A stretch of DNA of 64,000 nucleotides from Elusimicrobiota bacterium (GTDB lineage: Bacteria; Elusimicrobiota; Elusimicrobia; JACQPE01), in NCBI GenBank assembly GCA_016180815.1, contig JACPAN010000017.1, positions 1-64,000 on the forward strand, in the 5' to 3' direction. Of this stretch, positions 1-64,000 are shown piece by piece. Position 1 is the first letter of the stretch, and every line of letters starts with the position of its first letter. The position numbers were made by a program, and so were the translations under genes. The notes below the pieces were generated by a model. That model ran no database searches, was not told where the DNA came from, and was given only the letters and a program-made list of their open reading frames with translations.

Positions 1-174
1 GAATTCGAAGGTAAAAATTACGCTCAAGCCGCGCTGGTGGGGCATCAACCGCAATTGGGCGGCCTCGTTCAATGGCTCACCGGAGAGACCCCTTCCATTT
101 ACCCCGGAACATGCCTCACGCTTGATACGGATGCAAAGCCAAAAGCCCGGTTGCTCGACATCGACAACCCATAA
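1..174 (+). CDS. SixA-like phosphohistidine phosphatase, C-terminal part
   Basis: The window opens inside an open frame whose last 57 residues end at a TAA (172-174). It contains LVGHQPQLGGLVQWLTG, which resembles the conserved LVGHxPxL segment of SixA-type histidine phosphatases (2H/RHG fold), where the His belongs to the catalytic pocket. A PG pair and a short hydrophobic strand follow, as in that family. SixA enzymes remove phosphate from phosphohistidine on signalling proteins in the cytoplasm. The N-terminal half with the RHG motif lies outside the window, so activity cannot be judged. The gene reads in the same direction as the Fe-S carrier gene 69 bases on, which has its own promoter-like element. 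Confidence 0.6.
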   Translation, partial: EFEGKNYAQAALVGHQPQLGGLVQWLTGETPSIYPGTCLTLDTDAKPKARLLDIDNP

Positions 175-203
175 GCCCCCGGCAGGCGCCCCCCCTTGCG
201 CTC

Positions 204-212
204 TGATATAAT
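204..212 (+). promoter_or_regulatory. Extended -10 promoter for the A-type Fe-S carrier
   Basis: TGATATAAT is a perfect extended -10 (TGnTATAAT) about 30 bases before the carrier gene. No good -35 lies 16-18 bases upstream; TTGCGC at 195-200 is too close. Extended -10 promoters can work without a -35. Two purine-rich stretches (AGGAGG, then AAGGAG) follow, and the second is correctly spaced for the ATG at 244. Confidence 0.55.
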
Positions 213-243
213 AAGGAGGTACCCTTAATTGAAGGAGAATCTC

Positions 244-600
244 ATGGTCACATTAACCGAACCCGCAAGCCAAAAAGTCAAAGAATTGCTGGCCAAGCAA
301 GCGGCCCAGGATTTAGGCCTGCGCGTTTTCGTGCAAGCAGGCGGGTGCCGCGGATTTTCCTACGGCATGGCCTTTGATAAAAAACAAGAAGGCGATACGG
401 TCAGCGATCTTCACGGCATTACGGTTTTAGTGGACGCCAACAGCGTCAACTACCTCGATGGCGTGACCATCGATTACAAAGACGCCATGATGGGCGGCGG
501 ATTCACCATCAACAACCCCAACGCCACCTCGACCTGCGGCTGCGGTCAGTCCTTCAAAGCCAAAGGCGAGCAAGGCTCCCCCAAAAGCTGCTGCGGCTGA
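244..600 (+). CDS. A-type iron-sulfur carrier protein (IscA/ErpA/SufA family)
   Basis: The 118-residue product matches the A-type carrier family, which accepts nascent Fe-S clusters from a scaffold and passes them to apo-enzymes in the cytoplasm. The three cluster-binding cysteines are visible: one in GGCRGFSYGMAF, and two in CGCG near the C-terminus. The family length is normally 105-120. The ATG at 244 is chosen because AAGGAG sits 7 bases before it; an in-frame TTG at 229 has no such site. The tail after CGCG carries an extra CCG end, which is unusual. No isc or suf neighbours are visible, so the exact subtype is not assigned. A hairpin plus T-run follows the stop. Confidence 0.88.
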   Translation: MVTLTEPASQKVKELLAKQAAQDLGLRVFVQAGGCRGFSYGMAFDKKQEGDTVSDLHGITVLVDANSVNYLDGVTIDYKDAMMGGGFTINNPNATSTCGCGQSFKAKGEQGSPKSCCG

Positions 601-612
601 TTTCAGCCGACG
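591..612 (+). repeat. Copy 1 of a 22-bp near-direct repeat flanking vapBC
   Basis: This 22-bp segment covers the last codons of the Fe-S carrier gene. It recurs at 1530-1550 with a single-base gap (21 of 22 positions). It contains a short hairpin, CGGCTGA with TCAGCCG. The two copies bracket the vapBC pair. Confidence 0.6.
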
Positions 613-647
613 ACGTTTTAGCTTAGACAATTCGTCGGTATTTTTTT
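607..647 (+). terminator. Rho-independent terminator after the Fe-S carrier gene
   Basis: CCGACGA (607-613) pairs perfectly with TCGTCGG (632-638) across an 18-base loop and is followed by a T-rich tract (639-647). It lies just after the TGA of the carrier gene and before the vapB promoter. The long loop lowers certainty. Confidence 0.6.
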
Positions 648-679
648 CTGAACCCAACCATTTCTGTTATTTGCCCTTA

Positions 680-708
680 TTGACGTAAATATGGTTTTAT
701 GGTAAACT
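680..708 (+). promoter_or_regulatory. Sigma-70-type promoter of vapBC (likely leaderless)
   Basis: TTGACG (680-685) and TAAACT (703-708) are separated by 17 bases. The -10 ends only 9 bases before the vapB ATG at 718, so transcription would begin at or 1-3 bases before the start codon. No Shine-Dalgarno sequence is present. Confidence 0.65.
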
Positions 709-717
709 GTATTTGAA

Positions 718-996
718 ATGCATAAAACGACGCTGATGCTGGACGACTCTTTATTCAAGCAAGCTAAACGCTTGGCCTTAGAGCAGGATAAACCGCTTCG
801 AGCGGTAGTGGAGGAGGCGTTACGCCAATATCTCTACAAACCTTCCCACGCTCCGGCGCAGGGAGATTCCCTCATGGATCGCTTTCCCCCCTTCAACGCG
901 TCGCTTAAAGGCGGTTTGGATCGGGGGTCCATTTATGAAGAATACCTGGAGCATAAAGTGCCCAAAGTCAAAGAAAGGCGAGGTAAATACCGTTGA
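718..996 (+). CDS. vapB: VapB-like antitoxin
   Basis: A 92-residue protein with a short N-terminal strand (TTLMLDDSLFKQAKRLA) followed by a helix-rich segment. This is the layout of ribbon-helix-helix VapB antitoxins, which bind DNA as dimers and mask a PIN toxin with their C-terminal half. The TGA overlaps the TTG start of the PIN gene by 4 bases, which is typical translational coupling of a toxin-antitoxin pair. The likely role is to neutralise VapC and repress the shared promoter. It starts at the ATG nearest a 17-spaced promoter and has no ribosome-binding site. Its basic C-terminus (KVKERRGKYR) is uncommon but plausible. The pair is flanked by a 21-22 bp repeat. Confidence 0.75.
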   Translation: MHKTTLMLDDSLFKQAKRLALEQDKPLRAVVEEALRQYLYKPSHAPAQGDSLMDRFPPFNASLKGGLDRGSIYEEYLEHKVPKVKERRGKYR

Positions 997-1427
997 CTTT
1001 AATCGATACCAACATCCTGGTTTACGCTTGGCTGACGAATGCGCCCGGGCATGAACGCGCCCGTTCGTTCCTATCGGACGCTTTCAACAGACGCGGGGAA
1101 TTCTGCCTGGCTCCTCAGGTGTTATGGGAATTTTTTTCCGTCGTGACTCATCCTAAAAAAACCAACCCGCCCATTGCGGCTTCCGTCGCTGCGGAAATCG
1201 TGGAATCCATGATGCATTGCGGCCTCTCCATCCTCATCCCATCGTTGAAAGCGAATGCCATCACGGCGGAATTGCTCAAAAATTTTCCCCAAAGGCGTGG
1301 CGGGTTGATTTTTGATCTTTACCTAGCCGCCACGGCCCTGGAGCACGGCGTCAATCAAATCTGCACGGCGGACCTGAAGCATTTTGAAAACATTCAGGGG
1401 CTTTCCGCCGTCAATCCGCTTCAATAG
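993..1427 (+). CDS. vapC: VapC-type PIN-domain endoribonuclease toxin
   Basis: The 144-residue protein fits PIN-domain toxins, Mg-dependent ribonucleases that typically cut tRNA or rRNA. The acidic residues expected for the active site are present in order: D5 in IDTN, E46 in LWEFF, D108 in IFDLY and D127 in TADLKH. It starts with TTG inside the vapB stop (TTGA overlap), with GAGG about 10 bases upstream. No further gene follows on this strand; the next gene is convergent. The target RNA cannot be told from sequence. It could be one of the many stress or stability cassettes. Confidence 0.85.
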   Translation: MTLIDTNILVYAWLTNAPGHERARSFLSDAFNRRGEFCLAPQVLWEFFSVVTHPKKTNPPIAASVAAEIVESMMHCGLSILIPSLKANAITAELLKNFPQRRGGLIFDLYLAATALEHGVNQICTADLKHFENIQGLSAVNPLQ

Positions 1428-1529
1428 CGGCCCGGCCGTCGTTTCTAGCTTGTTTCTCCCTTGTATCGCTTTTGAGAAAAAAGCCTGAAGGAAAGTATTT
1501 GTGCCAAAATTTTCGATCGCAGCCTGCGG

Positions 1530-1550
1530 CTGCGGCTGATTTAGCCGACG
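1530..1550 (+). repeat. Copy 2 of the near-direct repeat flanking vapBC
   Basis: Matches 591-612 except for one missing base. It adjoins a perfect hairpin, GCAGCC-TGC-GGCTGC (1519-1533). On the - strand these hairpins lie just after the ATPase gene and are followed by an AT-rich tract, so they may also serve as its terminator. Confidence 0.6.
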
Positions 1551-1561
1551 GCACTTCTTGA

Positions 1562-2680
1562 CTAAATAAGACTTTTCAAAAATTCCAAAGCGTGGACGAC
1601 GCGAATGCCATCGGGGGAAACGTAGTCTTTTTTGCCGGCGGCTGAAAGTTGCCAGGCTTCGGCCTCTGGGAACTTTACCTTAAGGTAGCGTAAATTTTTA
1701 CTGATTTCCGAATCGCTCCACTTGCATTCAACCAGCTGTATCGGTTTCCTGTCTTCCAACACCACGAAATCCACCTCGCGGCCATCCGGAGTGCGGAAAT
1801 ACCTCAATTCCATGTCCTTGCCCTTGGCGTCCTCTTTAAAATGAATTGTCTTTAAAAGATGCGCGGCCACCATATTTTCAAAACGCGCAGCCAAATCTGG
1901 AACCAAAGACCAGTCGAAATGATAATGCTTCTGCTCCTTTTTGATGGCGCGAACTTTCGGTGGGCCGAATGGGGCAATTCGGAAAACAGCGTATAGGCGC
2001 TCGAGCGCCATAATCCAATGAGCCATTGTTTTGTGGCTTACCAAAAGATCCTCCCGGAGGGCATTTAAGGAAAGAGGGCTGCCCACCAATTCGGGCAGGC
2101 GAAGAATAAGAAGCTCCAAATTGCCAAGGTCTTGAATGCCTTCCAGGGCGGTTATGTCTTCGCGGATGAGGCGGTTGCGATATTCGCGGGCCCAGCGTTT
2201 GGCCGCCTCCGGCGATCCTTTAAAAAACGGCTCTGGAAACCCGCCGAGAGTCAAGAGTGCGTCAAAATCTTTTCTGTTGGTGATTTTTAATTCCGCGACA
2301 GAAAGCGGATGGAATCTTAAATAGTGATAGCGGCCTTGAAGCGAGTCGCCGCCAAAACGGTAGAAATCCAAACGAGCGCTTCCCGTAACGAGCATTTTCT
2401 GCCCGGGGCCGTTTTTATCGTAAAGCCCCTTTAAGTAATTGCGCCAAGAGCGGTATTTGTGTATTTCGTCAAACACCCAAAGGGGAGCCCGGGGGAGTTG
2501 GTATCTCAGAATTTTTTCGCGATGCTCTGGAATATCCCAATTAAGGTAGCCCTGCGTATTTTTAAGCAGGCTTTTGGCCAAAGTGGTTTTGCCCACCTGC
2601 CTGGGTCCCCCCACAATCACCATTTTTTCCTTAAGATCGCGGGTAACTTGCGGGGCCAGGTAACGTCGTATAGGAACCAT
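1562..2680 (-). CDS. AAA_14 / DUF4143 ATPase (COG1373 family)
   Basis: The 372-residue protein has an N-terminal AAA domain with Walker A GGPRQVGKTT (K31), Walker B LWVFDE (D71, E72) and a sensor-like VTGSARLD (about 98-105). From about residue 165 comes the DUF4143 region. This ends in a PD-(D/E)XK-like triad spaced as in nucleases: D304 in REVDFVV, then E318 and K320 in VECKW. Family members are common in defence islands and mobile regions, but their function is not well established. The gene is monocistronic and convergent with vapC. Its start overlaps no ribosome-binding site, and an AT-rich palindrome sits in the upstream promoter. Base composition just upstream is clearly more AT-rich than the surroundings, suggesting acquisition. 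Confidence 0.8.
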   Translation of the reverse strand: MVPIRRYLAPQVTRDLKEKMVIVGGPRQVGKTTLAKSLLKNTQGYLNWDIPEHREKILRYQLPRAPLWVFDEIHKYRSWRNYLKGLYDKNGPGQKMLVTGSARLDFYRFGGDSLQGRYHYLRFHPLSVAELKITNRKDFDALLTLGGFPEPFFKGSPEAAKRWAREYRNRLIREDITALEGIQDLGNLELLILRLPELVGSPLSLNALREDLLVSHKTMAHWIMALERLYAVFRIAPFGPPKVRAIKKEQKHYHFDWSLVPDLAARFENMVAAHLLKTIHFKEDAKGKDMELRYFRTPDGREVDFVVLEDRKPIQLVECKWSDSEISKNLRYLKVKFPEAEAWQLSAAGKKDYVSPDGIRVVHALEFLKSLI

Positions 2681-2688
2681 AATGTATC

Positions 2689-2712
2689 TATACTATTTTA
2701 ACCTATAGTATA
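2689..2712. promoter_or_regulatory. Palindromic operator-like site in the ATPase promoter
   Basis: TATACTAT (2689-2696) and ATAGTATA (2705-2712) form a perfect 8-bp inverted repeat with an 8-base spacer. On the - strand a candidate promoter, TTGATT-16-TAAAAT, overlaps it; the -10 is the complement of 2695-2700. A bound dimer would occlude RNA polymerase, so autoregulation or repression is plausible. The ATG at 2680 is only 14 bases past the -10. Confidence 0.55.
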
Positions 2713-2850
2713 AAAAAATCAATAGTTTTTTTGACCATAGATGAAATTAGTCAATTTTTAAAACCAGCCTTGCGAAATACGGTCTTGGCTCATCGCTAAG
2801 GGCAGGCTGCATTATCAATTCTTTACCCCTGGCCAACTTTTTATTTCCTC

Positions 2851-2878
2851 TTGAAATTCCCAGGGGGGGGTGTATACA
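2851..2878 (+). promoter_or_regulatory. Promoter with G8 tract in its spacer, ahead of unknown secreted protein
   Basis: TTGAAA (2851-2856) and TATACA (2873-2878) are 16 bases apart, and the spacer contains eight consecutive G (2863-2870). The interval 2713-2850 shows nothing else recognisable. Gain or loss of a G would change the spacing, as known for phase-variable porin promoters. Confidence 0.5.
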
Positions 2879-2912
2879 TATAAAAGACCTAAAAGAGCAG
2901 GGGGTGCTGAAA

Positions 2913-3716
2913 ATGTCCTCTCGACAAAAATCGGCGGCCACCATGATGGCTTGGATTTTAACGCTGACCAATGTTATCGAGGCAGCAGCATGGACACAGA
3001 ACGTCGCACTAATCGGCGACGGCGCGCACGAACTTATCAACGTCTACGATTTTCTTAATTTTCATGCCGGGGTTACGGTCAACGAAGGACAGACCGTGAC
3101 GCTGATCAAAAGATTGCCGGATTCAAATAATGAGAATTGTACCTACACCTACTGGCGTTATGGCGCCAGCGAGGAAGAGGTGACCAAAATGCCTAATCCC
3201 GAGAGGCGTCACCCCTGCTGCCCCAACGCTTGGATTGGAGAAGCTGTCGTCCCCTGCAATCGCTATGGCCGCATTTCTCTTGGCGCGACAGGGCCAATTG
3301 ATCCTCCCGAAAGTCCGATCGAACTGCTTCTCTTTCATATCATCCTCCCTGGCGCGATCATTAATGAGATCACCGACAGACTGTCCTCTTCTCCCCAAAT
3401 TGTTGTCTCAAAGAGCAGAGATGGGCGTCTGGTTAGAGCATCGGTGGGAGATTTTTTGCATCGGTTTGTGGGACTAAAAAAGTCCAAAGCCCGTACCGGT
3501 GCAATCCTAAGCGTTTCCTATTCGAACGGGAATTTAGAAAGTCCCGATTGCCGGTCTGTTTTGTCTTATGCCTACAACGCAGGAATAGAAAATAGAAACT
3601 ACCACGCTGAGGCTTCTGTTCTCTGCCGGCATATTCTTAGTATTGAGTACGACGGCGTCCCATCGACTTTAGATGGATCTAGAGAAGACTCAAGAACAGA
3701 ACGGAAGGGGCCGTAA
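2913..3716 (+). CDS. Hypothetical secreted protein
   Basis: I do not recognise this 267-residue protein. The ATG at 2913 is preferred over an upstream in-frame GTG (2904) because a G-rich AGGGGG site lies 7-10 bases before it. The N-terminus has basic residues (SSRQKS), a hydrophobic stretch (MMAWILTLTNVI) and a plausible signal-peptidase I site after EAAA. The mature part contains several cysteines, including a CC pair in RRHPCCPNAW and single Cys elsewhere, consistent with disulfides outside the cytoplasm. A hydrophobic run (ELLLFHIILPGAII) lies in the middle. It is alone, convergent with ppdK, and follows a promoter with a homopolymeric G tract. Chance coding cannot be fully excluded, but the signal peptide, promoter and length argue for a real gene. 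Confidence 0.5.
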   Translation: MSSRQKSAATMMAWILTLTNVIEAAAWTQNVALIGDGAHELINVYDFLNFHAGVTVNEGQTVTLIKRLPDSNNENCTYTYWRYGASEEEVTKMPNPERRHPCCPNAWIGEAVVPCNRYGRISLGATGPIDPPESPIELLLFHIILPGAIINEITDRLSSSPQIVVSKSRDGRLVRASVGDFLHRFVGLKKSKARTGAILSVSYSNGNLESPDCRSVLSYAYNAGIENRNYHAEASVLCRHILSIEYDGVPSTLDGSREDSRTERKGP

Positions 3717-3752
3717 ATAACAAAAGGCCGACGCATAGAGCCGCCAATGCTT

Positions 3753-6464
3753 TCACTCGTTCTCAGAAAGCGCGGCTTGGGCCGCGGCGAGGCGCGCGAC
3801 GGGCACCCGGAAAGGCGAGCAACTGACGTAATCAAGGCCCGCTTTATGGAAAAAATGAACGGACGCGGGATCGCCGCCGTGCTCGCCGCAAATGCCGATT
3901 TTCAAATCCTTTCTTGTTTGGCGGCCCAATTTGACGGCCTGGATGACCAAAGCGCCCACGCCCTCCTGATCGAGCGAGCTGAAGGGGTCCGTTGCAAAAA
4001 TTTTCTTCTCGACGTAAGACCCGATAAACGAAGCCGCGTCATCGCGGGAAATGCCCAAGGTCATCTGGGTCAAATCATTGGTGCCGAAGCTGAAAAACTC
4101 GGCTGTTTTCGCGATTCGATCCGCAACCAGGCAAGCCCTGGGCAGCTCGATCATGGTTCCGATTTTATAGTCCACCTTGGTTTTTAATTTTTGAAGCACG
4201 GCCCGGCACTGACGATCGATGTCCTCGCGGATCGCCTCGAACTCGGAATCATACCCCACCAGCGGGATCATGATTTCCGGCAACACCTCGACGCCCTGAA
4301 TGGCTAGCTCCGCAGCCGCCTCCATAATGGCTTTGGCCTGCATCGAATAGATTTCCGGGTAAATCACGCCCAGACGGCAGCCGCGAAAGCCCAGCATGGG
4401 ATTAAATTCTTTTAAGTGCTCCGCCCGGCGGTGGATGTCCTCGACGCTGATGCCTAAATCATCGGCCAGCTCTTTCAATTCCTGGTCGCCATGAGGCAAA
4501 AATTCATGAAGCGGCGGGTCCAAAAGACGGATCGTGACCGGAAATCCGCGCATGGACTTTAAAATACCGACAAAATCCTGCTTTTGCATGGGGAAAATTT
4601 TATGAAGGGCGCGCTCCCTGTCTTCGGCGGTCTTAGCCAAAATCATCTCGCGCACTGCGGTGATGCGATCCGGCTCAAAAAACATATGTTCGGTGCGGCA
4701 AAGCCCGATGCCTTCCGCGCCAAAGGAACGGGCTTGGGCCGCGTCTTTTGGGGTGTCGGCATTGGCCCGCACGCCCAAACGGCGGAATTCATCCGCCCAA
4801 CCCATGAATTCCGTAAAATTTGCGTCGCCGGCCGCAGGGACCGTGGGCAGGACCCCGGCCATCACCTCGCCGGTTGCGCCGTCGAGCGTCAAGTCATCGC
4901 CTTCTTTGAAAACCCGGCCGCTGAAAGCGACCTCTTTTTTATTCTCATCGATCTCAAGCCCAGCGCAAGAAACCACGCAGCATTTGCCCATGCCCCTAGC
5001 CACGACAGCGGCATGCGATGTCATGCCGCCGCGCGCCGTTAAAATGCCCTGCGCCACATTCATGCCCACGATATCCTCCGGGCTGGTTTCCACGCGCACT
5101 AAAATCACTTTCTTTTTGGATTCTTTAACCCAGCGCTCCGCAGTTTCCGGATCAAATACAATAGCGCCGGAGGCGGCGCCGGGAGAAGCCGGAAGCCCAC
5201 GGCCGATCACGTCTCTCTTGGCCTTAGGATCGATGGTCGGATGCAAAAGCTGCTCCAATTGCTCTGGGCGGACCCGCGAAATGCCCTCTTTCTTGTCGAT
5301 CAAACCCTCATGAACCATATCCACGGCCATTTTGAGCGCAGCCTTGGCCGTTCTTTTTCCGTTGCGGCACTGAAGGATATAAAGCCGGCCCTGTTGGATA
5401 GTAAATTCAATATCCTGCATATCCCGGAAATTTTTCTCAAGGCGGCCGCCGATGGCGGCCAATTCACCGTAAAGCGCGGGCATCAAGGTTTCGAGCGTTT
5501 GATGATGGCCGTTCGCGGTATTCTGCGACGCCGCATTGATAGGCTGCGGCGTACGGATGCCGGCGACCACGTCTTCGCCCTGGGCATTGACCAAAAATTC
5601 GCCAAAAAATTCCTTCTCCCCGGACGCCGGATCGCGGGTGAACGCCACGCCGGTGGCCGAATCCTCGCCCATATTGCCGAACACCATGCACTGGACGTTG
5701 ACGGCCGTGCCCCAGGACTCGGGGATATGGTTCAACTTTCGATAAGCCACGGCCCGGGGCTTCATCCAAGAGCCGAACACCGCGCCGACGGCTCCCCACA
5801 ACTGTTCCTTGGGATCCTGAGGGAAGGGTTTCCCTGTTTTCATCATCACGATAGATTTATATTCCTCGACCAAGGCCTTCGCGTCCTGGGCAGATAACTC
5901 ATGATCGGCCGTGGCTCCCTTCTCCCGCTTTTTCTTATCGAGGGCTTTCTCAAAAAAAGCCCCGTCCAAACCCAAAACGATTTTTGCGTACATGGACACA
6001 AACCGGCGGTAGCTGTCGTAAGCGAAACGTTCGTTGTCGGTCAGCGCCGCCAAAGCGCGCACCGTTGCGTCGTTTAAACCCAAATTCAAAATCGTATCCA
6101 TCATCCCGGGCATGCTCGATCTCGCTCCCGAACGCACGGAAACCAGCAGCGGCTTGACCGAGTCCCCGAATTTAAAATTCATGGACGCCTCGATGCGGCC
6201 CAAAGCCTCCTCGACCTGCGCCTCAAGCGTTTTCGGGTATTGTTGATTCCTTTGGTAATAGTGCGTGCAAACCTCGGTCGTTATCGTGAACCCCGGAGGA
6301 ACGGTCAAGCCCAGCTTGGTCATGGCATGCAGATTGGCGCCTTTGCCGCCCAATAAATTTTTTAAATCGGCATCGCCTTCGGCCGCGCCGGAACCGAAGG
6401 AATACACGAATTTTTGAGCCGTTTTTTTATGGTCCACTGTTGACTCCGGTGCCTCAGAGATCAT
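3753..6464 (-). CDS. ppdK: Pyruvate, phosphate dikinase
   Basis: The 903-residue enzyme interconverts pyruvate + ATP + Pi and phosphoenolpyruvate + AMP + PPi in the cytoplasm, supporting gluconeogenesis or PPi-linked glycolysis. The N-terminal ATP-grasp part begins with KNLLGGKGANL (about 35-45). The swivelling phosphohistidine domain has GGMTSHAAVVARGMG with catalytic H484. The C-terminal PEP-utilising barrel shows GLCRTEHMFF (about 588-597), FSFGTNDLTQMT and GICGEHGGDP with acid/base C859. Length equals the family norm, close to 880-910. The ATG at 6464 has GGAGG spaced 4 bases away. The phosphoesterase gene ends 12 bases upstream, so the two may be co-transcribed. Confidence 0.96.
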   Translation of the reverse strand: MISEAPESTVDHKKTAQKFVYSFGSGAAEGDADLKNLLGGKGANLHAMTKLGLTVPPGFTITTEVCTHYYQRNQQYPKTLEAQVEEALGRIEASMNFKFGDSVKPLLVSVRSGARSSMPGMMDTILNLGLNDATVRALAALTDNERFAYDSYRRFVSMYAKIVLGLDGAFFEKALDKKKREKGATADHELSAQDAKALVEEYKSIVMMKTGKPFPQDPKEQLWGAVGAVFGSWMKPRAVAYRKLNHIPESWGTAVNVQCMVFGNMGEDSATGVAFTRDPASGEKEFFGEFLVNAQGEDVVAGIRTPQPINAASQNTANGHHQTLETLMPALYGELAAIGGRLEKNFRDMQDIEFTIQQGRLYILQCRNGKRTAKAALKMAVDMVHEGLIDKKEGISRVRPEQLEQLLHPTIDPKAKRDVIGRGLPASPGAASGAIVFDPETAERWVKESKKKVILVRVETSPEDIVGMNVAQGILTARGGMTSHAAVVARGMGKCCVVSCAGLEIDENKKEVAFSGRVFKEGDDLTLDGATGEVMAGVLPTVPAAGDANFTEFMGWADEFRRLGVRANADTPKDAAQARSFGAEGIGLCRTEHMFFEPDRITAVREMILAKTAEDRERALHKIFPMQKQDFVGILKSMRGFPVTIRLLDPPLHEFLPHGDQELKELADDLGISVEDIHRRAEHLKEFNPMLGFRGCRLGVIYPEIYSMQAKAIMEAAAELAIQGVEVLPEIMIPLVGYDSEFEAIREDIDRQCRAVLQKLKTKVDYKIGTMIELPRACLVADRIAKTAEFFSFGTNDLTQMTLGISRDDAASFIGSYVEKKIFATDPFSSLDQEGVGALVIQAVKLGRQTRKDLKIGICGEHGGDPASVHFFHKAGLDYVSCSPFRVPVARLAAAQAALSENE

Positions 6465-6476
6465 ACTTCCTCCGAA

Positions 6477-7472
6477 TTATTTTGCGGCGCCGCTGCCCTG
6501 AAAAACATGATCCGTTTTCGCCTTAAGCAGAAAAGAATCGCCGACGCTCCACGCGCCTTGGTGAAGCCGGACCATTTCCACGCGCAGGCCGGCCGCTTCC
6601 GTCGTCAAACGCATGTAATGGAAATCCCGCAACGTCGTGTCCGATTCAGCGTATAAATCCAAATGGCGCCGGCCTTTTCCGACTTTAAGCTTAAAGCGCG
6701 GGGACCCGCCCCCGCCGGTCACGATATGTTGAATCCCTTCCCTGGGGATGCGCTCATAACTGTGCACATGCCCGGAGAACGCGGCTTTGACCTTTGCATA
6801 ACGCTTAAACAATTCGACAAAATGTTCCTGGACTTCGCGCCGTTCCTTGACGTGGCGCGACACATTGGTGTAAGCCGGGTGATGATAAATGGGCAGGATA
6901 TGCGTCACATTTAAATCAGCCTGCCCGCGCTCCAAAACCGCGCGCGCCCAGGCCACCTCTTCCTGAAGCGTTCGCTCGCCAAAATATTCAAAATTGGAAT
7001 CCATCACCAAGAACAGAACCGGCCCCATCGACACGCTGTAATAGGTGCGGCCGCCCAAATGCGGGAATTGCTCAAAATAAAGGCGCAGTGCGCGGGCGGA
7101 CACACCCGGAAGATGGCCCCAAACATTGCCGTAATCATGATTGCCGATGGCCGGAAAAAAATTGGCCCCGCAACCCACAGTCGCGCACACTTCGCGCCGG
7201 AATGTTTCCCAACCCGTCCATTTCCAAAAACCGGCACGCAAAGCGCCGTTGGCGGCGATATCGCCCGCATGAAAAATAGCGTTCGCTTTCTCACTGGCGA
7301 TGGTTTGAAAAATTTGGGGCCGGATGCGGTCCGTATTTTCCAAACCGATCAGGCGTTCAAAGGGGTCCTGGGGCCGCGAATCCCCAAAAATAACCGCCTT
7401 GCCGGCGGGCCGAGTAAAGTCGTAGGCGGAAGCGTTCATAAAAACCAAAGATAACAAAATCCCGAACAACAC
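6477..7472 (-). CDS. Secreted calcineurin-like metallophosphoesterase
   Basis: A 331-residue protein with an N-terminal hydrophobic segment (LLSLVFMNASA) and a likely cleavage before YDF, placing it in the periplasm. The metallophosphoesterase motifs appear in order: GDSRPQ, AGDIA, GNHDYGN, PIYHHPAY and SGHVHSYER. These resemble purple-acid-phosphatase-like and Icc-type members that bind two metal ions and hydrolyse phosphoesters; the substrate cannot be told. Translation begins at a GTG (7472) lying only 9 bases after a TATAAT, and no Shine-Dalgarno is visible. It is divergent from hemB and directly upstream of ppdK. Confidence 0.85.
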   Translation of the reverse strand: MLFGILLSLVFMNASAYDFTRPAGKAVIFGDSRPQDPFERLIGLENTDRIRPQIFQTIASEKANAIFHAGDIAANGALRAGFWKWTGWETFRREVCATVGCGANFFPAIGNHDYGNVWGHLPGVSARALRLYFEQFPHLGGRTYYSVSMGPVLFLVMDSNFEYFGERTLQEEVAWARAVLERGQADLNVTHILPIYHHPAYTNVSRHVKERREVQEHFVELFKRYAKVKAAFSGHVHSYERIPREGIQHIVTGGGGSPRFKLKVGKGRRHLDLYAESDTTLRDFHYMRLTTEAAGLRVEMVRLHQGAWSVGDSFLLKAKTDHVFQGSGAAK

Positions 7473-7481
7473 GCGTTCGCC

Positions 7482-7533
7482 ATTATAGCCGTTTCCCGGC
7501 GGCTCAAATTTTTTGACCCGGCTCTCGTATAAT
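7482..7533. promoter_or_regulatory. Divergent pair of TATAAT boxes between phosphoesterase gene and hemB
   Basis: The complement of 7482-7487 gives TATAAT reading left, 9 bases from the GTG of the phosphoesterase gene. TATAAT at 7528-7533 reads right, 11 bases from the hemB ATG. Neither has a good -35 at 17 bases; TTGACC at 7513-7518 is only 9 bases from the hemB -10. The short distance to the start codons would give leaderless or nearly leaderless messages. Confidence 0.45.
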
Positions 7534-7544
7534 AGAAGGAAACC

Positions 7545-8564
7545 ATGCCCCTAAAAACAGCCCCCCGGCAAACAACCCCTTCCAACCGCCGCCCCGATTT
7601 CGCCGTCGCCCAACGCCCCCGGCGCTTGCGGCGCACCCCGGCCCTGCGCGCCATGGTCCAGGAAACACGGCTGGCCAAGGATCAACTCATGGCCCCGCTT
7701 TTCGTCAGAGAAGGGCCGGAATCAAAAACCGTGGGCCAATTGCCCAATCACCCGCAACGCTGCTTGAGCGATCTCCTGCGCCATCTTGAAACCTTCGTTA
7801 AAAAAGGCGGCCGCTCCGTCATCCTCTTCGGCATCCCTGACAACAAAAATCCCGAAGCGACCGGAGCCTGGCACGAAAAAGGGATTATTCAAAACGCGGT
7901 TCGGGCGATTAAAAAATCGTTCGGCGACGAACTGGTCGTGGCCGCTGATCTGTGCTTTTGCGAATACACGGATCATGGGCACTGCGGAGTGTTGACAGGC
8001 GAACGCGTGGACAACGACGCCACGCTTGAGCTCATCGCAAAAACAGCCGCGAGCTTGGCCCAAGCAGGAGCTGATATCGTGGCGCCCAGCGCCATGATGG
8101 ACGCTCAAGTGGCGACAATTCGCCAAAGCCTGGATCGAAATAATTTTAAGGAAACGATTATTCTCTCCTACGCCGCCAAATACGCTTCAACCATGTACGG
8201 CCCGTTTAGGGAATTAGCACAATCAACGCCGGGTTTCGGCGATCGAAAGTCCTATCAAATGAACCCGGCCAATGCCGAGGAAGCGCTGCGCGAAATCCGC
8301 CTGGATATCGAGCAAGGCGCGGATATGGTCATGGTCAAACCCGCTTTGCCGTACCTGGACATTATCGCCAGGGCCAAGCAAACCTTCTCCCACCCGATGG
8401 CCGCGTTCCAAGTTTCCGGCGAAGCCTGGATGCTTGAGCAATACGCTCAAAGCGGCATGGCCCGGCGCCAGGACGTGCTCATGGAATCCTTGCTGTCCAT
8501 CCGCCGCGCGGGCGCGGATTTGATCATCTCTTACTTTACCGAAGAAGTCCTAAGCCTTCTCTAG
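7545..8564 (+). CDS. hemB: Delta-aminolevulinic acid dehydratase (porphobilinogen synthase)
   Basis: The 339-residue enzyme condenses two 5-aminolevulinate molecules to porphobilinogen, an early step of tetrapyrrole synthesis. It shows the zinc-cysteine site ADLCFCEYTDHGHCG (C137, C139, C147), so this is the zinc-dependent rather than the Mg-dependent type. The two active-site lysines are K212 in SYAAKYAS and K265 in VMVKPALPY; the latter forms the Schiff base. Length is typical (320-340). It is followed by cstA and then hemL, which makes the ALA substrate, so the two heme genes flank a peptide/pyruvate transporter. Upstream is a TATAAT 11 bases before the ATG, with GAAGGA inside that interval. 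Confidence 0.96.
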   Translation: MPLKTAPRQTTPSNRRPDFAVAQRPRRLRRTPALRAMVQETRLAKDQLMAPLFVREGPESKTVGQLPNHPQRCLSDLLRHLETFVKKGGRSVILFGIPDNKNPEATGAWHEKGIIQNAVRAIKKSFGDELVVAADLCFCEYTDHGHCGVLTGERVDNDATLELIAKTAASLAQAGADIVAPSAMMDAQVATIRQSLDRNNFKETIILSYAAKYASTMYGPFRELAQSTPGFGDRKSYQMNPANAEEALREIRLDIEQGADMVMVKPALPYLDIIARAKQTFSHPMAAFQVSGEAWMLEQYAQSGMARRQDVLMESLLSIRRAGADLIISYFTEEVLSLL

Positions 8565-8594
8565 CGGACACTGTCCCGTCTCAAAAGCTAAACT
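8565..8594 (+). promoter_or_regulatory. Candidate promoter of cstA (leaderless type)
   Basis: CGGACA (8565-8570) and TAAACT (8589-8594) are 18 bases apart. The -10 ends 8 bases before the ATG at 8603, the same geometry as vapB. No ribosome-binding site is seen. Confidence 0.4.
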
Positions 8595-8602
8595 AAAACG
8601 AA

Positions 8603-10270
8603 ATGCCGCTTGTTGTCATCGGTTTGGGCGGGGCTTTGGCCTTGGCCCTCGGGTATATTTTTTACGGACGCTTTGTCGGCCGCGTGTTCGGCCTTGACCC
8701 CAAGCGCGTCACGCCTGCCGTCGCCATGAATGACGGCAATGATTACGTGCCCGCCAAACCCGTTATTCTTTTAGGCCAGCATTTTGCGGCCATCGCCGCT
8801 GTCGGCCCCATTGCCGGCCCCATTTTAGCGGCGGGCAAATACGGTTGGGCGCTCTCTTGGATTTGGGTGGTCCTGGGCGCAATTTTCATCGGCGCGGTTC
8901 ATGATTTTTCGGCCTTGATGGCTTCCGTGCGCCATCAAGCGCGCTCCATCGCGGAAGTGGTGGGCATTCACATCAACCCCTTCGCCCAGAAAATATTCTT
9001 GGTTTTTATCTGGCTCTCCCTCCTTTATGTAATCCTTGTTTTCACAGATTTGACCGCGGCTGCGTTTATCAGCCGCCCGGAATTAGGGGAGCAGAATTTC
9101 GGGCCGGGCGTGGCCACCACCTCGATTTTTTACCTGATTTTGGCCTTGGGCATGGGAGCGGTCATGCGCAAAAACAAACTCTCACTTTCTTTATTAACGA
9201 TCATCGGAGTCGGCCTTCTTCTTTTCTTCATCCGGTTGGGGCAGCATTTTCCCCTGGCCCTAGGACTAAAAACCTGGCAAATCATTATTCTTGGTTATTG
9301 TTTTGTCGTCAGCGTCATTCCCCTGTGGACGCTTCTACAACCCAGAGGGTATTTAGGCGGATTCCTGTTGTACGCAAGCTTAGCTGCGGGCATTGTCGGA
9401 TTTCTCTTCTACCGCCCTGCAATCCCGTCAGGGTGGACGCCTCCGGACACTCATTGGATCCCAACCGGAGTCACCGTATTCCCTTTTCTATTCACCACCA
9501 TCGCTTGTGGCGCGTGCTCGGGTTTTCACGGGCTGGTGTCCTCGGGCACGACCTCAAAACAAATAGCCAAAGAAACGGACGCCAAAATCGTGGGCTACGG
9601 CGGCATGCTCTTGGAGGCTTTTGTGGCGCTGGTGGCCTTGGGAGCCTTTATCACCATGTCCGCCGAGGGCAAAGCCGCGCATTTATCTCCCGATGAAATT
9701 TATGCCCGGGGCTTGGCCGCATTTATGACCGTCGGCGGCATTCCCTATGCCTTCGGCGTTTCCTTCGGCAAGCTCGCCTTTGCCACGTTCATCTATGACA
9801 CCCTGGATGTCTCAACACGCCTGGGCCGCTACATTTTCCAGGAATTAACCGGGCTGGCCGGACCGTCAGGCAAATACTTGGGCACGGGCGTCACCATGGC
9901 CCTGCCGCTGATTATTCTATTAGCCGCCAAACCAGGGGCTCCCCCGGCCTGGAAAGCCTATTGGCCGTTGTTCGGCGCATCCAATCAACTCTTGGCGTGC
10001 CTGACCTTGGCCGCGGTCACGGTTTGGCTAAAAAAAGAAAAGCGCCAATGGTTGGTGACCGCAATCCCCTGCGCGTTCATGGCCGTGGTCACTCTGGCCG
10101 CGCTCGCCGGCATCAATATCAACTGGATCAAAGGCGGGTTGACATTCTCTTTGGTCAACGCAGCCGGCGCTCTGCTCTTTCTTCTGGCCATTGTTTTTTT
10201 GTATCAAGCGGGGAAGGCATTTTTAACGACAACTGCCCATGATAAGGCCAAAATCAGAGCGACTGTTTAA
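8603..10270 (+). CDS. cstA: CstA family carbon-starvation / pyruvate-peptide transporter
   Basis: A 555-residue, strongly hydrophobic protein with well over ten membrane segments. The conserved CstA blocks are present: the N-terminal glycine-rich GGALALALGYIFYGRF, the HFAAIAAVGPIAGPILA region and the SGFHGLVSSGTTSKQIAKE loop. CstA proteins of the inner membrane import pyruvate or peptides under carbon limitation. The length is that of the shorter class (E. coli CstA is about 700). The last 32 bases overlap the start of hemL, so the two are probably expressed together. Confidence 0.9.
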   Translation: MPLVVIGLGGALALALGYIFYGRFVGRVFGLDPKRVTPAVAMNDGNDYVPAKPVILLGQHFAAIAAVGPIAGPILAAGKYGWALSWIWVVLGAIFIGAVHDFSALMASVRHQARSIAEVVGIHINPFAQKIFLVFIWLSLLYVILVFTDLTAAAFISRPELGEQNFGPGVATTSIFYLILALGMGAVMRKNKLSLSLLTIIGVGLLLFFIRLGQHFPLALGLKTWQIIILGYCFVVSVIPLWTLLQPRGYLGGFLLYASLAAGIVGFLFYRPAIPSGWTPPDTHWIPTGVTVFPFLFTTIACGACSGFHGLVSSGTTSKQIAKETDAKIVGYGGMLLEAFVALVALGAFITMSAEGKAAHLSPDEIYARGLAAFMTVGGIPYAFGVSFGKLAFATFIYDTLDVSTRLGRYIFQELTGLAGPSGKYLGTGVTMALPLIILLAAKPGAPPAWKAYWPLFGASNQLLACLTLAAVTVWLKKEKRQWLVTAIPCAFMAVVTLAALAGININWIKGGLTFSLVNAAGALLFLLAIVFLYQAGKAFLTTTAHDKAKIRATV

Positions 10271-11408
10271 TCGCGCCAAAAAAATCTTGGTCGGCGGGGT
10301 CAATTCCCCGGTGCGCTCCTTTAAAAGCGTCGGCGGCCACCCTCTTTTTATCCGCAAAGCCAAAGGGCCTTATTGCTGGGATGCGGACGGGAAGCGCTAC
10401 ATTGATTTAGTTCAGTCCTGGGGCGCTCTGATCCTGGGCCACGGACATCCTCAGGTTTTGGCGGCCGCTCGCCAAGCCATGAACAAGGGCGCCAGTTACG
10501 GCGCCTGCCATGAAAACGAAATCCTTCTGGCGGAAACCCTCCGCCGGGCCTTCCCAAAAACCATCGAACGCGTGCGCTTAATGAGCTCAGGAACCGAAGC
10601 CGCCATGACCGCGCTGCGCATCGCACGCGGCGCGACCGGGCGGGATTTCATCGTTAAATTTTCAGGCGGCTATCACGGGCATCATGACAGCCTGTTGGTG
10701 GCGGCCGGCTCCGGCGCCTTGACCTTGGGGCAACCGTCTTCGCTGGGCGTGCCGGCAGCCTGGGCAAAAACAACCATCGTTGTGCCCTACAACGATTTGA
10801 CGGCCGTTGAGGAAACGTTTAAAAAAACCGGGGATAAAATTGCGGCGGTGATCGTCGAACCCGCGGCCGCGAATATGGGCCTGGTTTTGCCCAAAGCCGG
10901 ATTTTTGGAAGGACTGCGTTCCCTCACCCGCCGTTACGGCAGCCTCCTGATCGCGGATGAAGTCATCACCGGTTTTCGCCTGAAATGGGGCGGCTTGGCG
11001 GATGCCATGGAAGCCGATCTGGTTTGCCTGGGCAAAATTATCGGCGGCGGTTTCCCCATCGCGGCCGTGGGCGGCGCCGCGCGCTTCATGGATATTTTGG
11101 CGCCTTTGGGCGGCGTTTATCATGCGGGCACGCTCTCCGGCAATCCCGTGGCCGTGGCCGGAGGCTTGGCCGCGTTAAATGTCTTGAAACGCGTCAACCC
11201 TTACCCCAAACTCGAGGCCCGAAGCAAAAAATTTGCGGTCTCGCTCACGCACACGGCCACGCGCTTGGGGCTTCCTTTTCAAGTCATTCAACGGGGAAGT
11301 TTATGGACGGTATTTTTCACGGAAACGCCCATTTACGACAACGCATCGGCCCAAAAAACGGACACCAAGCTGTTCGCCCGCTTTTTCCAGGAGCAATCAA
11401 TGCCGTGA
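10239..11408 (+). CDS. hemL: Glutamate-1-semialdehyde 2,1-aminomutase, C-terminally short
   Basis: A class-III PLP aminotransferase-fold enzyme converting glutamate-1-semialdehyde to 5-aminolevulinate. It has the family start RAKKILVGGVNSPVR, SSGTEA (116-121), DEVITGFR (D240) and the PLP lysine K266 in CLGKIIGGGFP. It stops at residue 389 after FARFFQEQSMP, whereas family members run to about 425-430. The missing end normally carries the small-domain segment with a GVYLAPS-type motif. The other two frames after 11408 do not restore that motif, and the next gene begins 31 bases on. The truncation therefore looks real in this assembly. It overlaps cstA by 32 bases and has no clear ribosome-binding site. 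Confidence 0.88.
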   Translation: MIRPKSERLFNRAKKILVGGVNSPVRSFKSVGGHPLFIRKAKGPYCWDADGKRYIDLVQSWGALILGHGHPQVLAAARQAMNKGASYGACHENEILLAETLRRAFPKTIERVRLMSSGTEAAMTALRIARGATGRDFIVKFSGGYHGHHDSLLVAAGSGALTLGQPSSLGVPAAWAKTTIVVPYNDLTAVEETFKKTGDKIAAVIVEPAAANMGLVLPKAGFLEGLRSLTRRYGSLLIADEVITGFRLKWGGLADAMEADLVCLGKIIGGGFPIAAVGGAARFMDILAPLGGVYHAGTLSGNPVAVAGGLAALNVLKRVNPYPKLEARSKKFAVSLTHTATRLGLPFQVIQRGSLWTVFFTETPIYDNASAQKTDTKLFARFFQEQSMP

Positions 11409-11439
11409 TCCGAGGCGCCCAGGAAGCCCTGGAGGTTTT

Positions 11440-12177
11440 ATGCCGGCCAACCGGGAATTGAAACGCGTTTTAGCTTTATTCCAACAAAGAATAAGCCGGG
11501 CCCCGCTGGCCAGCAAGCTGGGGCATTTGCGCGAGGCGTTGAAGCGCCTCACGGCCGAACGTTATCAATTCCATTACGGCAAACTCGAAGAAAACAAGGA
11601 GTCGGCTCATTTTGACTCGGTCAACCGGGAAATCGTCATGGACACGGGGCTGCGCGATCAGCAGCCGGATTTTCAAGCCGCGATTTTAGCCCATGAAATC
11701 CAGCACGCCTATGATCACTTCCGCCGTCGCCCCTATTCCCTGGAATCCGAAGCCCGCGCGTTTAAAGCGGAGGCTATTTATCTCTCAGCCCTTGACGTGA
11801 ATGTTTTAGCGGCTGCGGCCCGGGATTTTTACGGGTATATGTGGTTCGATTATTTATTCGAAGGGCGAATCGCTTATCTTGAAGGGCCGGATGCCTTCGA
11901 TGAATTCGTCAACGGCTATTTCGTCAAATCGCGCTTAGGCCACAGTTTCGAAGGCTTGGAAACCATCCCCAAGCTGCTCGAAGACGCAAGCGGCGCCTTG
12001 CGGCATAAAGAAGCGCGTTTAAAACGTCAAAAGAACCGGTCGGGTTGGGCCCAGCCGGAAATTGCCCGCATTCTCAAAGCCCAAATCCGCATGCTCGGCG
12101 ATCTGCAAAACACGCTTCGCCGCGAAGACCGCCATAATAAAACTCATCACTTGCCCCTTGTTGCCGCGAATCAATAA
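11440..12177 (+). CDS. HExxH-containing protein, possible zinc peptidase
   Basis: The 245-residue product starts at ATG 11440, six bases after GGAGG. It contains AHEIQHAYDH, i.e. H85-E86-x-x-H89, the zinc-binding signature of gluzincin-type metallopeptidases, followed by an acidic helix (ESEARAFKAEA) that could supply the third ligand. No signal peptide or membrane segment is apparent, so it is probably cytoplasmic. Aromatic-rich stretches (FYGYMWFDYLFEG) follow. The exact family is not recognised. It lies between hemL and a second HExxH gene that begins inside its 3' end, so the two peptidase-like genes appear coupled. Confidence 0.6.
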   Translation: MPANRELKRVLALFQQRISRAPLASKLGHLREALKRLTAERYQFHYGKLEENKESAHFDSVNREIVMDTGLRDQQPDFQAAILAHEIQHAYDHFRRRPYSLESEARAFKAEAIYLSALDVNVLAAAARDFYGYMWFDYLFEGRIAYLEGPDAFDEFVNGYFVKSRLGHSFEGLETIPKLLEDASGALRHKEARLKRQKNRSGWAQPEIARILKAQIRMLGDLQNTLRREDRHNKTHHLPLVAANQ

Positions 12178-12985
12178 GCTCTTCGCCTTTGGCCTGTTCG
12201 GCCTTTATCTGGGCGGCTGCTCTCTGGGGCCTGTCGTCAGCAACCAACAAAACGTGGCTCAAAACCCGCGATTCATGCCCGGCGCGCCTTACCGGGAAAT
12301 CGACGGTCTTTATTTTAAAGTGATCGGCCCTCCGGAAGCAGCCCAGGCCGTCGTTCGTTTGGCGGACGATATTTACCAGCGTATTTTAGCCGACACCAAG
12401 CTCACCGATGCCGTCAGGCCCTACAGCCTGTACCCCATTTATCTTTATCGCACAGGCGCCGAGTATTTTCAAAAGTCCGGCATGCCCGAATGGTCCGGCG
12501 CCATGTTCAGCCGGGGTTCGATCCTGACGTTCGACCAAGAGCAATTGGCCGAAGTGCTGGCCCATGAAATCGCTCATTTGGTTTTCTTTGAGTTTTTCGG
12601 CGGACATCGCGATGATTTGCTTTGGTTGAACGAAGGCCTGGCCATGCTGGAGGAATCGCGAGCCAAGCCCGACGGCGGACAAAACGCCTATAAAAACGCG
12701 CTTCCTTTTTTGAAAGGCTATTACCTGCCCTTAGCCAAGCTGACCACCGCCAGAACCGCGCTCGATCACAAAGAAAAAGAAGCGCGGATTTTTTACGTGG
12801 AGAGCTGGCTTTTGGTCAATTTTCTGATGGAGCAAGGCGGACGCGTTGGTTTTTATGAATTCCTCAAGAATCTCAAGGCCAAAAAAACCCTGGATCAGGC
12901 CGTAGCCCTCGGATTCCCGGGAAAATGGGCCTCGATCGCCGAACTGGAAACGAGTTTTCGAGCCCAGTACAGCGTCATTTGGTAA
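12158..12985 (+). CDS. Lipoprotein with gluzincin metallopeptidase signature
   Basis: From TTG 12158 the product has 275 residues with a short lipoprotein signal: basic start PRINK, hydrophobic FAFGLFGLYL and lipobox LGGC with C21. The mature protein carries LAHEIAHLVFF (H136-E137-x-x-H140) and, 18 residues later, NEGLA (E159). This is the HExxH...E arrangement of peptidase MA-like gluzincins. A lipid-anchored envelope protease or quality-control factor is plausible; the substrate is unknown. The start is uncertain because no ATG is in frame near the signal sequence, so TTG 12158 or 12161 must be used. It overlaps the preceding HExxH gene by 20 bases and faces the response-regulator gene. Confidence 0.65.
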   Translation: MLPRINKLFAFGLFGLYLGGCSLGPVVSNQQNVAQNPRFMPGAPYREIDGLYFKVIGPPEAAQAVVRLADDIYQRILADTKLTDAVRPYSLYPIYLYRTGAEYFQKSGMPEWSGAMFSRGSILTFDQEQLAEVLAHEIAHLVFFEFFGGHRDDLLWLNEGLAMLEESRAKPDGGQNAYKNALPFLKGYYLPLAKLTTARTALDHKEKEARIFYVESWLLVNFLMEQGGRVGFYEFLKNLKAKKTLDQAVALGFPGKWASIAELETSFRAQYSVIW

Positions 12986-13011
12986 GGGTCCCTAAACATC
13001 AAAACATCGCG

Positions 13012-13470
13012 TCATTGTTCCATAAAAGGCTTCATCACATTGCGGGGCAACTGCTTCTCCCGCATGCCGGGAAAAGCGGGGTAAAGAAGTTTGGCGATTT
13101 TTTTATTCAATCGCTCCAAAAAAATGGGCTTGGTCATATAATCATTGGCCCCGCAGGAAAAAGCCGCGTCAATGCTGTCGCGATCGTCGGCCGCGGTCAG
13201 CATTAAAACCGGGGTTTCCCGCGTCGCTTCGTTTTGGCGAAGCTTCTTTAAAGCCTCCAAACCGTCCAACTCAGGCATACGGATATCCAAAATAATGAGA
13301 TCAGGCTTCACTTGGTCGGCTAATTTCAACCCCTCCGCCGCTCCGGCGGCCAACAACAAATGGCAGCAATGATGCCGCATTAATGCGGCGACGATTTCAC
13401 GGTCTTCGTAGTCATCGTCGACCATTAAAATGGTCGGTATGCTTGATTCGTGGGAATCCGGGGCATCCAT
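13012..13470 (-). CDS. Stand-alone response regulator receiver protein
   Basis: The 152-residue protein is a single CheY-like receiver domain: acidic pocket D18-D19, phosphoacceptor D62 in LIILDIRMPELDG, T92 in MLTAADD and K114 in YMTKP. A basic tail of about 35 residues follows (FPGMREKQLPRNVMKPF) instead of an output domain. Such proteins act in phosphorelays or by protein contacts. No histidine kinase is adjacent. The ATG at 13470 is preceded by GGAGG at a good distance. A CRP-type palindrome and a -10 element lie upstream, so expression is probably controlled by a CRP/FNR-family regulator. Confidence 0.88.
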   Translation of the reverse strand: MDAPDSHESSIPTILMVDDDYEDREIVAALMRHHCCHLLLAAGAAEGLKLADQVKPDLIILDIRMPELDGLEALKKLRQNEATRETPVLMLTAADDRDSIDAAFSCGANDYMTKPIFLERLNKKIAKLLYPAFPGMREKQLPRNVMKPFMEQ

Positions 13471-13524
13471 GGACGCAACCTCCAGGTTGGGCCCTCAAAT
13501 GGCGAAGCGGCGGCCAAACCATCA

Positions 13525-13571
13525 GTTATAACCCCGATGACGTTTTACCGCCATGTGAGTCAGCTCACATG
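13525..13571 (-). promoter_or_regulatory. CRP/FNR-type operator and -10 ahead of the response regulator
   Basis: 13552-13571 is a perfect palindrome, CATGTGAG-TCAG-CTCACATG, containing TGTGA-N6-TCACA, the CRP consensus. On the - strand TATAAC (complement of 13525-13530) would start transcription near 13518. That puts the palindrome centre about 43 bases upstream, the class II position. The predicted leader is about 48 nt and includes GGAGG. Confidence 0.6.
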
Positions 13572-13600
13572 TTCGGGTTGAAGTCGTCGCCCTCGAAATT

Positions 13601-13912
13601 CTACTGCGCTACGTTGACCTTGAGCTTGATGTCTTCCAGCACCGCGGCCACGGCTTCGCATTTTTCCCGGGGCCCTTGGTAGACGACGGCCGAGCCGGTG
13701 TTATGCACTTGCCAGGCAATAGTTTCAGCCTGATGACGGGTGCAGCGGATGGCCTTCAATAATTGCACGATCACATCCGCGAAGGTATGGCAATCGCAAT
13801 TAAAAAGAATGGTTTTCCAGCCGAAAAAAACATCATCACTTGGCCGGCTCTTTTTTTCTTTAACGGGGTTTACCGTCGGCATCGGCTTAGGGACGCTTAA
13901 GCGCGATTTCAA
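13601..13912 (-). CDS. clpS: ClpS-like ATP-dependent Clp protease adaptor
   Basis: The 103-residue protein matches ClpS, the N-degron adaptor that hands substrates to ClpA/ClpC. It has a disordered N-terminal tail of about 28 residues, then GWKTILFNCDCHTFADV, corresponding to the LxNDDxTPMxFV block, and the helix IAWQVHNTGSAVVY, where the His matches the pocket His of ClpS. The first Asp of NDD is Cys here (NCD). That Asp normally contacts the substrate's free amino end, so specificity may differ. No clpA is adjacent. The gene begins within the 3' end of the upstream P-type-ATPase-like gene (26-base overlap), implying co-translation. A start at ATG 13882 is the alternative. Confidence 0.82.
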   Translation of the reverse strand: MKSRLSVPKPMPTVNPVKEKKSRPSDDVFFGWKTILFNCDCHTFADVIVQLLKAIRCTRHQAETIAWQVHNTGSAVVYQGPREKCEAVAAVLEDIKLKVNVAQ

Positions 13913-15152
13913 TGCGGCCGGAAGACGGCGAGCCTCTCCAGGACCGGGGTAAAGACGGGAAGACCGGGTGCTCGATCATTCCTCTGGCCGCGTCCTTGGG
14001 CGCGGGCAATTCCTGGGCTTTGTCTTTGGACACGAATAGGAACGCCTCCATATAAAACGGGCCTTTCCATGGGCGCGATGGAATGATCAAATCCGCTCGG
14101 GACAGGCGAAACGCCAGAGGAAATTTAGGATTCAGCCAGCGTTTGATGATGACCGGAACACCCCATTGATCCTTGGCGATCAAAAAACAAACGGAGTTGG
14201 GCTGATTAGCCACGGCGCTCAAACCGTCGTCGCCGAGCACGACGTTTCCCTGAAGAAATCGGGGGCTGTTAATGCGCTGGCAGCCGGCAAAAAGCAAAGA
14301 CGCAGCGCCCAAGGCCAAGGCTAAAAGCGCGGCGCCTAAATAGCGCAGAGCCCAGCGCCGGGCGATCCAGGCTCTAGCCAGAAGGCTAAGGGCCACGCGC
14401 GGCTCCAGCATCACAACGCGCGTGAATCGAGCGCTCCATTCTTTAATCTGCGCCTCTTTTTCTTCCGGGCCGCAATCAAAGCGCCGCTCTTGGGCGCCGA
14501 TGAGCCCGGCGGTTTGAACGACCATTTCTTCGGACGCGCCGGAACAGACGGCCAAGATGTTGACGCCTTGGTCCCGAAGAAGCTGGGCGGCTTCAACGGC
14601 ATCATCAAACGGTTGTTCTTCGAATAAAAGCAAGCCGCGCACTTGCCCTTCCCACCCGGCATACACAACGCGGCGGCCGAGCACTTCCTGCCGGGCCGCT
14701 TCGCGCAGCAACGTGGGCGGGCACTCCACCGAGCTCATATGCATCAACCGGGCGCTGCCCGCGATCACGGCGCGACCGTTCACCACCGCGCCCAAGCCCA
14801 AACCCGGAAATTCCCGAAGATGTTCCGCGGGCCACGGCTCCCATCGATTGGCCCGGCCCACTTTCAATACAGCCCTGGTGATGGGATTATCCGCGGACGG
14901 ATGGCCGCGCTCGAGGCTGTAGATGGTTTTTAAAAAATCGATTTGATCAACGGAAGATTCGGGCGGCAGCAAACAGCCCACCAAGGGCGTTGTCCTGCGT
15001 ATGACCACGCCTCTTCTGGAAAAAATCAAAAAGCGCGGCCAAGAAAAACAATGGCGCAATGGAACGCCTTTCTGCAGCGCCCAGAAAATCATCATGCCCA
15101 GCGGCGCCAGCGCCATGGCCGCCATCAGCAAGAAAAGAAAAAGAATTTGCAT
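13887..15152 (-). CDS. Pseudo-P1B-ATPase core fused to a CcmI/CycH-like periplasmic domain
   Basis: A 421-residue membrane protein. Residues 1-27 form one membrane helix. About 40-255 align by eye with the cytoplasmic N and P domains of copper-type P1B-ATPases: GVVIRRTTPLVG (48-59) at the DKTGT position, ERGHPSADNPITRAV (81-95) at the SEHP motif, FPGLGLGAVVNGRAVIAG (115-132), and VCSGAS (202-207) at the TGD motif. The phosphorylated Asp is Arg52, the TGD Asp is Ala206, the GDGxND motif is absent, and the membrane helix lacks CPC. A second helix (about 270-291) leads to a C-terminal domain (about 300-421) with KRWLNPKFPLAFRLSRADL, resembling the CcmI/CycH C-terminal fold. It is probably a non-catalytic copper- or cytochrome-maturation factor. 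It overlaps clpS. Confidence 0.65.
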   Translation of the reverse strand: MQILFLFLLMAAMALAPLGMMIFWALQKGVPLRHCFSWPRFLIFSRRGVVIRRTTPLVGCLLPPESSVDQIDFLKTIYSLERGHPSADNPITRAVLKVGRANRWEPWPAEHLREFPGLGLGAVVNGRAVIAGSARLMHMSSVECPPTLLREAARQEVLGRRVVYAGWEGQVRGLLLFEEQPFDDAVEAAQLLRDQGVNILAVCSGASEEMVVQTAGLIGAQERRFDCGPEEKEAQIKEWSARFTRVVMLEPRVALSLLARAWIARRWALRYLGAALLALALGAASLLFAGCQRINSPRFLQGNVVLGDDGLSAVANQPNSVCFLIAKDQWGVPVIIKRWLNPKFPLAFRLSRADLIIPSRPWKGPFYMEAFLFVSKDKAQELPAPKDAARGMIEHPVFPSLPRSWRGSPSSGRIEIALKRP

Positions 15153-15217
15153 AATAGACCTTGATCGTATTTTACAGAGGTTTGGGACGTTCGGGAGAGA
15201 GGGAGAAAGGGAGCGCT

Positions 15218-16351
15218 ATGCATCCATTGTTACGCGCGGTTTGTTTAGGACTATTGGCCGCCCTTCCCGTTGCCTGCACGCAAAAATCAAAAACAGTGCG
15301 TATCGCCGTATCCGTTCCTTTAACCGGGGACGTGGGCACGGAAGGGCAAGGCGTACGCCGGGCCGTGGAATTGGCGGTGGAGGAAGCGAACAAATCCGGA
15401 CGCTTCCCCTTTCCTCTCGAAGCGCGCGCTTTTGATGACCGAGCCGACCCCAAAGAAGCGGTGAGCGCCGCCAATCTTGTGGCTTCCGACCCCAACATCG
15501 TGGCCGTCATCGGGCACTACAATTCCGGATGCTCCATCCCCGCGGCCCAAGTGTACGCGCGCTCAGGCATTCCCATGATTTCCCCCGCCTCAACCAACCC
15601 CAAGCTGACCAGTCAACAACTCGAGGAATCCTGGGTTCTGCCTAAAACCGTTTTCCGCGTGGTTCCCACCGACGACGTGCAGGGCTCATTCGCCGGAGAT
15701 TTCATCTTCGACAAACTCAACATGCGCAAGATCGCGGTGATTCATGACAAAACTCCGTATGGGCAAGGATTGGCCGAACAATTTAAGGATCGATTCTCCG
15801 GCCGCGGCGGGCAAATCACCAGCTTTGACGGCATTGCCATGGGCGACCGGGATTTCAAGGCTCTCCTCACCCGCATCAAAGCGGATAAGCCGCAAGGCGT
15901 TTATTTCGGCGGGCTCTACATGGAAGCGGCCCTGCTCATGCGCCAGGCCCAAGAGTTGGGATTTAAAACCACGTTTTTCTCGGGTGACGGCTCAAAAACC
16001 AATGAGTTGATCAAAGTCGCGGGCAAAGCCTCGGAAGGGGCTTATCTTTCCATCACCGGAATTCCGGTCGAGCACTTGGCCTCGGCCAAGCCTTTTCTGG
16101 AAAAATACAATGAGAAATACCCGGGCGTGGACGTCAAACCGTTCGACCATTTCGCTTATGAAGCCACCAATATCGTTTTAGACGCTTTGACCAAAGTCGG
16201 CCCGGACCGCGCCAAGGTGCTTGAGGAATTGCGCCGGACGCGCTTTGAAGGCATTCTGGGCGTGACCGAATTCGACGATAAAGGCGACACCAAAAACAAA
16301 ATCATCACCATGACTCAGGTAAAAAACGGCGAATTCGCCATCGTCAACTAA
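15218..16351 (+). CDS. livK: Branched-chain amino-acid ABC transporter, substrate-binding lipoprotein
   Basis: The 377-residue protein belongs to the Leu/Ile/Val-binding periplasmic family (type I fold). It starts at ATG 15218 with a purine-rich GGGAG upstream. A signal sequence ends in LPVAC, a lipobox, so it is a lipid-anchored receptor. Family hallmarks follow: IAVSVPLTGDVGTEGQG, VIGHYNSGCSIPAA and PMISPASTNPKLT, the ligand-contacting hinge region. It heads the livKHMGF operon, with livH starting 6 bases after its stop. The actual ligand (Leu/Ile/Val, urea, or another amino acid) cannot be settled from the sequence alone. Confidence 0.93.
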   Translation: MHPLLRAVCLGLLAALPVACTQKSKTVRIAVSVPLTGDVGTEGQGVRRAVELAVEEANKSGRFPFPLEARAFDDRADPKEAVSAANLVASDPNIVAVIGHYNSGCSIPAAQVYARSGIPMISPASTNPKLTSQQLEESWVLPKTVFRVVPTDDVQGSFAGDFIFDKLNMRKIAVIHDKTPYGQGLAEQFKDRFSGRGGQITSFDGIAMGDRDFKALLTRIKADKPQGVYFGGLYMEAALLMRQAQELGFKTTFFSGDGSKTNELIKVAGKASEGAYLSITGIPVEHLASAKPFLEKYNEKYPGVDVKPFDHFAYEATNIVLDALTKVGPDRAKVLEELRRTRFEGILGVTEFDDKGDTKNKIITMTQVKNGEFAIVN

Positions 16352-16357
16352 ATACTG

Positions 16358-17254
16358 GTGTTTCTTCAACAGCTCTTTAACGGTCTCGTTTTAGGCTCCA
16401 TTTACTCCCTCATCGCCCTGGGTTATACCTTGGTTTACGGCATCCTCATGATGATTAATTTCGCCCATTCGGAATTTCTGATGATCGGGGCCTTCATGGG
16501 GCTGGGCGCCTCTTCGCTTTGCCTCAATTGGGGCTTGGGTTGGCCGGGCGTCGTGATTGTTTTTTTCGCGGCCATGCTGGGCGCCGGACTTTTAGGCGTG
16601 ATCACCGAGCGCCTCGCCTACCGGCCGTTGCGCCATGCGATGCGCCTGGCGCCGCTCATTTCCGCGATCGGCGTGTCCATCATGCTGTCGAATGCCGTGT
16701 TCCTTTGGGTCAGCAATCAATCCCTGCCGTTCCCGGCGATTTTGCCGGAACGCTCTCTCACCATCGGCCCCGTGGCCGCGGGATCGCTTCAATTGCTCAT
16801 TTTCGCCACAGCCTTGCTCTTGATGATTGTTCTGCACCTGATGGTGCAAAAAACGAAAATCGGCAAAGCCATGCGCGCCTGCGCGGATGACACGGCCACC
16901 GCCGGCTTGATGGGCATTAACGCGGACCGTATCATTGCCTTCACGTTTTTAGTGGGCGGAGCGTTGGCCGGCGCTGCCGGGGTTTTAAACGGCATGTATT
17001 ACGGCTCGATCAAATATAATCTCGGCTTTCTTCCGGGCGTCAAAGCTTTTACCGCCGCGGTTTTAGGCGGCATCGGCAATATCACGGGCGCAGTGCTGGG
17101 CGGATTTCTTCTGGGCCTTCTGGAGGTCGCGGCCGCAGGGTACATCCCCAACGGCAGCCAATGGAAAGACGTGGTGGCTTTTGTCGTTTTGATCGGCGTG
17201 CTGCTGATTAGGCCCTCCGGTATTTTAGGCGAACGCGTGGCTGAAAAAGTATAG
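16358..17254 (+). CDS. livH: Branched-chain amino-acid ABC transporter permease LivH
   Basis: A 298-residue inner-membrane permease with about eight hydrophobic helices. The LivH opening QQLFNGLVLGSIYSLIALGYT and MINFAHSEFLMIGAF are clear, as is the cytoplasmic coupling segment GKAMRACADDTATAGLMGI (EAA-like loop). It begins with GTG, having no clear ribosome-binding site and sitting 6 bases after livK, so it is probably translationally coupled. It pairs with LivM as the channel heterodimer. Confidence 0.93.
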   Translation: MFLQQLFNGLVLGSIYSLIALGYTLVYGILMMINFAHSEFLMIGAFMGLGASSLCLNWGLGWPGVVIVFFAAMLGAGLLGVITERLAYRPLRHAMRLAPLISAIGVSIMLSNAVFLWVSNQSLPFPAILPERSLTIGPVAAGSLQLLIFATALLLMIVLHLMVQKTKIGKAMRACADDTATAGLMGINADRIIAFTFLVGGALAGAAGVLNGMYYGSIKYNLGFLPGVKAFTAAVLGGIGNITGAVLGGFLLGLLEVAAAGYIPNGSQWKDVVAFVVLIGVLLIRPSGILGERVAEKV

Positions 17255-17265
17255 GGTTGTCCCTT

Positions 17266-18282
17266 ATGCCTATTAAAATTTCCCCCCTGTCGAAAAAATC
17301 ACCTCCCTTATCCACCGTCGGATTCTGGGTCGTGCTGGCGGCCGTGGCTTTATGGCCGGTTCTCTGCGGATTTAATCCCTATGCCCTGCGCGTGGCCGGG
17401 CAAATCGGCCTTTACGTTGTTTTGGCCCTGGGTTTAAATTTCACCTTGGGTTATGCCGGGCTTTTTGATTTGGGGTTCATCGCCTTTTACGCGGTGGGCG
17501 CGTATACGGCGGCGTTATTGTCCGTGCGCGGCTGGAGTTTTGTTCCGGCGACTTTAGCGGCTGCGCTGGCGGCCGTGGTCGTTCGGGTTTGGGTAGGCAT
17601 TCCGATTTTAAGGCTGCGTGGGGACTATTTGGCGATCGTAACCATGGGCTTCGGAGAAATCGCGCGTTTGGTATTAAACAACTGGGATTCCTTGACCAAC
17701 GGCCCCAAAGGCCTGCCGCGCGTGGGCGAAGCCATTTGGCCGGCTAAAATTTTCGGCTTCACATTAAGCACGAACACGCATTATTATTATCTGATTATGG
17801 GTGCCGTACTTTTGTCCGTTCTGATTGCCCGGCGACTGGAAGATTCTCGTCTAGGTCGCGCCTGGGTGGCGATTCGTGAAGATGAAACAGCGGCCCAGCT
17901 TTCAGGCCTGCCCGTGGCTCAGCTTAAGCTTGCGGCGTTCACCATCAGCGCGTTTTTCGCGGGTTTGGCCGGCTCGATTTTCGCTCATTGGGAGCGTTTT
18001 GTGACCCCGGAATCCTTCGTATTCTGGGAATCCATCCTTCTGGTATCCATGATCGTGGCCGGAGGCATGGGCTCGATCAAAGGCGTGATTCTAGGCACGG
18101 TGCTCTTAGGCGGCGTGCCGCAAATGCTCCAAGCCGTTTTAGTGGGTTCCCAATGGATCAATTACCGCTATTTTGTGTTCGGCCTTGTTCTCGTGTTGGC
18201 GGTTCTTTTTAGGCCTCAGGGTCTCTGGCCCTCCCGGCGCAGGGAATTTGAAATTCTGGATCAAGAGCATGCCGCTGTCTGA
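17266..18282 (+). CDS. livM: Branched-chain amino-acid ABC transporter permease LivM
   Basis: The 338-residue partner permease shows GLNFTLGYAGLFDLGFIAFYAVGAY and RLRGDYLAIVTMGFGEI, both diagnostic for LivM. The EAA-like loop GRAWVAIREDETAAQLSG contacts the ATPases. ATG 17266 is used, with AGGG 9 bases before; an in-frame TTG at 17257 is an alternative. The C-terminus runs 14 bases into livG. Confidence 0.93.
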   Translation: MPIKISPLSKKSPPLSTVGFWVVLAAVALWPVLCGFNPYALRVAGQIGLYVVLALGLNFTLGYAGLFDLGFIAFYAVGAYTAALLSVRGWSFVPATLAAALAAVVVRVWVGIPILRLRGDYLAIVTMGFGEIARLVLNNWDSLTNGPKGLPRVGEAIWPAKIFGFTLSTNTHYYYLIMGAVLLSVLIARRLEDSRLGRAWVAIREDETAAQLSGLPVAQLKLAAFTISAFFAGLAGSIFAHWERFVTPESFVFWESILLVSMIVAGGMGSIKGVILGTVLLGGVPQMLQAVLVGSQWINYRYFVFGLVLVLAVLFRPQGLWPSRRREFEILDQEHAAV

Positions 18283-19108
18283 ACTCGTGGATAGAGCTCC
18301 ATCGCCGGCCGCTCAAACACCGATGCCGAAAGGGCCCGCATTGCTCAGCGTAGCCGGCTTGTCGCAAAATTTCGGCGGGCTCAAAGCCCTTGAAGGCGTG
18401 ACCATGACGATTCATACGGGAGAAATTGTCAGCCTCATCGGCCCCAATGGCGCGGGCAAAACCACCCTATTCAATGTATTGACCGGAGTTTATAAAGGAA
18501 CGGCCGGTTCGATCGCGTTTGAAGGACGCCCGATCAGGGGCTTGGCTCCGCATAAAGTCGTCAGCTTGGGTCTGGCGCGCACATTCCAGAACATCCGATT
18601 ATTCGCCAATATGAGCGCCTTGGAAAATGTGATGGTGGGCTGCCACGTTCAAAGCAAAAACGATTTCTTAAGCGCGCTATTGAGGGCGCCGTCTTTCGTG
18701 CGCCAAGAAGCGGCCATCGAAAAACGCGCCAAAGAAAACCTGGCCACGGTGGGGCTGTTGAACCAGGCCAATCAATTGGCTAAGAATCTGCCCTACGGGG
18801 ATCAGCGGCGCCTGGAAATCGCGCGGGCGCTGGCCACCGGCCCGAAACTCTTGATTTTAGACGAACCTTCCGCGGGGATGAACCCCAAAGAATCGACGCA
18901 GTTGGTGGGCCTGATCCGGCAATTGCGCTCAGCCGGATTGACCATTCTCTTGATCGAACATCATATGCGTCTAGTGATGGGCATTTCCGACCGAATCGTG
19001 GTCTTGGATCACGGCGTCAAAATCGCGGAAGGCACGCCCGCCGACGTGGCGGCGGATCAAAAAGTCATCGAAGCGTACCTGGGAAAACATGGTGGACAAC
19101 ACAAATAA
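18269..19108 (+). CDS. livG: Branched-chain amino-acid ABC transporter ATPase LivG
   Basis: A 279-residue ABC ATPase. Walker A is GPNGAGKTT, Walker B LLILDEPSAGMNP, and the LivG-type insertion and H-loop IEHHMRLVM are present. The signature segment reads LPYGDQRRLEIARAL, where the usual LSxGQ is replaced by PYGDQ as in other LivG proteins. It starts at ATG 18269, overlapping livM, and carries an N-terminal extension of about 25 residues before the ABC fold. It hydrolyses ATP with LivF on the cytoplasmic face. Confidence 0.94.
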   Translation: MPLSELVDRAPSPAAQTPMPKGPALLSVAGLSQNFGGLKALEGVTMTIHTGEIVSLIGPNGAGKTTLFNVLTGVYKGTAGSIAFEGRPIRGLAPHKVVSLGLARTFQNIRLFANMSALENVMVGCHVQSKNDFLSALLRAPSFVRQEAAIEKRAKENLATVGLLNQANQLAKNLPYGDQRRLEIARALATGPKLLILDEPSAGMNPKESTQLVGLIRQLRSAGLTILLIEHHMRLVMGISDRIVVLDHGVKIAEGTPADVAADQKVIEAYLGKHGGQHK

Positions 19109-19820
19109 AATTTTGGAGCTTCAAGGCGTTCATGCCGTGTACGGCAAAAAAATTCGCGCCTTAAAAGGCGTTGATTTAAGCATCCGGCGCGGGGAAATCG
19201 TGGCCTTGATCGGCTGCAACGGCGCGGGCAAAACCACGATGCTCAAAACCATCTCCGGCCTTCTGCCGGCCGAACAAGGAACGATTCTATTTAAACAAGC
19301 CGCTATCACAAATTTGGCGTCTCATGAAATCGCGCGCCTGGGGTTAGCCCATGTGCCCGAGGGCCGAAAAATTTTTTCCAGGCTCACCGTCCTTGAGAAT
19401 CTCGAAATGGGAGCCTTCGCCAGATCCGACGCCGGGGGGATCGAGAGGGACCTCCGGCACGTTTTTGAATTATTCCCCATACTGGGCCAGCGCCGTGATC
19501 AATCAGGCGGCACATTATCCGGCGGCGAGCAGCAAATGCTGGCCATAGCCCGCGCCTTGATGATGCGGCCAGAGCTCTTGATGCTCGATGAGCCCTCGAT
19601 GGGTTTGGCCCCGGTGGTGACGGACAAAATATTCGAAATCATCACCGCCATCAACCGCGAAGGCAAAACCATCTTCCTGGTGGAACAAAACGCGGCCCGG
19701 GCGCTGGAAATCGCCCACCGCGCCTACGTCATTGAAACCGGCGCCGTGATTATGGAAGACAAAGCGCAAAATCTCCTGGCCGATCCCAAGGTTCAGGACG
19801 CCTACCTCGGCGTCGCTTGA
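19089..19820 (+). CDS. livF: Branched-chain amino-acid ABC transporter ATPase LivF
   Basis: The 243-residue second ATPase has Walker A GCNGAGKTT, signature LSGGEQQMLAIARAL, Walker B LLMLDEPSMGLAP and the switch His replaced as in LivF by VEQN. The VPEGRKIFSRLTVLENL segment is typical of LivF. Its ATG lies 20 bases inside livG. It completes a five-gene importer; no regulator is attached. A strong hairpin follows the stop. Confidence 0.94.
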   Translation: MVDNTNKILELQGVHAVYGKKIRALKGVDLSIRRGEIVALIGCNGAGKTTMLKTISGLLPAEQGTILFKQAAITNLASHEIARLGLAHVPEGRKIFSRLTVLENLEMGAFARSDAGGIERDLRHVFELFPILGQRRDQSGGTLSGGEQQMLAIARALMMRPELLMLDEPSMGLAPVVTDKIFEIITAINREGKTIFLVEQNAARALEIAHRAYVIETGAVIMEDKAQNLLADPKVQDAYLGVA

Positions 19821-19827
19821 CCAAGTC

Positions 19828-19854
19828 CCAGAGCCTGCCGCCGGCAGCTTCTGG
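19828..19854 (+). other. Strong hairpin between livF and the permease gene
   Basis: CCAGAGCCTGCC and GGCAGCTTCTGG pair over 12 positions with one mismatch and one G-T, around a GCC loop. No T-run follows, so it is not a standard terminator on the + strand. It may stabilise the liv mRNA 3' end or reduce read-through into the permease gene. Confidence 0.45.
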
Positions 19855-19905
19855 CTCGCGAAGCGGGTCGGCGAGGAAATGGTTGAAGGTTGCAAACCGG
19901 AAACC

Positions 19906-21186
19906 ATGAAAAAAGAACTCCGCCTCTTCGATATTCTTTGCCTAGGCGTCAATGCCATCGTGGGTTCGGGCATTTATCTGTTCCCGGGGCTTCTGGCCGG
20001 CCGTCTGGGACCGGCATCCGTTCTGGCGTTTCCTTTGTGCGGACTGATGCTGACCCCGGTGGCTTTGTGCTTTGCCTGGCTCGCCAGCCGCACGGAAAAA
20101 ACAGGCGGACCCTATGTGTACGCCCAAGAAGCTTTCGGGCCATGGATCGGCTACGGCGTGGGCTGGCTCAGTTGGGTGATGCAAGTGTTAAGCTTCGCGG
20201 CCGTGGCTAATGCGATCGGCGCCTACCTCGGGCATTTTTCCGACGCCTTGGGTTCCACGGCAGCCGTCAAAATCGTAGCCGGAGCCGTGGTTTTGTTGTT
20301 AGGCATATTAAATTACCGGGGCATACGTCCGGCGGCCAAGACGACTGATTTTTTTACCATCGCCAAACTCATTCCTCTTGTGCTTTTTATCGTGATCGGC
20401 TTTGGTTTTATACGGCCCGAGCATTTTTCACCGTTCGCTCCGCACGGACTAATGCCCATGAGCCAGGCTATTTTTTTCGCTTTTTTTGCCTGTCAAGGTT
20501 TTGAGCACACCCCGGTTCCGGCGGGCGAAGCTAAAAATCCAAAACGCGACATCCCCTTGGCTGCGGTCGGTTCTTTATTAGGAGCCACGTTGCTCTACAG
20601 CTTAATTCAATCAGTGGCCGTAGGAAGCTACCCCGATCTTGCCGGCTCGACAAAACCGTTGGCTCAAGCCGCCGCCTTTCTCTGGGCGCCCCTGGGCGCT
20701 TTAATGGCGATCGGGGCCTCGATTTCCACCTTGGGCTACACCACGGGAGCGGCATTGACCACGCCGCGCTATTTATTCGCTTTAGGCGGCAGCGGTTTTT
20801 TCCCCCGCTGGTTCGAAGGCGTGCACCAAAAATATCAATCGCCTTACCGGGCCATTGCCGCGACAACCGCGGTTGTTTTTGTCTTAGCCATGTTTCTCGA
20901 TTTCAAAAAATTGGTGGATTTATCCAATGTAACAACGGCCACGCAGTACCTGATCACTTGCGCGGCGGCGCTCAAACTCTCGCGCCAAGGAAAAAACGCC
21001 TCCTGGAGCCTGCCCTTGGGGTCGGCGGCGCCGCTCTTAGGCATAGGGGTTATTCTCTATCTAAGCTCCCAAGCCAAATCAACGGAAATCATTGCTTCGG
21101 CGGGAGCATTGGCCCTGGGATTATTGCTCGCCGCCGTTTACAGAAACAACAACGCGCGGCGACCGGCCGCCGTCAACCCTAAATAA
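19906..21186 (+). CDS. APC-family amino-acid permease
   Basis: A protein of about 426 residues with some 12 membrane helices. It begins LFDILCLGVNAIVGSGIYLFPG, the unwound TM1 with GSGI that binds substrate in APC-superfamily transporters. EKTGGPYVYAQEAFG and FFACQGFEHTPVPAGEAKNP, the TM6 region with its cytoplasmic loop, are also typical. It is probably a proton-coupled amino-acid transporter in the inner membrane. The start is uncertain: ATG 19906 fits homologues, while ATG 19879 adds nine residues with a GAGG too close to it. It lies behind livKHMGF on the same strand and may extend that uptake operon. Confidence 0.87.
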   Translation: MKKELRLFDILCLGVNAIVGSGIYLFPGLLAGRLGPASVLAFPLCGLMLTPVALCFAWLASRTEKTGGPYVYAQEAFGPWIGYGVGWLSWVMQVLSFAAVANAIGAYLGHFSDALGSTAAVKIVAGAVVLLLGILNYRGIRPAAKTTDFFTIAKLIPLVLFIVIGFGFIRPEHFSPFAPHGLMPMSQAIFFAFFACQGFEHTPVPAGEAKNPKRDIPLAAVGSLLGATLLYSLIQSVAVGSYPDLAGSTKPLAQAAAFLWAPLGALMAIGASISTLGYTTGAALTTPRYLFALGGSGFFPRWFEGVHQKYQSPYRAIAATTAVVFVLAMFLDFKKLVDLSNVTTATQYLITCAAALKLSRQGKNASWSLPLGSAAPLLGIGVILYLSSQAKSTEIIASAGALALGLLLAAVYRNNNARRPAAVNPK

Positions 21187-21210
21187 AAGCGCCAGGCTCA
21201 CGCCTGGCGC
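21181..21210 (-). terminator. Intrinsic terminator at the convergent permease/ferredoxin junction
   Basis: GCGCCAGGC (21189-21197) pairs perfectly with GCCTGGCGC (21202-21210) over a 4-base loop. Read on the - strand it is followed by TTTTATTT, a proper U-tract after the ferredoxin gene. On the + strand the tail is A-rich, so termination there would be weaker. Confidence 0.75.
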
Positions 21211-21236
21211 AAAAGAAACTTTGAGTAAACTCGCTT

Positions 21237-21551
21237 TTATTTAACCAGCTTGTTCCCCGGTTTCTTGGGAGGATCGTTCGGCGGCCGAACTTCAGGCTTG
21301 GGGCTGCCTTTAAACGAGGGCGTCAACTCCTTGTTGAGCGCGGCCCCGGCCGGGTCTTCATCAACGCTTGAAACAATGGCGCCGATCGGGCATTCCGGCA
21401 AACAAACCCCGCAATCGATGCAGACATCGGGATCGATAATCATGAAAACCTGACCCTTGTGTTCTCCGGAGTGAATGCATTCCACGGGACAGACGCCCTG
21501 GCATGTTGCATAACGCTCGCCGAGGCATTTTTCAGTAATCACATATGGCAT
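21237..21551 (-). CDS. 7Fe-type ferredoxin with C-terminal extension
   Basis: The 104-residue electron carrier has cysteines matching the [3Fe-4S][4Fe-4S] ferredoxins of the Azotobacter FdI type: C9, C17 and C54 for the 3Fe cluster; C21, C44, C47 and C50 for the 4Fe cluster; and free C25. The cysteine that would make the first cluster 4Fe is absent (CLGE). A Pro/Lys-rich tail of about 35 residues (residues 70-104) follows and is not part of the fold. A G-rich site (AAAGGGGG) lies about 10 bases before the ATG. It is downstream of trxB, 38 bases away; its redox partners are unknown. An intrinsic terminator follows. Confidence 0.9.
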   Translation of the reverse strand: MPYVITEKCLGERYATCQGVCPVECIHSGEHKGQVFMIIDPDVCIDCGVCLPECPIGAIVSSVDEDPAGAALNKELTPSFKGSPKPEVRPPNDPPKKPGNKLVK

Positions 21552-21589
21552 ACGTCAGAAACCCCCTTTTTAAGCTAAACCGTATTTTA

Positions 21590-22528
21590 TCAGAGCAGAT
21601 TTTTTTCCTCAAGCCACCAGCGCGCTTCCATGGCCGCCATGCAGCCGAAGCCTGCGGCCGTGACCGCCTGGCGGTAGCGAAAATCCACGCAATCGCCCGC
21701 GGCAAAAACACCGCCCGCCGAAGTTTTAACCCAGGAACCCTCGAGAACCTGAATATAGCCCTTGTCGTTCAACGGCAGGTGGCCTTTTAAAAAAGACGTC
21801 GCGGGCTCATGGCCGATGGCGATAAAGAGCCCGCCGCACGGTACGTTCTGGGCTTTACCCGTCTTCAAATTCTTCAAACGTACGCCGGTGACCAAATCGT
21901 CGCCTAAAACTTCCTCAACCGCGGAGTCCCACATGAAACTGATTTTCGGGTTGTGCCGGGCCTTTTCTTCCATGGCCGACGATGCGCGCAGTTTGTCGCG
22001 GCGATGAACGACCGTCACGCCGGAAGCGAATTGGGTCAAGAATGTGGCTTCTTCCATGGCCGTGTCGCCGCCGCCGACCACCACCAATTCCTTGCCTTTA
22101 AAGAAAAAACCGTCGCACACCGCGCATGCGGACACGCCCTTGCCCCGATATTTGCCCTCGGAAGGAAGGCCCAGCCACTTGGCATTGGCGCCGGTGGCCA
22201 CGATCAGGGTCAGGGCATCGAAATCCTTGCCGTCGGAAGTCTGAACCGCAAACGGATGCCTTTTAAAATCCACTTTTTCTATCTGGTCGTTTAAAAAGCG
22301 CACGCCCAAACGGGCCGCCTGGCGGCGCATGTTCTCCATCAAATCCGGGCCCACAACCGGCTTCTCGAATCCGGGAAAATTCTCAACGTCGGAAGTCAGC
22401 ATCAATTGCCCGCCCGGCACCAAGCCGCCGATGATCAACGGCTCGAGGCCCGAACGCGCCGCGTAAATGCCGGCCGTCAAACCCGCACAGCCGCTGCCGA
22501 CGATCAAACACTTTTCCCTTGAAGCCAT
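21590..22528 (-). CDS. trxB: Thioredoxin reductase
   Basis: The 312-residue FAD/NADPH flavoprotein reduces thioredoxin in the cytoplasm. The FAD motif is LIVGSGCAGLTAGIYAAR, the redox-active pair is C135-A-V-C138 followed by DG, the NADPH motif is VVGGGDTAMEEA, and the C-terminal FAD contact is GGVFAAGDCVD. Length is standard. ATG 22528 is used; a -10-like TAAAAT ends 9 bases before it, and no ribosome-binding site is seen. Alternatively an in-frame TTG nine bases upstream could start it. Confidence 0.96.
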   Translation of the reverse strand: MASREKCLIVGSGCAGLTAGIYAARSGLEPLIIGGLVPGGQLMLTSDVENFPGFEKPVVGPDLMENMRRQAARLGVRFLNDQIEKVDFKRHPFAVQTSDGKDFDALTLIVATGANAKWLGLPSEGKYRGKGVSACAVCDGFFFKGKELVVVGGGDTAMEEATFLTQFASGVTVVHRRDKLRASSAMEEKARHNPKISFMWDSAVEEVLGDDLVTGVRLKNLKTGKAQNVPCGGLFIAIGHEPATSFLKGHLPLNDKGYIQVLEGSWVKTSAGGVFAAGDCVDFRYRQAVTAAGFGCMAAMEARWWLEEKNLL

Positions 22529-22537
22529 GATGAACAA

Positions 22538-22543
22538 ATTTTA
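22538..22543 (-). promoter_or_regulatory. Candidate -10 of trxB (leaderless type)
   Basis: The complement is TAAAAT, ending 9 bases before the trxB ATG. No convincing -35 is seen at 17 bases. It is supported mainly by the same geometry at other genes in the window. Confidence 0.35.
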
Positions 22544-22573
22544 GCGATTTCGGAAGACAAACAGCGGCCGGCG

Positions 22574-23356
22574 CTATTCGCCGTTAGTGAGGCCGAGGGT
22601 GGGTTCCTGATATTCGGGAAGGCCCAGAATATCCGGATAATCGGTGAAAATCGCGTCCACGCGCCGGGTGGCCATCTCATCCCACTGCGATTTCATGTTA
22701 ACCGTGTAAACGCCGACATGGAAACCCCGCTGATGCGCCTTTTGAATGAGGGTACGATTGGCTTGCCGTCTAGACACAAGCAAGGCATCGCAACGCAAAT
22801 CCCGCATTTCCTTAATCACCACAGCCAGAGGTTTGACCCCCATTAAATACCCCAAGTGCATGGTGGATGACAGCTCGCGCGCGCGCTCCAAGCGTTTGAT
22901 GTTGAAGCTGGAAATATAGGACATGCCGTTGTAGCCTTTTCGTTCCAAAATAGCCAAAACTTTTTCCTCGATGCCGGGATAAAGGTTGTCGGAACCCTTA
23001 ATTTCCACGTCAACCACAGCCCGCCGGGCGATCAACGTCAACACGTCTTCCAGCGTTGGGATACGCTCATGGGCGTAACGCTTGTCCCAATGGCCGTCGA
23101 TGGCGACCTTGGCGATTTCTTCAACCGTCATTTGAGCGACTTTCTTTTTAACGCGGGCGAATTTTTTCAAATTGTCGTCGTGAATGACCACGATTTGCCC
23201 GTCCTTGGTCTGATGCACATCCAGCTCAACAAAACGCGCGCCCATATCCAAAGCGAGCTTAAAAGCGGCCAAAGTGTTTTCCGGGGCATAACCGGAGGCC
23301 CCGCGATGGGCGATCAAGATCGGCCTTGATTCGACTTTAAAGAAAGGAAATGACAC
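22574..23356 (-). CDS. Glycerophosphodiester phosphodiesterase family protein
   Basis: A 260-residue GDPD-family TIM barrel that hydrolyses glycerophosphodiesters to an alcohol and glycerol-3-phosphate. Catalytic and metal residues are in LIAHRGASGYAPENT (H17, R18), VELDVHQTKDG (E44, D46) and VVIHD (H59). No signal peptide is seen, pointing to a cytoplasmic UgpQ-like enzyme rather than a periplasmic GlpQ. It begins with GTG at 23356, only 8 bases after a consensus -10, so its mRNA is probably leaderless. Confidence 0.92.
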   Translation of the reverse strand: MSFPFFKVESRPILIAHRGASGYAPENTLAAFKLALDMGARFVELDVHQTKDGQIVVIHDDNLKKFARVKKKVAQMTVEEIAKVAIDGHWDKRYAHERIPTLEDVLTLIARRAVVDVEIKGSDNLYPGIEEKVLAILERKGYNGMSYISSFNIKRLERARELSSTMHLGYLMGVKPLAVVIKEMRDLRCDALLVSRRQANRTLIQKAHQRGFHVGVYTVNMKSQWDEMATRRVDAIFTDYPDILGLPEYQEPTLGLTNGE

Positions 23357-23364
23357 GCCTAGTT

Positions 23365-23393
23365 ATTGTAGAGGGCTCCGCAAACTCTGTCAA
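23365..23393 (-). promoter_or_regulatory. Consensus sigma-70 promoter of the GDPD gene (leaderless)
   Basis: On the - strand TTGACA (complement of 23388-23393), a 17-base spacer and TACAAT (complement of 23365-23370) give a near-perfect promoter. Transcription would start around 23358, 0-3 bases from the GTG at 23356. No Shine-Dalgarno can fit. Confidence 0.75.
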
Positions 23394-23396
23394 GGG

Positions 23397-24212
23397 TCAA
23401 TTGATGGCTTCAAGAAAATCTGAAAAATCCCGCTCCTCGAATTCGAAAGCGATCATTTCCTCGCGTCCGCTGGCCGGGCCGTGATAATCGGAGCCGCAGG
23501 TGGCGTGCAAGCCGTATTTTCTGGCCGCGGCCAAATAATCCCGGGTTTGAGCAGGACTGTGATTCGGGTAATAAACCTCGATGCCGCCCAAACCCATGCC
23601 CACCAAAGCGGCCAAACGTTCGTCGTTAATTTTAGCCACGCCCGGATGGGCCAGCACGGCCACGCCGCCGGCTTGGGCAATGGCGCCGATCGCTTCCTTG
23701 GGTTCCGGGCCCAAAGGCGGCGCGTAACCGGGTTTACCCTTTAATAAAAAACGATGGAAGGCTTCTTCTCTCGTTTCAACCACGCCTTTTTTCCTAAGCG
23801 CATCCGCGATATTGGGCCGGCCGATGCTTTCTTTGGCATGGGCGTCGACGTCCTCCATCGTGATCGCAACGCCCAAAGCAGCCAAGCGATCCACGATCGC
23901 CCCCGCGCGCTTGCGCCGGGACTCGCGAAATAATTCAAGCTTCTCCTGAAACGCCGCGTTGTTTAAGAGCGAACGGCCGAAACCCAAAATATGCAACGTT
24001 TCTCCCACGGCATTGGTGTTGATTTCAACGCCCGGAAAAATACGCATGCCCTTCAAGGCAGCCGTCTCAAGGCCGATATGCGCGCGCATGGAGTCATGGT
24101 CCGTAATCGCAAAAAAATCAACGCCTTCTTGGCTCAGTTTAGCGATGAGATCGGCGGGCGGCAATGTGCCGTCCGAGAAATGCGTGTGCAGGTGAAAATC
24201 AAATCGCGGCAT
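23397..24212 (-). CDS. PHP-domain phosphoesterase (TrpH/RNase AM-like)
   Basis: The 271-residue protein has the PHP metal-binding motifs: FDFHLHTHFSDGT (H7, H9), AITDHDS, FPGVEINT, VLAHPG and CGSDYHG near the C-terminus. Layout and length match the YciV/TrpH group, which includes 5'-3' exonucleases and 3',5'-bisphosphonucleotide phosphatases. The precise substrate is not decided by the sequence. Its ATG follows the subtilase stop by three bases, indicating coupling. The gene after it has its own promoter. Confidence 0.88.
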   Translation of the reverse strand: MPRFDFHLHTHFSDGTLPPADLIAKLSQEGVDFFAITDHDSMRAHIGLETAALKGMRIFPGVEINTNAVGETLHILGFGRSLLNNAAFQEKLELFRESRRKRAGAIVDRLAALGVAITMEDVDAHAKESIGRPNIADALRKKGVVETREEAFHRFLLKGKPGYAPPLGPEPKEAIGAIAQAGGVAVLAHPGVAKINDERLAALVGMGLGGIEVYYPNHSPAQTRDYLAAARKYGLHATCGSDYHGPASGREEMIAFEFEERDFSDFLEAIN

Positions 24213-24215
24213 TGA

Positions 24216-25865
24216 TTACTCGCCGGCGTCCACGATCACACGGCCGCGCGCGCTGCCCTTGTCCGTTTTAACCTCAAAAATATACACGCCGCTGGCCACG
24301 AGGAAACCGTTTTCATTCTTGCCGTCCCAAGAGGCGCTCTCAAGCTCGCGTATGAGGCTTCCGCTGACATCATAAACCTGAACTTTGATATTGGGGCCGA
24401 CGACGTCGTCGGGAACGGAGAACGTCGCCCTTCGGTTGTCGCCGGCTTTAAAAGGGTTGGGCAAAGCGATAGCCTGAGTGGTTGCGTCAAAACCCGACAG
24501 CGTGCCGTAACGGGCGAGGCGCATGCTTTTTAAAAGATTCAAACGGCCATGCCCGAATTGATCGTCGCGCCCCGCAGACCCCAAATCATCCGCCCCGCCG
24601 GTTAAAATGTTGAACACCTGAGTGGTCGTGGCCGCCGGCAAAACGGAAAAAATCAAGGCCGCGGCGCCGGCGACAATCGGGGCCGAGAACGACGTTCCGT
24701 CGTCGCCGTTATTGCCGAAACCGCCGTTTCTATTAGCGCCTAAAATATCCACTCCGGGAGCGACCAAGTCCACACCGGAACCGATGCTGGAAAAAGACGC
24801 CAGGCTGTCGGTTCTATTGGTGGCGCCCACGCCGAAAACCCCGGCATAGTCCGAAGGGATCACGGCCACGGAATTGCCGCAATTGCCCTTGGCCGCAATC
24901 ACCGGCACATTATTGGCCAAGGCCCGGGCCATGGCATCTTCCTCCAAATTATTGGGCGGGCAAGGAGCGCCGCAAGCATCCGAACCGGGGCAACCTAATG
25001 ACAAATTAATCACCGTGCGGCCCGTGTAGGAACGATGCGCCGTGGATACCCAAACCGCGTAATCGATGGCCGCGATAATATCCGCAGTCGACGCTGAATT
25101 GCAACCGAACGCGGAAAAAATCTTCAGCGGCAAAATTTTGGCTCCCCAAGAAACGCCGGCTGCGCCCGTGCCGTTATCCGTGGCTGCTCCGGCGGCGGAC
25201 GCCACTAAGGTTCCATGGCCCAGGCAATCCGCCGGGTTGTTGTCGTTGTCCGCGAAATCCCAGCCCCAAAAATCATCCGTGCGCCCGTTGCCGTCTTGAT
25301 CCCCGCCGCCGGGCACATCCACGGGATTGATCCAAATTTTTCCCGAGGCCGAGGATAAATCCACATGGTCGATGGCCACGCCGGTATCGATAATCGCGAT
25401 GGTCGTGGGCGTCGAATTGCCGATATCGAATTCCCACCCCGCAAAAGCGCGGATCATGTCCAAATGGTACTGGCTGGCGACCAACGGATCATTGGGCACG
25501 CGGCCCAAAAGATAGCGGTAATCGTTGGTGGCATAAGACAAAACAGCGGGGTCCGAACCAAATAAGGCCGCGGCCTGGGCCGCCGGTCCGGAGACGGCCA
25601 AGCGTTTGCGAGTTTGATCGGCCTGGGCCGCAGCATAGGGCAGAACGGTTTCGACAGGTTTTTGACCCGCCACCCGCCAAAGCTCCAACCCGCTGGTGCC
25701 CACCGATTTGACCTTGACGATGGTCGCTCCCGACCCGGGCACGGTCCATGTGCTTGAGGCCGGAGGGTTCGCCCACTTGATTAAAATTTCATCCGGGACA
25801 TGCGCCGCCGACAATAAAAAAGGCGAAGCCAGCATCCACATAAACGAATGAAAAATTCTTCTCAT
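24216..25865 (-). CDS. Secreted subtilisin-like serine protease with C-terminal FlgD/T9SS-like domain
   Basis: A 549-residue S8 protease with N-terminal signal peptide (FMWMLASPFLLSAAH) and a propeptide-like region to about residue 130. The catalytic triad is D160 in IAIIDTGV, H217 in CLGHGTLVA and S392 in DGTSFSAP, with N328 in AAKGNCG as the oxyanion residue. Two Cys-rich patches (CPGSDACGAPCPP) suggest disulfides. The last 80 or so residues form an Ig-like domain (VYDVSGSLIRELE, NGFLVASGVYIFEV) of the FlgD/Por-secretion type, often used as an outer-membrane sorting or anchoring module. Its start overlaps the rng stop by four bases (ATGA), placing it in the rng operon. The substrate is unknown. 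Confidence 0.93.
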   Translation of the reverse strand: MRRIFHSFMWMLASPFLLSAAHVPDEILIKWANPPASSTWTVPGSGATIVKVKSVGTSGLELWRVAGQKPVETVLPYAAAQADQTRKRLAVSGPAAQAAALFGSDPAVLSYATNDYRYLLGRVPNDPLVASQYHLDMIRAFAGWEFDIGNSTPTTIAIIDTGVAIDHVDLSSASGKIWINPVDVPGGGDQDGNGRTDDFWGWDFADNDNNPADCLGHGTLVASAAGAATDNGTGAAGVSWGAKILPLKIFSAFGCNSASTADIIAAIDYAVWVSTAHRSYTGRTVINLSLGCPGSDACGAPCPPNNLEEDAMARALANNVPVIAAKGNCGNSVAVIPSDYAGVFGVGATNRTDSLASFSSIGSGVDLVAPGVDILGANRNGGFGNNGDDGTSFSAPIVAGAAALIFSVLPAATTTQVFNILTGGADDLGSAGRDDQFGHGRLNLLKSMRLARYGTLSGFDATTQAIALPNPFKAGDNRRATFSVPDDVVGPNIKVQVYDVSGSLIRELESASWDGKNENGFLVASGVYIFEVKTDKGSARGRVIVDAGE

Positions 25866-27304
25866 TCCAGAACAATCTTATATTCTTCCCAAGGAAGATT
25901 CATGTCCTCTTGGATGGCGATGCGACTGGCCTTGCCGTTTAGAGCGCCTTCAAAACGCTGCTGATTTTCCTTTAAGTACCGAGCCATGGGCGGCGGCACA
26001 TTAATGCGCACGGCATTGACCGCACGCCCTTCAAGCAGATTGCCCAGCTCCCGGCCGACTTTGAGCAACAGCGTCTCCTTGGAAAGCACGCGCCCGGAAC
26101 CTTGACAGGTTTCGCAGGCATCGGTCAAAAAAACCACATTCGATTCCCTCTTGCGCTCGCGGGTCATTTCCACCAGGCCCAATTTTGTGATGGGGTGAAT
26201 TTTGACCTTGGCGCGGTCGTTTTTCAACGCCTGACGAAAGGCTTCCAGCACCTTGCGTCGATTGACCTCCCGGCGCATGTCGATGAAATCAATAACGATG
26301 ATGCCGCCGATATTCCTGAGCCTCAATTGGCGCGCCACTTCCTGAGCCGCTTCGATATTGGTCTGAGTCACGGTTTCTTCCTGGGTCGTGGCCCCGACGA
26401 AACGGGCGGTATTGACGTCGATCATGGTGATGGATTCGGCCTCTTGAACTACGATCACGCCGCCTGATTTAAGCGGTATATGCGTTCTGAGCATTTTCAC
26501 CAATTCGGTTTCGATGCCGAACGCGCCGAAGATGGGTGGGCGCTTATTGTAAAGCATCAGGCGATTTTTTAAATGCGGCGCCACCTCTTCCACAAACGCT
26601 TCCAAATCTCGATACACCTGAGGCGAATCCACCAAATAAACCGCGACGTCCTCGCTGAGAATGTCGCGCGCCACCTGATGAGCCAAATCAAGCTCTTTAT
26701 AAAGAAGGCGCGGTCCGTCGGCATGCTCGAATTTTTTGTGAATCGTGTCCCACAGCTTCATCAAATATTTTGCTTCGCGCTTGATTTCTTCGCTGGAAAC
26801 GCCCTCCGCTTCAGTGCGCACGATCGCTCCGATATGCGCGGGCAAAGCCGACGTCACGGCCTCGGCCAGACGCTCATGCTCCCCCGGATCCTCCAGATGC
26901 TTGGAGACATGCACCTGGCGCTGATAGGGCGTCAGCACCAGGTAGCGTCCGGGGATATTCACGTTCATGGTGATTTTCATGCCCTTGGTGCCGATGGTAT
27001 CCTTGATCACCTGAACCATGACTTTTTGATCCTTTTTCAAAATATGATCGATCGGTTTGCCCCGATCCTGAATCAGCACATCGGTGATATAAAGATAAGC
27101 GTTCTTTTCGTAACCGATATTGACGAACGCCGCGTCCATGCCCGGAAGCACATTGGCCACCCGTCCGCAATAAATATTGCCGACCAAAAACTGGCTGGAG
27201 GCGCTTTTTCGCTCCCAAAAAAATTCGGCCAAACGGCCGTCCTCGATCAACGCGATGCGCGTTTCCTCGGCTGACGAATTAGCGACGATTTCAACTTTTG
27301 ACAT
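25862..27304 (-). CDS. rng: Ribonuclease G
   Basis: The 480-residue endoribonuclease of the RNase E/G family processes rRNA and mRNA 5' ends. An S1 domain lies at about 38-120 (VGNIYCGRVANVLPGMDAAF). Catalytic acidic residues are D296 in TMIDVNTA and D339 in VIDFIDM. The zinc-link C397/C400 in CETCQGSGR supports dimer formation. It lacks the long C-terminal scaffold of RNase E, so the rng name fits. GAGGTGA precedes the ATG. Its neighbour upstream is the TIGR03960/DUF2344-like gene, a conserved pairing in many bacteria. Confidence 0.95.
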   Translation of the reverse strand: MSKVEIVANSSAEETRIALIEDGRLAEFFWERKSASSQFLVGNIYCGRVANVLPGMDAAFVNIGYEKNAYLYITDVLIQDRGKPIDHILKKDQKVMVQVIKDTIGTKGMKITMNVNIPGRYLVLTPYQRQVHVSKHLEDPGEHERLAEAVTSALPAHIGAIVRTEAEGVSSEEIKREAKYLMKLWDTIHKKFEHADGPRLLYKELDLAHQVARDILSEDVAVYLVDSPQVYRDLEAFVEEVAPHLKNRLMLYNKRPPIFGAFGIETELVKMLRTHIPLKSGGVIVVQEAESITMIDVNTARFVGATTQEETVTQTNIEAAQEVARQLRLRNIGGIIVIDFIDMRREVNRRKVLEAFRQALKNDRAKVKIHPITKLGLVEMTRERKRESNVVFLTDACETCQGSGRVLSKETLLLKVGRELGNLLEGRAVNAVRINVPPPMARYLKENQQRFEGALNGKASRIAIQEDMNLPWEEYKIVLE

Positions 27305-27342
27305 GACTCACCTCGCAAAATCAGGGTCTCTGCCGTGGACCC

Positions 27343-28644
27343 CTATAAATAACGCAAACGGCCGGATCCAAGCTCAAGGGCCAAGGCCGTGCGGCTGATT
27401 TTTAATTCCGTTTGGATCGTTCTAGGTTCAAGACCCAGAGCGATCTCTAAAATCTTTTCCGGCTTAAGATTCTTCTTGGGGCCGAAACGCAGGGAAAGCT
27501 TGACGCCCAACGAGGAATTCGGGCCGCCGGATTTGAGGCTAACCCCGCCAACGACGTCGGCCGCATTGATCAAATCCACTTTTTTCCCCGGTTTTTCTTT
27601 GCGCACCACCACCGGCTCGGCCCCGGCTGAAGACAGCCGCTGAAACCAAACCAGCAGGCGTTCCCAATCCAACGACGATTGGCCAGCCTCTTCAACCCAA
27701 TATTCCGCCCAATTAGCGCTTTCCTCGAGAGAAGGAAAATGCGCGGGGATGCGCTGAACCTTTCCCAGACCGTAGCCCGGAGGCAGCGCGGCTCCCAAAT
27801 TCTTCGCCATCTCATCCATCGTCAGGGGTTCCTCCAAGAGCATGTCGAAAAATTCCGTTTGAGATTCCCACCCAACGCTGACCGCGGGGCCGAAACTCAT
27901 TTTGGCCCTTGGTTTTTTCCCCTCGCCCAAGGCCACGGGCAAGCCGGCTAAAAAAACCGCGCTTTTCAACAACTGAATCTGCTCCAAATGGGACACGAAC
28001 CGCGACCAGCCCGCGCGGCTGCATTGCGCGCGATAAGCGGTCGGCCGCGCGAATCGAGGGCGAACGGACGCCCGGTGCGCCCGGTATTGAGGAGATTCCG
28101 CGCTTCGGTAAGCCAGCAACAGCGGCATTTTCCTCTCAACGGCGGGTGAATCAACGGCGCCTTGTTTGAACATCGCCACAATGCGCTTAACCGACTCCTC
28201 TTCCAAGGGACCGGGGGGGACGAGGACGAGAGGAAGACCACGCTCGTGGGCCGCGCGACCGGCCGCTTCTTGAAGCGCCGTGGACCCCTCCGGAGCGGCC
28301 ACGATAAAACCGTCGAACGCCTCCAGCGGCTGTTTGTGCTCCAAGGAAAACCACGGATTTGGCTCTCCCCATTGAGCCAACTGTTCCCGATAATCCGCCT
28401 CGGGGATGGTAAACCGGTTGACTAAAATTCCGGCTTGAGCTAAGCGCGCATAAAGAACCGCCAGGCGCTCGTCCTGCATGGCGCGCTCATAGGAGGCGCA
28501 CCAGATTAACGCCGCGCGTCCGCCCGGGCCCTGAGGCCATGGTTTAGCGGCGATGGAACCGATCTCGCAGCCCGCATAGCGCGACGGCCGCATCGAACAC
28601 GCCGCGGCTTTTTCAAGAATCCCCTCTCGGTGCTGGGTGATCAT
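27343..28644 (-). CDS. TIGR03960/DUF2344-like protein lacking the radical-SAM core
   Basis: From ATG 28644 (GAAGGG upstream) the product has 433 residues. Residues 1 to about 165 resemble the N-terminal B12-binding-like part of the TIGR03960 radical-SAM family (SMRPSRYAGCEIGSI, PWFSLEHKQPLEAFDGFIV). From about 203 on is a DUF2344/TIGR03936 domain (SRAGWSRFVSHLEQIQLLKS, MSFGPAVSVGWESQTE). The radical-SAM core normally between them, with its CxxxCxxC cluster motif, is absent: the joining 35-40 residues hold no such motif. It sits between rodA and rng, the place where the full-length system is usually found. The function is unknown; one idea is an RNA-related partner of RNase G. Confidence 0.72.
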   Translation of the reverse strand: MITQHREGILEKAAACSMRPSRYAGCEIGSIAAKPWPQGPGGRAALIWCASYERAMQDERLAVLYARLAQAGILVNRFTIPEADYREQLAQWGEPNPWFSLEHKQPLEAFDGFIVAAPEGSTALQEAAGRAAHERGLPLVLVPPGPLEEESVKRIVAMFKQGAVDSPAVERKMPLLLAYRSAESPQYRAHRASVRPRFARPTAYRAQCSRAGWSRFVSHLEQIQLLKSAVFLAGLPVALGEGKKPRAKMSFGPAVSVGWESQTEFFDMLLEEPLTMDEMAKNLGAALPPGYGLGKVQRIPAHFPSLEESANWAEYWVEEAGQSSLDWERLLVWFQRLSSAGAEPVVVRKEKPGKKVDLINAADVVGGVSLKSGGPNSSLGVKLSLRFGPKKNLKPEKILEIALGLEPRTIQTELKISRTALALELGSGRLRYL

Positions 28645-28654
28645 AAAAGTCCCT

Positions 28655-30073
28655 TCATCGCTGGCCTCGATAAACGAAAAACCCGCGGGACACGGCCAGC
28701 AGCAATCCCATTTCCAGGGCATTGACCACCAAACGTGAACCGCCGTAAGAAAGAAACGGCAAACCGATGCCTAAAATAGGAAACAGCCCCGACACATAGG
28801 CGATATTGATGCTCACCTCGCCGAACCAGATACTTAAAAGCCCAAGGGCCACCAGCTTCCCCCATTCCTCGCGCGCCAATTCCGTAAAACGGGTCAACCG
28901 CCAAAATAGAAGGCCGAACAACACCAAGGCTCCGGTGGTGCCGATAAAACCCATGGTTTCCCCCAATGAAGCGAAGGCAAAATCAGTGTGGCGCTCCGGC
29001 AAAAAACCGAGCGAGGCCTGAGAGCCCGACAGCAGCCCTTTGCCCAGGAATCCGCCCGAACCCAATGCGATTTTTGACTGGGTAATGTTGTAGCCGGAGC
29101 CCAAAGGATCGGCGCGCGGGAACAAAAAACTGATCAAACGGTTCTTCTGGTAGCCTTTGAGCGTTTTCCAGCCGCTGTAACCGGCGCCGGCCGAAGCCCC
29201 CAACGCCAAGGCCACAACAAACGGCCAAACCCAGGAAGCCCTGGGGGACACGACGAATAGTCCCTGCAACAATTTAAAAACGGCGATGGCTGCCGCCAAC
29301 ATGGCCAGCGCCCAGATCAGCCATTTGCCGGCCGTGGCCCCCGGCCCGAAGCCCAAACCCATCAAGAATGAAGACACTTGGCCAAGCTCGCCGATGGAAA
29401 GTCCGGCCGTGATATGGCCCAACAAAAAAACAAAGGCGCCGAACCCGGACAAACCCAATAACGCGATCCAGCCCCCGGCCAATAGATCCAAACTCCAGGC
29501 GTACGCCGCCAAAATAAAAACAAAACTCAACGCGCTGGAAACATCGTTTTGAGCGAGCACCAAAATCATGGGCAGCGCGCAGGCGGCGACGAGCTTAAGC
29601 CGGTCCGCAATGGTGATCAGCGGATCCCGTTCGCGAAAACGAACCGCCAGATAAGACGCGTAGAGAATGGTCGTAAATTTGGCCAATTCGCTGGGTTGAA
29701 ATTGAACAGGACCCATCACGAACCAGGATTTGGACCCATGAATAACGCGTCCGAACAACAGCACCGTCGAAAGCAGCGCCAGGCTCGCGACATACAACAC
29801 CGGGCAAGCCTCGGCAATCAGGGCCGTGGGCAGGATGATCATGATCAAACCAACGGATAATCCGATGGTCAAGGCGGCCAGGTGGCGGGCCCAAAATAGA
29901 TCAAAATTAGGAGAACCCCGCAACGCAGCATAAACAACCAGGGTGCCCAGGCCAACCAAGAGAAGCGCCGCAGCCAACAGCATGGTGTCGAGGCCGAAGA
30001 GGCGATAAAACAACGGCGCCCGGGCCTCATCAGTGCGTCCGACTAAAATAGGGCTGATAAATTCTCTTCCCAT
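28655..30073 (-). CDS. rodA: SEDS peptidoglycan glycosyltransferase RodA
   Basis: A 472-residue polytopic membrane protein of the SEDS family that polymerises lipid II during lateral wall growth with PBP2. Diagnostic motifs are GSKSWFVMGPVQFQPSELAK, AQNDVSSALSF (its Asp corresponds to the catalytic Asp), FLPERHTDFAFASLGE and LPFLSYGGS. It is roughly 90 residues longer than typical RodA, because the middle helical region (about 215-300) is expanded. It starts 2 bases after the mrdA stop. Confidence 0.94.
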   Translation of the reverse strand: MGREFISPILVGRTDEARAPLFYRLFGLDTMLLAAALLLVGLGTLVVYAALRGSPNFDLFWARHLAALTIGLSVGLIMIILPTALIAEACPVLYVASLALLSTVLLFGRVIHGSKSWFVMGPVQFQPSELAKFTTILYASYLAVRFRERDPLITIADRLKLVAACALPMILVLAQNDVSSALSFVFILAAYAWSLDLLAGGWIALLGLSGFGAFVFLLGHITAGLSIGELGQVSSFLMGLGFGPGATAGKWLIWALAMLAAAIAVFKLLQGLFVVSPRASWVWPFVVALALGASAGAGYSGWKTLKGYQKNRLISFLFPRADPLGSGYNITQSKIALGSGGFLGKGLLSGSQASLGFLPERHTDFAFASLGETMGFIGTTGALVLFGLLFWRLTRFTELAREEWGKLVALGLLSIWFGEVSINIAYVSGLFPILGIGLPFLSYGGSRLVVNALEMGLLLAVSRGFFVYRGQR

Positions 30074-30075
30074 GG

Positions 30076-31908
30076 CTATAAAGGCGCGGAGGCTCCGGTC
30101 TCCGTTTTTGCGAAATCAGGCTCAATGCGAATGAATTCTTCAAGCACCCGGCGGGCCACCGGAACGGCCGCGGTCGAGCCTTGCCCCCCGTGTTCGATGA
30201 TTACGCCCAAGGCTAAGCGCGGGGTCCCCTGATCGTCTTTTAAATAACAGGCGAATAGGGCATGATCTTTCCCCAACGGGTTCTGCGATGTTCCGGTTTT
30301 GCCGAAAATGGCCCTGTTGGGGATATTAGCTCCACGCCCGGTCCCGCCGTCGACCACGGCTCGAAGTCCGGCTTCAACTAATTCCCAAGTCTTGGCGGAT
30401 AAGCCGCCGACTTGAATCGGGGTTTTCTGCGCGGTCAAACCCAAGGCGCCGCTGGAGACATCGCCCACGACTTCGACGATATAGGGCTGCGGCAGGCGCC
30501 CGCGCGTCGCCACCAATGAAAACAAAGCCGCCAACTGCAAGGGCGTGACCAACACCTCGCCCTGGCCGATGGACAGATTAAGAGTGTCCCCTGGATACCA
30601 AGACGATCGCTTTTTCTCCTCTTTCCATGCGGGCGTAGGGATAAACCCCTGCTTGGACCATTCCGGAAATTCGCGCACGAACATGCTCCGTCCCAAAGAA
30701 AATTTCATCGCCCAGGCACTGATGGATTCGCCGCCGGCAAAGAGGCCGGCGTTATAAAAATAAACGTCGCAGGAATGTTTCAATCCTTCGACTAAATCGC
30801 AAGATCCGTGCCCCTCTTCTTTCCAACAACGGAAAACCCGCCCGGGTAAAGCAAATTTACCCGTGCAATTGTACCGGCGTCCGGGATCGATGCCTTTTTC
30901 GAGAGCCGCGACGGACGTCACCACCTTGAACGTGCTGCCCGCAGGATAAAGCCCGGTCAATGCTCTGGGGAATTCGGCCCGGCCGGCTTCATCTTCGCCG
31001 GAATCAAGCCGGATGTAAGCGTTGGGATCGAATCCGGGCGTGGACACCAACACCAAAACACGCCCGGTCAACGGGTCCAACCCAACGACGGATCCCGCGC
31101 CCGAAGGCGAATCGCGCAAGGCCGCATAAGCCGTCATGAGCAAACGATGATCCACGGTTAAGGCCATGTCCTGGCCGGGATAAGCGTCCTCGATCAACCG
31201 AAGCCCCCCGCTTCCGGAATGGCCTTCGCGCAGGGTGTCTACCCCTCGATTGATGGGGCGACCGCGCACATCCACCTCGATGAGAACGGCCCCGTCCGTG
31301 CCCTTCAAATATTCTTCAAAATTTTTTTCAAGACCGTAGCCGCCCAACCACGAATCAAAACGGTAGCCCAGGTCTTTGAGCCGCTCGTATTGAGCGCGTG
31401 ATTTAATGCGCGTCAAATAGCCCAGCACATGAGAGAACGCTTCCCCCAACGGGTAATACCGGAGGGATTCCGAAGCCAGAAAAAATTCCGGGAACGCCTC
31501 TTGACGCTCCATGAACCGAAACGCGGCCTCCGGCGCGATTTGCCTGGCCACGAGCTGAGTGCGTCCGCCGGAACGCGCCAGAGCGATCTCCTTGTCCAAA
31601 TCCTGTTTCTTAAGGTTGAGGATGGCGCTGACCGCTTCTACGCGCTTGTCGGGTTCCTCCAGCAGCAAACGCGGATTAAAATATAAATTGAACACCCCGA
31701 CATTGGACGCCAGAGGATACCCCGTGCGATCGAGGATCGCGCCGCGCGGCGCCTGGCGGTAAAAAATTTGAAAACGGTTGCGCTCGGCGAGGATGCTGTA
31801 TTTCTCCCCGGAAACGATTTGAAGCAAAAACAGCCTCAAGGCAAAAACGCCCACAAAAATCAAAATGAGAAATCTCATCCACGCAACTTTTTCGGCCAAG
31901 GGGTTCAT
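30076..31908 (-). CDS. mrdA: Penicillin-binding protein 2 (peptidoglycan transpeptidase)
   Basis: The 610-residue class B PBP has one N-terminal membrane helix (about 9-31) and a dimerisation domain (RQAPRGAILDRTG). The transpeptidase domain carries active S325-T-F-K328, S379-C-D381 as the SxN box and KTGT near residue 547. It crosslinks peptidoglycan for rod elongation, partnered by RodA. It overlaps mreD by four bases (ATGA) and is followed by rodA after two bases. Confidence 0.96.
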   Translation of the reverse strand: MNPLAEKVAWMRFLILIFVGVFALRLFLLQIVSGEKYSILAERNRFQIFYRQAPRGAILDRTGYPLASNVGVFNLYFNPRLLLEEPDKRVEAVSAILNLKKQDLDKEIALARSGGRTQLVARQIAPEAAFRFMERQEAFPEFFLASESLRYYPLGEAFSHVLGYLTRIKSRAQYERLKDLGYRFDSWLGGYGLEKNFEEYLKGTDGAVLIEVDVRGRPINRGVDTLREGHSGSGGLRLIEDAYPGQDMALTVDHRLLMTAYAALRDSPSGAGSVVGLDPLTGRVLVLVSTPGFDPNAYIRLDSGEDEAGRAEFPRALTGLYPAGSTFKVVTSVAALEKGIDPGRRYNCTGKFALPGRVFRCWKEEGHGSCDLVEGLKHSCDVYFYNAGLFAGGESISAWAMKFSLGRSMFVREFPEWSKQGFIPTPAWKEEKKRSSWYPGDTLNLSIGQGEVLVTPLQLAALFSLVATRGRLPQPYIVEVVGDVSSGALGLTAQKTPIQVGGLSAKTWELVEAGLRAVVDGGTGRGANIPNRAIFGKTGTSQNPLGKDHALFACYLKDDQGTPRLALGVIIEHGGQGSTAAVPVARRVLEEFIRIEPDFAKTETGASAPL

Positions 31909-32408
31909 TCAAAAGCCTGCCTGGGTTTTAAAAGATAAACAAGCAACGCCAGCAATAACGGCGACCAGAGCACTTGCAGACAAGCCGTCATCGCATGCGT
32001 CCAGCGCAATCCGAAATCCAGAGTGGGCAGGTTCATGCCGTAACCCCACGATAGAAACGCGCCCAGGCCCAAACCAAACATCAGCCCGACGACGGTAATC
32101 AACACGCCCAAGGCCGGGCTCGCGGCGTCGGCGCGGCCATAAAAAAATTTACCGCAAAGCCATCCTGTCCAACAATAAGTCAACGGCGTCAAACCCACGG
32201 CGTGACCGGCACCGGCGAAATAGAGCTCTTCCAAAAATCCCGCGGCCAAACCAAAAACCAAACCCGTGCCTGGGCCCTGCAATAAACCTACGAAGGCTGT
32301 CACCTGAAGCATGAGGTAGGGGCAAAAATAAGCGACCAAGCGCCCGCCGGCCGAATTGTAAAAAGCTTCAACAACGACCAAAATCAGCAGCAACAGAACC
32401 AGCCTCAT
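31905..32408 (-). CDS. mreD: Rod shape-determining protein MreD
   Basis: A 167-residue hydrophobic protein with four or five membrane helices, the size and topology of MreD, an inner-membrane member of the elongasome. Sequence conservation in this family is low; the call rests mainly on position between mreC and mrdA, with ATGA overlaps at both ends. Confidence 0.85.
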   Translation of the reverse strand: MRLVLLLLILVVVEAFYNSAGGRLVAYFCPYLMLQVTAFVGLLQGPGTGLVFGLAAGFLEELYFAGAGHAVGLTPLTYCWTGWLCGKFFYGRADAASPALGVLITVVGLMFGLGLGAFLSWGYGMNLPTLDFGLRWTHAMTACLQVLWSPLLLALLVYLLKPRQAFE

Positions 32409-33274
32409 GGCTTAGCCTCCAAGCGAGGATAATGATCAAGAATCGTTAAACGCTCCAAGCGGGCCAAATCCATATAGGGCCGCACGTAAGCCGTGGCGAA
32501 CAAACGGGTCGCGCGGGGAGGATCGACGTCTAAAATTTCTCCCACGGCGATCCCCGGAGGATACACCGAACTCGACGCCGCGGTGATGATGCGATCGCCG
32601 GGTTGAGCCTTGGATTCCTTGGGCAGATAATCAAGCCTGAGGCGATCCGGCTCCCCCAATCCGGTCAACAAAGCGACTTCGCCGGTGGTCTCAACGACGA
32701 CGGAAACCATATGCCTTGGGCTGGTGATCAGTTCGAAACAATTTTTCCATGGGGAGCCCTCGGCCGGCAGCCAAGATCGCCCCGCCAACACGAACTGACC
32801 GGCGTCCTGCTTGAATTGGAAAGCCGGCAAATCCCAACGCAGCGGGATCGGCAACTCCTCGATGCAAGCGCGCGAAGTCCATCCTTCCTCGCCCAGTCCT
32901 CGGTAGGTAATGACCACACTGCGCGGCGCCCAACGGCTTAAAGCCGGCGCTTTAGCGGCCAATTCCGTTTCCAATCTCAATTCTTGGGACGTTCGCCGAT
33001 GCTCATCAACGATGGCTTGATGCAAAGCTTCCAAGTCGCGCTCCTGTTGCGCCGTCTCCAAGGCGTCCAGGTACTGGCGCGCTGCGAACAACCGGCTCCA
33101 TGAATCATTCAAGGAAGACGCGTGCCGGTAGGCGGATAGCATGGTTTGGCTGGTTGGATAAACGAGATAATAGGCGATCGCCCGCCAGGCGGCGACTTTA
33201 GGGGCGAGGGGCTGGCTGGCTAACGCCAGCAATATAACGGTTGCAACAATAACGGCAAAAAAATCTTTCTTCAT
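32405..33274 (-). CDS. mreC: Rod shape-determining protein MreC
   Basis: The 289-residue protein (from ATG 33274) has a single N-terminal membrane helix (FFAVIVATVILLALAS), a periplasmic coiled coil (about 55-110) and a beta-rich C-terminal half with VETTGEVALLTGLGEPDRL and GDRIITAASSSVYPPGIAVG, the MreC signature. It scaffolds PBP2 in the periplasm. Upstream in-frame starts (33286, 33304) would add up to ten residues; GGCGGGTG favours 33274. It overlaps mreD by four bases. Confidence 0.92.
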   Translation of the reverse strand: MKKDFFAVIVATVILLALASQPLAPKVAAWRAIAYYLVYPTSQTMLSAYRHASSLNDSWSRLFAARQYLDALETAQQERDLEALHQAIVDEHRRTSQELRLETELAAKAPALSRWAPRSVVITYRGLGEEGWTSRACIEELPIPLRWDLPAFQFKQDAGQFVLAGRSWLPAEGSPWKNCFELITSPRHMVSVVVETTGEVALLTGLGEPDRLRLDYLPKESKAQPGDRIITAASSSVYPPGIAVGEILDVDPPRATRLFATAYVRPYMDLARLERLTILDHYPRLEAKP

Positions 33275-33345
33275 AACACCCGCCATGGCCCCGGCTTGCG
33301 TCAAACAGCGCGGCAGCCCGGTCGTTTAATGAACCAACAATAAAC

Positions 33346-34383
33346 TTATGTCGCGAGGAACGTGCGCTTCCTGACGTTGTCGAAGCGCTCAAGCTCTTCA
33401 AGAAACTTTCCGGTGCCCAGCACCACGCAATCCAATGGTTCCGGCGTCAAATGAACCGGCAGGTCCGTTTCGCGGGAAATAAGCTCAGGGATGCCGCGCA
33501 AGAGCGATCCGCCGCCGGCCAAAACTAACCCGCGATCCACCAGATCGGCGGCCAATTCCGCCGGCGTTTCCTCAAGCGCGGATTTAACAGTATCTACGAT
33601 GGTTTTAACGGCCACCAACAACGCCTGGCGCACTTCTTCGGAAGTGATGGTAATCGTCCTCGGCAATCCCGTCACCTGATCGCGGCCTTTGACCTCCATC
33701 GACATCTCCTCCCCCAGCGGAAAAACGGAGCCGATTTGAATCTTGACATCTTCGGCCGTAGTTTCACCGATCAACAAGTTGTATCGCTTCCTGAAATACT
33801 GCACGATGGCCTCGTCCATTTCATCGCCGGCCACATCGATGGATTTCGACACTACCATTCCGCCCATGGAGATGATCGCCACCTCCGTCGTGCCTCCGCC
33901 GATATCGACGATCATGTTGGCGGAGGGATCCTCGATCGGCAAATCAGCGCCGATGGCCGCGGCCATGGGCTCTTCGATGAGATACACTTCACGCGCGCCC
34001 GCCTGTTGCGCGGAATCGCGCACGGCGCGGCGTTCGACCTCGGTGATGCCTGAGGGGATGCCGATAACGACTCTGGGATGAAGCAAACTCTTCCTGTTGT
34101 GCACGCGCCTGATGAAATGGCGGATCATCGCCTGCGTGACTTCGAAATCCGCGATGACGCCGTTCCTCAACGGTCGTATAGCCACAATGTTGGCCGGCGT
34201 TTTCCCCAGCATGCGTTTAGCCTCGGAGCCGATCGCTAACACTTGCTTGGTCGTTTTTTCAATAGCGACGACCGAAGGTTCCCGCAACACAATGCCTTGA
34301 TTTTTGACGTAAACAAGGGTGTTGGCGGTTCCCAAATCGATACCCATATCGTTTGAAAAAATGCCCAAAAACAAATCAAGCAT
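33346..34383 (-). CDS. mreB: Rod shape-determining actin homologue MreB
   Basis: The 345-residue bacterial actin shows [19 protein letters not shown] (phosphate 1), [32 protein letters not shown] (phosphate 2) and [14 protein letters not shown] (adenosine site). It polymerises on the inner membrane and directs elongasome movement. TGAGG lies 7 bases before the ATG. It begins 57 bases after rplQ with no clear terminator between, so read-through from the ribosomal operon is possible. Confidence 0.97.
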
Positions 34384-34440
34384 GAAGCGGCCTCATAAGC
34401 CTATTCTATGTTTTTAAAAATAAGGATTAGCGGCGAATGT

Positions 34441-34806
34441 TTAGCTGAGGAACTCGATACGGCTGAGTTTCGCCTGGTCGCAGAAACGCGGCGGCAACGC
34501 CAGCACCCTCAGGTACCCGCCGTTCCTCGCCTTATAACGCGGCAATACGGTGTCGCGGAACTTTTTTTCGGCCTTCAAGCCGTTGGGCGCCAGCCACCTC
34601 GACGTCGCCCGGGCCAAAAGAGCCGGATTATCGAGATTCTTCAATGTTGAAATCATCCGCTCCACGTAAGCCTTAAGCTCCTTGGCTCTGGGCGTCGTGG
34701 TCGTGATGCGTTCATGTTGAACCAAATGCGTGGCCAACTGCCTAAGCATCATCCGACGATGAGCCGGGCGCACGCCCAGTTTGCGTCTTGCGTAAGTCTT
34801 AATCAT
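34441..34806 (-). CDS. rplQ: 50S ribosomal protein L17
   Basis: 121 residues; the L17 core HRRMMLRQLATHLVQHERITTT and the Lys/Glu helix are present. It has its usual place after rpoA. L17 lies near the exit tunnel of the large subunit. The C-terminus (SRIEFLS) matches the IELV-like end of the family. It closes the alpha-type cluster before mreB. Confidence 0.97.
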   Translation of the reverse strand: MIKTYARRKLGVRPAHRRMMLRQLATHLVQHERITTTTPRAKELKAYVERMISTLKNLDNPALLARATSRWLAPNGLKAEKKFRDTVLPRYKARNGGYLRVLALPPRFCDQAKLSRIEFLS

Positions 34807-34836
34807 CGCATCCCCCGCATTACGGTCTCAACCGGC

Positions 34837-35889
34837 TCAGATTTTCATCCCGAGATTGAGCCCGAGTTCCTTGACTTTCTCCTTGACCTCAGTCAACGAT
34901 TTCTCGCCGAAATTCTTATACGCCAAGAGCTCTTCCTCGGCTTTTTTCACCAAGTCTTTCACCGTTTTGATATGAGCGACCTTCAAGCAATTAAGCGTCC
35001 TGGGGGCCAACTCAAGAGCCTCGATGGGCTGGCCGAGCACTTCCTGGACTTTTGGGTCCTTCAAAGCCTGCGCGTAGTCGTTGGTTTTGGTTTTTCCGAT
35101 TTCCTCGGTGACATCGTGCAACGCGCCGTCATCCATGGTGGTGACCGCGGCGGCCTCTTTCTTGCTGCTGCCGTTAGCGACCGCGCCCAAAAGAACTTCC
35201 GTCAAACTGGAGAGAATTTTCAAGCTCTTGGCCAACGCCTCGGTCGGCGTCAACGAGCCGTCCGTCCAAGCGTCCAAAATCAGCTTGTCGTAGTCCGTGA
35301 TATGGCCGACGCGGGAATTCTCCACGTCGTAGTTGACTTTGATGACCGGAGAAAACAAAGCATCGACCGCGATAAACCCGGACGCTCGCCCTTCGCGATG
35401 GTTGTTCTCGGCCGGAAGATACCCGCGGCCCCGGGAAACTTCCAGCTCGATGTCCAATTTCGTTCCGGGTTCCAGCGTCGCAATCACGAGATCGGGATTC
35501 AAAATCTCCACGTTCGGGGTCTGCCGGATTTGTCCGGCTTTGACTTCGCCGGCTTTCTCAGCTTGCAAATAGAGAATTTCCGGGCCCTCGGCGAAAAGTT
35601 TCAGCCGCAATTTTTTGAGGTTGAGCAGGATATGCAAAACATCCTCTTTAACACCTTTCAACGCGGCGAACTCATGGCGAGCCCCGCCGATTTTGACGGC
35701 GGTCACGGCCACGCCGTCCAAGCTGGAAAGCAGGATGCGCCGCAGCGAATTGCCGACGGTATCACCCCAGCCTCGCTCCAGAGGCTCGGCAACGAAACGC
35801 CCGTAATTGGCGCCCAAACTTTCTTTGTCGAAGTTGATTTTCGAGGGGAAAACGAGTTCCCGGTTCACGGTTGCTGTCATTTCGGACAT
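34837..35889 (-). CDS. rpoA: RNA polymerase alpha subunit
   Basis: 350 residues. The N-terminal assembly domain is recognised by RFVAEPLERGWGDTVGNSLRRILLSS split across strands. The C-terminal helix-hairpin-helix domain has LELAPRTLNCLKVAHIKTV and GEKSLTEVKEKVKELG, used for UP-element and activator contacts. A long linker (about 230-280) is somewhat acidic. The 109-base gap to rpsD is the largest in this part of the cluster, with no clear promoter. Confidence 0.98.
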   Translation of the reverse strand: MSEMTATVNRELVFPSKINFDKESLGANYGRFVAEPLERGWGDTVGNSLRRILLSSLDGVAVTAVKIGGARHEFAALKGVKEDVLHILLNLKKLRLKLFAEGPEILYLQAEKAGEVKAGQIRQTPNVEILNPDLVIATLEPGTKLDIELEVSRGRGYLPAENNHREGRASGFIAVDALFSPVIKVNYDVENSRVGHITDYDKLILDAWTDGSLTPTEALAKSLKILSSLTEVLLGAVANGSSKKEAAAVTTMDDGALHDVTEEIGKTKTNDYAQALKDPKVQEVLGQPIEALELAPRTLNCLKVAHIKTVKDLVKKAEEELLAYKNFGEKSLTEVKEKVKELGLNLGMKI

Positions 35890-35998
35890 GAAATAGTAAC
35901 CTCCAATTTTTTCTTTTTACAAATCGTCGCTATGGTTTCCGGTCTGCCGACCTTCAACCATTTCCGCGTCCACCCGCCGAGCGGGTACTCGGACTTGG

Positions 35999-36637
35999 TC
36001 ATCGCCGGGTGTAAAACTCGACGATGTATTGGTCGTTGACGGGGAAGGAGACCTCGCCTTTTTCAGGAAGCCTCAAAATTTCCCCTTTGCTTTCAGCCTT
36101 GTCCCATTTAATCCAGCTGGGCATGACCGTGGCGCGGCGTTCATGGTTCTGCTGAGCCAAATCCACGAAAAAGTTCGATTTCATGGTTTTGTCAATCTGG
36201 ATCTGATCGCCCGGCTGCACGGCGTAAGACGGAATGGTCACGCGTTTGCCGTTGACCATGACATGGCCGTGGCCGACCAACTGCCGCGCGAAGCGGGGGC
36301 TCGCCGCCAACCCGATCTTGCGCACGACATTATCGAGCCTGAGCTCAAGCAGATTGAGCAAATTTTCGCCCGTGCGGCCCGGTAGGCGCTGGGCTTCGTC
36401 GTAATAACGCCTCATTTGGGCCTCATTAATACCCATCATTCTCCTCAAACGCTGCTTCTCCCGCAAACGCAAGCCGTAATCGGTTATTTTCTTTCTGGTC
36501 CGGGCTTTTCCGGAAGGGCCCGGCGGGTACGGGCGTTTTTCAAAGACGCATTTGACGAAACACTTTTCGCCTTTCAAAAAAAGCTTGACGCCTTCGCGCC
36601 GGCAAAGTTTGCAAACTGGACTGCGCAGACTAGACAT
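35999..36637 (-). CDS. rpsD: 30S ribosomal protein S4 (zinc-cysteine type)
   Basis: 212 residues. The N-terminus VCKLCRREGVKLFLKGEKC with a further Cys makes a four-cysteine zinc site, i.e. the C+ form of S4. The S4 RNA-binding domain follows (RLDNVVRKIGLAASPRFARQ). GAGGTGAT precedes the ATG. S4 nucleates 30S assembly and often regulates its own operon. Confidence 0.98.
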   Translation of the reverse strand: MSSLRSPVCKLCRREGVKLFLKGEKCFVKCVFEKRPYPPGPSGKARTRKKITDYGLRLREKQRLRRMMGINEAQMRRYYDEAQRLPGRTGENLLNLLELRLDNVVRKIGLAASPRFARQLVGHGHVMVNGKRVTIPSYAVQPGDQIQIDKTMKSNFFVDLAQQNHERRATVMPSWIKWDKAESKGEILRLPEKGEVSFPVNDQYIVEFYTRR

Positions 36638-36650
36638 TCAACATCACCTC

Positions 36651-37055
36651 TTACACACGCCGCGCCTTAGGCGGGCGGCAACCGTTATGGGGCAAGGGCG
36701 TCACGTCCTTGATAGAGACGATTTTCAAACCCGCTCCCTGAAGCGTGCGGATGGCCACTTCCCTTCCGGGACCGGGGCCTTTGACTAAAACGGAGACGGT
36801 GCGCACGCCGAATTCGATGGCCCGCTTGGTCACTCGATCGGCCGTGATTTGCGCCGCATACGGCGTTCCCTTCTTTGTTCCCTTGAAACCGCAGGAGCCG
36901 GCGCTGCCCCAGGCGATGGCGCCGCCCCGATCGTCGGTAAACGTGACGATGGTATTGTTAAATGAAGAATGGATATACGCCCTGGCCAGCTCGATATTGG
37001 CGAAGCGTTTTTTATCCCTTCGCGTTGATGCCCCTTCTCTTGCGTCCTTAGCCAT
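36651..37055 (-). CDS. rpsK: 30S ribosomal protein S11
   Basis: 134 residues; [20 protein letters not shown] and the C-terminal [15 protein letters not shown] (normally RPPKRRRV) are diagnostic. S11 forms part of the mRNA path on the platform. It sits between rpsM and rpsD with short gaps. Confidence 0.98.
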
Positions 37056-37069
37056 AAATCAACCTCTCT

Positions 37070-37483
37070 TTATTTCTTGACTTCCGGCTTGGCCGCCGCA
37101 GCGCCGGCGACGATGCCCGGCTTGGCGGAACCGACCGTCTTCCTCATGCCTCGGCGCGTTCGCGCGTTGGTGCGCGTGCGCTGGCCGCGCGCCGGCAAAT
37201 TCCGGCGATGGCGCTGGCCTCGATAGCTGCCGATTTCGATGCAACGCTTCATATTGCCTTCTACTTCACGCCGCAATTCACCTTCAACCCTCAAATCTTT
37301 GGTGATCAAATTATTGATGGCGGACAATTGGGCTTCGCTTAATTCCTTGACGCGAAGCTGCCCCGGGATTTGCACGCGCTCGAGCAGGCCGCCGACGTTT
37401 TTACGCCCGATCCCGTAAATATAAGTCAACGCCACGTCGATGCGCTTATGAGGAGCCAAATCAATGCCTGCGATTCTAGCCAT
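37070..37483 (-). CDS. rpsM: 30S ribosomal protein S13
   Basis: 137 residues beginning MARIAGIDLAPHKRIDVALT; SYRGQRHRRNLPARGQRT is the rRNA-binding loop. The C-terminal tail is longer than usual and ends in Ala/Lys-rich sequence. S13 makes subunit bridges at the head of the 30S particle. Confidence 0.98.
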   Translation of the reverse strand: MARIAGIDLAPHKRIDVALTYIYGIGRKNVGGLLERVQIPGQLRVKELSEAQLSAINNLITKDLRVEGELRREVEGNMKRCIEIGSYRGQRHRRNLPARGQRTRTNARTRRGMRKTVGSAKPGIVAGAAAAKPEVKK

Positions 37484-37497
37484 AAATCACCTCTCTG

Positions 37498-37611
37498 CTA
37501 TCCTTGCCTCTGGTTATGGCGCGGATTTTTACAAACCACGCGCACGACGTTGTGACGCCGCACAATCTTGCACTTCTGGCAAATGGGCTTGACGGAACTT
37601 CTTACTTTCAT
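37498..37611 (-). CDS. rpmJ: 50S ribosomal protein L36 (zinc form)
   Basis: A 37-codon gene read on the - strand from ATG 37611 to TAG at 37498. The product [20 protein letters not shown]... has C11, C14, C27 and H32, the zinc ribbon of the C+ L36 type, and ends NPRHNQRQG as in the family. It lies between infA (6 bases upstream) and rpsM, the conserved position. Confidence 0.96.
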
Positions 37612-37616
37612 ATCCA

Positions 37617-37835
37617 CTACTCCAAACGATAAACAATGCGCCCTCGGGTCAGGTCATAGGGCGACAACTCAACCCTGACCTTGTCCCCGGGCAGGATGCG
37701 CACAAAATGCATCCTCATTTTTCCGGACACATGCGCCAAGCAAACATGGTTGTTGCCCATGTCGACCCGGAACATCGCGTTCGGCAAAGCTTCCAGAACC
37801 ACGCCTTCTAAAACGACCTTCTCTTCTTTGGTCAT
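37617..37835 (-). CDS. infA: Translation initiation factor IF-1
   Basis: 72 residues, the usual size. OB-fold motifs are [48 protein letters not shown] and the end YRLE. IF-1 blocks the A site during initiation. Its ATG is directly adjacent to the map stop codon. Confidence 0.98.
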
Positions 37836-38609
37836 TTAAGCCGGTTTGGTCAAAATCTCGCAGCCCTGGTCCGTGACCAGCAGCGTATGCTCAAAATGCG
37901 CCGCCAGAGCGCCGTCTTTCGTGCGCGCCGTCCATCCGTCCGCGGCCACGACGACCGCGCCGCTGCCTAAAGTGACCATCGGTTCGACTGCGATCGTCAT
38001 ACCGGACACCAATTTGGCGCCTTCGCCCGGTCGCCCCCAATTGGGGATGGCCGGATCTTCGTGCAGACTGCGCCCGATTCCATGACCCACAAAATCTTTA
38101 ACCACGTTCATGCCCAGGGCTTTCACGTAAGCCTCTACGGCATGGCCGATATCGCCGACCGTGGCGCCGGGGCGAATCACCCGGATCGCCGCTTCCAGGG
38201 CCTCGGCGGTCGCCGTCGTCAAACGCTTGGCGGCTTCGCTCACCTGGCCGACCATCACTGTGGTCGCGCAATCGCCGAAATACCCTTCATGCTCAACGCC
38301 CCAATCCAAGCTCACCAAATCGCCGTCCTTGATCACCTTGTTCTTCCTGGGCACGCCGTGTACGACCTCGGCATTCACCGATACGCACAGGCTGGCCGGG
38401 AACCCCCGATAGCCTAAAAACGCCGGGCGGACTTGCGGATAACCGGTAACCAACCGGCGCGCCTGCTCATCCAAATACTCGGTGCTCAGACCAACCTTCA
38501 CCAGAGTGGCCAGTTCGGATAAAATCACGCTTGCGATTCGCCCGGACTCGCGCATTAAGGCGATCTCCCGGGCGCTTTTAACGTCGATGACCGAAACTTC
38601 CCGGCTCAT
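37836..38609 (-). CDS. map: Methionine aminopeptidase, type I
   Basis: 257 residues. The pita-bread fold shows NAEVVHGVPRKNKVIKDGD, SLDWGVEHEGYFGDCA with the two metal Asp residues, VGHGIGRSLHEDPAIPNWG with metal His, and AVEPMV plus FEHTLLV with metal Glu residues. It removes initiator methionine from nascent proteins. Its start overlaps the adk stop by four bases. Confidence 0.97.
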   Translation of the reverse strand: MSREVSVIDVKSAREIALMRESGRIASVILSELATLVKVGLSTEYLDEQARRLVTGYPQVRPAFLGYRGFPASLCVSVNAEVVHGVPRKNKVIKDGDLVSLDWGVEHEGYFGDCATTVMVGQVSEAAKRLTTATAEALEAAIRVIRPGATVGDIGHAVEAYVKALGMNVVKDFVGHGIGRSLHEDPAIPNWGRPGEGAKLVSGMTIAVEPMVTLGSGAVVVAADGWTARTKDGALAAHFEHTLLVTDQGCEILTKPA

Positions 38610-39259
38610 TTTATTTTGGCCTCAAGATGCCGCATCGTGTCTTGAGTGACCTCGTCCACCGACCGAGAAGCGTCGACCGCGATAAAAGACGCCGTCGCTT
38701 TGTAATAAGCGATCAAGGGGCTGGTCAGCTCCTCGTAAACCATCAGGCGCTTCCTGACGGTCACCGGCTCATCATCAGGCCGGGCCAGTAACTGACCCGC
38801 GCAACGGTCGCAGACGGAATCTGCCTTCGGCGGATTGGTAACCAAATTATACACCATTTGACACTTCCCGCAGTAGCGCCGCCCGGAAAGACGGCCGACA
38901 ATAACATCCTGGGCCGCTTCAAGATAAATAACCAGATCGAGCCGAAGCCCTTTTCTGTTCAAATAAACTTCCAGCTCCTTGGCCTGTTCGGTATTCCTGG
39001 GAAAACCGTCCAGTAAAAATCCGTTCAGGCAATCGGGCTGCTCCAACCGTTTAAAAACCATGGACAAAACCAGCGGATCCGGAACCAAGCGCCCGGACTT
39101 CACGCAAGCTTCAGCCTGAAGGCCTAAATCCGTTTTTTTGGCGATTTCTTCGCGAAAAATATCGCCGGTCGCGATATGGGGAACATGCAGTTGCGCGCAT
39201 AAACGCTCGGATTGGGTTCCCTTGCCCGATCCCGGCGCGCCTAATAAAATCAGCCTCAT
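38606..39259 (-). CDS. adk: Adenylate kinase (zinc-LID type)
   Basis: 217 residues; P-loop LLGAPGSGKGTQ. The LID has YCGKCQMVYN and CDRCAGQ, i.e. four cysteines that bind zinc, as in Gram-positive-type adenylate kinases. It converts ATP + AMP to 2 ADP. The ATG at 39259 overlaps the secY stop (ATGA); longer in-frame starts lie inside secY and are not favoured. Confidence 0.97.
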   Translation of the reverse strand: MRLILLGAPGSGKGTQSERLCAQLHVPHIATGDIFREEIAKKTDLGLQAEACVKSGRLVPDPLVLSMVFKRLEQPDCLNGFLLDGFPRNTEQAKELEVYLNRKGLRLDLVIYLEAAQDVIVGRLSGRRYCGKCQMVYNLVTNPPKADSVCDRCAGQLLARPDDEPVTVRKRLMVYEELTSPLIAYYKATASFIAVDASRSVDEVTQDTMRHLEAKIK

Positions 39260-40599
39260 GCGGTTTGCCCCACATTGAACCAACGGCCTTTGACCCGGCC
39301 TTGCTTCATAAATCCGTCATAGTGACGCATCAACAGATGCGCTTCCATTTGCCCGATCGTATCCAAGGCCACGCCCACAACGATCAACAGCGAGGTGCTC
39401 CCGAAGAAAAACGGCGCAGCCAAATGCTGCCTCAGGTAATCGGGAAGAACGGCGATGGTCGCCACGAATAAGGCGCCGAACAACGTTAAATGCTCCACGA
39501 TCCATTCGATATGCTCCGCGGTCGACCGGCCGGGGCGTATGCCCGGGATAAATCCGCCCCATTTCTTCATATTTTCGGCTAAATCCTGAGGATTGATGGC
39601 GATGGAATTGTAAAAATAACAAAAGAAAATAATCAGGCTGGCGTAAATCAGGGAAAAAATAGGCAAGCCTTGGTTGAAACCGCCCAGGATACGCTGGATG
39701 AATCCAGAAACCGCGGAATTCGGGGCTAATTGACTCAAAAATAAAGGGGCCTGGATCACGGCCGAAGCGAAAATAACGGCAATCACGCCGCTGGGGTCAA
39801 GCTTGATGGGCAGGTAGGTGCTGGCCCCACCCATCATACGCCGCCCAACCAAACGTTTGGCATACTGGACCGGAATTTGACGTTGGGCCGTTTCCACCCA
39901 AACCACCAAACCGCATATCACAACCACCAAACTGACCAATAACAGCGCCCCAAAAGGCGAAATCTCCTCCACGCGGATCAAACGGATGACGTCGGCGGCG
40001 GCCGCCGGGAAACGCGCAATGATGCCCGCGAAAATAATCAGAGAAATGCCGTTGCCGATGCCGAACTCGGTAATTTGTTCCCCCAACCACATAACAAAAA
40101 CAGCGCCGGCGGTCCAAGTCAACGCCGTCAATAAATAAAAACCCACGCTGGCGTCCATGACGATTTGGGGTGAACCGGGGTCCTGCGGGCTCGAAAAACC
40201 GATGGCAATGGCCACGGACTGGAACAGCGCCAGAAAAACCGTCAGGTAGCGCGTCAGCTGCTGGATTCTCTTGCGCCCGGTTTCACCTTCCCGGGAGAGC
40301 CGTTCCAAGTAGGGAATCACATGCGCTCCCTGAAGCAGGCTGATGATAATCGAAGCGTTGATATAAGGGATCGTTCCCAACGTAAGAATGGAAAACTTTG
40401 ACAGCGCCCCGCCTGAAAAAATATCAAGAAAACCCAAAAATGAGCCGCGGTGTTGTTCAAACAACATCCGCAAAGCTTCGGTATTGATGCCGGGCAACGG
40501 GATGGCGGCGGCCACGCGATAAACAGCGAGCAAGCCGAACGTCATGAACAGCCGCGATCTGAGCTCCGGGATTTTAAAAAGATTAAGGATTTGCTCCAC
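39256..40599 (-). CDS. secY: Protein translocase subunit SecY
   Basis: 447 residues and ten membrane helices; the plug and TM2 region has FLDIFSGGALSKFSILTLGTI split by a short loop, and IGNGISLIIFAGI is seen in TM5. It forms the Sec channel for exported proteins. It starts with GTG and has no well-placed ribosome-binding site. Unlike in many genomes, rpmD does not separate rpsE and rplO upstream. Confidence 0.97.
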   Translation of the reverse strand: MEQILNLFKIPELRSRLFMTFGLLAVYRVAAAIPLPGINTEALRMLFEQHRGSFLGFLDIFSGGALSKFSILTLGTIPYINASIIISLLQGAHVIPYLERLSREGETGRKRIQQLTRYLTVFLALFQSVAIAIGFSSPQDPGSPQIVMDASVGFYLLTALTWTAGAVFVMWLGEQITEFGIGNGISLIIFAGIIARFPAAAADVIRLIRVEEISPFGALLLVSLVVVICGLVVWVETAQRQIPVQYAKRLVGRRMMGGASTYLPIKLDPSGVIAVIFASAVIQAPLFLSQLAPNSAVSGFIQRILGGFNQGLPIFSLIYASLIIFFCYFYNSIAINPQDLAENMKKWGGFIPGIRPGRSTAEHIEWIVEHLTLFGALFVATIAVLPDYLRQHLAAPFFFGSTSLLIVVGVALDTIGQMEAHLLMRHYDGFMKQGRVKGRWFNVGQTA

Positions 40600-40633
40600 G
40601 TGCTTTTAGAACAAGTCTCCCATCAATAGCACG

Positions 40634-41137
40634 CTAAGCGGAGGCCTGTTTACCGATCAACTGGAATTCGCCGCCGGCCTTGGTGATGGCTTCACGGGCA
40701 CGCGCGCTCGCCGCATGGGCCGCCACGGTCAATTTTTTCGTCAGCGTTCCGTTGCCTAAAATTTTAACCGGCGAATCGCGGCGCAACAAACCGCGCTCAA
40801 GCAACGATTCTGGATCAACTTTATCGCCGGCTTTGAAGCAACGCTCCAAAACTTCCAGATTAACCACGGAATACTCCGTACGAAATTCGGCGTTGTTGAA
40901 ACCGCGCTTCGGCAACCTTCTGAGCAAAGGAATCTGTCCGCCCTCAAACCCAGGCATGCGGCCGTCTCCAGAACGCGAACGCTGGCCCTTCATGCCTCGC
41001 GTGGAGGTTTGCCCGTGTCCGGTGCCTTCGCCGCGGCCCAAAAGCTTGCGCCGGTGTTTGGAGCCGGGAGCAGGCCGCAAATCGGACAGATTTAAAACGT
41101 CCATTTTTTCTTGAGACTGTTTTTTATTTTCACTCAT
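40634..41137 (-). CDS. rplO: 50S ribosomal protein L15
   Basis: 167 residues with LSDLRPAPGSKHRRKLLGRG, the GHGQTSTRGMKGQRSRSG loop and GFEGGQIPLLRRLPKRGF, all diagnostic. The first 11 residues (SENKKQSQEK) are an extra charged lead; AAGGG before the ATG supports this start. Confidence 0.97.
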   Translation of the reverse strand: MSENKKQSQEKMDVLNLSDLRPAPGSKHRRKLLGRGEGTGHGQTSTRGMKGQRSRSGDGRMPGFEGGQIPLLRRLPKRGFNNAEFRTEYSVVNLEVLERCFKAGDKVDPESLLERGLLRRDSPVKILGNGTLTKKLTVAAHAASARAREAITKAGGEFQLIGKQASA

Positions 41138-41158
41138 TGATTCAACCCTTGAGCGCTC

Positions 41159-41797
41159 TTAAAGATCCTCGGGTTTCTTGCCTCGGCGCTTGGCCAAATC
41201 CTCTTTGGTGCGCAGCCGGGATAGCGCTTCGATCATCGCATACAAAACATTATGGGCGTTGGACGTGCCCAAACTTTTGGTCAAAATATCCTTGATGCCG
41301 CAGGCCTCCAGCACGGCACGCACCGGGCCACCGGCGATAACGCCTGTTCCCGGCGCCGCAGGCCGAAGCATCACGCGAGCCGCCCCAAAAATACCGATCA
41401 CCGGATAAGGAATGGTGTTGTTGATGATGGGAACCTTGACCAGGTGTTTTTTAGCCTGATGAGTGGCTTTGGCGATGGAGCCCTGGACGTCTCTGGCCTT
41501 GCCTTTGCCTATGCCCACTTGCCCGTTGCCGTCGCCGACGACGACCAATGATGCGAACGCCAAACGCTTGCCGCCGGAAACCACTTTAGCGACTCGATTA
41601 ATCGCCACCACCGTTTCCTTAAAAGCGACAGCCGCGGGGGCCGCTGCTTTCGGCCGGAGAAGACTTTCCTCTTCCTCGCCTTCCAACCGCTCGGCGTCGG
41701 GTTTCTCCAACAGCATGTCGTCTTGAGCGATCTTGATCGGCGTCGTCGATTCTTTATCCACGTTGATACCCCGCGATTCCAATATGAAATTTGCCAT
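41159..41797 (-). CDS. rpsE: 30S ribosomal protein S5 with N-terminal extension
   Basis: 212 residues, about 45 more than usual. The core begins near [20 protein letters not shown], followed by [18 protein letters not shown] and the [13 protein letters not shown] end. The extension is acidic with an Ala/Pro linker ([18 protein letters not shown]). S5 shapes the mRNA entry site and affects accuracy. Six bases separate it from rplR. Confidence 0.97.
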
Positions 41798-41803
41798 TTA
41801 CGT

Positions 41804-42154
41804 TTAAAATTTGAGTCCTCCTTGCCTTGCCGATTCAGCCAACGCGCGAACGCGTCCATGATACCGGCGGGAACCGCGATCAAAAACCACTTCTTTGACC
41901 CCTGCAGCCGCGGCTTTTTTAGCGATGAGTTCGCCTACGGCCTTGGCCGCGGTCATATTATGCTTGGACTTAAGCTCCTTGGAAAGATCGCCGGACAATG
42001 TCGACACGTAAGCCAACGTATGCCCCCGGACATCGTCGATGACCTGGGCATAAATATGGTTCAAACTCAAAGAAACGCAAAGGCGCGGGTGGGTGATGCC
42101 CCTGATTTTTTTGGCGACCCGCCATTTACGAATCTGCTGATGATCTCTTTTCAT
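41804..42154 (-). CDS. rplR: 50S ribosomal protein L18
   Basis: 116 residues; RPRL-like start ITHPRLCVSLSLNHIYAQVI, and the 5S-rRNA-binding end VFDRGSRRYHGRVRALAES. It binds 5S rRNA with L5. Order rplF-rplR-rpsE is canonical. Confidence 0.97.
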   Translation of the reverse strand: MKRDHQQIRKWRVAKKIRGITHPRLCVSLSLNHIYAQVIDDVRGHTLAYVSTLSGDLSKELKSKHNMTAAKAVGELIAKKAAAAGVKEVVFDRGSRRYHGRVRALAESARQGGLKF

Positions 42155-42164
42155 AAACGATCCT

Positions 42165-42749
42165 CTATTTCTTCGCTCCGCCGGCGCCGGCTGCAGCCGC
42201 GGCCTTACCGGCCTTGCGGATAATGTGTTCGCCGCTATAGCGGATCCCCTTGCCTTTGTAAGGTTCCGGCGGCTTTAGCGCCCTGAGCGCGCTGGCCACT
42301 TGCCCGACCAATTCTTTATCGCATCCGGAAACGATCATCTGCGTTTGTTTAGCGTCCACGGCCACGGTCACGCCGCTGGGGACGGTAAATGAAATAGGGT
42401 GGCTGGCGCCCAGGGCAAAAACGATTTTTTGGCCTTCCTGCCGCGCTTTATACCCGACCCCTTGAATCTCAAGCGTTCTGGCGAAGCCCCCGGTCACTCC
42501 CTGAACCAACGCCTCCACTCGGGATCGAACCAACCCCCACAAAGCTTTTGTTTTAGGTTCGGCCGAAACACCGGCGGCGACCGGCTCAACCTTCAAAACG
42601 GACTGATCCTTGCTCACTTTCATGGCGCCCGGGCAAGTCCACTTCAACTGGCCTTTAGGGCCTTTGACATCGATCACCCGGCCGGATGGGTCGATGCCCA
42701 CGGTGACTCCTGCAGGCACGGGGATCGGTTTTTTTCCTAATCGGCTCAT
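42165..42749 (-). CDS. rplF: 50S ribosomal protein L6
   Basis: 194 residues beginning SRLGKKPIPVPAGVTV; the C-terminal half has LEIQGVGYKARQEGQKIVF and PEPYKGKGIRYSGE, the family signature. A short Ala/Gly tail is extra. It sits near the factor-binding site of the 50S subunit. Confidence 0.98.
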   Translation of the reverse strand: MSRLGKKPIPVPAGVTVGIDPSGRVIDVKGPKGQLKWTCPGAMKVSKDQSVLKVEPVAAGVSAEPKTKALWGLVRSRVEALVQGVTGGFARTLEIQGVGYKARQEGQKIVFALGASHPISFTVPSGVTVAVDAKQTQMIVSGCDKELVGQVASALRALKPPEPYKGKGIRYSGEHIIRKAGKAAAAAGAGGAKK

Positions 42750-42756
42750 TGCAGCA

Positions 42757-43146
42757 TTACCAAACCTTGGCCAAAATCTCGCCGCCGACTTTAAGCGTTT
42801 TCGCTTGGCGCGAGGTGACGATTCCTTTGGACGTGGACAAAATCACGGTTCCGAGCTCCTGAGCTCCGCCGTCCGCTTCCTGATAAGAGCGATAAATACG
42901 GCGCGATGGCTTCGACACCCGTTCGATGCGGGTGATGGCCGGCTCCTTTTCTCTCGTATAACGCAGAAGAATTTTCAACGTGCCGGCTTTGCCGTCCTCG
43001 AAAATTTTAAAGTTGGCGATATAACCCTCTTCTTTGAGAACGCGGGCGATTTCTTTTTTCATCCGCGAAGACGGAATTTCCACCACTTCTTTTTTGGCCT
43101 GAACCGCGTTGCGGATTCGCGTCAACATGTCGCTGATTGTATCCAT
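42757..43146 (-). CDS. rpsH: 30S ribosomal protein S8
   Basis: 129 residues; start DTISDMLTRIRNA and end STSKGIVTSRQAKTLKVGGE. The usual GGE-ILAKVW finish replaces GEVLCYVW. S8 binds the central domain of 16S rRNA and often represses its operon. Confidence 0.98.
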   Translation of the reverse strand: MDTISDMLTRIRNAVQAKKEVVEIPSSRMKKEIARVLKEEGYIANFKIFEDGKAGTLKILLRYTREKEPAITRIERVSKPSRRIYRSYQEADGGAQELGTVILSTSKGIVTSRQAKTLKVGGEILAKVW

Positions 43147-43153
43147 GATTACC

Positions 43154-43339
43154 TCACCAACTCGCCTTGCGGACGCCCGGGATTTCTCCGCGATGCGCCA
43201 TCTGGCGGAAACAAATTCGGCAAAGGCCGAAATCCCTATAGACGCCCCTGGGCCGGCCGCAGAGCAGGCACCGGTTGCGGCTGCGCCCGGGGAACTTAGG
43301 TTTTTTTCTTGTTTTCGCTATCCAAGCAGTCGTTGCCAT
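43154..43339 (-). CDS. rpsZ: 30S ribosomal protein S14, short zinc type
   Basis: 61 residues from ATG 43339. Two CxxC pairs, [11 protein letters not shown] and [11 protein letters not shown], bind zinc, so this is the type-Z protein. It ends [13 protein letters not shown] longer in-frame start overlapping rplE is rejected on family length. Confidence 0.97.
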
Positions 43340-43343
43340 AAAT

Positions 43344-43958
43344 TTATGCCGTTCCTTTCGCTTTTCCCTTGGCCTGTTTTCTAAACGGCAGGCCCAGGAG
43401 TTCAAGCGTCGTTCGAACCTGTTCTGTGCTATCGGCGGTCGTTACAATCGTAATGTTCATGCCATGCGCCCTCGGGGAGCGCTCCAGGCTGACTTCGGGA
43501 AAAATATGATGCTCGCGCAGTCCGATATTGTAATTGCCGCCCTCATCGAAAGCCCCGCCGTCAAGCCCGCGAAAGTCGCGGATGCGCGCCAAGGCGATGG
43601 TTGTCAGCCGGTCCAGAAACTCCCACATCCGGTCGCCGCGCAAGGTCACGCGCAAACCGATGGGCTGACCCTGGCGGACTTTAAAACTGGCGATGGATTT
43701 CTTGGCCCGGCGGACATCCGGCAGCTGACCGGTGATCAGACTCAGGTCTTCTTTCATCTGATCGAAATATTTGACGTCTTCCTTGCCCTGACCAACGCCC
43801 ATGTTGACCACGATTTTCGTCAAGCGCGGCGCCTGCCAAATGTTTTTCAAGCTGAACCGCTGCATCACCTCGGAAACAACGACCGCCTTGTAAAGAGCTT
43901 TGAGCCTCGGCGTATAGTCGCGATTCGGCGCTTCAGAAACAATGTTGGGTTTCGTCAT
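43344..43958 (-). CDS. rplE: 50S ribosomal protein L5
   Basis: 204 residues; [20 protein letters not shown] is split over the first strands, followed by [18 protein letters not shown] and DFRGLD. The ATG at 43958 overlaps the rplX stop (ATGA). L5 carries 5S rRNA and contacts the P-site tRNA. It has a Lys-rich C-terminal tail. Confidence 0.97.
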
Positions 43959-44269
43959 GGGATTTGCTCCCCGCAGCGGCGGCAAACGCGCACCCGCGAT
44001 TGATCCGTCAAAAATTGGACTTTAGGACGCGTGCCCTGGCTGCATTTAGGGCAAACCAGTTGCAGTTTCGACAACGCCACAGGCGCTTCGATGGTTTGAA
44101 TGCCGCCCGGCTTTTCGCGCGAAGCCCGTTTATGTTTTTTGACCATGTTGATTTTGCTGACCAGGGCCCGATTCTTATCCGGATAAACTCTGATCACCTC
44201 GCCCTTCTTGCCACGGTCTTCTCCCGAAAGAACGAGAACGGTGTCTTTTTTCTTGATTCCCAGCGACAT
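43955..44269 (-). CDS. rplX: 50S ribosomal protein L24
   Basis: 104 residues; the KOW segment VLVLSGEDRGKKGEVIRVYP is clear. Two CxxC pairs (VCPKCSQG and VCRRCGEQ) suggest a zinc site. L24 starts 50S assembly. rplN lies 37 bases upstream. Confidence 0.97.
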   Translation of the reverse strand: MSLGIKKKDTVLVLSGEDRGKKGEVIRVYPDKNRALVSKINMVKKHKRASREKPGGIQTIEAPVALSKLQLVCPKCSQGTRPKVQFLTDQSRVRVCRRCGEQIP

Positions 44270-44306
44270 TAGCGTCCGATTCTCCTTAAATTCAACATTA
44301 TTCCCG

Positions 44307-44675
44307 TCATACGACTTCGGGAGCCAAAGAAATAATCTTGAGGAAATTTTTGTCCCTCAATTCCCGAGCCACGGGACCGAAAACGCGCGTGCCTTTGGGT
44401 TCCCCGGTGTCATCAACGATACAAGCCGCGTTCTCGTCAAAACGGATATAAGTGCCGTCGGCGCGGCGGCAAGGCTTCTTGGTCCGCACAACGACGGCCT
44501 TAACGACCTCGCCTTTCTTTACCGAACCGTCGGGAGCCGCTTGCTTGACCGAACAGCCGACCAAATCCCCCAAGGACGCATAGCGGCGACGCGTGCCCCC
44601 GTAAACGTGAATGACCATCAACTTTCTGGCTCCGGTGTTGTCCGCCGCAGCCAGCATGGCCCTTAATTGCACCAT
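44307..44675 (-). CDS. rplN: 50S ribosomal protein L14
   Basis: 122 residues; [17 protein letters not shown] and [20 protein letters not shown] are diagnostic, with GPVARELRD near the end. It forms an intersubunit bridge. Usual place between rpsQ and rplX. Confidence 0.98.
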
Positions 44676-44679
44676 TGGT

Positions 44680-44964
44680 TTAAGCCGCTCCTTTTCCCAA
44701 AACCTTGGCTACGCGCCAGCGTTTCAGCTTGGACAACGGCCTCGTTTCTTCCAAGAGAACACGGTCCCCCGCTTTGGATTTGTTGTCCTCGTCATGCGCG
44801 TAATAGCGCTTTTTATGGCGCAACAATTTGTCGTAAAGGTGATGATGCGTCAACAGCAGGACCTCGACGACCCTCGTTTTCGCCATCTTGTCGGAAACCA
44901 CGACGCCCACCCGCGACTTTCGCCGGTGTTCGCCCTCGGTCACGCTAACCAAATTCGTTGTCAT
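44680..44964 (-). CDS. rpsQ: 30S ribosomal protein S17
   Basis: 94 residues from ATG 44964, which overlaps the rpmC stop by four bases. [20 protein letters not shown] and [20 protein letters not shown] are the family motifs. A longer frame into rpmC exists but is not favoured. Confidence 0.96.
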
Positions 44965-45176
44965 TGCTGAGCGGCCTCCTCGCTTTTCTTTTGTCGAATC
45001 CACGTCATCATCCGGGCGATATCCTTCCTGAGCGAACGCTGCTCGAGCGGATTCTTGGCCTGGCGGAACGTCCCCTGAAATTTGAATTCAAAAAGCTGCC
45101 GGCGCCGTTTGTCGAGTTCGCTTTGCAGCTCAGCCGGCGACAACGCGCTCATTGATTCCTTGTCTTTGCGTTTCAT
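44961..45176 (-). CDS. rpmC: 50S ribosomal protein L29
   Basis: 71 residues; [20 protein letters not shown] and the ending helix with [13 protein letters not shown] fit L29, which sits at the tunnel exit near trigger-factor and SRP docking sites. Its ATG shares one base with the rplP stop. Confidence 0.95.
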
Positions 45177-45589
45177 CAGAATTCCAACCTCTTAACCACG
45201 GTCGAGCGAAACGGAAGCTTATCGCCCGCCAAACTCAGCGCCTCATGCGCCGCCTCTTCCGTAATGCCTTCGATTTCAAATAAAATCCGGCCCGGCTGCA
45301 CCACGCAACACCAATAGGAAGGCTCTCCTTTGCCTTTGCCCATGCGGGTTTCAGCGGGTTTTCGCGTAATCGGACGATCCGGGAAAACGCGAATCCAAAA
45401 CTTGCCGCCCTTTTTCAAAGCTCGCGCAATGGCCAGACGGGCCGCTTCGATTTGCCGGGACGTCAAATACCCGAGTCCCAAAGCCTTGAGGCCGTATTCT
45501 CCGAACGCCACTTCAACGGCTCTGGAAGCAACGCCTTTTAGAACGGGCTTATGCGCCTTGCGATATTTGACTCTCTTAGGCATCAACAT
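45176..45589 (-). CDS. rplP: 50S ribosomal protein L16
   Basis: 137 residues starting [14 protein letters not shown], as in other L16 proteins, which supports the first Met over the third. [32 protein letters not shown] and [13 protein letters not shown] follow. It positions A-site tRNA. It is five bases downstream of rpsC. Confidence 0.97.
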
Positions 45590-45593
45590 AAAT

Positions 45594-46403
45594 TTAGGTC
45601 CCGGGATTCCCCTCGGCCTTGCTCGAGGAAGAAGGTGATTGAGCCTCCGGCACAGGAGTCGGCTTCGGCGCAGCCGTCGGGCTGCCTAAAGCAACCATCG
45701 GGATGCCCTCTTCCTGGGTCATGCCGGTTTCCTGGGCCTTGGCTTTTTTGATTTCGTTGACCAAATCTTCCTTGCTCTTGGTGAAATACTCTTTCTTGAA
45801 AATCCAAACCTTGACGCCGATTTTTCCGGAAACAGTAAACGCTTCGGCCGTTCCATACGTCACGTCCGCGCGGAATGTGGACGTCGGCACACGGCCCTCT
45901 TTATGCCATTCGAACCGGGCGATCTCGGCGCCGCCTAAGCGTCCGCTGACCATCACCTTGATGCCTGAAGCGCCCTGAGCCATACCGCGTTCAATCGCGC
46001 GTTTAACGGCCCGACGATGATTAACGCGGCGCTCAAGCTGGAAAGCGATGCTTTCCGCCACCAACGCGGCGTCTAGTTCCGGGTATTTGATTTCCAACAC
46101 ATTAACGAATGTTTTGCGGCCCGTTCTCTCTTCAAGCAAAGATTTAAAGGACTCAATATCCGCGCCGCGGCGGCCGATCACCATGCCCGGACGGGCGGTA
46201 TGAAGGATGACGCGTAAAAAGCTGCCCGCGCGCTCGATCACCACCTTTGAAATGGACGCGTGCTTGAAACGCTCCGCCACAACCCTTCGGATCATGGCAT
46301 CTTCGACGATCAACGCCGGGGCGTTACGCAAAGGGAACCATCGCGAATCCCAGTCTTGAATATAACCCAGGCGCGTGGCCTTAGGCGGTACTTTTTGTCC
46401 CAT
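45594..46403 (-). CDS. rpsC: 30S ribosomal protein S3 with C-terminal tail
   Basis: 269 residues. The KH domain shows [20 protein letters not shown], and the C-terminal half [20 protein letters not shown]. The last 45-50 residues (Pro/Ser/Glu-rich) go beyond the usual end. AAGGAG before the ATG at 46403 fixes the start; this site and the first 23 bases lie inside rplV, so the two are coupled. Confidence 0.97.
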
Positions 46404-46761
46404 GAAAACTCCTTGATTCCGGTTCGTCCGATACCACAATGGTCAAGTGGCAAATTTTGCGCTTATAAGGAAAAGCTCGTCCCATGCTCCCGGCATGAAT
46501 TCTTTTGAGCGCCGGGCCCTGGTCAACCTTGCAGGTTTTAATCCAGGCTTCCTTGGGGTCAACTTTGCGCCCCAGTTTTCCACCGAGATTGCTCAGGGCG
46601 GATTCGAGCGTCTTTTTAACCAGAACGGAAGACCCCTTGGGTAAAAACTCGAGAGACAACAGCGCTCGCTGAGCGTTCTTCCGGCTGATCAACGAGGCCA
46701 CCTGGCCCACCTTGCGGGGGGCGTAACGAGCCCAGAGTGCGCGTGCAACAGCTTCAGCCAT
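46381..46761 (-). CDS. rplV: 50S ribosomal protein L22
   Basis: 126 residues from ATG 46761. RYAPRKVGQVASLI and the tunnel-lining beta-hairpin region ending KRIHAGSMGRAFPYKRKICH match L22. The C-terminal end overlaps rpsC by 23 bases, more than the four-base overlaps elsewhere in the cluster. Confidence 0.96.
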   Translation of the reverse strand: MAEAVARALWARYAPRKVGQVASLISRKNAQRALLSLEFLPKGSSVLVKKTLESALSNLGGKLGRKVDPKEAWIKTCKVDQGPALKRIHAGSMGRAFPYKRKICHLTIVVSDEPESRSFHGTKSTA

Positions 46762-46762
46762 G

Positions 46763-47050
46763 TTATGTCTTCGCCGTTGCTTCCTTGGTATGAGCCTCGC
46801 CGTGGCCCCTAAAGAAGCGCGTAAATGAAAATTCACCCAATTTATGACCGACCATCTGCTCCGTCACGTAAACGGGCAAAAATTTGCGGCCGTTATGCAC
46901 TAAAAAAGTCACACCGACAAAATCGGGAACGATGGTGCAGCGGCGCGACCATGTCTTAATGCTTCTCTTTTCACCGGAACGCACCGTTTCCTGCACTTTT
47001 TTCAGCAGCTTCCAATCGACATAAGGGCCCTTCTTCGATGATCTAGCCAA
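46763..47050 (-). CDS. rpsS: 30S ribosomal protein S19
   Basis: 95 residues; [33 protein letters not shown] and [19 protein letters not shown] are diagnostic. It works with S13 in the 30S head. Confidence 0.98.
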
Positions 47051-47080
47051 GCTTCACCTCCGGCGTCCTATCCAAAATTT

Positions 47081-47950
47081 TCATTCGGCCGGCCCGGACA
47101 ATTGCTGGGCCGCCAACACTTTCGTTCTTCTGCGATCCTGAAGAATCATCCAATCCCAAATCTTTTTTCTTCTGGTCTTCAAACCCTTTGACGGCTGATT
47201 CCAAGGGCTTCTGGGAATATTATTGCCTTTGGATTTACCTCGGCCGCCGCCCAAAGGATGGTCCACCGCATTCATGGCCGTGCCTCGAACATACGGCTTC
47301 CATCCACGATGGCGATTGCGGCCGGCATTGCCGATGGTCATGGTATTGGCTTCAATATTGCCCACCTGCCCGATCGTCGCCATGCTTTCCTTGGGGATCA
47401 ATCTTGTTTCTCCGGACGGAAGGCGGATGGTCGCGAAACGGCCTTCCTTAGCCATGACTTGAACCTGGGTGCCGGCGGATCGGGCGAGTGCCGCGCCGAG
47501 GCCGGGCTTCAACTCAACAGCGTGCACGTAGGTGCCTTCGGGGATGGATTCCAAGGGCAAGGCATTGCCTGGTTTAATCGGCGAATCCGGACCGCTGTAA
47601 AGCACATCTCCGACTTTGACGCCCACGGCATGCAGAACATAACGCTTAGCGCCGTTGGCGTAATGAAGCAAGGCGATACGGGCGTTGCGATTGGGATCAT
47701 ACTCGATCGTCGCCACTTTCGCGGGAATCCCCCAAAAATCACGCCGTTTAAAATCCACAAAACGATACGCCTGTTTCGAGCCGCCGCCGCGATGGCGGAC
47801 CATGATCATGCCGGTATTGTTGCGGCCGCCGTTTTTGCGCTGGCCGGCAAGCAAGGACTTCTCCGGTTTGACCCGGGAGAGCTCGGAAAAATCCTGAGTC
47901 TGAATAAAGCGACGGCTGGGCGTGTACGGTTTATATGTTTTTACAGGCAT
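47081..47950 (-). CDS. rplB: 50S ribosomal protein L2
   Basis: 289 residues; KRRDFWGIPAKVATIEYDPN and GRNRHRGWKPYVRGTAMNAV with the essential His of DHPLGGG. L2 is needed for subunit joining and peptidyl transfer. The C-terminal tail is slightly extended. Confidence 0.98.
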   Translation of the reverse strand: MPVKTYKPYTPSRRFIQTQDFSELSRVKPEKSLLAGQRKNGGRNNTGMIMVRHRGGGSKQAYRFVDFKRRDFWGIPAKVATIEYDPNRNARIALLHYANGAKRYVLHAVGVKVGDVLYSGPDSPIKPGNALPLESIPEGTYVHAVELKPGLGAALARSAGTQVQVMAKEGRFATIRLPSGETRLIPKESMATIGQVGNIEANTMTIGNAGRNRHRGWKPYVRGTAMNAVDHPLGGGRGKSKGNNIPRSPWNQPSKGLKTRRKKIWDWMILQDRRRTKVLAAQQLSGPAE

Positions 47951-47955
47951 TGCAA

Positions 47956-48246
47956 CTACACCTTCTCAAAATCGATCTTTTGGTCGGCCGCAATGGTCAC
48001 CATGGCCTTTTTCCAGTCGGATAAATATCCCTGGGTCCGGCCCATGCGACGTAATTTACCGCGCATGTTGACGGTGCGGACTCTCAGCACCCTGACCTTA
48101 AACAATCCTTCGACCGCGCGGCGGATATCGCCTTTGGTCGCCGCATTGTGGACCTTGAAAGAATATTGATGAGCGTCCTCTTTGAGACCGGTCGACTTTT
48201 CCGTAATGAGCGGGCGAATGAGCACTGCGCCGAAATCAGAGGCCAC
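47956..48246 (-). CDS. rplW: 50S ribosomal protein L23
   Basis: 96 residues from GTG 48246. GGAGGTG seven bases upstream and homology (VLIRPLITEKSTGL) select this start over longer frames. It overlaps rplD by 11 bases. L23 is the trigger-factor and SRP dock at the tunnel exit; HQYSFKVHNAATKGDIRRAV is the core helix. Confidence 0.95.
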   Translation of the reverse strand: MASDFGAVLIRPLITEKSTGLKEDAHQYSFKVHNAATKGDIRRAVEGLFKVRVLRVRTVNMRGKLRRMGRTQGYLSDWKKAMVTIAADQKIDFEKV

Positions 48247-48874
48247 GTAAGCGCACCTCCACAAGCCGGTCCCAAGCCTTACGGGTGACCACAAGGGACT
48301 TGGCCGTCAAAATGTCGACGGCCGTGGCTGAATCGCAGAGCCTGACCGACAAGGACTGTAAATTTCTGGCCGCTCTTAAAAACGTGGGTTTAGGTTCGCT
48401 GACCAAAACCACGGTTTCATCCAAACCGCGAGCATGCAGTAACTGATGCAACTCCTTGGTTTTTTCGATATTGGCCAAATTCTCTTCAAGAACCACTTGG
48501 AAAGCGGCTTCGTTTAAACGCGCCGCCAACGCATGCACAAACGCCGTTTGACGCTTCACCGGTCCGACGTCGATGCGGTAGCTGCGCGGCTGGGGTCCGA
48601 AGGTGATGCCGCCTTTGCGCCACAGGGGCGAACGAATAGAACCCGCTCTGGCCCTGCCCGTATGCTTTTGTTTCCACGGTTTTTTGCCGCCACCGCTGAC
48701 CTCGCCTCTGGTCAGCGTCGCATGCGTTCCCCGGCGCGCGTTGCTCTGGTACGCGATCACGACCTCGTGCAGCAACGCTTTGTTGGGCTTGATCGAAGCC
48801 AGCGCTTCCGGAACCGTTAGCTTTTCTCCGGTCGGTGAACCCGTTGTTAAATCGATAACGTCAAGCTGTTTCAT
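48236..48874 (-). CDS. rplD: 50S ribosomal protein L4
   Basis: 212 residues; the tunnel-loop RRGTHATLTRGEVSGGGKKP and KQKHTGRARAGSIRSPLWRK are diagnostic. In many bacteria L4 regulates the S10 operon. It is followed by rplW with overlap. Confidence 0.97.
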   Translation of the reverse strand: MKQLDVIDLTTGSPTGEKLTVPEALASIKPNKALLHEVVIAYQSNARRGTHATLTRGEVSGGGKKPWKQKHTGRARAGSIRSPLWRKGGITFGPQPRSYRIDVGPVKRQTAFVHALAARLNEAAFQVVLEENLANIEKTKELHQLLHARGLDETVVLVSEPKPTFLRAARNLQSLSVRLCDSATAVDILTAKSLVVTRKAWDRLVEVRLRGL

Positions 48875-48892
48875 AAAACTTTTTTTGGTCCT

Positions 48893-49642
48893 CTACTTTT
48901 TAGCCGGAGCCGCCGGTTTTTTCTTCGAGGCCTTGGCCGTTTGAACCACTTCGATACGGTGCTTACGGCGTTTCACTGTTTCACGAACTAAAACGTAACT
49001 GCCGGAGGTTCCGGGCACGCCGCCGTAAACAAACAAACGGTTATTGGCCGGATCGACCTTCAAAACTTCCAATTTATGAATGACGAGATGTTCAACGCCC
49101 AAGTGGCCGGCCATTTTTTTGCCGGGCAAAACGCGGCCCAACGACCGGCGGCCCGCCAAAGAACCCGGGGCCCGGTGCCGGTCGGATTGGCCGTGCGTTT
49201 TTGGTCCGCCTCGAAAATTCCAGCGTTTCACGCCGCCGGCAAATCCTTTCCCCTTGGAAACGCCGGCCACATCCACGTAATCGCCGGGAGTGAACATCCC
49301 CTCCAGCGTTACGGTCTGCCCCGGTTCCCAGCCGGCCGTATCCACAAGACGAACTTCGCGCAATAAACGCGCCGGAGTTATTCCGGCCTTCTTGAAAACG
49401 CCTGATTGTGGACGGTTGACCCGATCTTCGGCCTGATCATCAAAAGTCAGGGTCAGGGCCGAATACCCGTCCGTATCCTTGGTTTTGACCTGAACAACCC
49501 GCATGGGCCCGGCCAACAGCTCGGTCGCCCCTTGAGCCAGGCCATGATTGTCAAAAACCTGGGTCATGCCCAGTTTTTTGGCCAAAATGACTTTCAGCTT
49601 GGGCGCCGTTTTATCCTGTTGAGCCTGGGTTGTTTCAGACAT
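48893..49642 (-). CDS. rplC: 50S ribosomal protein L3
   Basis: 249 residues from ATG 49642. VILAKKLGMTQVF and the region FRGGPKTHGQSDRHRAPGSL approach the peptidyl-transferase centre. Both ends carry extra low-complexity residues (about 14 N-terminal, about 20 Lys/Ala C-terminal). Confidence 0.97.
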   Translation of the reverse strand: MSETTQAQQDKTAPKLKVILAKKLGMTQVFDNHGLAQGATELLAGPMRVVQVKTKDTDGYSALTLTFDDQAEDRVNRPQSGVFKKAGITPARLLREVRLVDTAGWEPGQTVTLEGMFTPGDYVDVAGVSKGKGFAGGVKRWNFRGGPKTHGQSDRHRAPGSLAGRRSLGRVLPGKKMAGHLGVEHLVIHKLEVLKVDPANNRLFVYGGVPGTSGSYVLVRETVKRRKHRIEVVQTAKASKKKPAAPAKK

Positions 49643-49649
49643 TGCTTTA

Positions 49650-50021
49650 TTAGAGCTTGATCTCCACGTCCACACCCGGAGGCAAATCGAGTTTCATCAA
49701 TTCATCGATTGTCCTTGGGGTCGGTTCCTTCAAATCAACCAATCGTTTGTGGATGCGCAATTCAAACTGTTCCCGGGATTTTTTATCCGTATGCGGCGAA
49801 CGAAGAACCGTATAGAGCTTTCGGCGCGTCGGCAACAGAACCGGGCCTACGATAACGCCGCCTGTCCTGCGAACGGTCGCCACGATCTTCTCAACCGACT
49901 CGTCAAGCATTTTATGGTCGTAACAACGCAGCCGGATGCGAATCCGATGATCCGCCGGCAAAGCGGCCCTGGAGGCCGTTTCCGTTTTTGCGCCGTGCGC
50001 TGTGTCCTTCGCCGCCACCAT
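49650..50021 (-). CDS. rpsJ: 30S ribosomal protein S10 (NusE) with N-terminal extension
   Basis: 123 residues, roughly 20 more than usual. The core starts at [19 protein letters not shown] and includes [20 protein letters not shown]10 also acts in transcription antitermination with NusB. Its ATG is directly adjacent to the tuf stop. Confidence 0.97.
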
Positions 50022-51218
50022 TTACTCCTTGATCTCCGCAACCACGCCGGCGCCTACGGTTTTGCCGCCTTCTCTAATGGCGAAGCGCACGCCTTTTTCC
50101 ATGGCGATCGGAGAGATCAGCCGGCCCACGATTTCCACGTTATCGCCCGGCATCACCATCTCCACAGCCGCGGGCAATTCAACCTCGCCCGTCACGTCGG
50201 TGGTTCGAAAATAGAACTGAGGCCGGTAGCCTTTAAAGAAGGGGGTATGGCGGCCGCCTTCGTCTTTGTTCAAAATATACACCTGACCCTTGAAGACTTT
50301 ATGTGGCGTGATGGATCCAGGGGCGGCCAGAACCTGACCGCGCTCGATCCCTTCTTTCTCAACGCCGCGCAGGAGCACGCCGACATTATCTCCGGCGATG
50401 GCTTCGTCAAGCGTCTTTTGGAACATCTCCACGCCGGTCGCCACGGTTTTCTTCGTATCGGTGATACCCACGATTTCCACGTTATCGCCGACTTTCAGCC
50501 GTCCGCGCTCTACGCGGCCCGTGGCCACGGTGCCTCGGCCGGTAATGGAGAACACGTCTTCGATGGCCATCAAAAACGGCTTGTCAACGTCGCGCTGCGG
50601 CTCCGGGATGCTGGCGTCAAGAGCGTCCATCAGCTTCATGATGGCCGCTTCGCCCAACTCGCCCGCATCGCCCTGAAGCGCTTTCAAGGCGCTGCCCCGG
50701 ATGATGGTGATCTTATCCGCCGGGTATTCGTATTTTTTTAATAGATCGCGAACTTCCATCTCAACCAAATCCAGAAGCTCGGGATCATCGATCAAATCGC
50801 ACTTATTCAAAAAAACAACGATGTGGGGGACGTTCACCTGGCGCGCCAAGAGAACATGTTCCCTGGTCTGCGGCATGGGGCCGTCAGGAGCGGAAACCAC
50901 GAGAATCGCGCCGTCCATTTGCGCCGCGCCGGTGATCATATTTTTGATGTAGTCCGCATGACCCGGACAATCGATATGAGCGTAATGGCGTTTTGGCGTC
51001 TCGTACTCGACGTGCGAAACAGCCACGGTCACGATTTTGGATGCGTCGCGCACAACGCCGCCTTTAGCGATATCGGCGTATTCTTTAAATTGAGAAAGAC
51101 CCTTCTTCGAAAGTACCTTCGTAATAGCCGCCGTCAACGTGGTTTTTCCGTGATCCACGTGACCGATCGTGCCGACATTCACATGCGGCTTCGTCCGCTC
51201 AAACTTGCCTTTTGCCAT
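50022..51218 (-). CDS. tuf: Elongation factor Tu
   Basis: 398 residues; GTPase motifs [17 protein letters not shown] and NKCDLID, plus the beta-barrel domains (GKVGD-type [14 protein letters not shown]). It delivers aminoacyl-tRNA to the ribosome. It lies between fusA and rpsJ in the str-type order. Confidence 0.99.
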
Positions 51219-51237
51219 GTGTTCTCATCCTCCTTGC

Positions 51238-53331
51238 TTACTTAACAGATTCTTTAGCGCCCGTCGCTTTGGCCACGATGGTTTCCTGAACGGCGCGAGG
51301 AACCTCTTCGTAGTGAGAAGGCTCCAGATTAAATGACGCTCGTCCTTGAGAGAGGCTGCGCATAGTGGTCGCATAGCCAAACATCTCGGCCAGTGGGACG
51401 GTCCCGCGTACTATTTTACTATTACCGCGGCTCTCCATGTCGAGCACTTTGGCCCGCCGCGAGTTTAAATCTCCGATGATATCGCCCATGTATTCCTCGG
51501 GCATTGATACCTCAAATCGCATAATCGGCTCCAAAATCACAGGATCGGCGTGCTGACAACCGGCGCGCAAGGCCATGGCCGCCGCAATTTTGAAGGCGAT
51601 TTCCGATGAATCCACTTCGTGATAGGAACCGTCGGTCAACGCCACTTTTAAATCCACGATCGGGTATCCGGCCAACGCGCCTTCTTCCATCGCTTCCTTA
51701 ACGCCTTTTTCAACGGCCGGGATATATTCTCTGGGAACGACGCCGCCGAAAATTTTGCTCTCGAATTCGAATCCTTGACCGCGTCCGCGGGGCTCGATCT
51801 CAAGAATGACATGACCGTATTGACCGCGTCCGCCGGTTTGCCGTATGTACTTGCCCTCTCGCTGCACTTTCTTTCTGACGGTTTCTTTATAAGCGACCAT
51901 GGGCTTGCCGATATTGGCGAGCACGTTGAATTCCCGCTTCATGCGATCAACGAGAATTTCCAAGTGCAACTCGCCCATGCCCGACATAATGGTTTGACCC
52001 GTTTCATGATCGCGGCGAACGCGAAACGTGGGGTCTTCCTCCGCCAAACGCGAAAGGGCAATGCCCAATTTTTCCTCGTCCGCCTTGGTTTTCGGCTCGA
52101 TGGACACCGAGATGACGGTCTCGGGGAATTTAATCTGTTCTAAGGCCACGGGCTTATCCTCAAAACAAATCGTATCGCCGGTCGAAGCGTTTTTCATGGC
52201 CACGGTGGCCGCAATGTCGCCGGTCCTCACTTCCTTAACTTCTTCCCGATGTTGCGCATGCATACGAAGCAATCGTCCCACGCGCTCGGTGGTGCTGCGC
52301 CGGGTGTTCAAAACGCTTGTTCCCGTGGCCAGAACTCCGGAATAAACCCGAAAATACGCCAATTTCCCCACGTAAGGGTCCGTTTGAATTTTAAAAATCA
52401 ACGCACTAAAGGGCTCATCATCGTCCGGTTTCCTCTCGGCCTCGGCGCCGGTATTAAGATCGGTGCCTTTGGCCGGAGGAATATCCAGCGGATTGGGTAA
52501 ATAATGACAGACGGCATCGAGCATGGGCTGAACGCCTTTGTTTTTATAAGCGGCGCCGGATAAAACAGGAAAAAATTTACCGGTGAGCACGCCCCTTCTG
52601 ATGGCGGCGCGGATTTCCTCGATCGAAATCGGCTTGCCATCGAGAAATTTCGTCATGAGCGTGTCGTCGAACTCGGAAATTTTTTCCAGCATCCGTTCGC
52701 GCCACTTTGCGGCGTTATCCTTGAGCTCGGCCGGGATGTCTTCTTCGTGATATTGAAGACCGTCTTTATCATCCCAAACAACGGCTTTCATTACCACTAA
52801 GTCGATCACGCCCTTAAACGAATCTTCGGCTCCAATCGGGATATTAATCGGCGTGCAATTGGCCCCGAGCCTCTCCTCGATGGATTTGATGCACATGTAA
52901 AAATCAGCGCCGATACGGTCCATTTTGTTGACGAAACAAATCCTGGGAACATGGTATTTATCCGCTTGGCGGAACACGGTTTCCGACTGCGGCTCAACGC
53001 CCTGAACACCGTCAAACACAACCACGGCGCCGTCTAAAACGCGCAAGCTGCGCTCCACTTCGGCCGTAAAATCCACATGGCCCGGGGTATCGATGATATT
53101 GATGTGATAATCGCGCCACGTCACATAGGTTGCCGCAGAGGTAATGGTGATGCCGCGCTCGCGCTCCTGAGGCATCCAGTCCGTGGTCGTCGTTCCGTCG
53201 TGCACTTCGCCGATTTTATGGATCCGGCCCGTGTAAAAAAGAACGCGCTCGGTGGTCGTGGTCTTGCCGGCGTCGATATGAGCGATGATGCCGATATTGC
53301 GGACTTTTTCCAGCGGAAAAGCTCTAGGCAT
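51238..53331 (-). CDS. fusA: Elongation factor G
   Basis: 697 residues; GTPase motifs [21 protein letters not shown] and NKMDRIGAD. Domains II to V follow, with the domain-IV loop region [12 protein letters not shown]. It drives translocation. Six bases separate it from rpsG. Confidence 0.99.
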
Positions 53332-53337
53332 TAATTC

Positions 53338-53808
53338 TTACCACCGATAATGAGCGAAGGCGCGATTCGACTCCGCCATTTTGTGCATTTCCTCGCGCTT
53401 CTTGAACGCGGCGCCTTCCTTGCGGGAGGCTTGCATAATCTCTTCGGCCAATTTTCCGGCCATGGGTTGCCCCTTCCGGGAACGGGCGAAATCAATGATC
53501 CACCGCATGGCCAGAGTTTCGCCGCGATACGGCCGGACCTCAATGGGCACCTGATAGGTGGCGCCGCCGACTTGGCGGGGCTTGGTTTCCAACAGAGGCC
53601 GGCAATTTTCCACGGAACGCGACAAGACGACGATCGGATCCTCGCCCGTTTTATTCTTGATCAAATCCAAGGCATCGTAGAGCACCCTCGTCACTTGGAC
53701 TTTTTTACCGGTGAATGTCAATTTTCCGATCAGCCGGCTGACCAACTGGCTGGAATGGCGAACATCCGGAGGCGGAGGGGAACGTCGTTCAACGGGACGT
53801 CTAGGCAT
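53338..53808 (-). CDS. rpsG: 30S ribosomal protein S7
   Basis: 156 residues; TGKKVQVTRVLYDALDLI, RQVGGATYQVPIEVRP and the end AFAHYRW are diagnostic. The proline-rich first 15 residues vary from the usual PRR start. S7 nucleates the 30S head. Confidence 0.97.
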   Translation of the reverse strand: MPRRPVERRSPPPPDVRHSSQLVSRLIGKLTFTGKKVQVTRVLYDALDLIKNKTGEDPIVVLSRSVENCRPLLETKPRQVGGATYQVPIEVRPYRGETLAMRWIIDFARSRKGQPMAGKLAEEIMQASRKEGAAFKKREEMHKMAESNRAFAHYRW

Positions 53809-53849
53809 AGTGCACCTCTGAAATTTGATATTTAAAATTTAACGTCATC

Positions 53850-54257
53850 TTAGGCCTTCGCTCCCGCCGCAGCCTTGGCTCCGGCATCTTTCGGCCTCTT
53901 CGCCCCGTACTTGGAGCGGCCCTGGCGCCGGCCTTCGACCCCGGAGCAATCGTAAACGCCGCGAACGATATGGTAACGGACGCCGGGCAAATCTTTCACG
54001 CGGCCGCCCCGAACCAACACGATCGAGTGCTCCTGAAGATTATGGCCGATCCCTGGAATGTAAGCCGTGACCTCGATGCCGGCCGTCAACTTGACGCGCG
54101 CCACTTTACGCAACGCCGAATTGGGTTTTTTGGGCGTGGTGGTGAACACGCGCACGCAGACGCCCCGGCGCTGAGGGCAATTCATCAATGCGGGTGATTT
54201 GGAACGAGATGTCTGCCGTTTGCGCTTAATGCGAAGCAGCTGATTAATTGTGGGCAT
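53850..54257 (-). CDS. rpsL: 30S ribosomal protein S12
   Basis: 135 residues; [31 protein letters not shown] (the streptomycin-region Lys is present), [12 protein letters not shown] and [11 protein letters not shown]. The Ala/Lys tail is extra. It controls decoding accuracy. It starts the str-type cluster after rpoC. Confidence 0.98.
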
Positions 54258-54260
54258 ATT

Positions 54261-58445
<4,185 letters not shown>

Positions 58446-58475
58446 CAATGCCTCCTTAAAAATTCATACCGCGAG

Positions 58476-61400
58476 CTAAGCTTTCGCCTCTTCTTTCTCT
58501 TTTGAGGCCGACCGCGACGACGCTTCGTCCGATTTGGACGATTTTTCCTTGGCGCCGGTTTCCTGCTTTAAGAGCTCGACGGCCAAGCCCAGACCCTGAA
58601 GCTCGCGCACCAAAACCTTGAATGATTCGGGTGCGCCCGGACGGACGGGATCTTCACCCCTGATGATGGATTCGTACATTTTTGTGCGCCCCCACACATC
58701 GTCCGATTTAATGGTCAAAAATTCCTGAAGCGTGTGGGCCGCGCCGTAGGCTTCCAGCGCCCAGACTTCCATTTCGCCCAAGCGTTGTCCGCCGAAGAGA
58801 GCTTTGCCGCCCAACGGCTGGCGCGTGATGAGCGAGTACGGTCCTGTGCTTCGGGCATGAATTTTGTCCTCAACGACGTGGATCAGCTTGAGAACATACA
58901 TGTAGCCGATGGTGATCTTCTCAAGATAGGCCTGCCCCGTGCGGCCGTCGTAAAGGGTGACCCGCAAATCCTCGGCCGGCAAATATTTCTCGGGAACGCC
59001 CTTAGCCATCAACGCTTCCCTGGCCTCTTTGGTTTTCTGCCTCATCTCGGCCTCATTCGCTCCGTTGAAAACCGGGGTGACGACCTGAGCGTCGAATTTT
59101 TTGGCGGCCCAGCCGAACATGGTTTCCAGCAGCTGGCCCACGTTCATACGCGAAGGGATGGACAACGGGGAGAACACAATGTCGATCGGCGTGCCGTCGG
59201 GCATGCGGGGCATATCCTCGATGGGAAGAATTTTCGAGACCACGCCTTTATTGCCGTGGCGGCCGGCTAATTTATCGCCGACTCTCAACGGCCGCATCGT
59301 CGCCACATACACTTTGACCACGCGATTGACGGTCACGGCCACTTCATCGCCGCGATTGATGCGCTCGCGCTCGCGATCCCGGTAAACATTCAAATCCTGC
59401 TTGCGCCGATCAGCCAGCAGATCGATCGCTTCTTTTTCTTCGCGATAATGTTGAGCGTCAACTTTACCAGCCTTCTTTTTTTCCTCAAGCATCGCCAAGG
59501 CCGCGGATTCATTTTCATCGATCAAATTCTGCCCGGCCTTGATCTCGTCATCGAGTTCGCGACGGCGCTTCTCTTTTTCTTTAGGACCCAAAATTTCTCT
59601 GCGAACGAAAACTTGGACTTTGATCACTTTGCCGGCCACGCCCGGAGGCACCCGCAACGAAGCGTCCTGCACATCCTCGGCCTTTTTGCCGAAAATCACC
59701 CTCAAGAGTTTCTCTTCGGGCGTCAAATGCTCCTCGCCGCGCGGAATAACCCGGCCGACGAGAATATCGCCGTGGGTGACGTCCGTGCCCACGATCGCGA
59801 TTCCCTGCTCGTCGAGATGGCCCAAGGCTTCCCCCGAAACATTGGGGATATCCCTGGTGATCTCCTCGGGTCCGAGCTTGGTCTCGCGCGCCTCGACCTC
59901 AAATTCCGAAATATGAATGGATTTGAACGTGTCGTCGCGAACCAATCGTTCGGAAGCTAAAATCGCATCTTCGAAGTTATAACCGTCCCACGGCATGAAC
60001 GCCACAAGAACGTTCTTGCCCAAGGCCAACTGCCCCTCGCAGGTGGATGGACCATCGGCCAACGGATCGCCTTGAGCCACTCGGTCGCCACGATTGACGA
60101 TTGGACGATAATCAACGGTGGTGTCCTGATTCGAGCGTTCGTATTTGGTCAGGGAATACACGTCCAAAGGATTCTTACTGTCGCCGGTATTAACGACAAC
60201 CTGCTCGGCATCGACATAAACGACGCGGCCGGCCCGTTTGGCCGTGGCCACCGCGTGAGAATCTTTAGCGATAATCGCCTCAACCCCGGTGCCCACCAAG
60301 GGAAACTCGGGATTAACCAGCGGCACCGCTTGGCGCTGCATGTTCGAACCCATCAACGCGCGATTGGCATCGTCATGTTCCAAGAAGGGAATCAGCGCGG
60401 TGGAGACGGAGAACACCTGGGTCGGCGAAATGTCCATGTACTGGACGCGCTTGGGATCGACAACCGGAAAATCGCCCCGGTAGCGGCAGGCGGCGACATC
60501 GCCGATTAAATTTCCCTTGTCATCGATTGGGGTATTCGCTTGGGCGATGATCGCCTCGTCTTCCTCGTCCGCGGTCAAGTAGATCACCTGATCCGTAAGA
60601 CGGCCTTTCTCCACCTTTCGATAAGGAGATTCGATTAAGCCCAAATCATTGACGCGGGCGTAAAAAGCCAGGGACGTGATCAAACCGATATTGGGACCTT
60701 CCGGAGTTTCAATCGGGCAGATGCGTCCATAATGCGTGTGGTGCACGTCGCGCACTTCAAAACCGGCGTGCTTTCGATGCAAGCCGCCCGGGCCGAGGGC
60801 CGAAAGGCGCCGCTTATGGGTCAATTCAGCCAACGGATTGATCTGGTCCATAAATTGCGAAAGCTGCGAGCTGCCGAAAAAATTGCGCAAAATGCCGTTC
60901 AACACCGAGGCGTTGATCAGTTGGCGCGGGGTTAATTCGCTTTTCTCCTGAGCCTGGACCATGCGCTCGCGAATAACGCGGGCCATCTGGGTCAACGCCA
61001 CGCGAAATTGATTTTCCAGCAGTTCACCCACGGCGCGCACCCGGCGATTGCCCAAATGATCGATATCGTCGACCAACACGGGCATGACGCCGCCCTTATG
61101 CTCCCAAGACGCCACGTTGTCGTTCAAAAATGTCAGGTACAAAATAGCGGCGACCACGTCTTCCGGAGCCAGCTCTCTCTTGGATTGAGCGGGCGTTTTG
61201 AAATTACACTCTTTGCGCGACTCCAAATACTCAAACACAGGGCCGAGTTTTTTGGCGATCTTGTAACGCCCGACATGGGTCAAATCATATTTCTTCGACT
61301 TTTTGCCGAAGAACATATTCTCCATCAGCTCTTCGGCTTGTTGCTGGATGACGAACTCCTGGCCGCGGACGTATTTATAAAGAAAATGAAGGGCCTCCTT

Positions 61401-62321
61401 GCGGGATTTAATGGGATCTTTTTTAAGCGTTTCGATCATCGTGACGTTGGAGTTCTTCTCATCCCACTCCACTAAGACCAAATCGTGAACCTTGGTCTTC
61501 TGGATTTTGGCCAAAATTTCCTTGGTCAGGGGCTCGCCCGCCTCGGTGACCACCTCGCCGGAATCAGGGTCCACGACGTCTTTGGCCAGAATACGTCCGG
61601 CGTAATGATCAAGCGTCGGCTCCTTGACGATCGAGTACTTTTTGACGCTATAGAAAAAAGCGAGGATATCCTCATCCTTCTCCAGGCCGCACACGCGCAG
61701 CAACACGGTGGCTGGAAATTTACGGCGTTTGTCGATTCTGGCAAAGAGAACGTTGTTTAAGTCGAATTCAAAATCGATCCAAGCGCCTCGGTAAGGAATA
61801 ACGCGGGCGATGAACAACTTCTTGCCGAAACGGGAAACTTTCTTTTCCTCGTCCTCTTCAAAAAAGATGCCGGGCGACCGATGCAGCTGGCTGACGATGA
61901 CGCGCTCCGCTCCGTTGATGACGAACGAAGCGCTCTCCGTCATATAAGGAAGGTCGCAGAGAAACACTTCCTGCTCGGAAATGACCTTGACCTTCCCGGT
62001 CGTTTGCCGGTGAACGAGACGAAGCGTGGCCCTTAGAGGAACGGTGTAGGATTTATCAAAAAGCATCGCCTCTTTAGGGGTGGCGAACCGAGGCTTGCTG
62101 ATTGAATATTCAACGAACTCCAGCGAAAGGCTTTCGTCCTCGTTTGAAATTGGGAAAATGTCCATAAAAGCAGCTTGAAGTCCCTGCAACTTTTTTTCCT
62201 TATTCGCGACGTCTTCCTGTAAAAAGTTGGCGTAGGAATTCTTTTGAAGCTCGAGAAGGTCAGGGGGCTTCGCCGAAACGATCGCTTTCTCGAACGTTAA
62301 CTGCTTAATCTTATGAGACAT
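58476..62321 (-). CDS. rpoB: RNA polymerase beta subunit
   Basis: 1,281 residues from ATG 62321 with AGAGGTG upstream. The rifampicin-region sequences (FFGSSQLSQFMDQINPLAELT split by its motif breaks, then RRLSALGPGGL) and the C-terminal SLITRQPLGGKALFGGQRLG are clear. The S-to-Q-L-S-Q-F-M-D stretch looks rifampicin-sensitive by residue. The Ser/Lys/Glu-rich tail (after about 1,250) is extra. Confidence 0.98.
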   Translation of the reverse strand: MSHKIKQLTFEKAIVSAKPPDLLELQKNSYANFLQEDVANKEKKLQGLQAAFMDIFPISNEDESLSLEFVEYSISKPRFATPKEAMLFDKSYTVPLRATLRLVHRQTTGKVKVISEQEVFLCDLPYMTESASFVINGAERVIVSQLHRSPGIFFEEDEEKKVSRFGKKLFIARVIPYRGAWIDFEFDLNNVLFARIDKRRKFPATVLLRVCGLEKDEDILAFFYSVKKYSIVKEPTLDHYAGRILAKDVVDPDSGEVVTEAGEPLTKEILAKIQKTKVHDLVLVEWDEKNSNVTMIETLKKDPIKSRKEALHFLYKYVRGQEFVIQQQAEELMENMFFGKKSKKYDLTHVGRYKIAKKLGPVFEYLESRKECNFKTPAQSKRELAPEDVVAAILYLTFLNDNVASWEHKGGVMPVLVDDIDHLGNRRVRAVGELLENQFRVALTQMARVIRERMVQAQEKSELTPRQLINASVLNGILRNFFGSSQLSQFMDQINPLAELTHKRRLSALGPGGLHRKHAGFEVRDVHHTHYGRICPIETPEGPNIGLITSLAFYARVNDLGLIESPYRKVEKGRLTDQVIYLTADEEDEAIIAQANTPIDDKGNLIGDVAACRYRGDFPVVDPKRVQYMDISPTQVFSVSTALIPFLEHDDANRALMGSNMQRQAVPLVNPEFPLVGTGVEAIIAKDSHAVATAKRAGRVVYVDAEQVVVNTGDSKNPLDVYSLTKYERSNQDTTVDYRPIVNRGDRVAQGDPLADGPSTCEGQLALGKNVLVAFMPWDGYNFEDAILASERLVRDDTFKSIHISEFEVEARETKLGPEEITRDIPNVSGEALGHLDEQGIAIVGTDVTHGDILVGRVIPRGEEHLTPEEKLLRVIFGKKAEDVQDASLRVPPGVAGKVIKVQVFVRREILGPKEKEKRRRELDDEIKAGQNLIDENESAALAMLEEKKKAGKVDAQHYREEKEAIDLLADRRKQDLNVYRDRERERINRGDEVAVTVNRVVKVYVATMRPLRVGDKLAGRHGNKGVVSKILPIEDMPRMPDGTPIDIVFSPLSIPSRMNVGQLLETMFGWAAKKFDAQVVTPVFNGANEAEMRQKTKEAREALMAKGVPEKYLPAEDLRVTLYDGRTGQAYLEKITIGYMYVLKLIHVVEDKIHARSTGPYSLITRQPLGGKALFGGQRLGEMEVWALEAYGAAHTLQEFLTIKSDDVWGRTKMYESIIRGEDPVRPGAPESFKVLVRELQGLGLAVELLKQETGAKEKSSKSDEASSRSASKEKEEAKA

Positions 62322-62358
62322 GAACACCTCTTCGTTCAAACATTGAGCAAAAGGCCGA

Positions 62359-62390
62359 GATTGACGAGCCGCTCATTTCATCCGTCAATC
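62359..62390 (-). promoter_or_regulatory. Hairpin in the rplL-rpoB spacer (attenuator or processing site)
   Basis: GATTGACG (62359-62366) and CGTCAATC (62383-62390) are a perfect 8-bp inverted repeat around a 16-base loop, within an 88-base gap. In E. coli the same spacer contains an attenuator and an RNase III site. The U-rich tail here is weak. Confidence 0.5.
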
Positions 62391-62409
62391 GCAATCCGAC
62401 AATGGTCAA

Positions 62410-62802
62410 TTATTTGAGTTCGACCGTGGCTCCGGCTTCCGCCAGTTTCTTTTTCATTTCTTCGGCTTGGGCTTTAGGCACTCCATCCTTGACGGTTTTC
62501 GGGGCGCCTTCAACCAAATCCTTGGCTTCTTTAAGGCCCAAACCGGTCAATTCGCGAACCAATTTGATCACCGGGATTTTATTCGAGCCGGCCGAAGCTA
62601 AAACAACGGTGAACTCCGTTTTTTCTTCGACGACAGCGGCGGCGGCTCCGGACGAGCCGGCAGCGGAAGCTCCGGCAGGGGCGGCTACGGTCACGGCTTT
62701 AACGCCGAATTTATCTTCGAGCGCTTTGACTAAATTGGCCAACTCCAAAACATTCAGTTTCGAGATAGCCTCGATCAGCTCATCTTGCGTCGCTACGGGC
62801 AT
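62410..62802 (-). CDS. rplL: 50S ribosomal protein L7/L12
   Basis: 130 residues from ATG 62802 with AGGAGGT about 10 bases upstream. The N-terminal dimer part, the Ala/Gly hinge ([17 protein letters not shown]) and the C-terminal domain with [20 protein letters not shown] are all visible. It recruits translation GTPases. Confidence 0.98.
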
Positions 62803-62825
62803 GGATACGTTACCTCCTGATTGAC

Positions 62826-63371
62826 TCAAGCGGTTGCTTGAGATTTCTTATTGTTTTCTTCTAGGGCTTTTAAAACCAGCACGAAATTTACGGTCACGGC
62901 ATTCAACACGCCGGCCAAATGCGCCAGGGGAGCCGCCAGCGTGCCGACGAGCTTCGCTTGCAGGTCCTTGGCGCCGGGCAGCTTGGCCATGATCTCGATC
63001 GTTTTCCTGTCCAGCCATTGCTTATCGGCCAGCATAAAGCCGCCTTTAATGCCGATGTTTTTGTTTTGTTCGCCCCACTGGGCCAGCAGCTTGGTCAGAC
63101 GCACCGGGTCTCCATTGGACGAGGTCAACGCCGCAATTTCGCCCTTCCAAAATTCCGTCGAACCCGCCTCAATGCCCATGGTCTGAAAAGCTTTTTTAAG
63201 CAACGACTTCTTGACGATCTGAAAAGCGGCTTTCTCGGCCTTAATTTTTTTCTTGGCCTCAAAAAGCTCAGGGGTTTTTACGCCCTTGAACGTGGCGAAC
63301 AGGCTGATCGGCGAATGCGTCAAGCACGCCGTCAAATCGTCCAACACTTGCGCTTTTTCTTTTTTGTTCAT
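62826..63371 (-). CDS. rplJ: 50S ribosomal protein L10
   Basis: 181 residues from ATG 63371, chosen over an in-frame start at 63404 because GAGG precedes it and the longer frame runs into the upstream gene. It has [17 protein letters not shown], the long helix holding L7/L12 dimers near the C-terminus, and an Lys/Ser tail. It forms the stalk base and commonly represses its operon. Confidence 0.95.
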
Positions 63372-63387
63372 GAGTAAATTCCTCAAA

Positions 63388-64000
63388 TCAAAATCTTTGC
63401 TCAAAAGCCAGGCGAGCGGATTCTTCTTTACCCGCAGCCAGCTCCAAACGAAGGACGTTGCTCAACGAGAACGCCCAAGCGCCGCCCGCGAACAACAGGT
63501 ACCCCATCTCGTTCCCGGAGACGGTTTCACCGTCCCTGCGATCAACCAGCTTCGCGCGTTTTTCAAAAATTTCAAATCCCGCGGCCGGAGAAACGCGGCC
63601 GCCGAACCAGGATGACTCCGCACCCAACAACAATCCGTAACGGGTCAAGTCCCAGCGATCGTCGACCGATTCCCATTGCCCGGGTCCGCCGAAATAAATC
63701 CGCTGCGGCTTGGTGCGCACCGTGGACCAAGATGCCCTAGCCCAAACACGCGGCGTCACCATGGTTTTACGGACAATATCGACGTTTAACCCGACGCCCA
63801 AGCGATACCCGGAGCTGGTTGCCAACTGATTGGTCACCGAGCCCGATGGGATAAAAATCTGATAATTGGCGCTACCCACATCCGCATCCCAAGATAAATA
63901 GTCGCCTTTGGGAAATTGCAGCCGCAAGCCCACGCCTTCCGATCTTGTCTCGAGATTCAGGCTACCGGGGGAACCGCTGAAATAACTGGCGCCGCCCGGA
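63388..64000 (-). CDS. Outer-membrane beta-barrel protein, 5' end outside the window
   Basis: The frame stays open to the window edge, so 203 residues of the C-terminal part are visible. Alternating hydrophobic/polar strands with aromatic belts (DYLSWDADVGSANYQIFI, RVWARASWSTVR, YLLFAGGAWAFSL) and a terminal Phe (AFEQRF) are the features of outer-membrane barrels recognised by the BAM machinery. The specific family is not recognised. It ends 16 bases before rplJ on the same strand, where rplA usually lies. Confidence 0.65.
   Translation of the reverse strand, partial: PGGASYFSGSPGSLNLETRSEGVGLRLQFPKGDYLSWDADVGSANYQIFIPSGSVTNQLATSSGYRLGVGLNVDIVRKTMVTPRVWARASWSTVRTKPQRIYFGGPGQWESVDDRWDLTRYGLLLGAESSWFGGRVSPAAGFEIFEKRAKLVDRRDGETVSGNEMGYLLFAGGAWAFSLSNVLRLELAAGKEESARLAFEQRF

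What the first reader, a model, noticed from the sequence alone, without database searches (positions are those of the whole stretch)
13887..15152. Catalytically dead P1B-ATPase core fused to a CcmI/CycH-like periplasmic domain
The cytoplasmic loop keeps the P1B-ATPase order of motifs: an HP motif (H84-P85), a GxG nucleotide region and a TGD-like turn. However, the phosphorylated Asp is Arg52 (RRTTP for DKTGT), the TGD Asp is Ala206, GDGxND is lost and CPC is missing. It keeps only the helices flanking that loop. After the second helix it continues into a domain with PVIIKRWLNPKFPLAFRLS, which by eye matches the C-terminal domain of cytochrome c maturation proteins CcmI/CycH. A non-transporting sensor or chaperone linking copper and cytochrome c assembly would be new. 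Stated as inference.
Basis: partly seen in the sequence, partly recalled or inferred. Interest (0 to 1): 0.85.

Follow-up and report, generated by a model that had tools for sequence, protein, structure and literature searches.

The report
Dead copper-pump head fused to lipoprotein
Groundwater Elusimicrobia bacteria that have no copper pump of the P-type left still keep the folded but chemically dead "engine head" of such a pump, welded in the membrane to an outward-facing Ig-like domain, and cousins of this head survive as free small proteins, three of the four encoded directly after an oxidase-assembly gene.

Summary
The 421-aa gene is real. Residues 38-252 are a P1B-ATPase P/N headpiece (hhalign to CopA 99.7%; AlphaFold pLDDT 93; Foldseek CopA 2b8e, TM 0.72). 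The C-terminal half belongs to a class-wide Ig_CycH (PF23892) protein family. Syntenic full-length orthologues in two other genera argue against decay or assembly error. The link to cytochrome c assembly fails: standalone Ig proteins occur in genomes without cytochrome machinery, this genome uses System II (ResB/CcsA), and no ccm or oxidase gene is recognisable in the window. New: all four family genomes lack any P-type ATPase; the dead head is sister (100/98) to free-standing N-domain proteins; all seven genomes with this lineage carry DUF420/CtaM, and in three the N-domain gene directly follows it. The one family member without a DUF420 hit lacks the head. Best reading: a non-catalytic membrane adaptor, with a weak indirect link to haem-copper oxidase assembly. 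Function untested.

The parts
13887..15152 (-). Fusion protein, 421 aa: TM1 + degenerate P1B-ATPase P/N headpiece + TM2/lipobox-like segment + Ig_CycH domain
15072..15149 (-). First transmembrane helix (residues 2-27), possibly a remnant of the pump helix before the P-domain; no CPC
   Evidence: origin from a pump helix is inference
15009..15023 (-). Residues 44-48 F-S-R-R-G, aligned with F-DKTG; Asp position is Ser45
14613..14990 (-). N-domain-like region (residues 55-180) with the lineage-specific GWEG (Trp167)
14883..14888 (-). N89-P90, at the position of the HP motif of P1B-ATPases
14397..14612 (-). Second half of a P-domain (residues 181-252): TGD to SGA, motif III Lys232 kept, GDGxND deleted
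14280..14360 (-). Residues 265-291: second TM helix ending in LLFAGC, homologous to the N-terminal signal/lipobox of standalone Ig proteins
13893..14258 (-). Ig_CycH-like beta domain (residues 299-420), predicted outside the membrane

Best explanation
A membrane-anchored, non-catalytic adaptor made by fusing two older parts: (a) a P1B-ATPase cytoplasmic headpiece that kept its fold but lost its phosphotransfer motifs, and (b) a complete Ig_CycH protein with its signal/lipobox segment, which became the second transmembrane helix. Shown by sequence and prediction: the architecture, loss of the catalytic residues, conservation in three genera, absence of any P-type ATPase in these genomes. Inferred: head in the cytoplasm, Ig domain outside; the head serves as a protein-docking or regulatory surface rather than an enzyme, while the Ig domain binds an envelope partner. 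The most likely cellular context for the head is haem-copper oxidase assembly, because most of its free-standing relatives follow DUF420/CtaM genes and the lineage was found only in DUF420-bearing genomes of the class. Cytochrome c maturation is probably not the context.
For: P1B homology over 38-252; AlphaFold pLDDT 93.1 and Foldseek to CopA P/N domains 2b8e/3a1c, target TM 0.67-0.74; motif loss shared by all three orthologues; selection: synonymous sites saturated (pS 0.70-0.84) while pN is 0.40-0.42 in the N-domain; synteny with the LIV ABC operon, peptidase-like gene, hemL and cstA in G001 and G003; Ig family by standalone homologues over the Pfam cut-off; no PF00122 hit in any of the four family genomes against 217 of 235 class genomes with one; sister group to free N-domains 100/98, with an invariant Trp; all 7 genomes of the lineage are among the 48 of 235 with DUF420 over the cut-off (naive P 1e-5); G002 lacks the head, a DUF420 hit and an A-type COX1.
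Against: No experiment. The fusion gene is not beside oxidase genes in any genome. DUF420 co-occurrence is not phylogenetically independent (four families; three of the seven genomes are f1), and G002 is 81% complete. The P-half evolves faster than the rest (25-38% identity), so part of the head may be vestigial. Topology is from hydrophobicity and charge only. AlphaFold was run on an alignment that included CopA rows.
Confidence: 0.55

Rival explanations
1. Internal-signal polyprotein: Cys291 is lipidated and signal peptidase II cuts before it, so the gene makes two products, an Ig lipoprotein and a membrane-held dead pump head that is a carrier or by-product.
For: LLFAGC, LVFGGC, FLFAGC and LAFAGC end the second hydrophobic helix in all four family members, at the place where standalone relatives in several families have an N-terminal lipobox; positively charged stretch just before the helix; lspA- and lgt-like genes are present in the genome (L144, by sequence reading).
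Against: Phe at -3 is an unusual lipobox letter; several standalone relatives lack the Cys and must be anchored otherwise; the model prefers one long helix 255-295.
Confidence: 0.25
2. The head is a fading remnant: a linker left from gene fusion, tolerated and being lost, while only the Ig domain matters.
For: G002 keeps both helices and the Ig domain but lacks the head; Ig identity (51-53%) exceeds N-domain (41-49%) and P-half (25-38%) identity.
Against: Stop-free over about 215 codons in three genera at saturated synonymous divergence, with pN well below pS; confident compact fold; free-standing relatives are also maintained.
Confidence: 0.2
3. One reading: a sensor or chaperone that links copper to cytochrome c maturation.
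For: Copper-ATPase ancestry of the head and Ig_CycH relationship of the other half.
Against: No CPC or metal-binding domain; no TPR part of CcmI; the Ig family exists in genomes with no PF01578 and no COX1 hit, including G051; the own genome has ResB/CcsA (System II), where CcmI is not used; no ccm genes in the window by reading.
Confidence: 0.06
4. Assembly or annotation artefact joining two genes.
For: A fusion seen only in one family of metagenome-assembled genomes.
Against: Same architecture and synteny in three separately assembled genera; no conserved internal start codon between the halves.
Confidence: 0.02

Closest known systems
P1B-type ATPases (CopA/ZntA), cytoplasmic P and N domains
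   Same: Fold, order of segments, GxG of the N-domain, motif III Lys
   Different: No phosphorylated Asp (Ser/Gly), no HP, TGD to SGA, GDGxND deleted, no CPC, no actuator domain, one instead of about eight pump helices, C-terminal Ig domain
CcmI/CycH C-terminal Ig domain (PF23892) of cytochrome c maturation System I
   Same: Domain family, by standalone relatives over the Pfam cut-off
   Different: No TPR region, System II genome, relatives in genomes without cytochrome genes, dead pump head in front. CcmI also has two helices around a cytoplasmic segment (PMC3884852), but there the segment is short
Standalone Ig_CycH proteins of Elusimicrobia (~135-170 aa)
   Same: Signal/lipobox segment plus Ig domain is the C-terminal part of the fusion
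   Different: No ATPase head
Free-standing P1B N-domain proteins of Elusimicrobia (found here)
   Same: Sister clade, shared Trp in GWEG/GWDG, Gly-Ser/Thr where most CopA have Gly-Asn
   Different: No membrane helix, no P-half, His-Pro still present

Membership tests
P1B-type ATPase (as a functional transporter) | DKTGT phosphorylation motif | tested here: not met
   F-S-R-R-G at the aligned place; G/S for the Asp in orthologues
P1B-type ATPase (as a functional transporter) | HP motif of the N-domain | tested here: not met
   N-P, S-V, D-P in the three orthologues
P1B-type ATPase (as a functional transporter) | TGD and GDGxND | tested here: not met
   SGA; GDGxND deleted
P1B-type ATPase (as a functional transporter) | CPC-type metal site, actuator domain (PF00122), about eight helices | tested here: not met
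   No PF00122 hit in the whole genome; two hydrophobic segments
P1B-type ATPase superfamily (by descent) | Sequence and fold of the P/N headpiece | tested here: met
Ig_CycH domain family (PF23892) | Profile match over the gathering score | tested here: inconclusive
   The window protein is below the cut-off (13.6 of 27 bits); homologous standalone proteins are above it; 16 of 22 aligned members match at E <= 0.01
CcmI/CycH (System I heme-ligation subunit) | TPR region and System I genes in the genome | tested here: not met
   No TPR match; PF01578 hits are a ResB-linked CcsA and a HemA-linked protein; CcmH was not searched for
Bacterial lipoprotein | Lipobox Cys after a hydrophobic segment | tested here: inconclusive
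   Cys291 and F-A/G-G-C conserved, but internal and with Phe at -3; processing not testable here

The most novel reading that the evidence does not exclude
The head of a copper pump has been detached and reused as a separate, non-pumping subunit that works with DUF420/CtaM in copper loading of haem-copper oxidases; family f1, which has no P-type pump, carries the most derived form, tethered across the membrane to an envelope Ig domain.
Probability: 0.15. Interest if true: 0.8.

Novelty: new variant of a known kind. Interest (0 to 1): 0.52.

Why it matters
P-type ATPases are textbook enzymes defined by one aspartate. A conserved, folded headpiece without that aspartate, in genomes with no pump left, and free N-domains placed after DUF420/CtaM (proposed as a copper exporter in B. 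subtilis, PMC13344008), would show that the head has a use apart from pumping and would give a testable partner for the unexplained CtaM step.

Tried and rejected
Single-protein scan of genome contigs found nothing; with alignment A1 it returned only the same three relatives, now named as groundwater Elusimicrobia. A second reading, GVVIRRTTPL as the pump's GVLxRxAEPLE segment with DKTGT deleted, was dropped: the supposed bridge in G004 is an out-of-frame overlap with DUF420 and hhalign aligns SRRG with DKTG. Internal translation start for the Ig half: none conserved. Ig domain against the PDB: no sequence relative and only a weak Foldseek hit, a secretin pilot protein, E 0.007. Literature for pseudo P-type ATPases or standalone N-domains: nothing in the held library. 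A general DUF420-N-domain linkage: only 2 of 30 DUF420 loci checked have it, plus G008, so it is confined to two families.

Full report
WHAT IS THERE. The ORF at 13887-15152 (-) encodes 421 aa. Pfam finds HAD hydrolase (5e-7), NCBIfam TIGR01525 heavy-metal ATPase (8.7e-13, far below its full-length cut-off), PDB the CopB ATP-binding domain (2e-4). A profile of the three full-length orthologues aligns without long gaps to 30 CopA-type proteins of the class over residues 38-252 (hhalign probability 99.7%). AlphaFold gives pLDDT 93.1 (the alignment included CopA rows), and Foldseek ranks CopA/CopB ATP-binding domains and pumps first (E about 1e-14 to 1e-16; 2b8e TM 0.72 on the target).

RESIDUES. 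By the multiple alignment: DKTG = S45-R46-R47-G48; HP = N89-P90; TGD = S204-G205-A206; the motif III lysine is kept as K232; GDGxND is missing as a six-residue deletion just before E250-P251-R252. The two orthologues have the same losses (G or S for the Asp; S-V or D-P for HP).

SECOND HALF. Direct Pfam support for Ig_CycH is weak (E 0.056), but the same domain is a standalone ~135-170 aa protein in many families of the class, and several of these pass Pfam's cut-off (16 of 22 at E <= 0.01). Many carry a lipobox; in the fusion that segment is the second helix and its Cys (C291) is invariant in the four family members. So the fusion joins a pump headpiece to a whole signal-bearing Ig protein. 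A separate model of the Ig part (pLDDT 88) has no close solved relative.

REAL AND CONSTRAINED. G003 and G001 (48% and 42% identity) share the fusion and the neighbourhood: divergent from a LIV-type ABC operon, next to a peptidase-like protein, hemL and cstA. They correspond to the records Elusimicrobia bacterium NC_groundwater_1153 and _1299. Synonymous sites are saturated while pN is 0.40-0.42 in the N-domain, 0.43-0.53 in the P-half, 0.33-0.37 in the Ig domain. G002 has both helices and the Ig domain but not the head.

NO PUMP LEFT. PF00122 is absent from all four genomes of the family, present in 217 of 235 genomes of the class and in 14 of 14 controls. The other lacking genomes are scattered (five of family f3, several incomplete ones). 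So the dead head has outlived the pumps in f1.

RELATIVES OF THE HEAD. Free-standing N-domain proteins of ~125-140 aa, with His-Pro, occur in G004, G008, G011 and G036. With the three fused heads they form a clade against 30 CopA sequences (100/98; long-branch attraction is not excluded, but an invariant Trp supports the grouping). A profile separates these seven (156-189 bits; they are its training set) from all CopAs (<= 79 bits) in 235 genomes. In G004, G008 and G036 the gene directly follows DUF420/CtaM, in G004 after ctaB; in G011 it lies beside electron-transfer-flavoprotein genes. All seven genomes have DUF420 over the cut-off (48 of 235 do; naive P 1e-5; really only four families). In G000 the DUF420 gene ends a Sco-CoxBAC-...-CtaB cluster with no N-domain gene after it. 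G002, without the head, has no DUF420 hit and its COX1 hit looks like a nitric oxide reductase; it is 81% complete.

WHY NOT CYTOCHROME C. Standalone Ig proteins are present in G051, G053 and G047, which have no PF01578 and no COX1 hit. G051's contig length equals, from memory, that of Elusimicrobium minutum, a fermenter. G000 matures cytochrome c by ResB/CcsA. CcmI acts in System I with CcmF/H and binds apocytochrome c (PMC3884852). No ccm or oxidase gene is recognisable among the window's ORFs (by reading).

HOW IT PROBABLY WORKS (inference). Positive charges flank both helices on the loop side, so the head should be cytoplasmic and the Ig domain outside. Without Asp, HP, TGD and GDGxND it should be unable to run the P-type cycle; a docking or regulatory role is the simplest alternative. 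CtaM is required for aa3-type oxidases (PMC4958251, PMC9145763) and has been proposed as a copper exporter in B. subtilis (PMC13344008); the neighbourhood of the free N-domains makes this the best context to test. Rivals: an SPase II-split polyprotein, or a fading linker.

LIMITS. No experiment; MAG incompleteness; few family members (four); small, related sample for the co-occurrence; literature search limited to an open-access library.

Noticed in passing
L064:1510-1887 (-), L141:8510-8932 (-), L142:1-400 (-), L066:5724-6125 (-): Free-standing P1B-ATPase N-domain proteins with the His-Pro motif intact; in G004, G008 and G036 directly after a DUF420/CtaM gene, in G011 in an electron-transfer-flavoprotein cluster.
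   Followed up: yes
G000, G001, G002, G003 (whole genomes): No P-type ATPase of any kind (PF00122) in family f1; several f3 genomes also lack it yet keep DUF420.
   Followed up: partly
L014, L017, L026, L044, L054, L058, L059, L079: Standalone Ig_CycH proteins of family f10 share a conserved C-terminal tail, usually GNFFRTAAR, of unknown meaning.
   Followed up: no
L146:7704-8141 (+) in G000; also short hits in G001 and G004: A 146-aa protein matching only positions 305-400 of the COX1 profile (48.6 bits): a small COX1-like protein seen in several genomes.
   Followed up: no
window 7545-11408: hemB, cstA and hemL in a row upstream of the fusion gene; a similar row near the fusion in G001 (hemB there by sequence reading).
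   Followed up: partly
L062:2288-3010 (+): G002 orthologue with both helices and Ig domain but without the ATPase head.
   Followed up: yes

Follow-up and report, generated by a model that had tools for sequence, protein, structure and literature searches.

The window, i.e. the whole 64,000-nucleotide stretch of DNA that was analysed, carries between rodA and rng a short relic of the TIGR03960-TIGR03936 fusion proteins, in which the N-terminal segment and the DUF2344 domain are retained and the radical-SAM core is lost. We read this protein as a fusion descendant whose DUF2344 domain was kept, after the loss of the core, as a non-catalytic RNA-binding module encoded before RNase G; taken as a whole, this interpretation appears to us to have an even chance of being correct.

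The 433-aa open reading frame (28644..27343, minus strand) starts 10 bp past the stop of rodA and ends 38 bp ahead of the start of rng, and the same arrangement, with rodA upstream and rng downstream, was present in 18/18 fetched loci; as originally noted, the gene lies beside rng. The TIGR03936 match of the window protein (Table 1) exceeds its cut-off of 71.9 bits, and DUF2344 itself was matched at residues 204-395 (88.6 bits, cut-off 23.8). The open reading frame that we take to be pbp2/mrdA is a 27% match to a Collinsella gene annotated as mrdA. Directly after rng lies a gene (24216-25865), presumably encoding an S8-like protease judging from its sequence, which is also present in genome G003 (L055). 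A single DUF2344 was found in the host genome, which comprises 2.85 Mb in 39 contigs and is 99.5% complete.

Table 1 Features of the window gene and its neighbourhood (window coordinates).
Feature	Position	Strand	Basis
Short TIGR03960-TIGR03936 relic: N-domain, linker and DUF2344, 433 aa	27343..28644	-	ORF, translation
Segment related to the TIGR03960 N-terminus, aa 6-111 (reaching the first third of Radical_SAM_N2)	28312..28629	-	Local HMM, Pfam PF19864
Predicted four-stranded alpha/beta domain, aa 43-162	28159..28518	-	AlphaFold2 secondary structure
Variable linker, aa 163-200, where the radical-SAM core is missing	28045..28158	-	Low pLDDT at 164-170; alignment with intact relatives
TIGR03936/DUF2344 domain, TruA-like pseudouridine-synthase fold (predicted), aa 204-421	27382..28035	-	109.9 bits; Z 12.8 to TruA 2nre_A
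GKKP replacing the G[FY]xP motif, aa 242-245	27910..27921	-	Motif comparison with radical-SAM-associated DUF2344
rng, RNase G, 480 aa	25862..27304	-	TIGR00757, 440.9 bits
rodA	28655..30073	-	FTSW_RODA_SPOVE, 241.2 bits
pbp2/mrdA (presumed)	30076..31908	-	ORF; homologue upstream of rodA in relatives

Within the 433 residues of the window protein there is no CxxxCxxC motif, and neither Pfam Radical_SAM (PF04055) nor TIGR03960 produced a match at E ≤ 1. Alignment with full-length proteins located the missing part between about residue 111 and about residue 201, where the intact fusion L100 has approximately 500 residues, including CxxxCxxC. A search of the whole genome with TIGR03960 gave no matches at E ≤ 0.01, i.e. 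a radical-SAM partner carrying the missing segment elsewhere was not found at this threshold. These results confirm the loss of the core that had been proposed from the sequence. The same short form is common to all four genomes of family f1 (the window genome and L069-L071, the latter three being Elusimicrobia MAGs from groundwater), which belong to four genera and form one clade with full support in our trees; because all of them share it, the short form is not an assembly error, and a deletion introduced by assembly is ruled out. Compared with the intact fusions of f3 and other Elusimicrobiota (L100, L096), the window protein has the same N-terminal segment and the same DUF2344, and the rodA-X-rng slot is that of the f3 fusions, but the ~500 residues with CxxxCxxC and PF04055 are missing and GKKP stands in place of G[FY]xP.

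Judged by sequence, the N-terminal ~110 residues are akin to the TIGR03960 N-terminus. The kinship is weak in Pfam (Radical_SAM_N2, PF19864; E = 0.13 over positions 4-53 of a 151-position profile) and clear with a local HMM that we derived from 26 intact relatives (E = 1.1 × 10−6, positions 11-112 of 119). The original prediction described this part as 'B12-like'; the kinship to the TIGR03960 N-terminus stands, whereas the B12 label is loose, given that the B12-binding family (PF02310) had no match in the window protein at E ≤ 1. The intact relative L100 scored 16.7 bits against this family, under the cut-off of 32.1. The second half of the alpha/beta domain lies in a segment without detectable TIGR03960 homology, and a fold search with the N-domain returned just common Rossmann-like matches, none of them decisive (best E = 7 × 10−5, lumazine synthase).

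Among the 81 loci surveyed (80 collected loci and the window), 28 encode an intact fusion with the cluster motif, 3 have part of the core and are cut by contig ends, one (L088, f12) is full-length and motif-less, 4 have the short form (N-domain and DUF2344) and 44 have DUF2344 alone; the remaining locus, L122, is cut too early for classing. The slot between rodA and rng is occupied in relatives by an intact fusion, a cysteine-less fusion, an N-domain joined to DUF2344, DUF2344 alone, or none of these. Outside the 81 loci, the genome search yielded another motif-less example, L051 of f11; its reading frame changes between the degenerate core and DUF2344 (L051:1484-1747), close to seven consecutive G, and this change could be either genuine or due to an error in sequencing. 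In both L088 and L051, Radical_SAM_N2 was found and PF04055 was not matched at E ≤ 1. The cysteine-less relatives (L088 and L052 in f12, L051 in f11) are like the window gene in slot and in the absence of the cluster motif and of PF04055 (E ≤ 1), but, unlike the window protein, still contain a degenerate core. The stand-alone DUF2344 genes of the same class (f2, f4, f9, f10, f13, f14) share with the window gene the position before rng and the absence of a TIGR03960-family gene, but do not encode the N-domain. L087 was considered as a further dead fusion, but the frame upstream of its DUF2344 has no match to any family and extends into the rodA region; the locus was therefore classed as DUF2344 alone.

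In a census of 284 genomes of the phylum that were at least 80% complete (TIGR03960 counted at E ≤ 1 × 10−20), DUF2344 was found in 226 and TIGR03960 in 87. Among the 199 genomes from the class of the window genome, 144 have DUF2344 and 7 have TIGR03960 (one of these being the f11 relic); DUF2344 without intact TIGR03960 thus occurs in 138 of the 144 DUF2344-bearing genomes. By contrast, the 85 genomes from other classes include 82 with DUF2344 and 80 with TIGR03960, the exceptions being G237, G276 and G282, which have DUF2344 without TIGR03960, and G286, which shows the reverse. Given this contrast (7/199 vs 80/85 genomes with TIGR03960), loss of the core is mainly a trait of the window genome's class. 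The idea that the flanking domains have a job without radical chemistry is supported for DUF2344 by the 138 genomes; for the N-domain, a separate job is weaker because most lineages dropped it.

In a tree of RodA and RNase G comprising 48 rows, the motif-less f12 groups with the DUF2344-only f4 and the DUF2344-less f6 (support 99-100), the short f1 groups with a large DUF2344-only clade (support 100), and DUF2344 itself is lost in three groups. Placing all core-less rows in one clade was rejected (p-AU = 7 × 10−48 with the DUF2344-less rows and 0.0045 without them, the core-less group having been picked after a first tree had been seen). Thus, a single deletion is rejected, and the core was removed at least twice. 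The f12 and f11 relatives suggest that inactivation, in one or more events, preceded removal of the core; the fork joining the lost groups has a support of 88, f11 has no placement on the tree, and several basal forks in the tree of RNase G alone are not settled.

The presence of a radical-SAM partner is mirrored at a site of DUF2344, corresponding to residues 242-245 of the window protein. The motif G[FY]xP was found there in 34/34 DUF2344 sequences with such a partner (28 intact fusions, 3 contig-cut loci with core and 3 from the split f28) and in 0/57 sequences without one (2 motif-less, 4 short and 51 DUF2344-only; L122 was excluded because its sequence is cut), as well as in 5/5 Bacillota and Actinomycetota records with both genes and CxxxCxxC. 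The motif is kept in f28, where the two genes are split, and lost in its sister f27, which has no TIGR03960. Because the rows are related, these counts represent a few events, not 91 independent ones, and because motif and partner are clustered on the tree, the complete separation may come down to 2-3 independent losses. We infer that this loop was the part of DUF2344 used by the radical-SAM enzyme and that it degenerated once the enzyme was lost. At eleven other positions (R210, L220, F251, G252, P253, G258, S261, E264, P300, K394 and R418), conservation is at least 90% both with and without a radical-SAM partner.

The AlphaFold2 model of the window protein (pLDDT 89.3, pTM 0.89) consists of the alpha/beta N-domain (residues 43-162), the linker and DUF2344. 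Residues 199-425 of the model superimpose on TruA 2nre_A with an rmsd of 3.0 over 195 residues (Z 12.8, 12% identity), and TruA relatives are also among the structural matches of the DUF2344 model. DUF2344 is thus predicted to have a TruA-like pseudouridine-synthase fold, in agreement with its grouping with pseudouridine-synthase families in a Pfam clan, as described in PMC7955657. A sequence search of the PDB with DUF2344 gave nothing at E ≤ 0.1. The TruA family of pseudouridine synthases has a catalytic Asp, which was invariant in 12 aligned TruA sequences; among 39 aligned DUF2344 sequences there was no invariant Asp, so that the two are alike in predicted fold but differ in this residue. 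In a profile alignment of the two families, which is weak (probability 26%), the TruA Asp falls on Pro. With this predicted dead pseudouridine-synthase fold, DUF2344 most likely binds RNA. As to TruA itself, PF01416 was found in 18/284 Elusimicrobiota genomes vs 12/14 control genomes, and was not found in the window genome (G000).

Among the 44 DUF2344-only loci, rng is the next gene in 40/40 with enough sequence, and the other 4 stop at a contig end. The distance is within 250 bp in 34 loci and 414-485 bp in 6, the latter encoding an RNase G with an N-terminal extension. The next gene is also rng in 4/4 short forms and in L088. In the intact fusions, rng lies within 250 bp in 11/28 and ~1.2 kb off in 10/28, the contig ends in 3/28, and 4/28 have no rng in the 2.3-4.0 kb downstream. 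In the split f28, intact TIGR03960 follows pbp2-rodA (L168, L169) and DUF2344 lies ahead of rng at another, distant place (L165-L167); in f27 (L170), DUF2344 alone precedes rng. The earlier suggestion of a link, 'perhaps with RNase G', thus finds its support in gene position, i.e. in rng being next in all testable core-less loci and in DUF2344 going with rng in f28, from which a partnership of DUF2344 with RNase G may be proposed. However, f6, f7 and f8 keep rng without DUF2344, so that RNase G is not dependent on DUF2344 and the tie is supported yet not proven; adjacency to rng can also be inherited without function.

An N-terminal extension of RNase G, Arg/Gly-rich in most cases, was observed in f8 (L174-L176, L180-L182, L184) and likewise in L073, L078, L097, L099, L103 and L113 (f13 and near relatives). 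DUF2344 is lost in f8, and the sister group of f8 has both DUF2344 and the extension. This tail might stand in for DUF2344 as an RNA-binding part.

Taken together, in the reading that we prefer, the ancestor of the window gene would be an intact fusion of N-domain, radical-SAM core and DUF2344 (TIGR03960-TIGR03936). In the window genome's class, the radical-SAM part would have been inactivated and the core removed at least twice, and DUF2344, which resembles a pseudouridine synthase in fold but lacks its catalytic Asp, would have been retained, directly ahead of rng, as a module that binds RNA. The retention of DUF2344 beside rng after core loss suggests that this tail has a second job that needs no radical chemistry: it may once have worked for both the radical-SAM enzyme and RNase G, and would now work for RNase G or another RNA-processing partner. 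Considering the gene position, it may recruit RNA to RNase G or present RNA to it. A more specific version, which we hold tentatively and rate below an even chance, would make the dead-fold DUF2344 a shared RNA-presenting subunit, with the G[FY]xP loop, located where the old pseudouridine-synthase active site was, presenting RNA to TIGR03960 and another surface supplying RNA to RNase G. Elusimicrobia would then have lost the radical-SAM arm and kept the RNase G arm, and natural evolution would therefore separate the two functions.

The main rival is that DUF2344 has a role in ribosome or rRNA maturation that is independent of radical-SAM chemistry, the adjacency to rng being mere operon inheritance. 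It is the main rival because in other phyla the TIGR03960/DUF2344 pair is also found beside ribosomal genes: in Collinsella it adjoins rplU-rpmA-obgE and in Ruminococcus rplS and ylqF, in neither case rng. The trypanosome mt-SSU assembly factors among the structural matches, which have the same fold, and the genomes with rng yet without DUF2344 point in the same direction. In Nonomuraea, and likewise in Acetoanaerobium (rng by a 25% match), the pair is beside rng. However, DUF2344 of f28 and f27 sits with rng though parted from rodA and TIGR03960, and adjacency to rng is maintained in all testable core-less loci; we consider a ribosomal role rather unlikely. The Acetoanaerobium (L186, 2.6 Mb) and Nonomuraea (L187, 11.9 Mb) records are labelled as plasmids and look like mislabelled chromosomes.

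Other explanations appear far less probable. It is improbable that TIGR03960 has been replaced by a different, unrelated radical-SAM enzyme from the window genome, working with the window DUF2344: many relatives have other radical-SAM proteins, but in the window genome not even the radical-SAM part of TIGR03960 finds a match (E ≤ 0.01), and G[FY]xP, which persists in f28 with TIGR03960 acting in trans, is lost in the window protein. The stepwise loss on the tree and the complete disappearance of DUF2344 from three groups could suggest that the stand-alone and short forms are decaying remnants heading for loss under little selection. Their frames, however, are open, with 53-63% DUF2344 identity across four genera; R205, G258, S261, E264, D267 and P300 are at 100% (rounded) in the 57 core-less sequences, and retention in the 138 class genomes without intact TIGR03960 likewise makes decay very improbable. 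Finally, the predicted TruA-like fold and the scarcity of PF01416 in the phylum would fit DUF2344 being a replacement TruA that modifies tRNA. We reject this and give it hardly any credence: DUF2344 has no invariant Asp, the TruA Asp aligns (weakly) with Pro, and PF01416 occurs in only 2/58 genomes without DUF2344, which indicates that DUF2344 and TruA do not replace each other.

TIGR03960/TIGR03936 proteins are present in several phyla, and the titles and abstract openings returned by a literature search described no function for DUF2344, TIGR03936 or TIGR03960. Lineages that have DUF2344 and no radical-SAM part separate two roles of this domain and direct attention to RNase G and RNA. In addition, G[FY]xP provides a residue-level marker that predicts if a given DUF2344 protein has a radical-SAM enzyme as its partner. 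Both the link to RNase G and RNA and the marker are testable in culturable bacteria.
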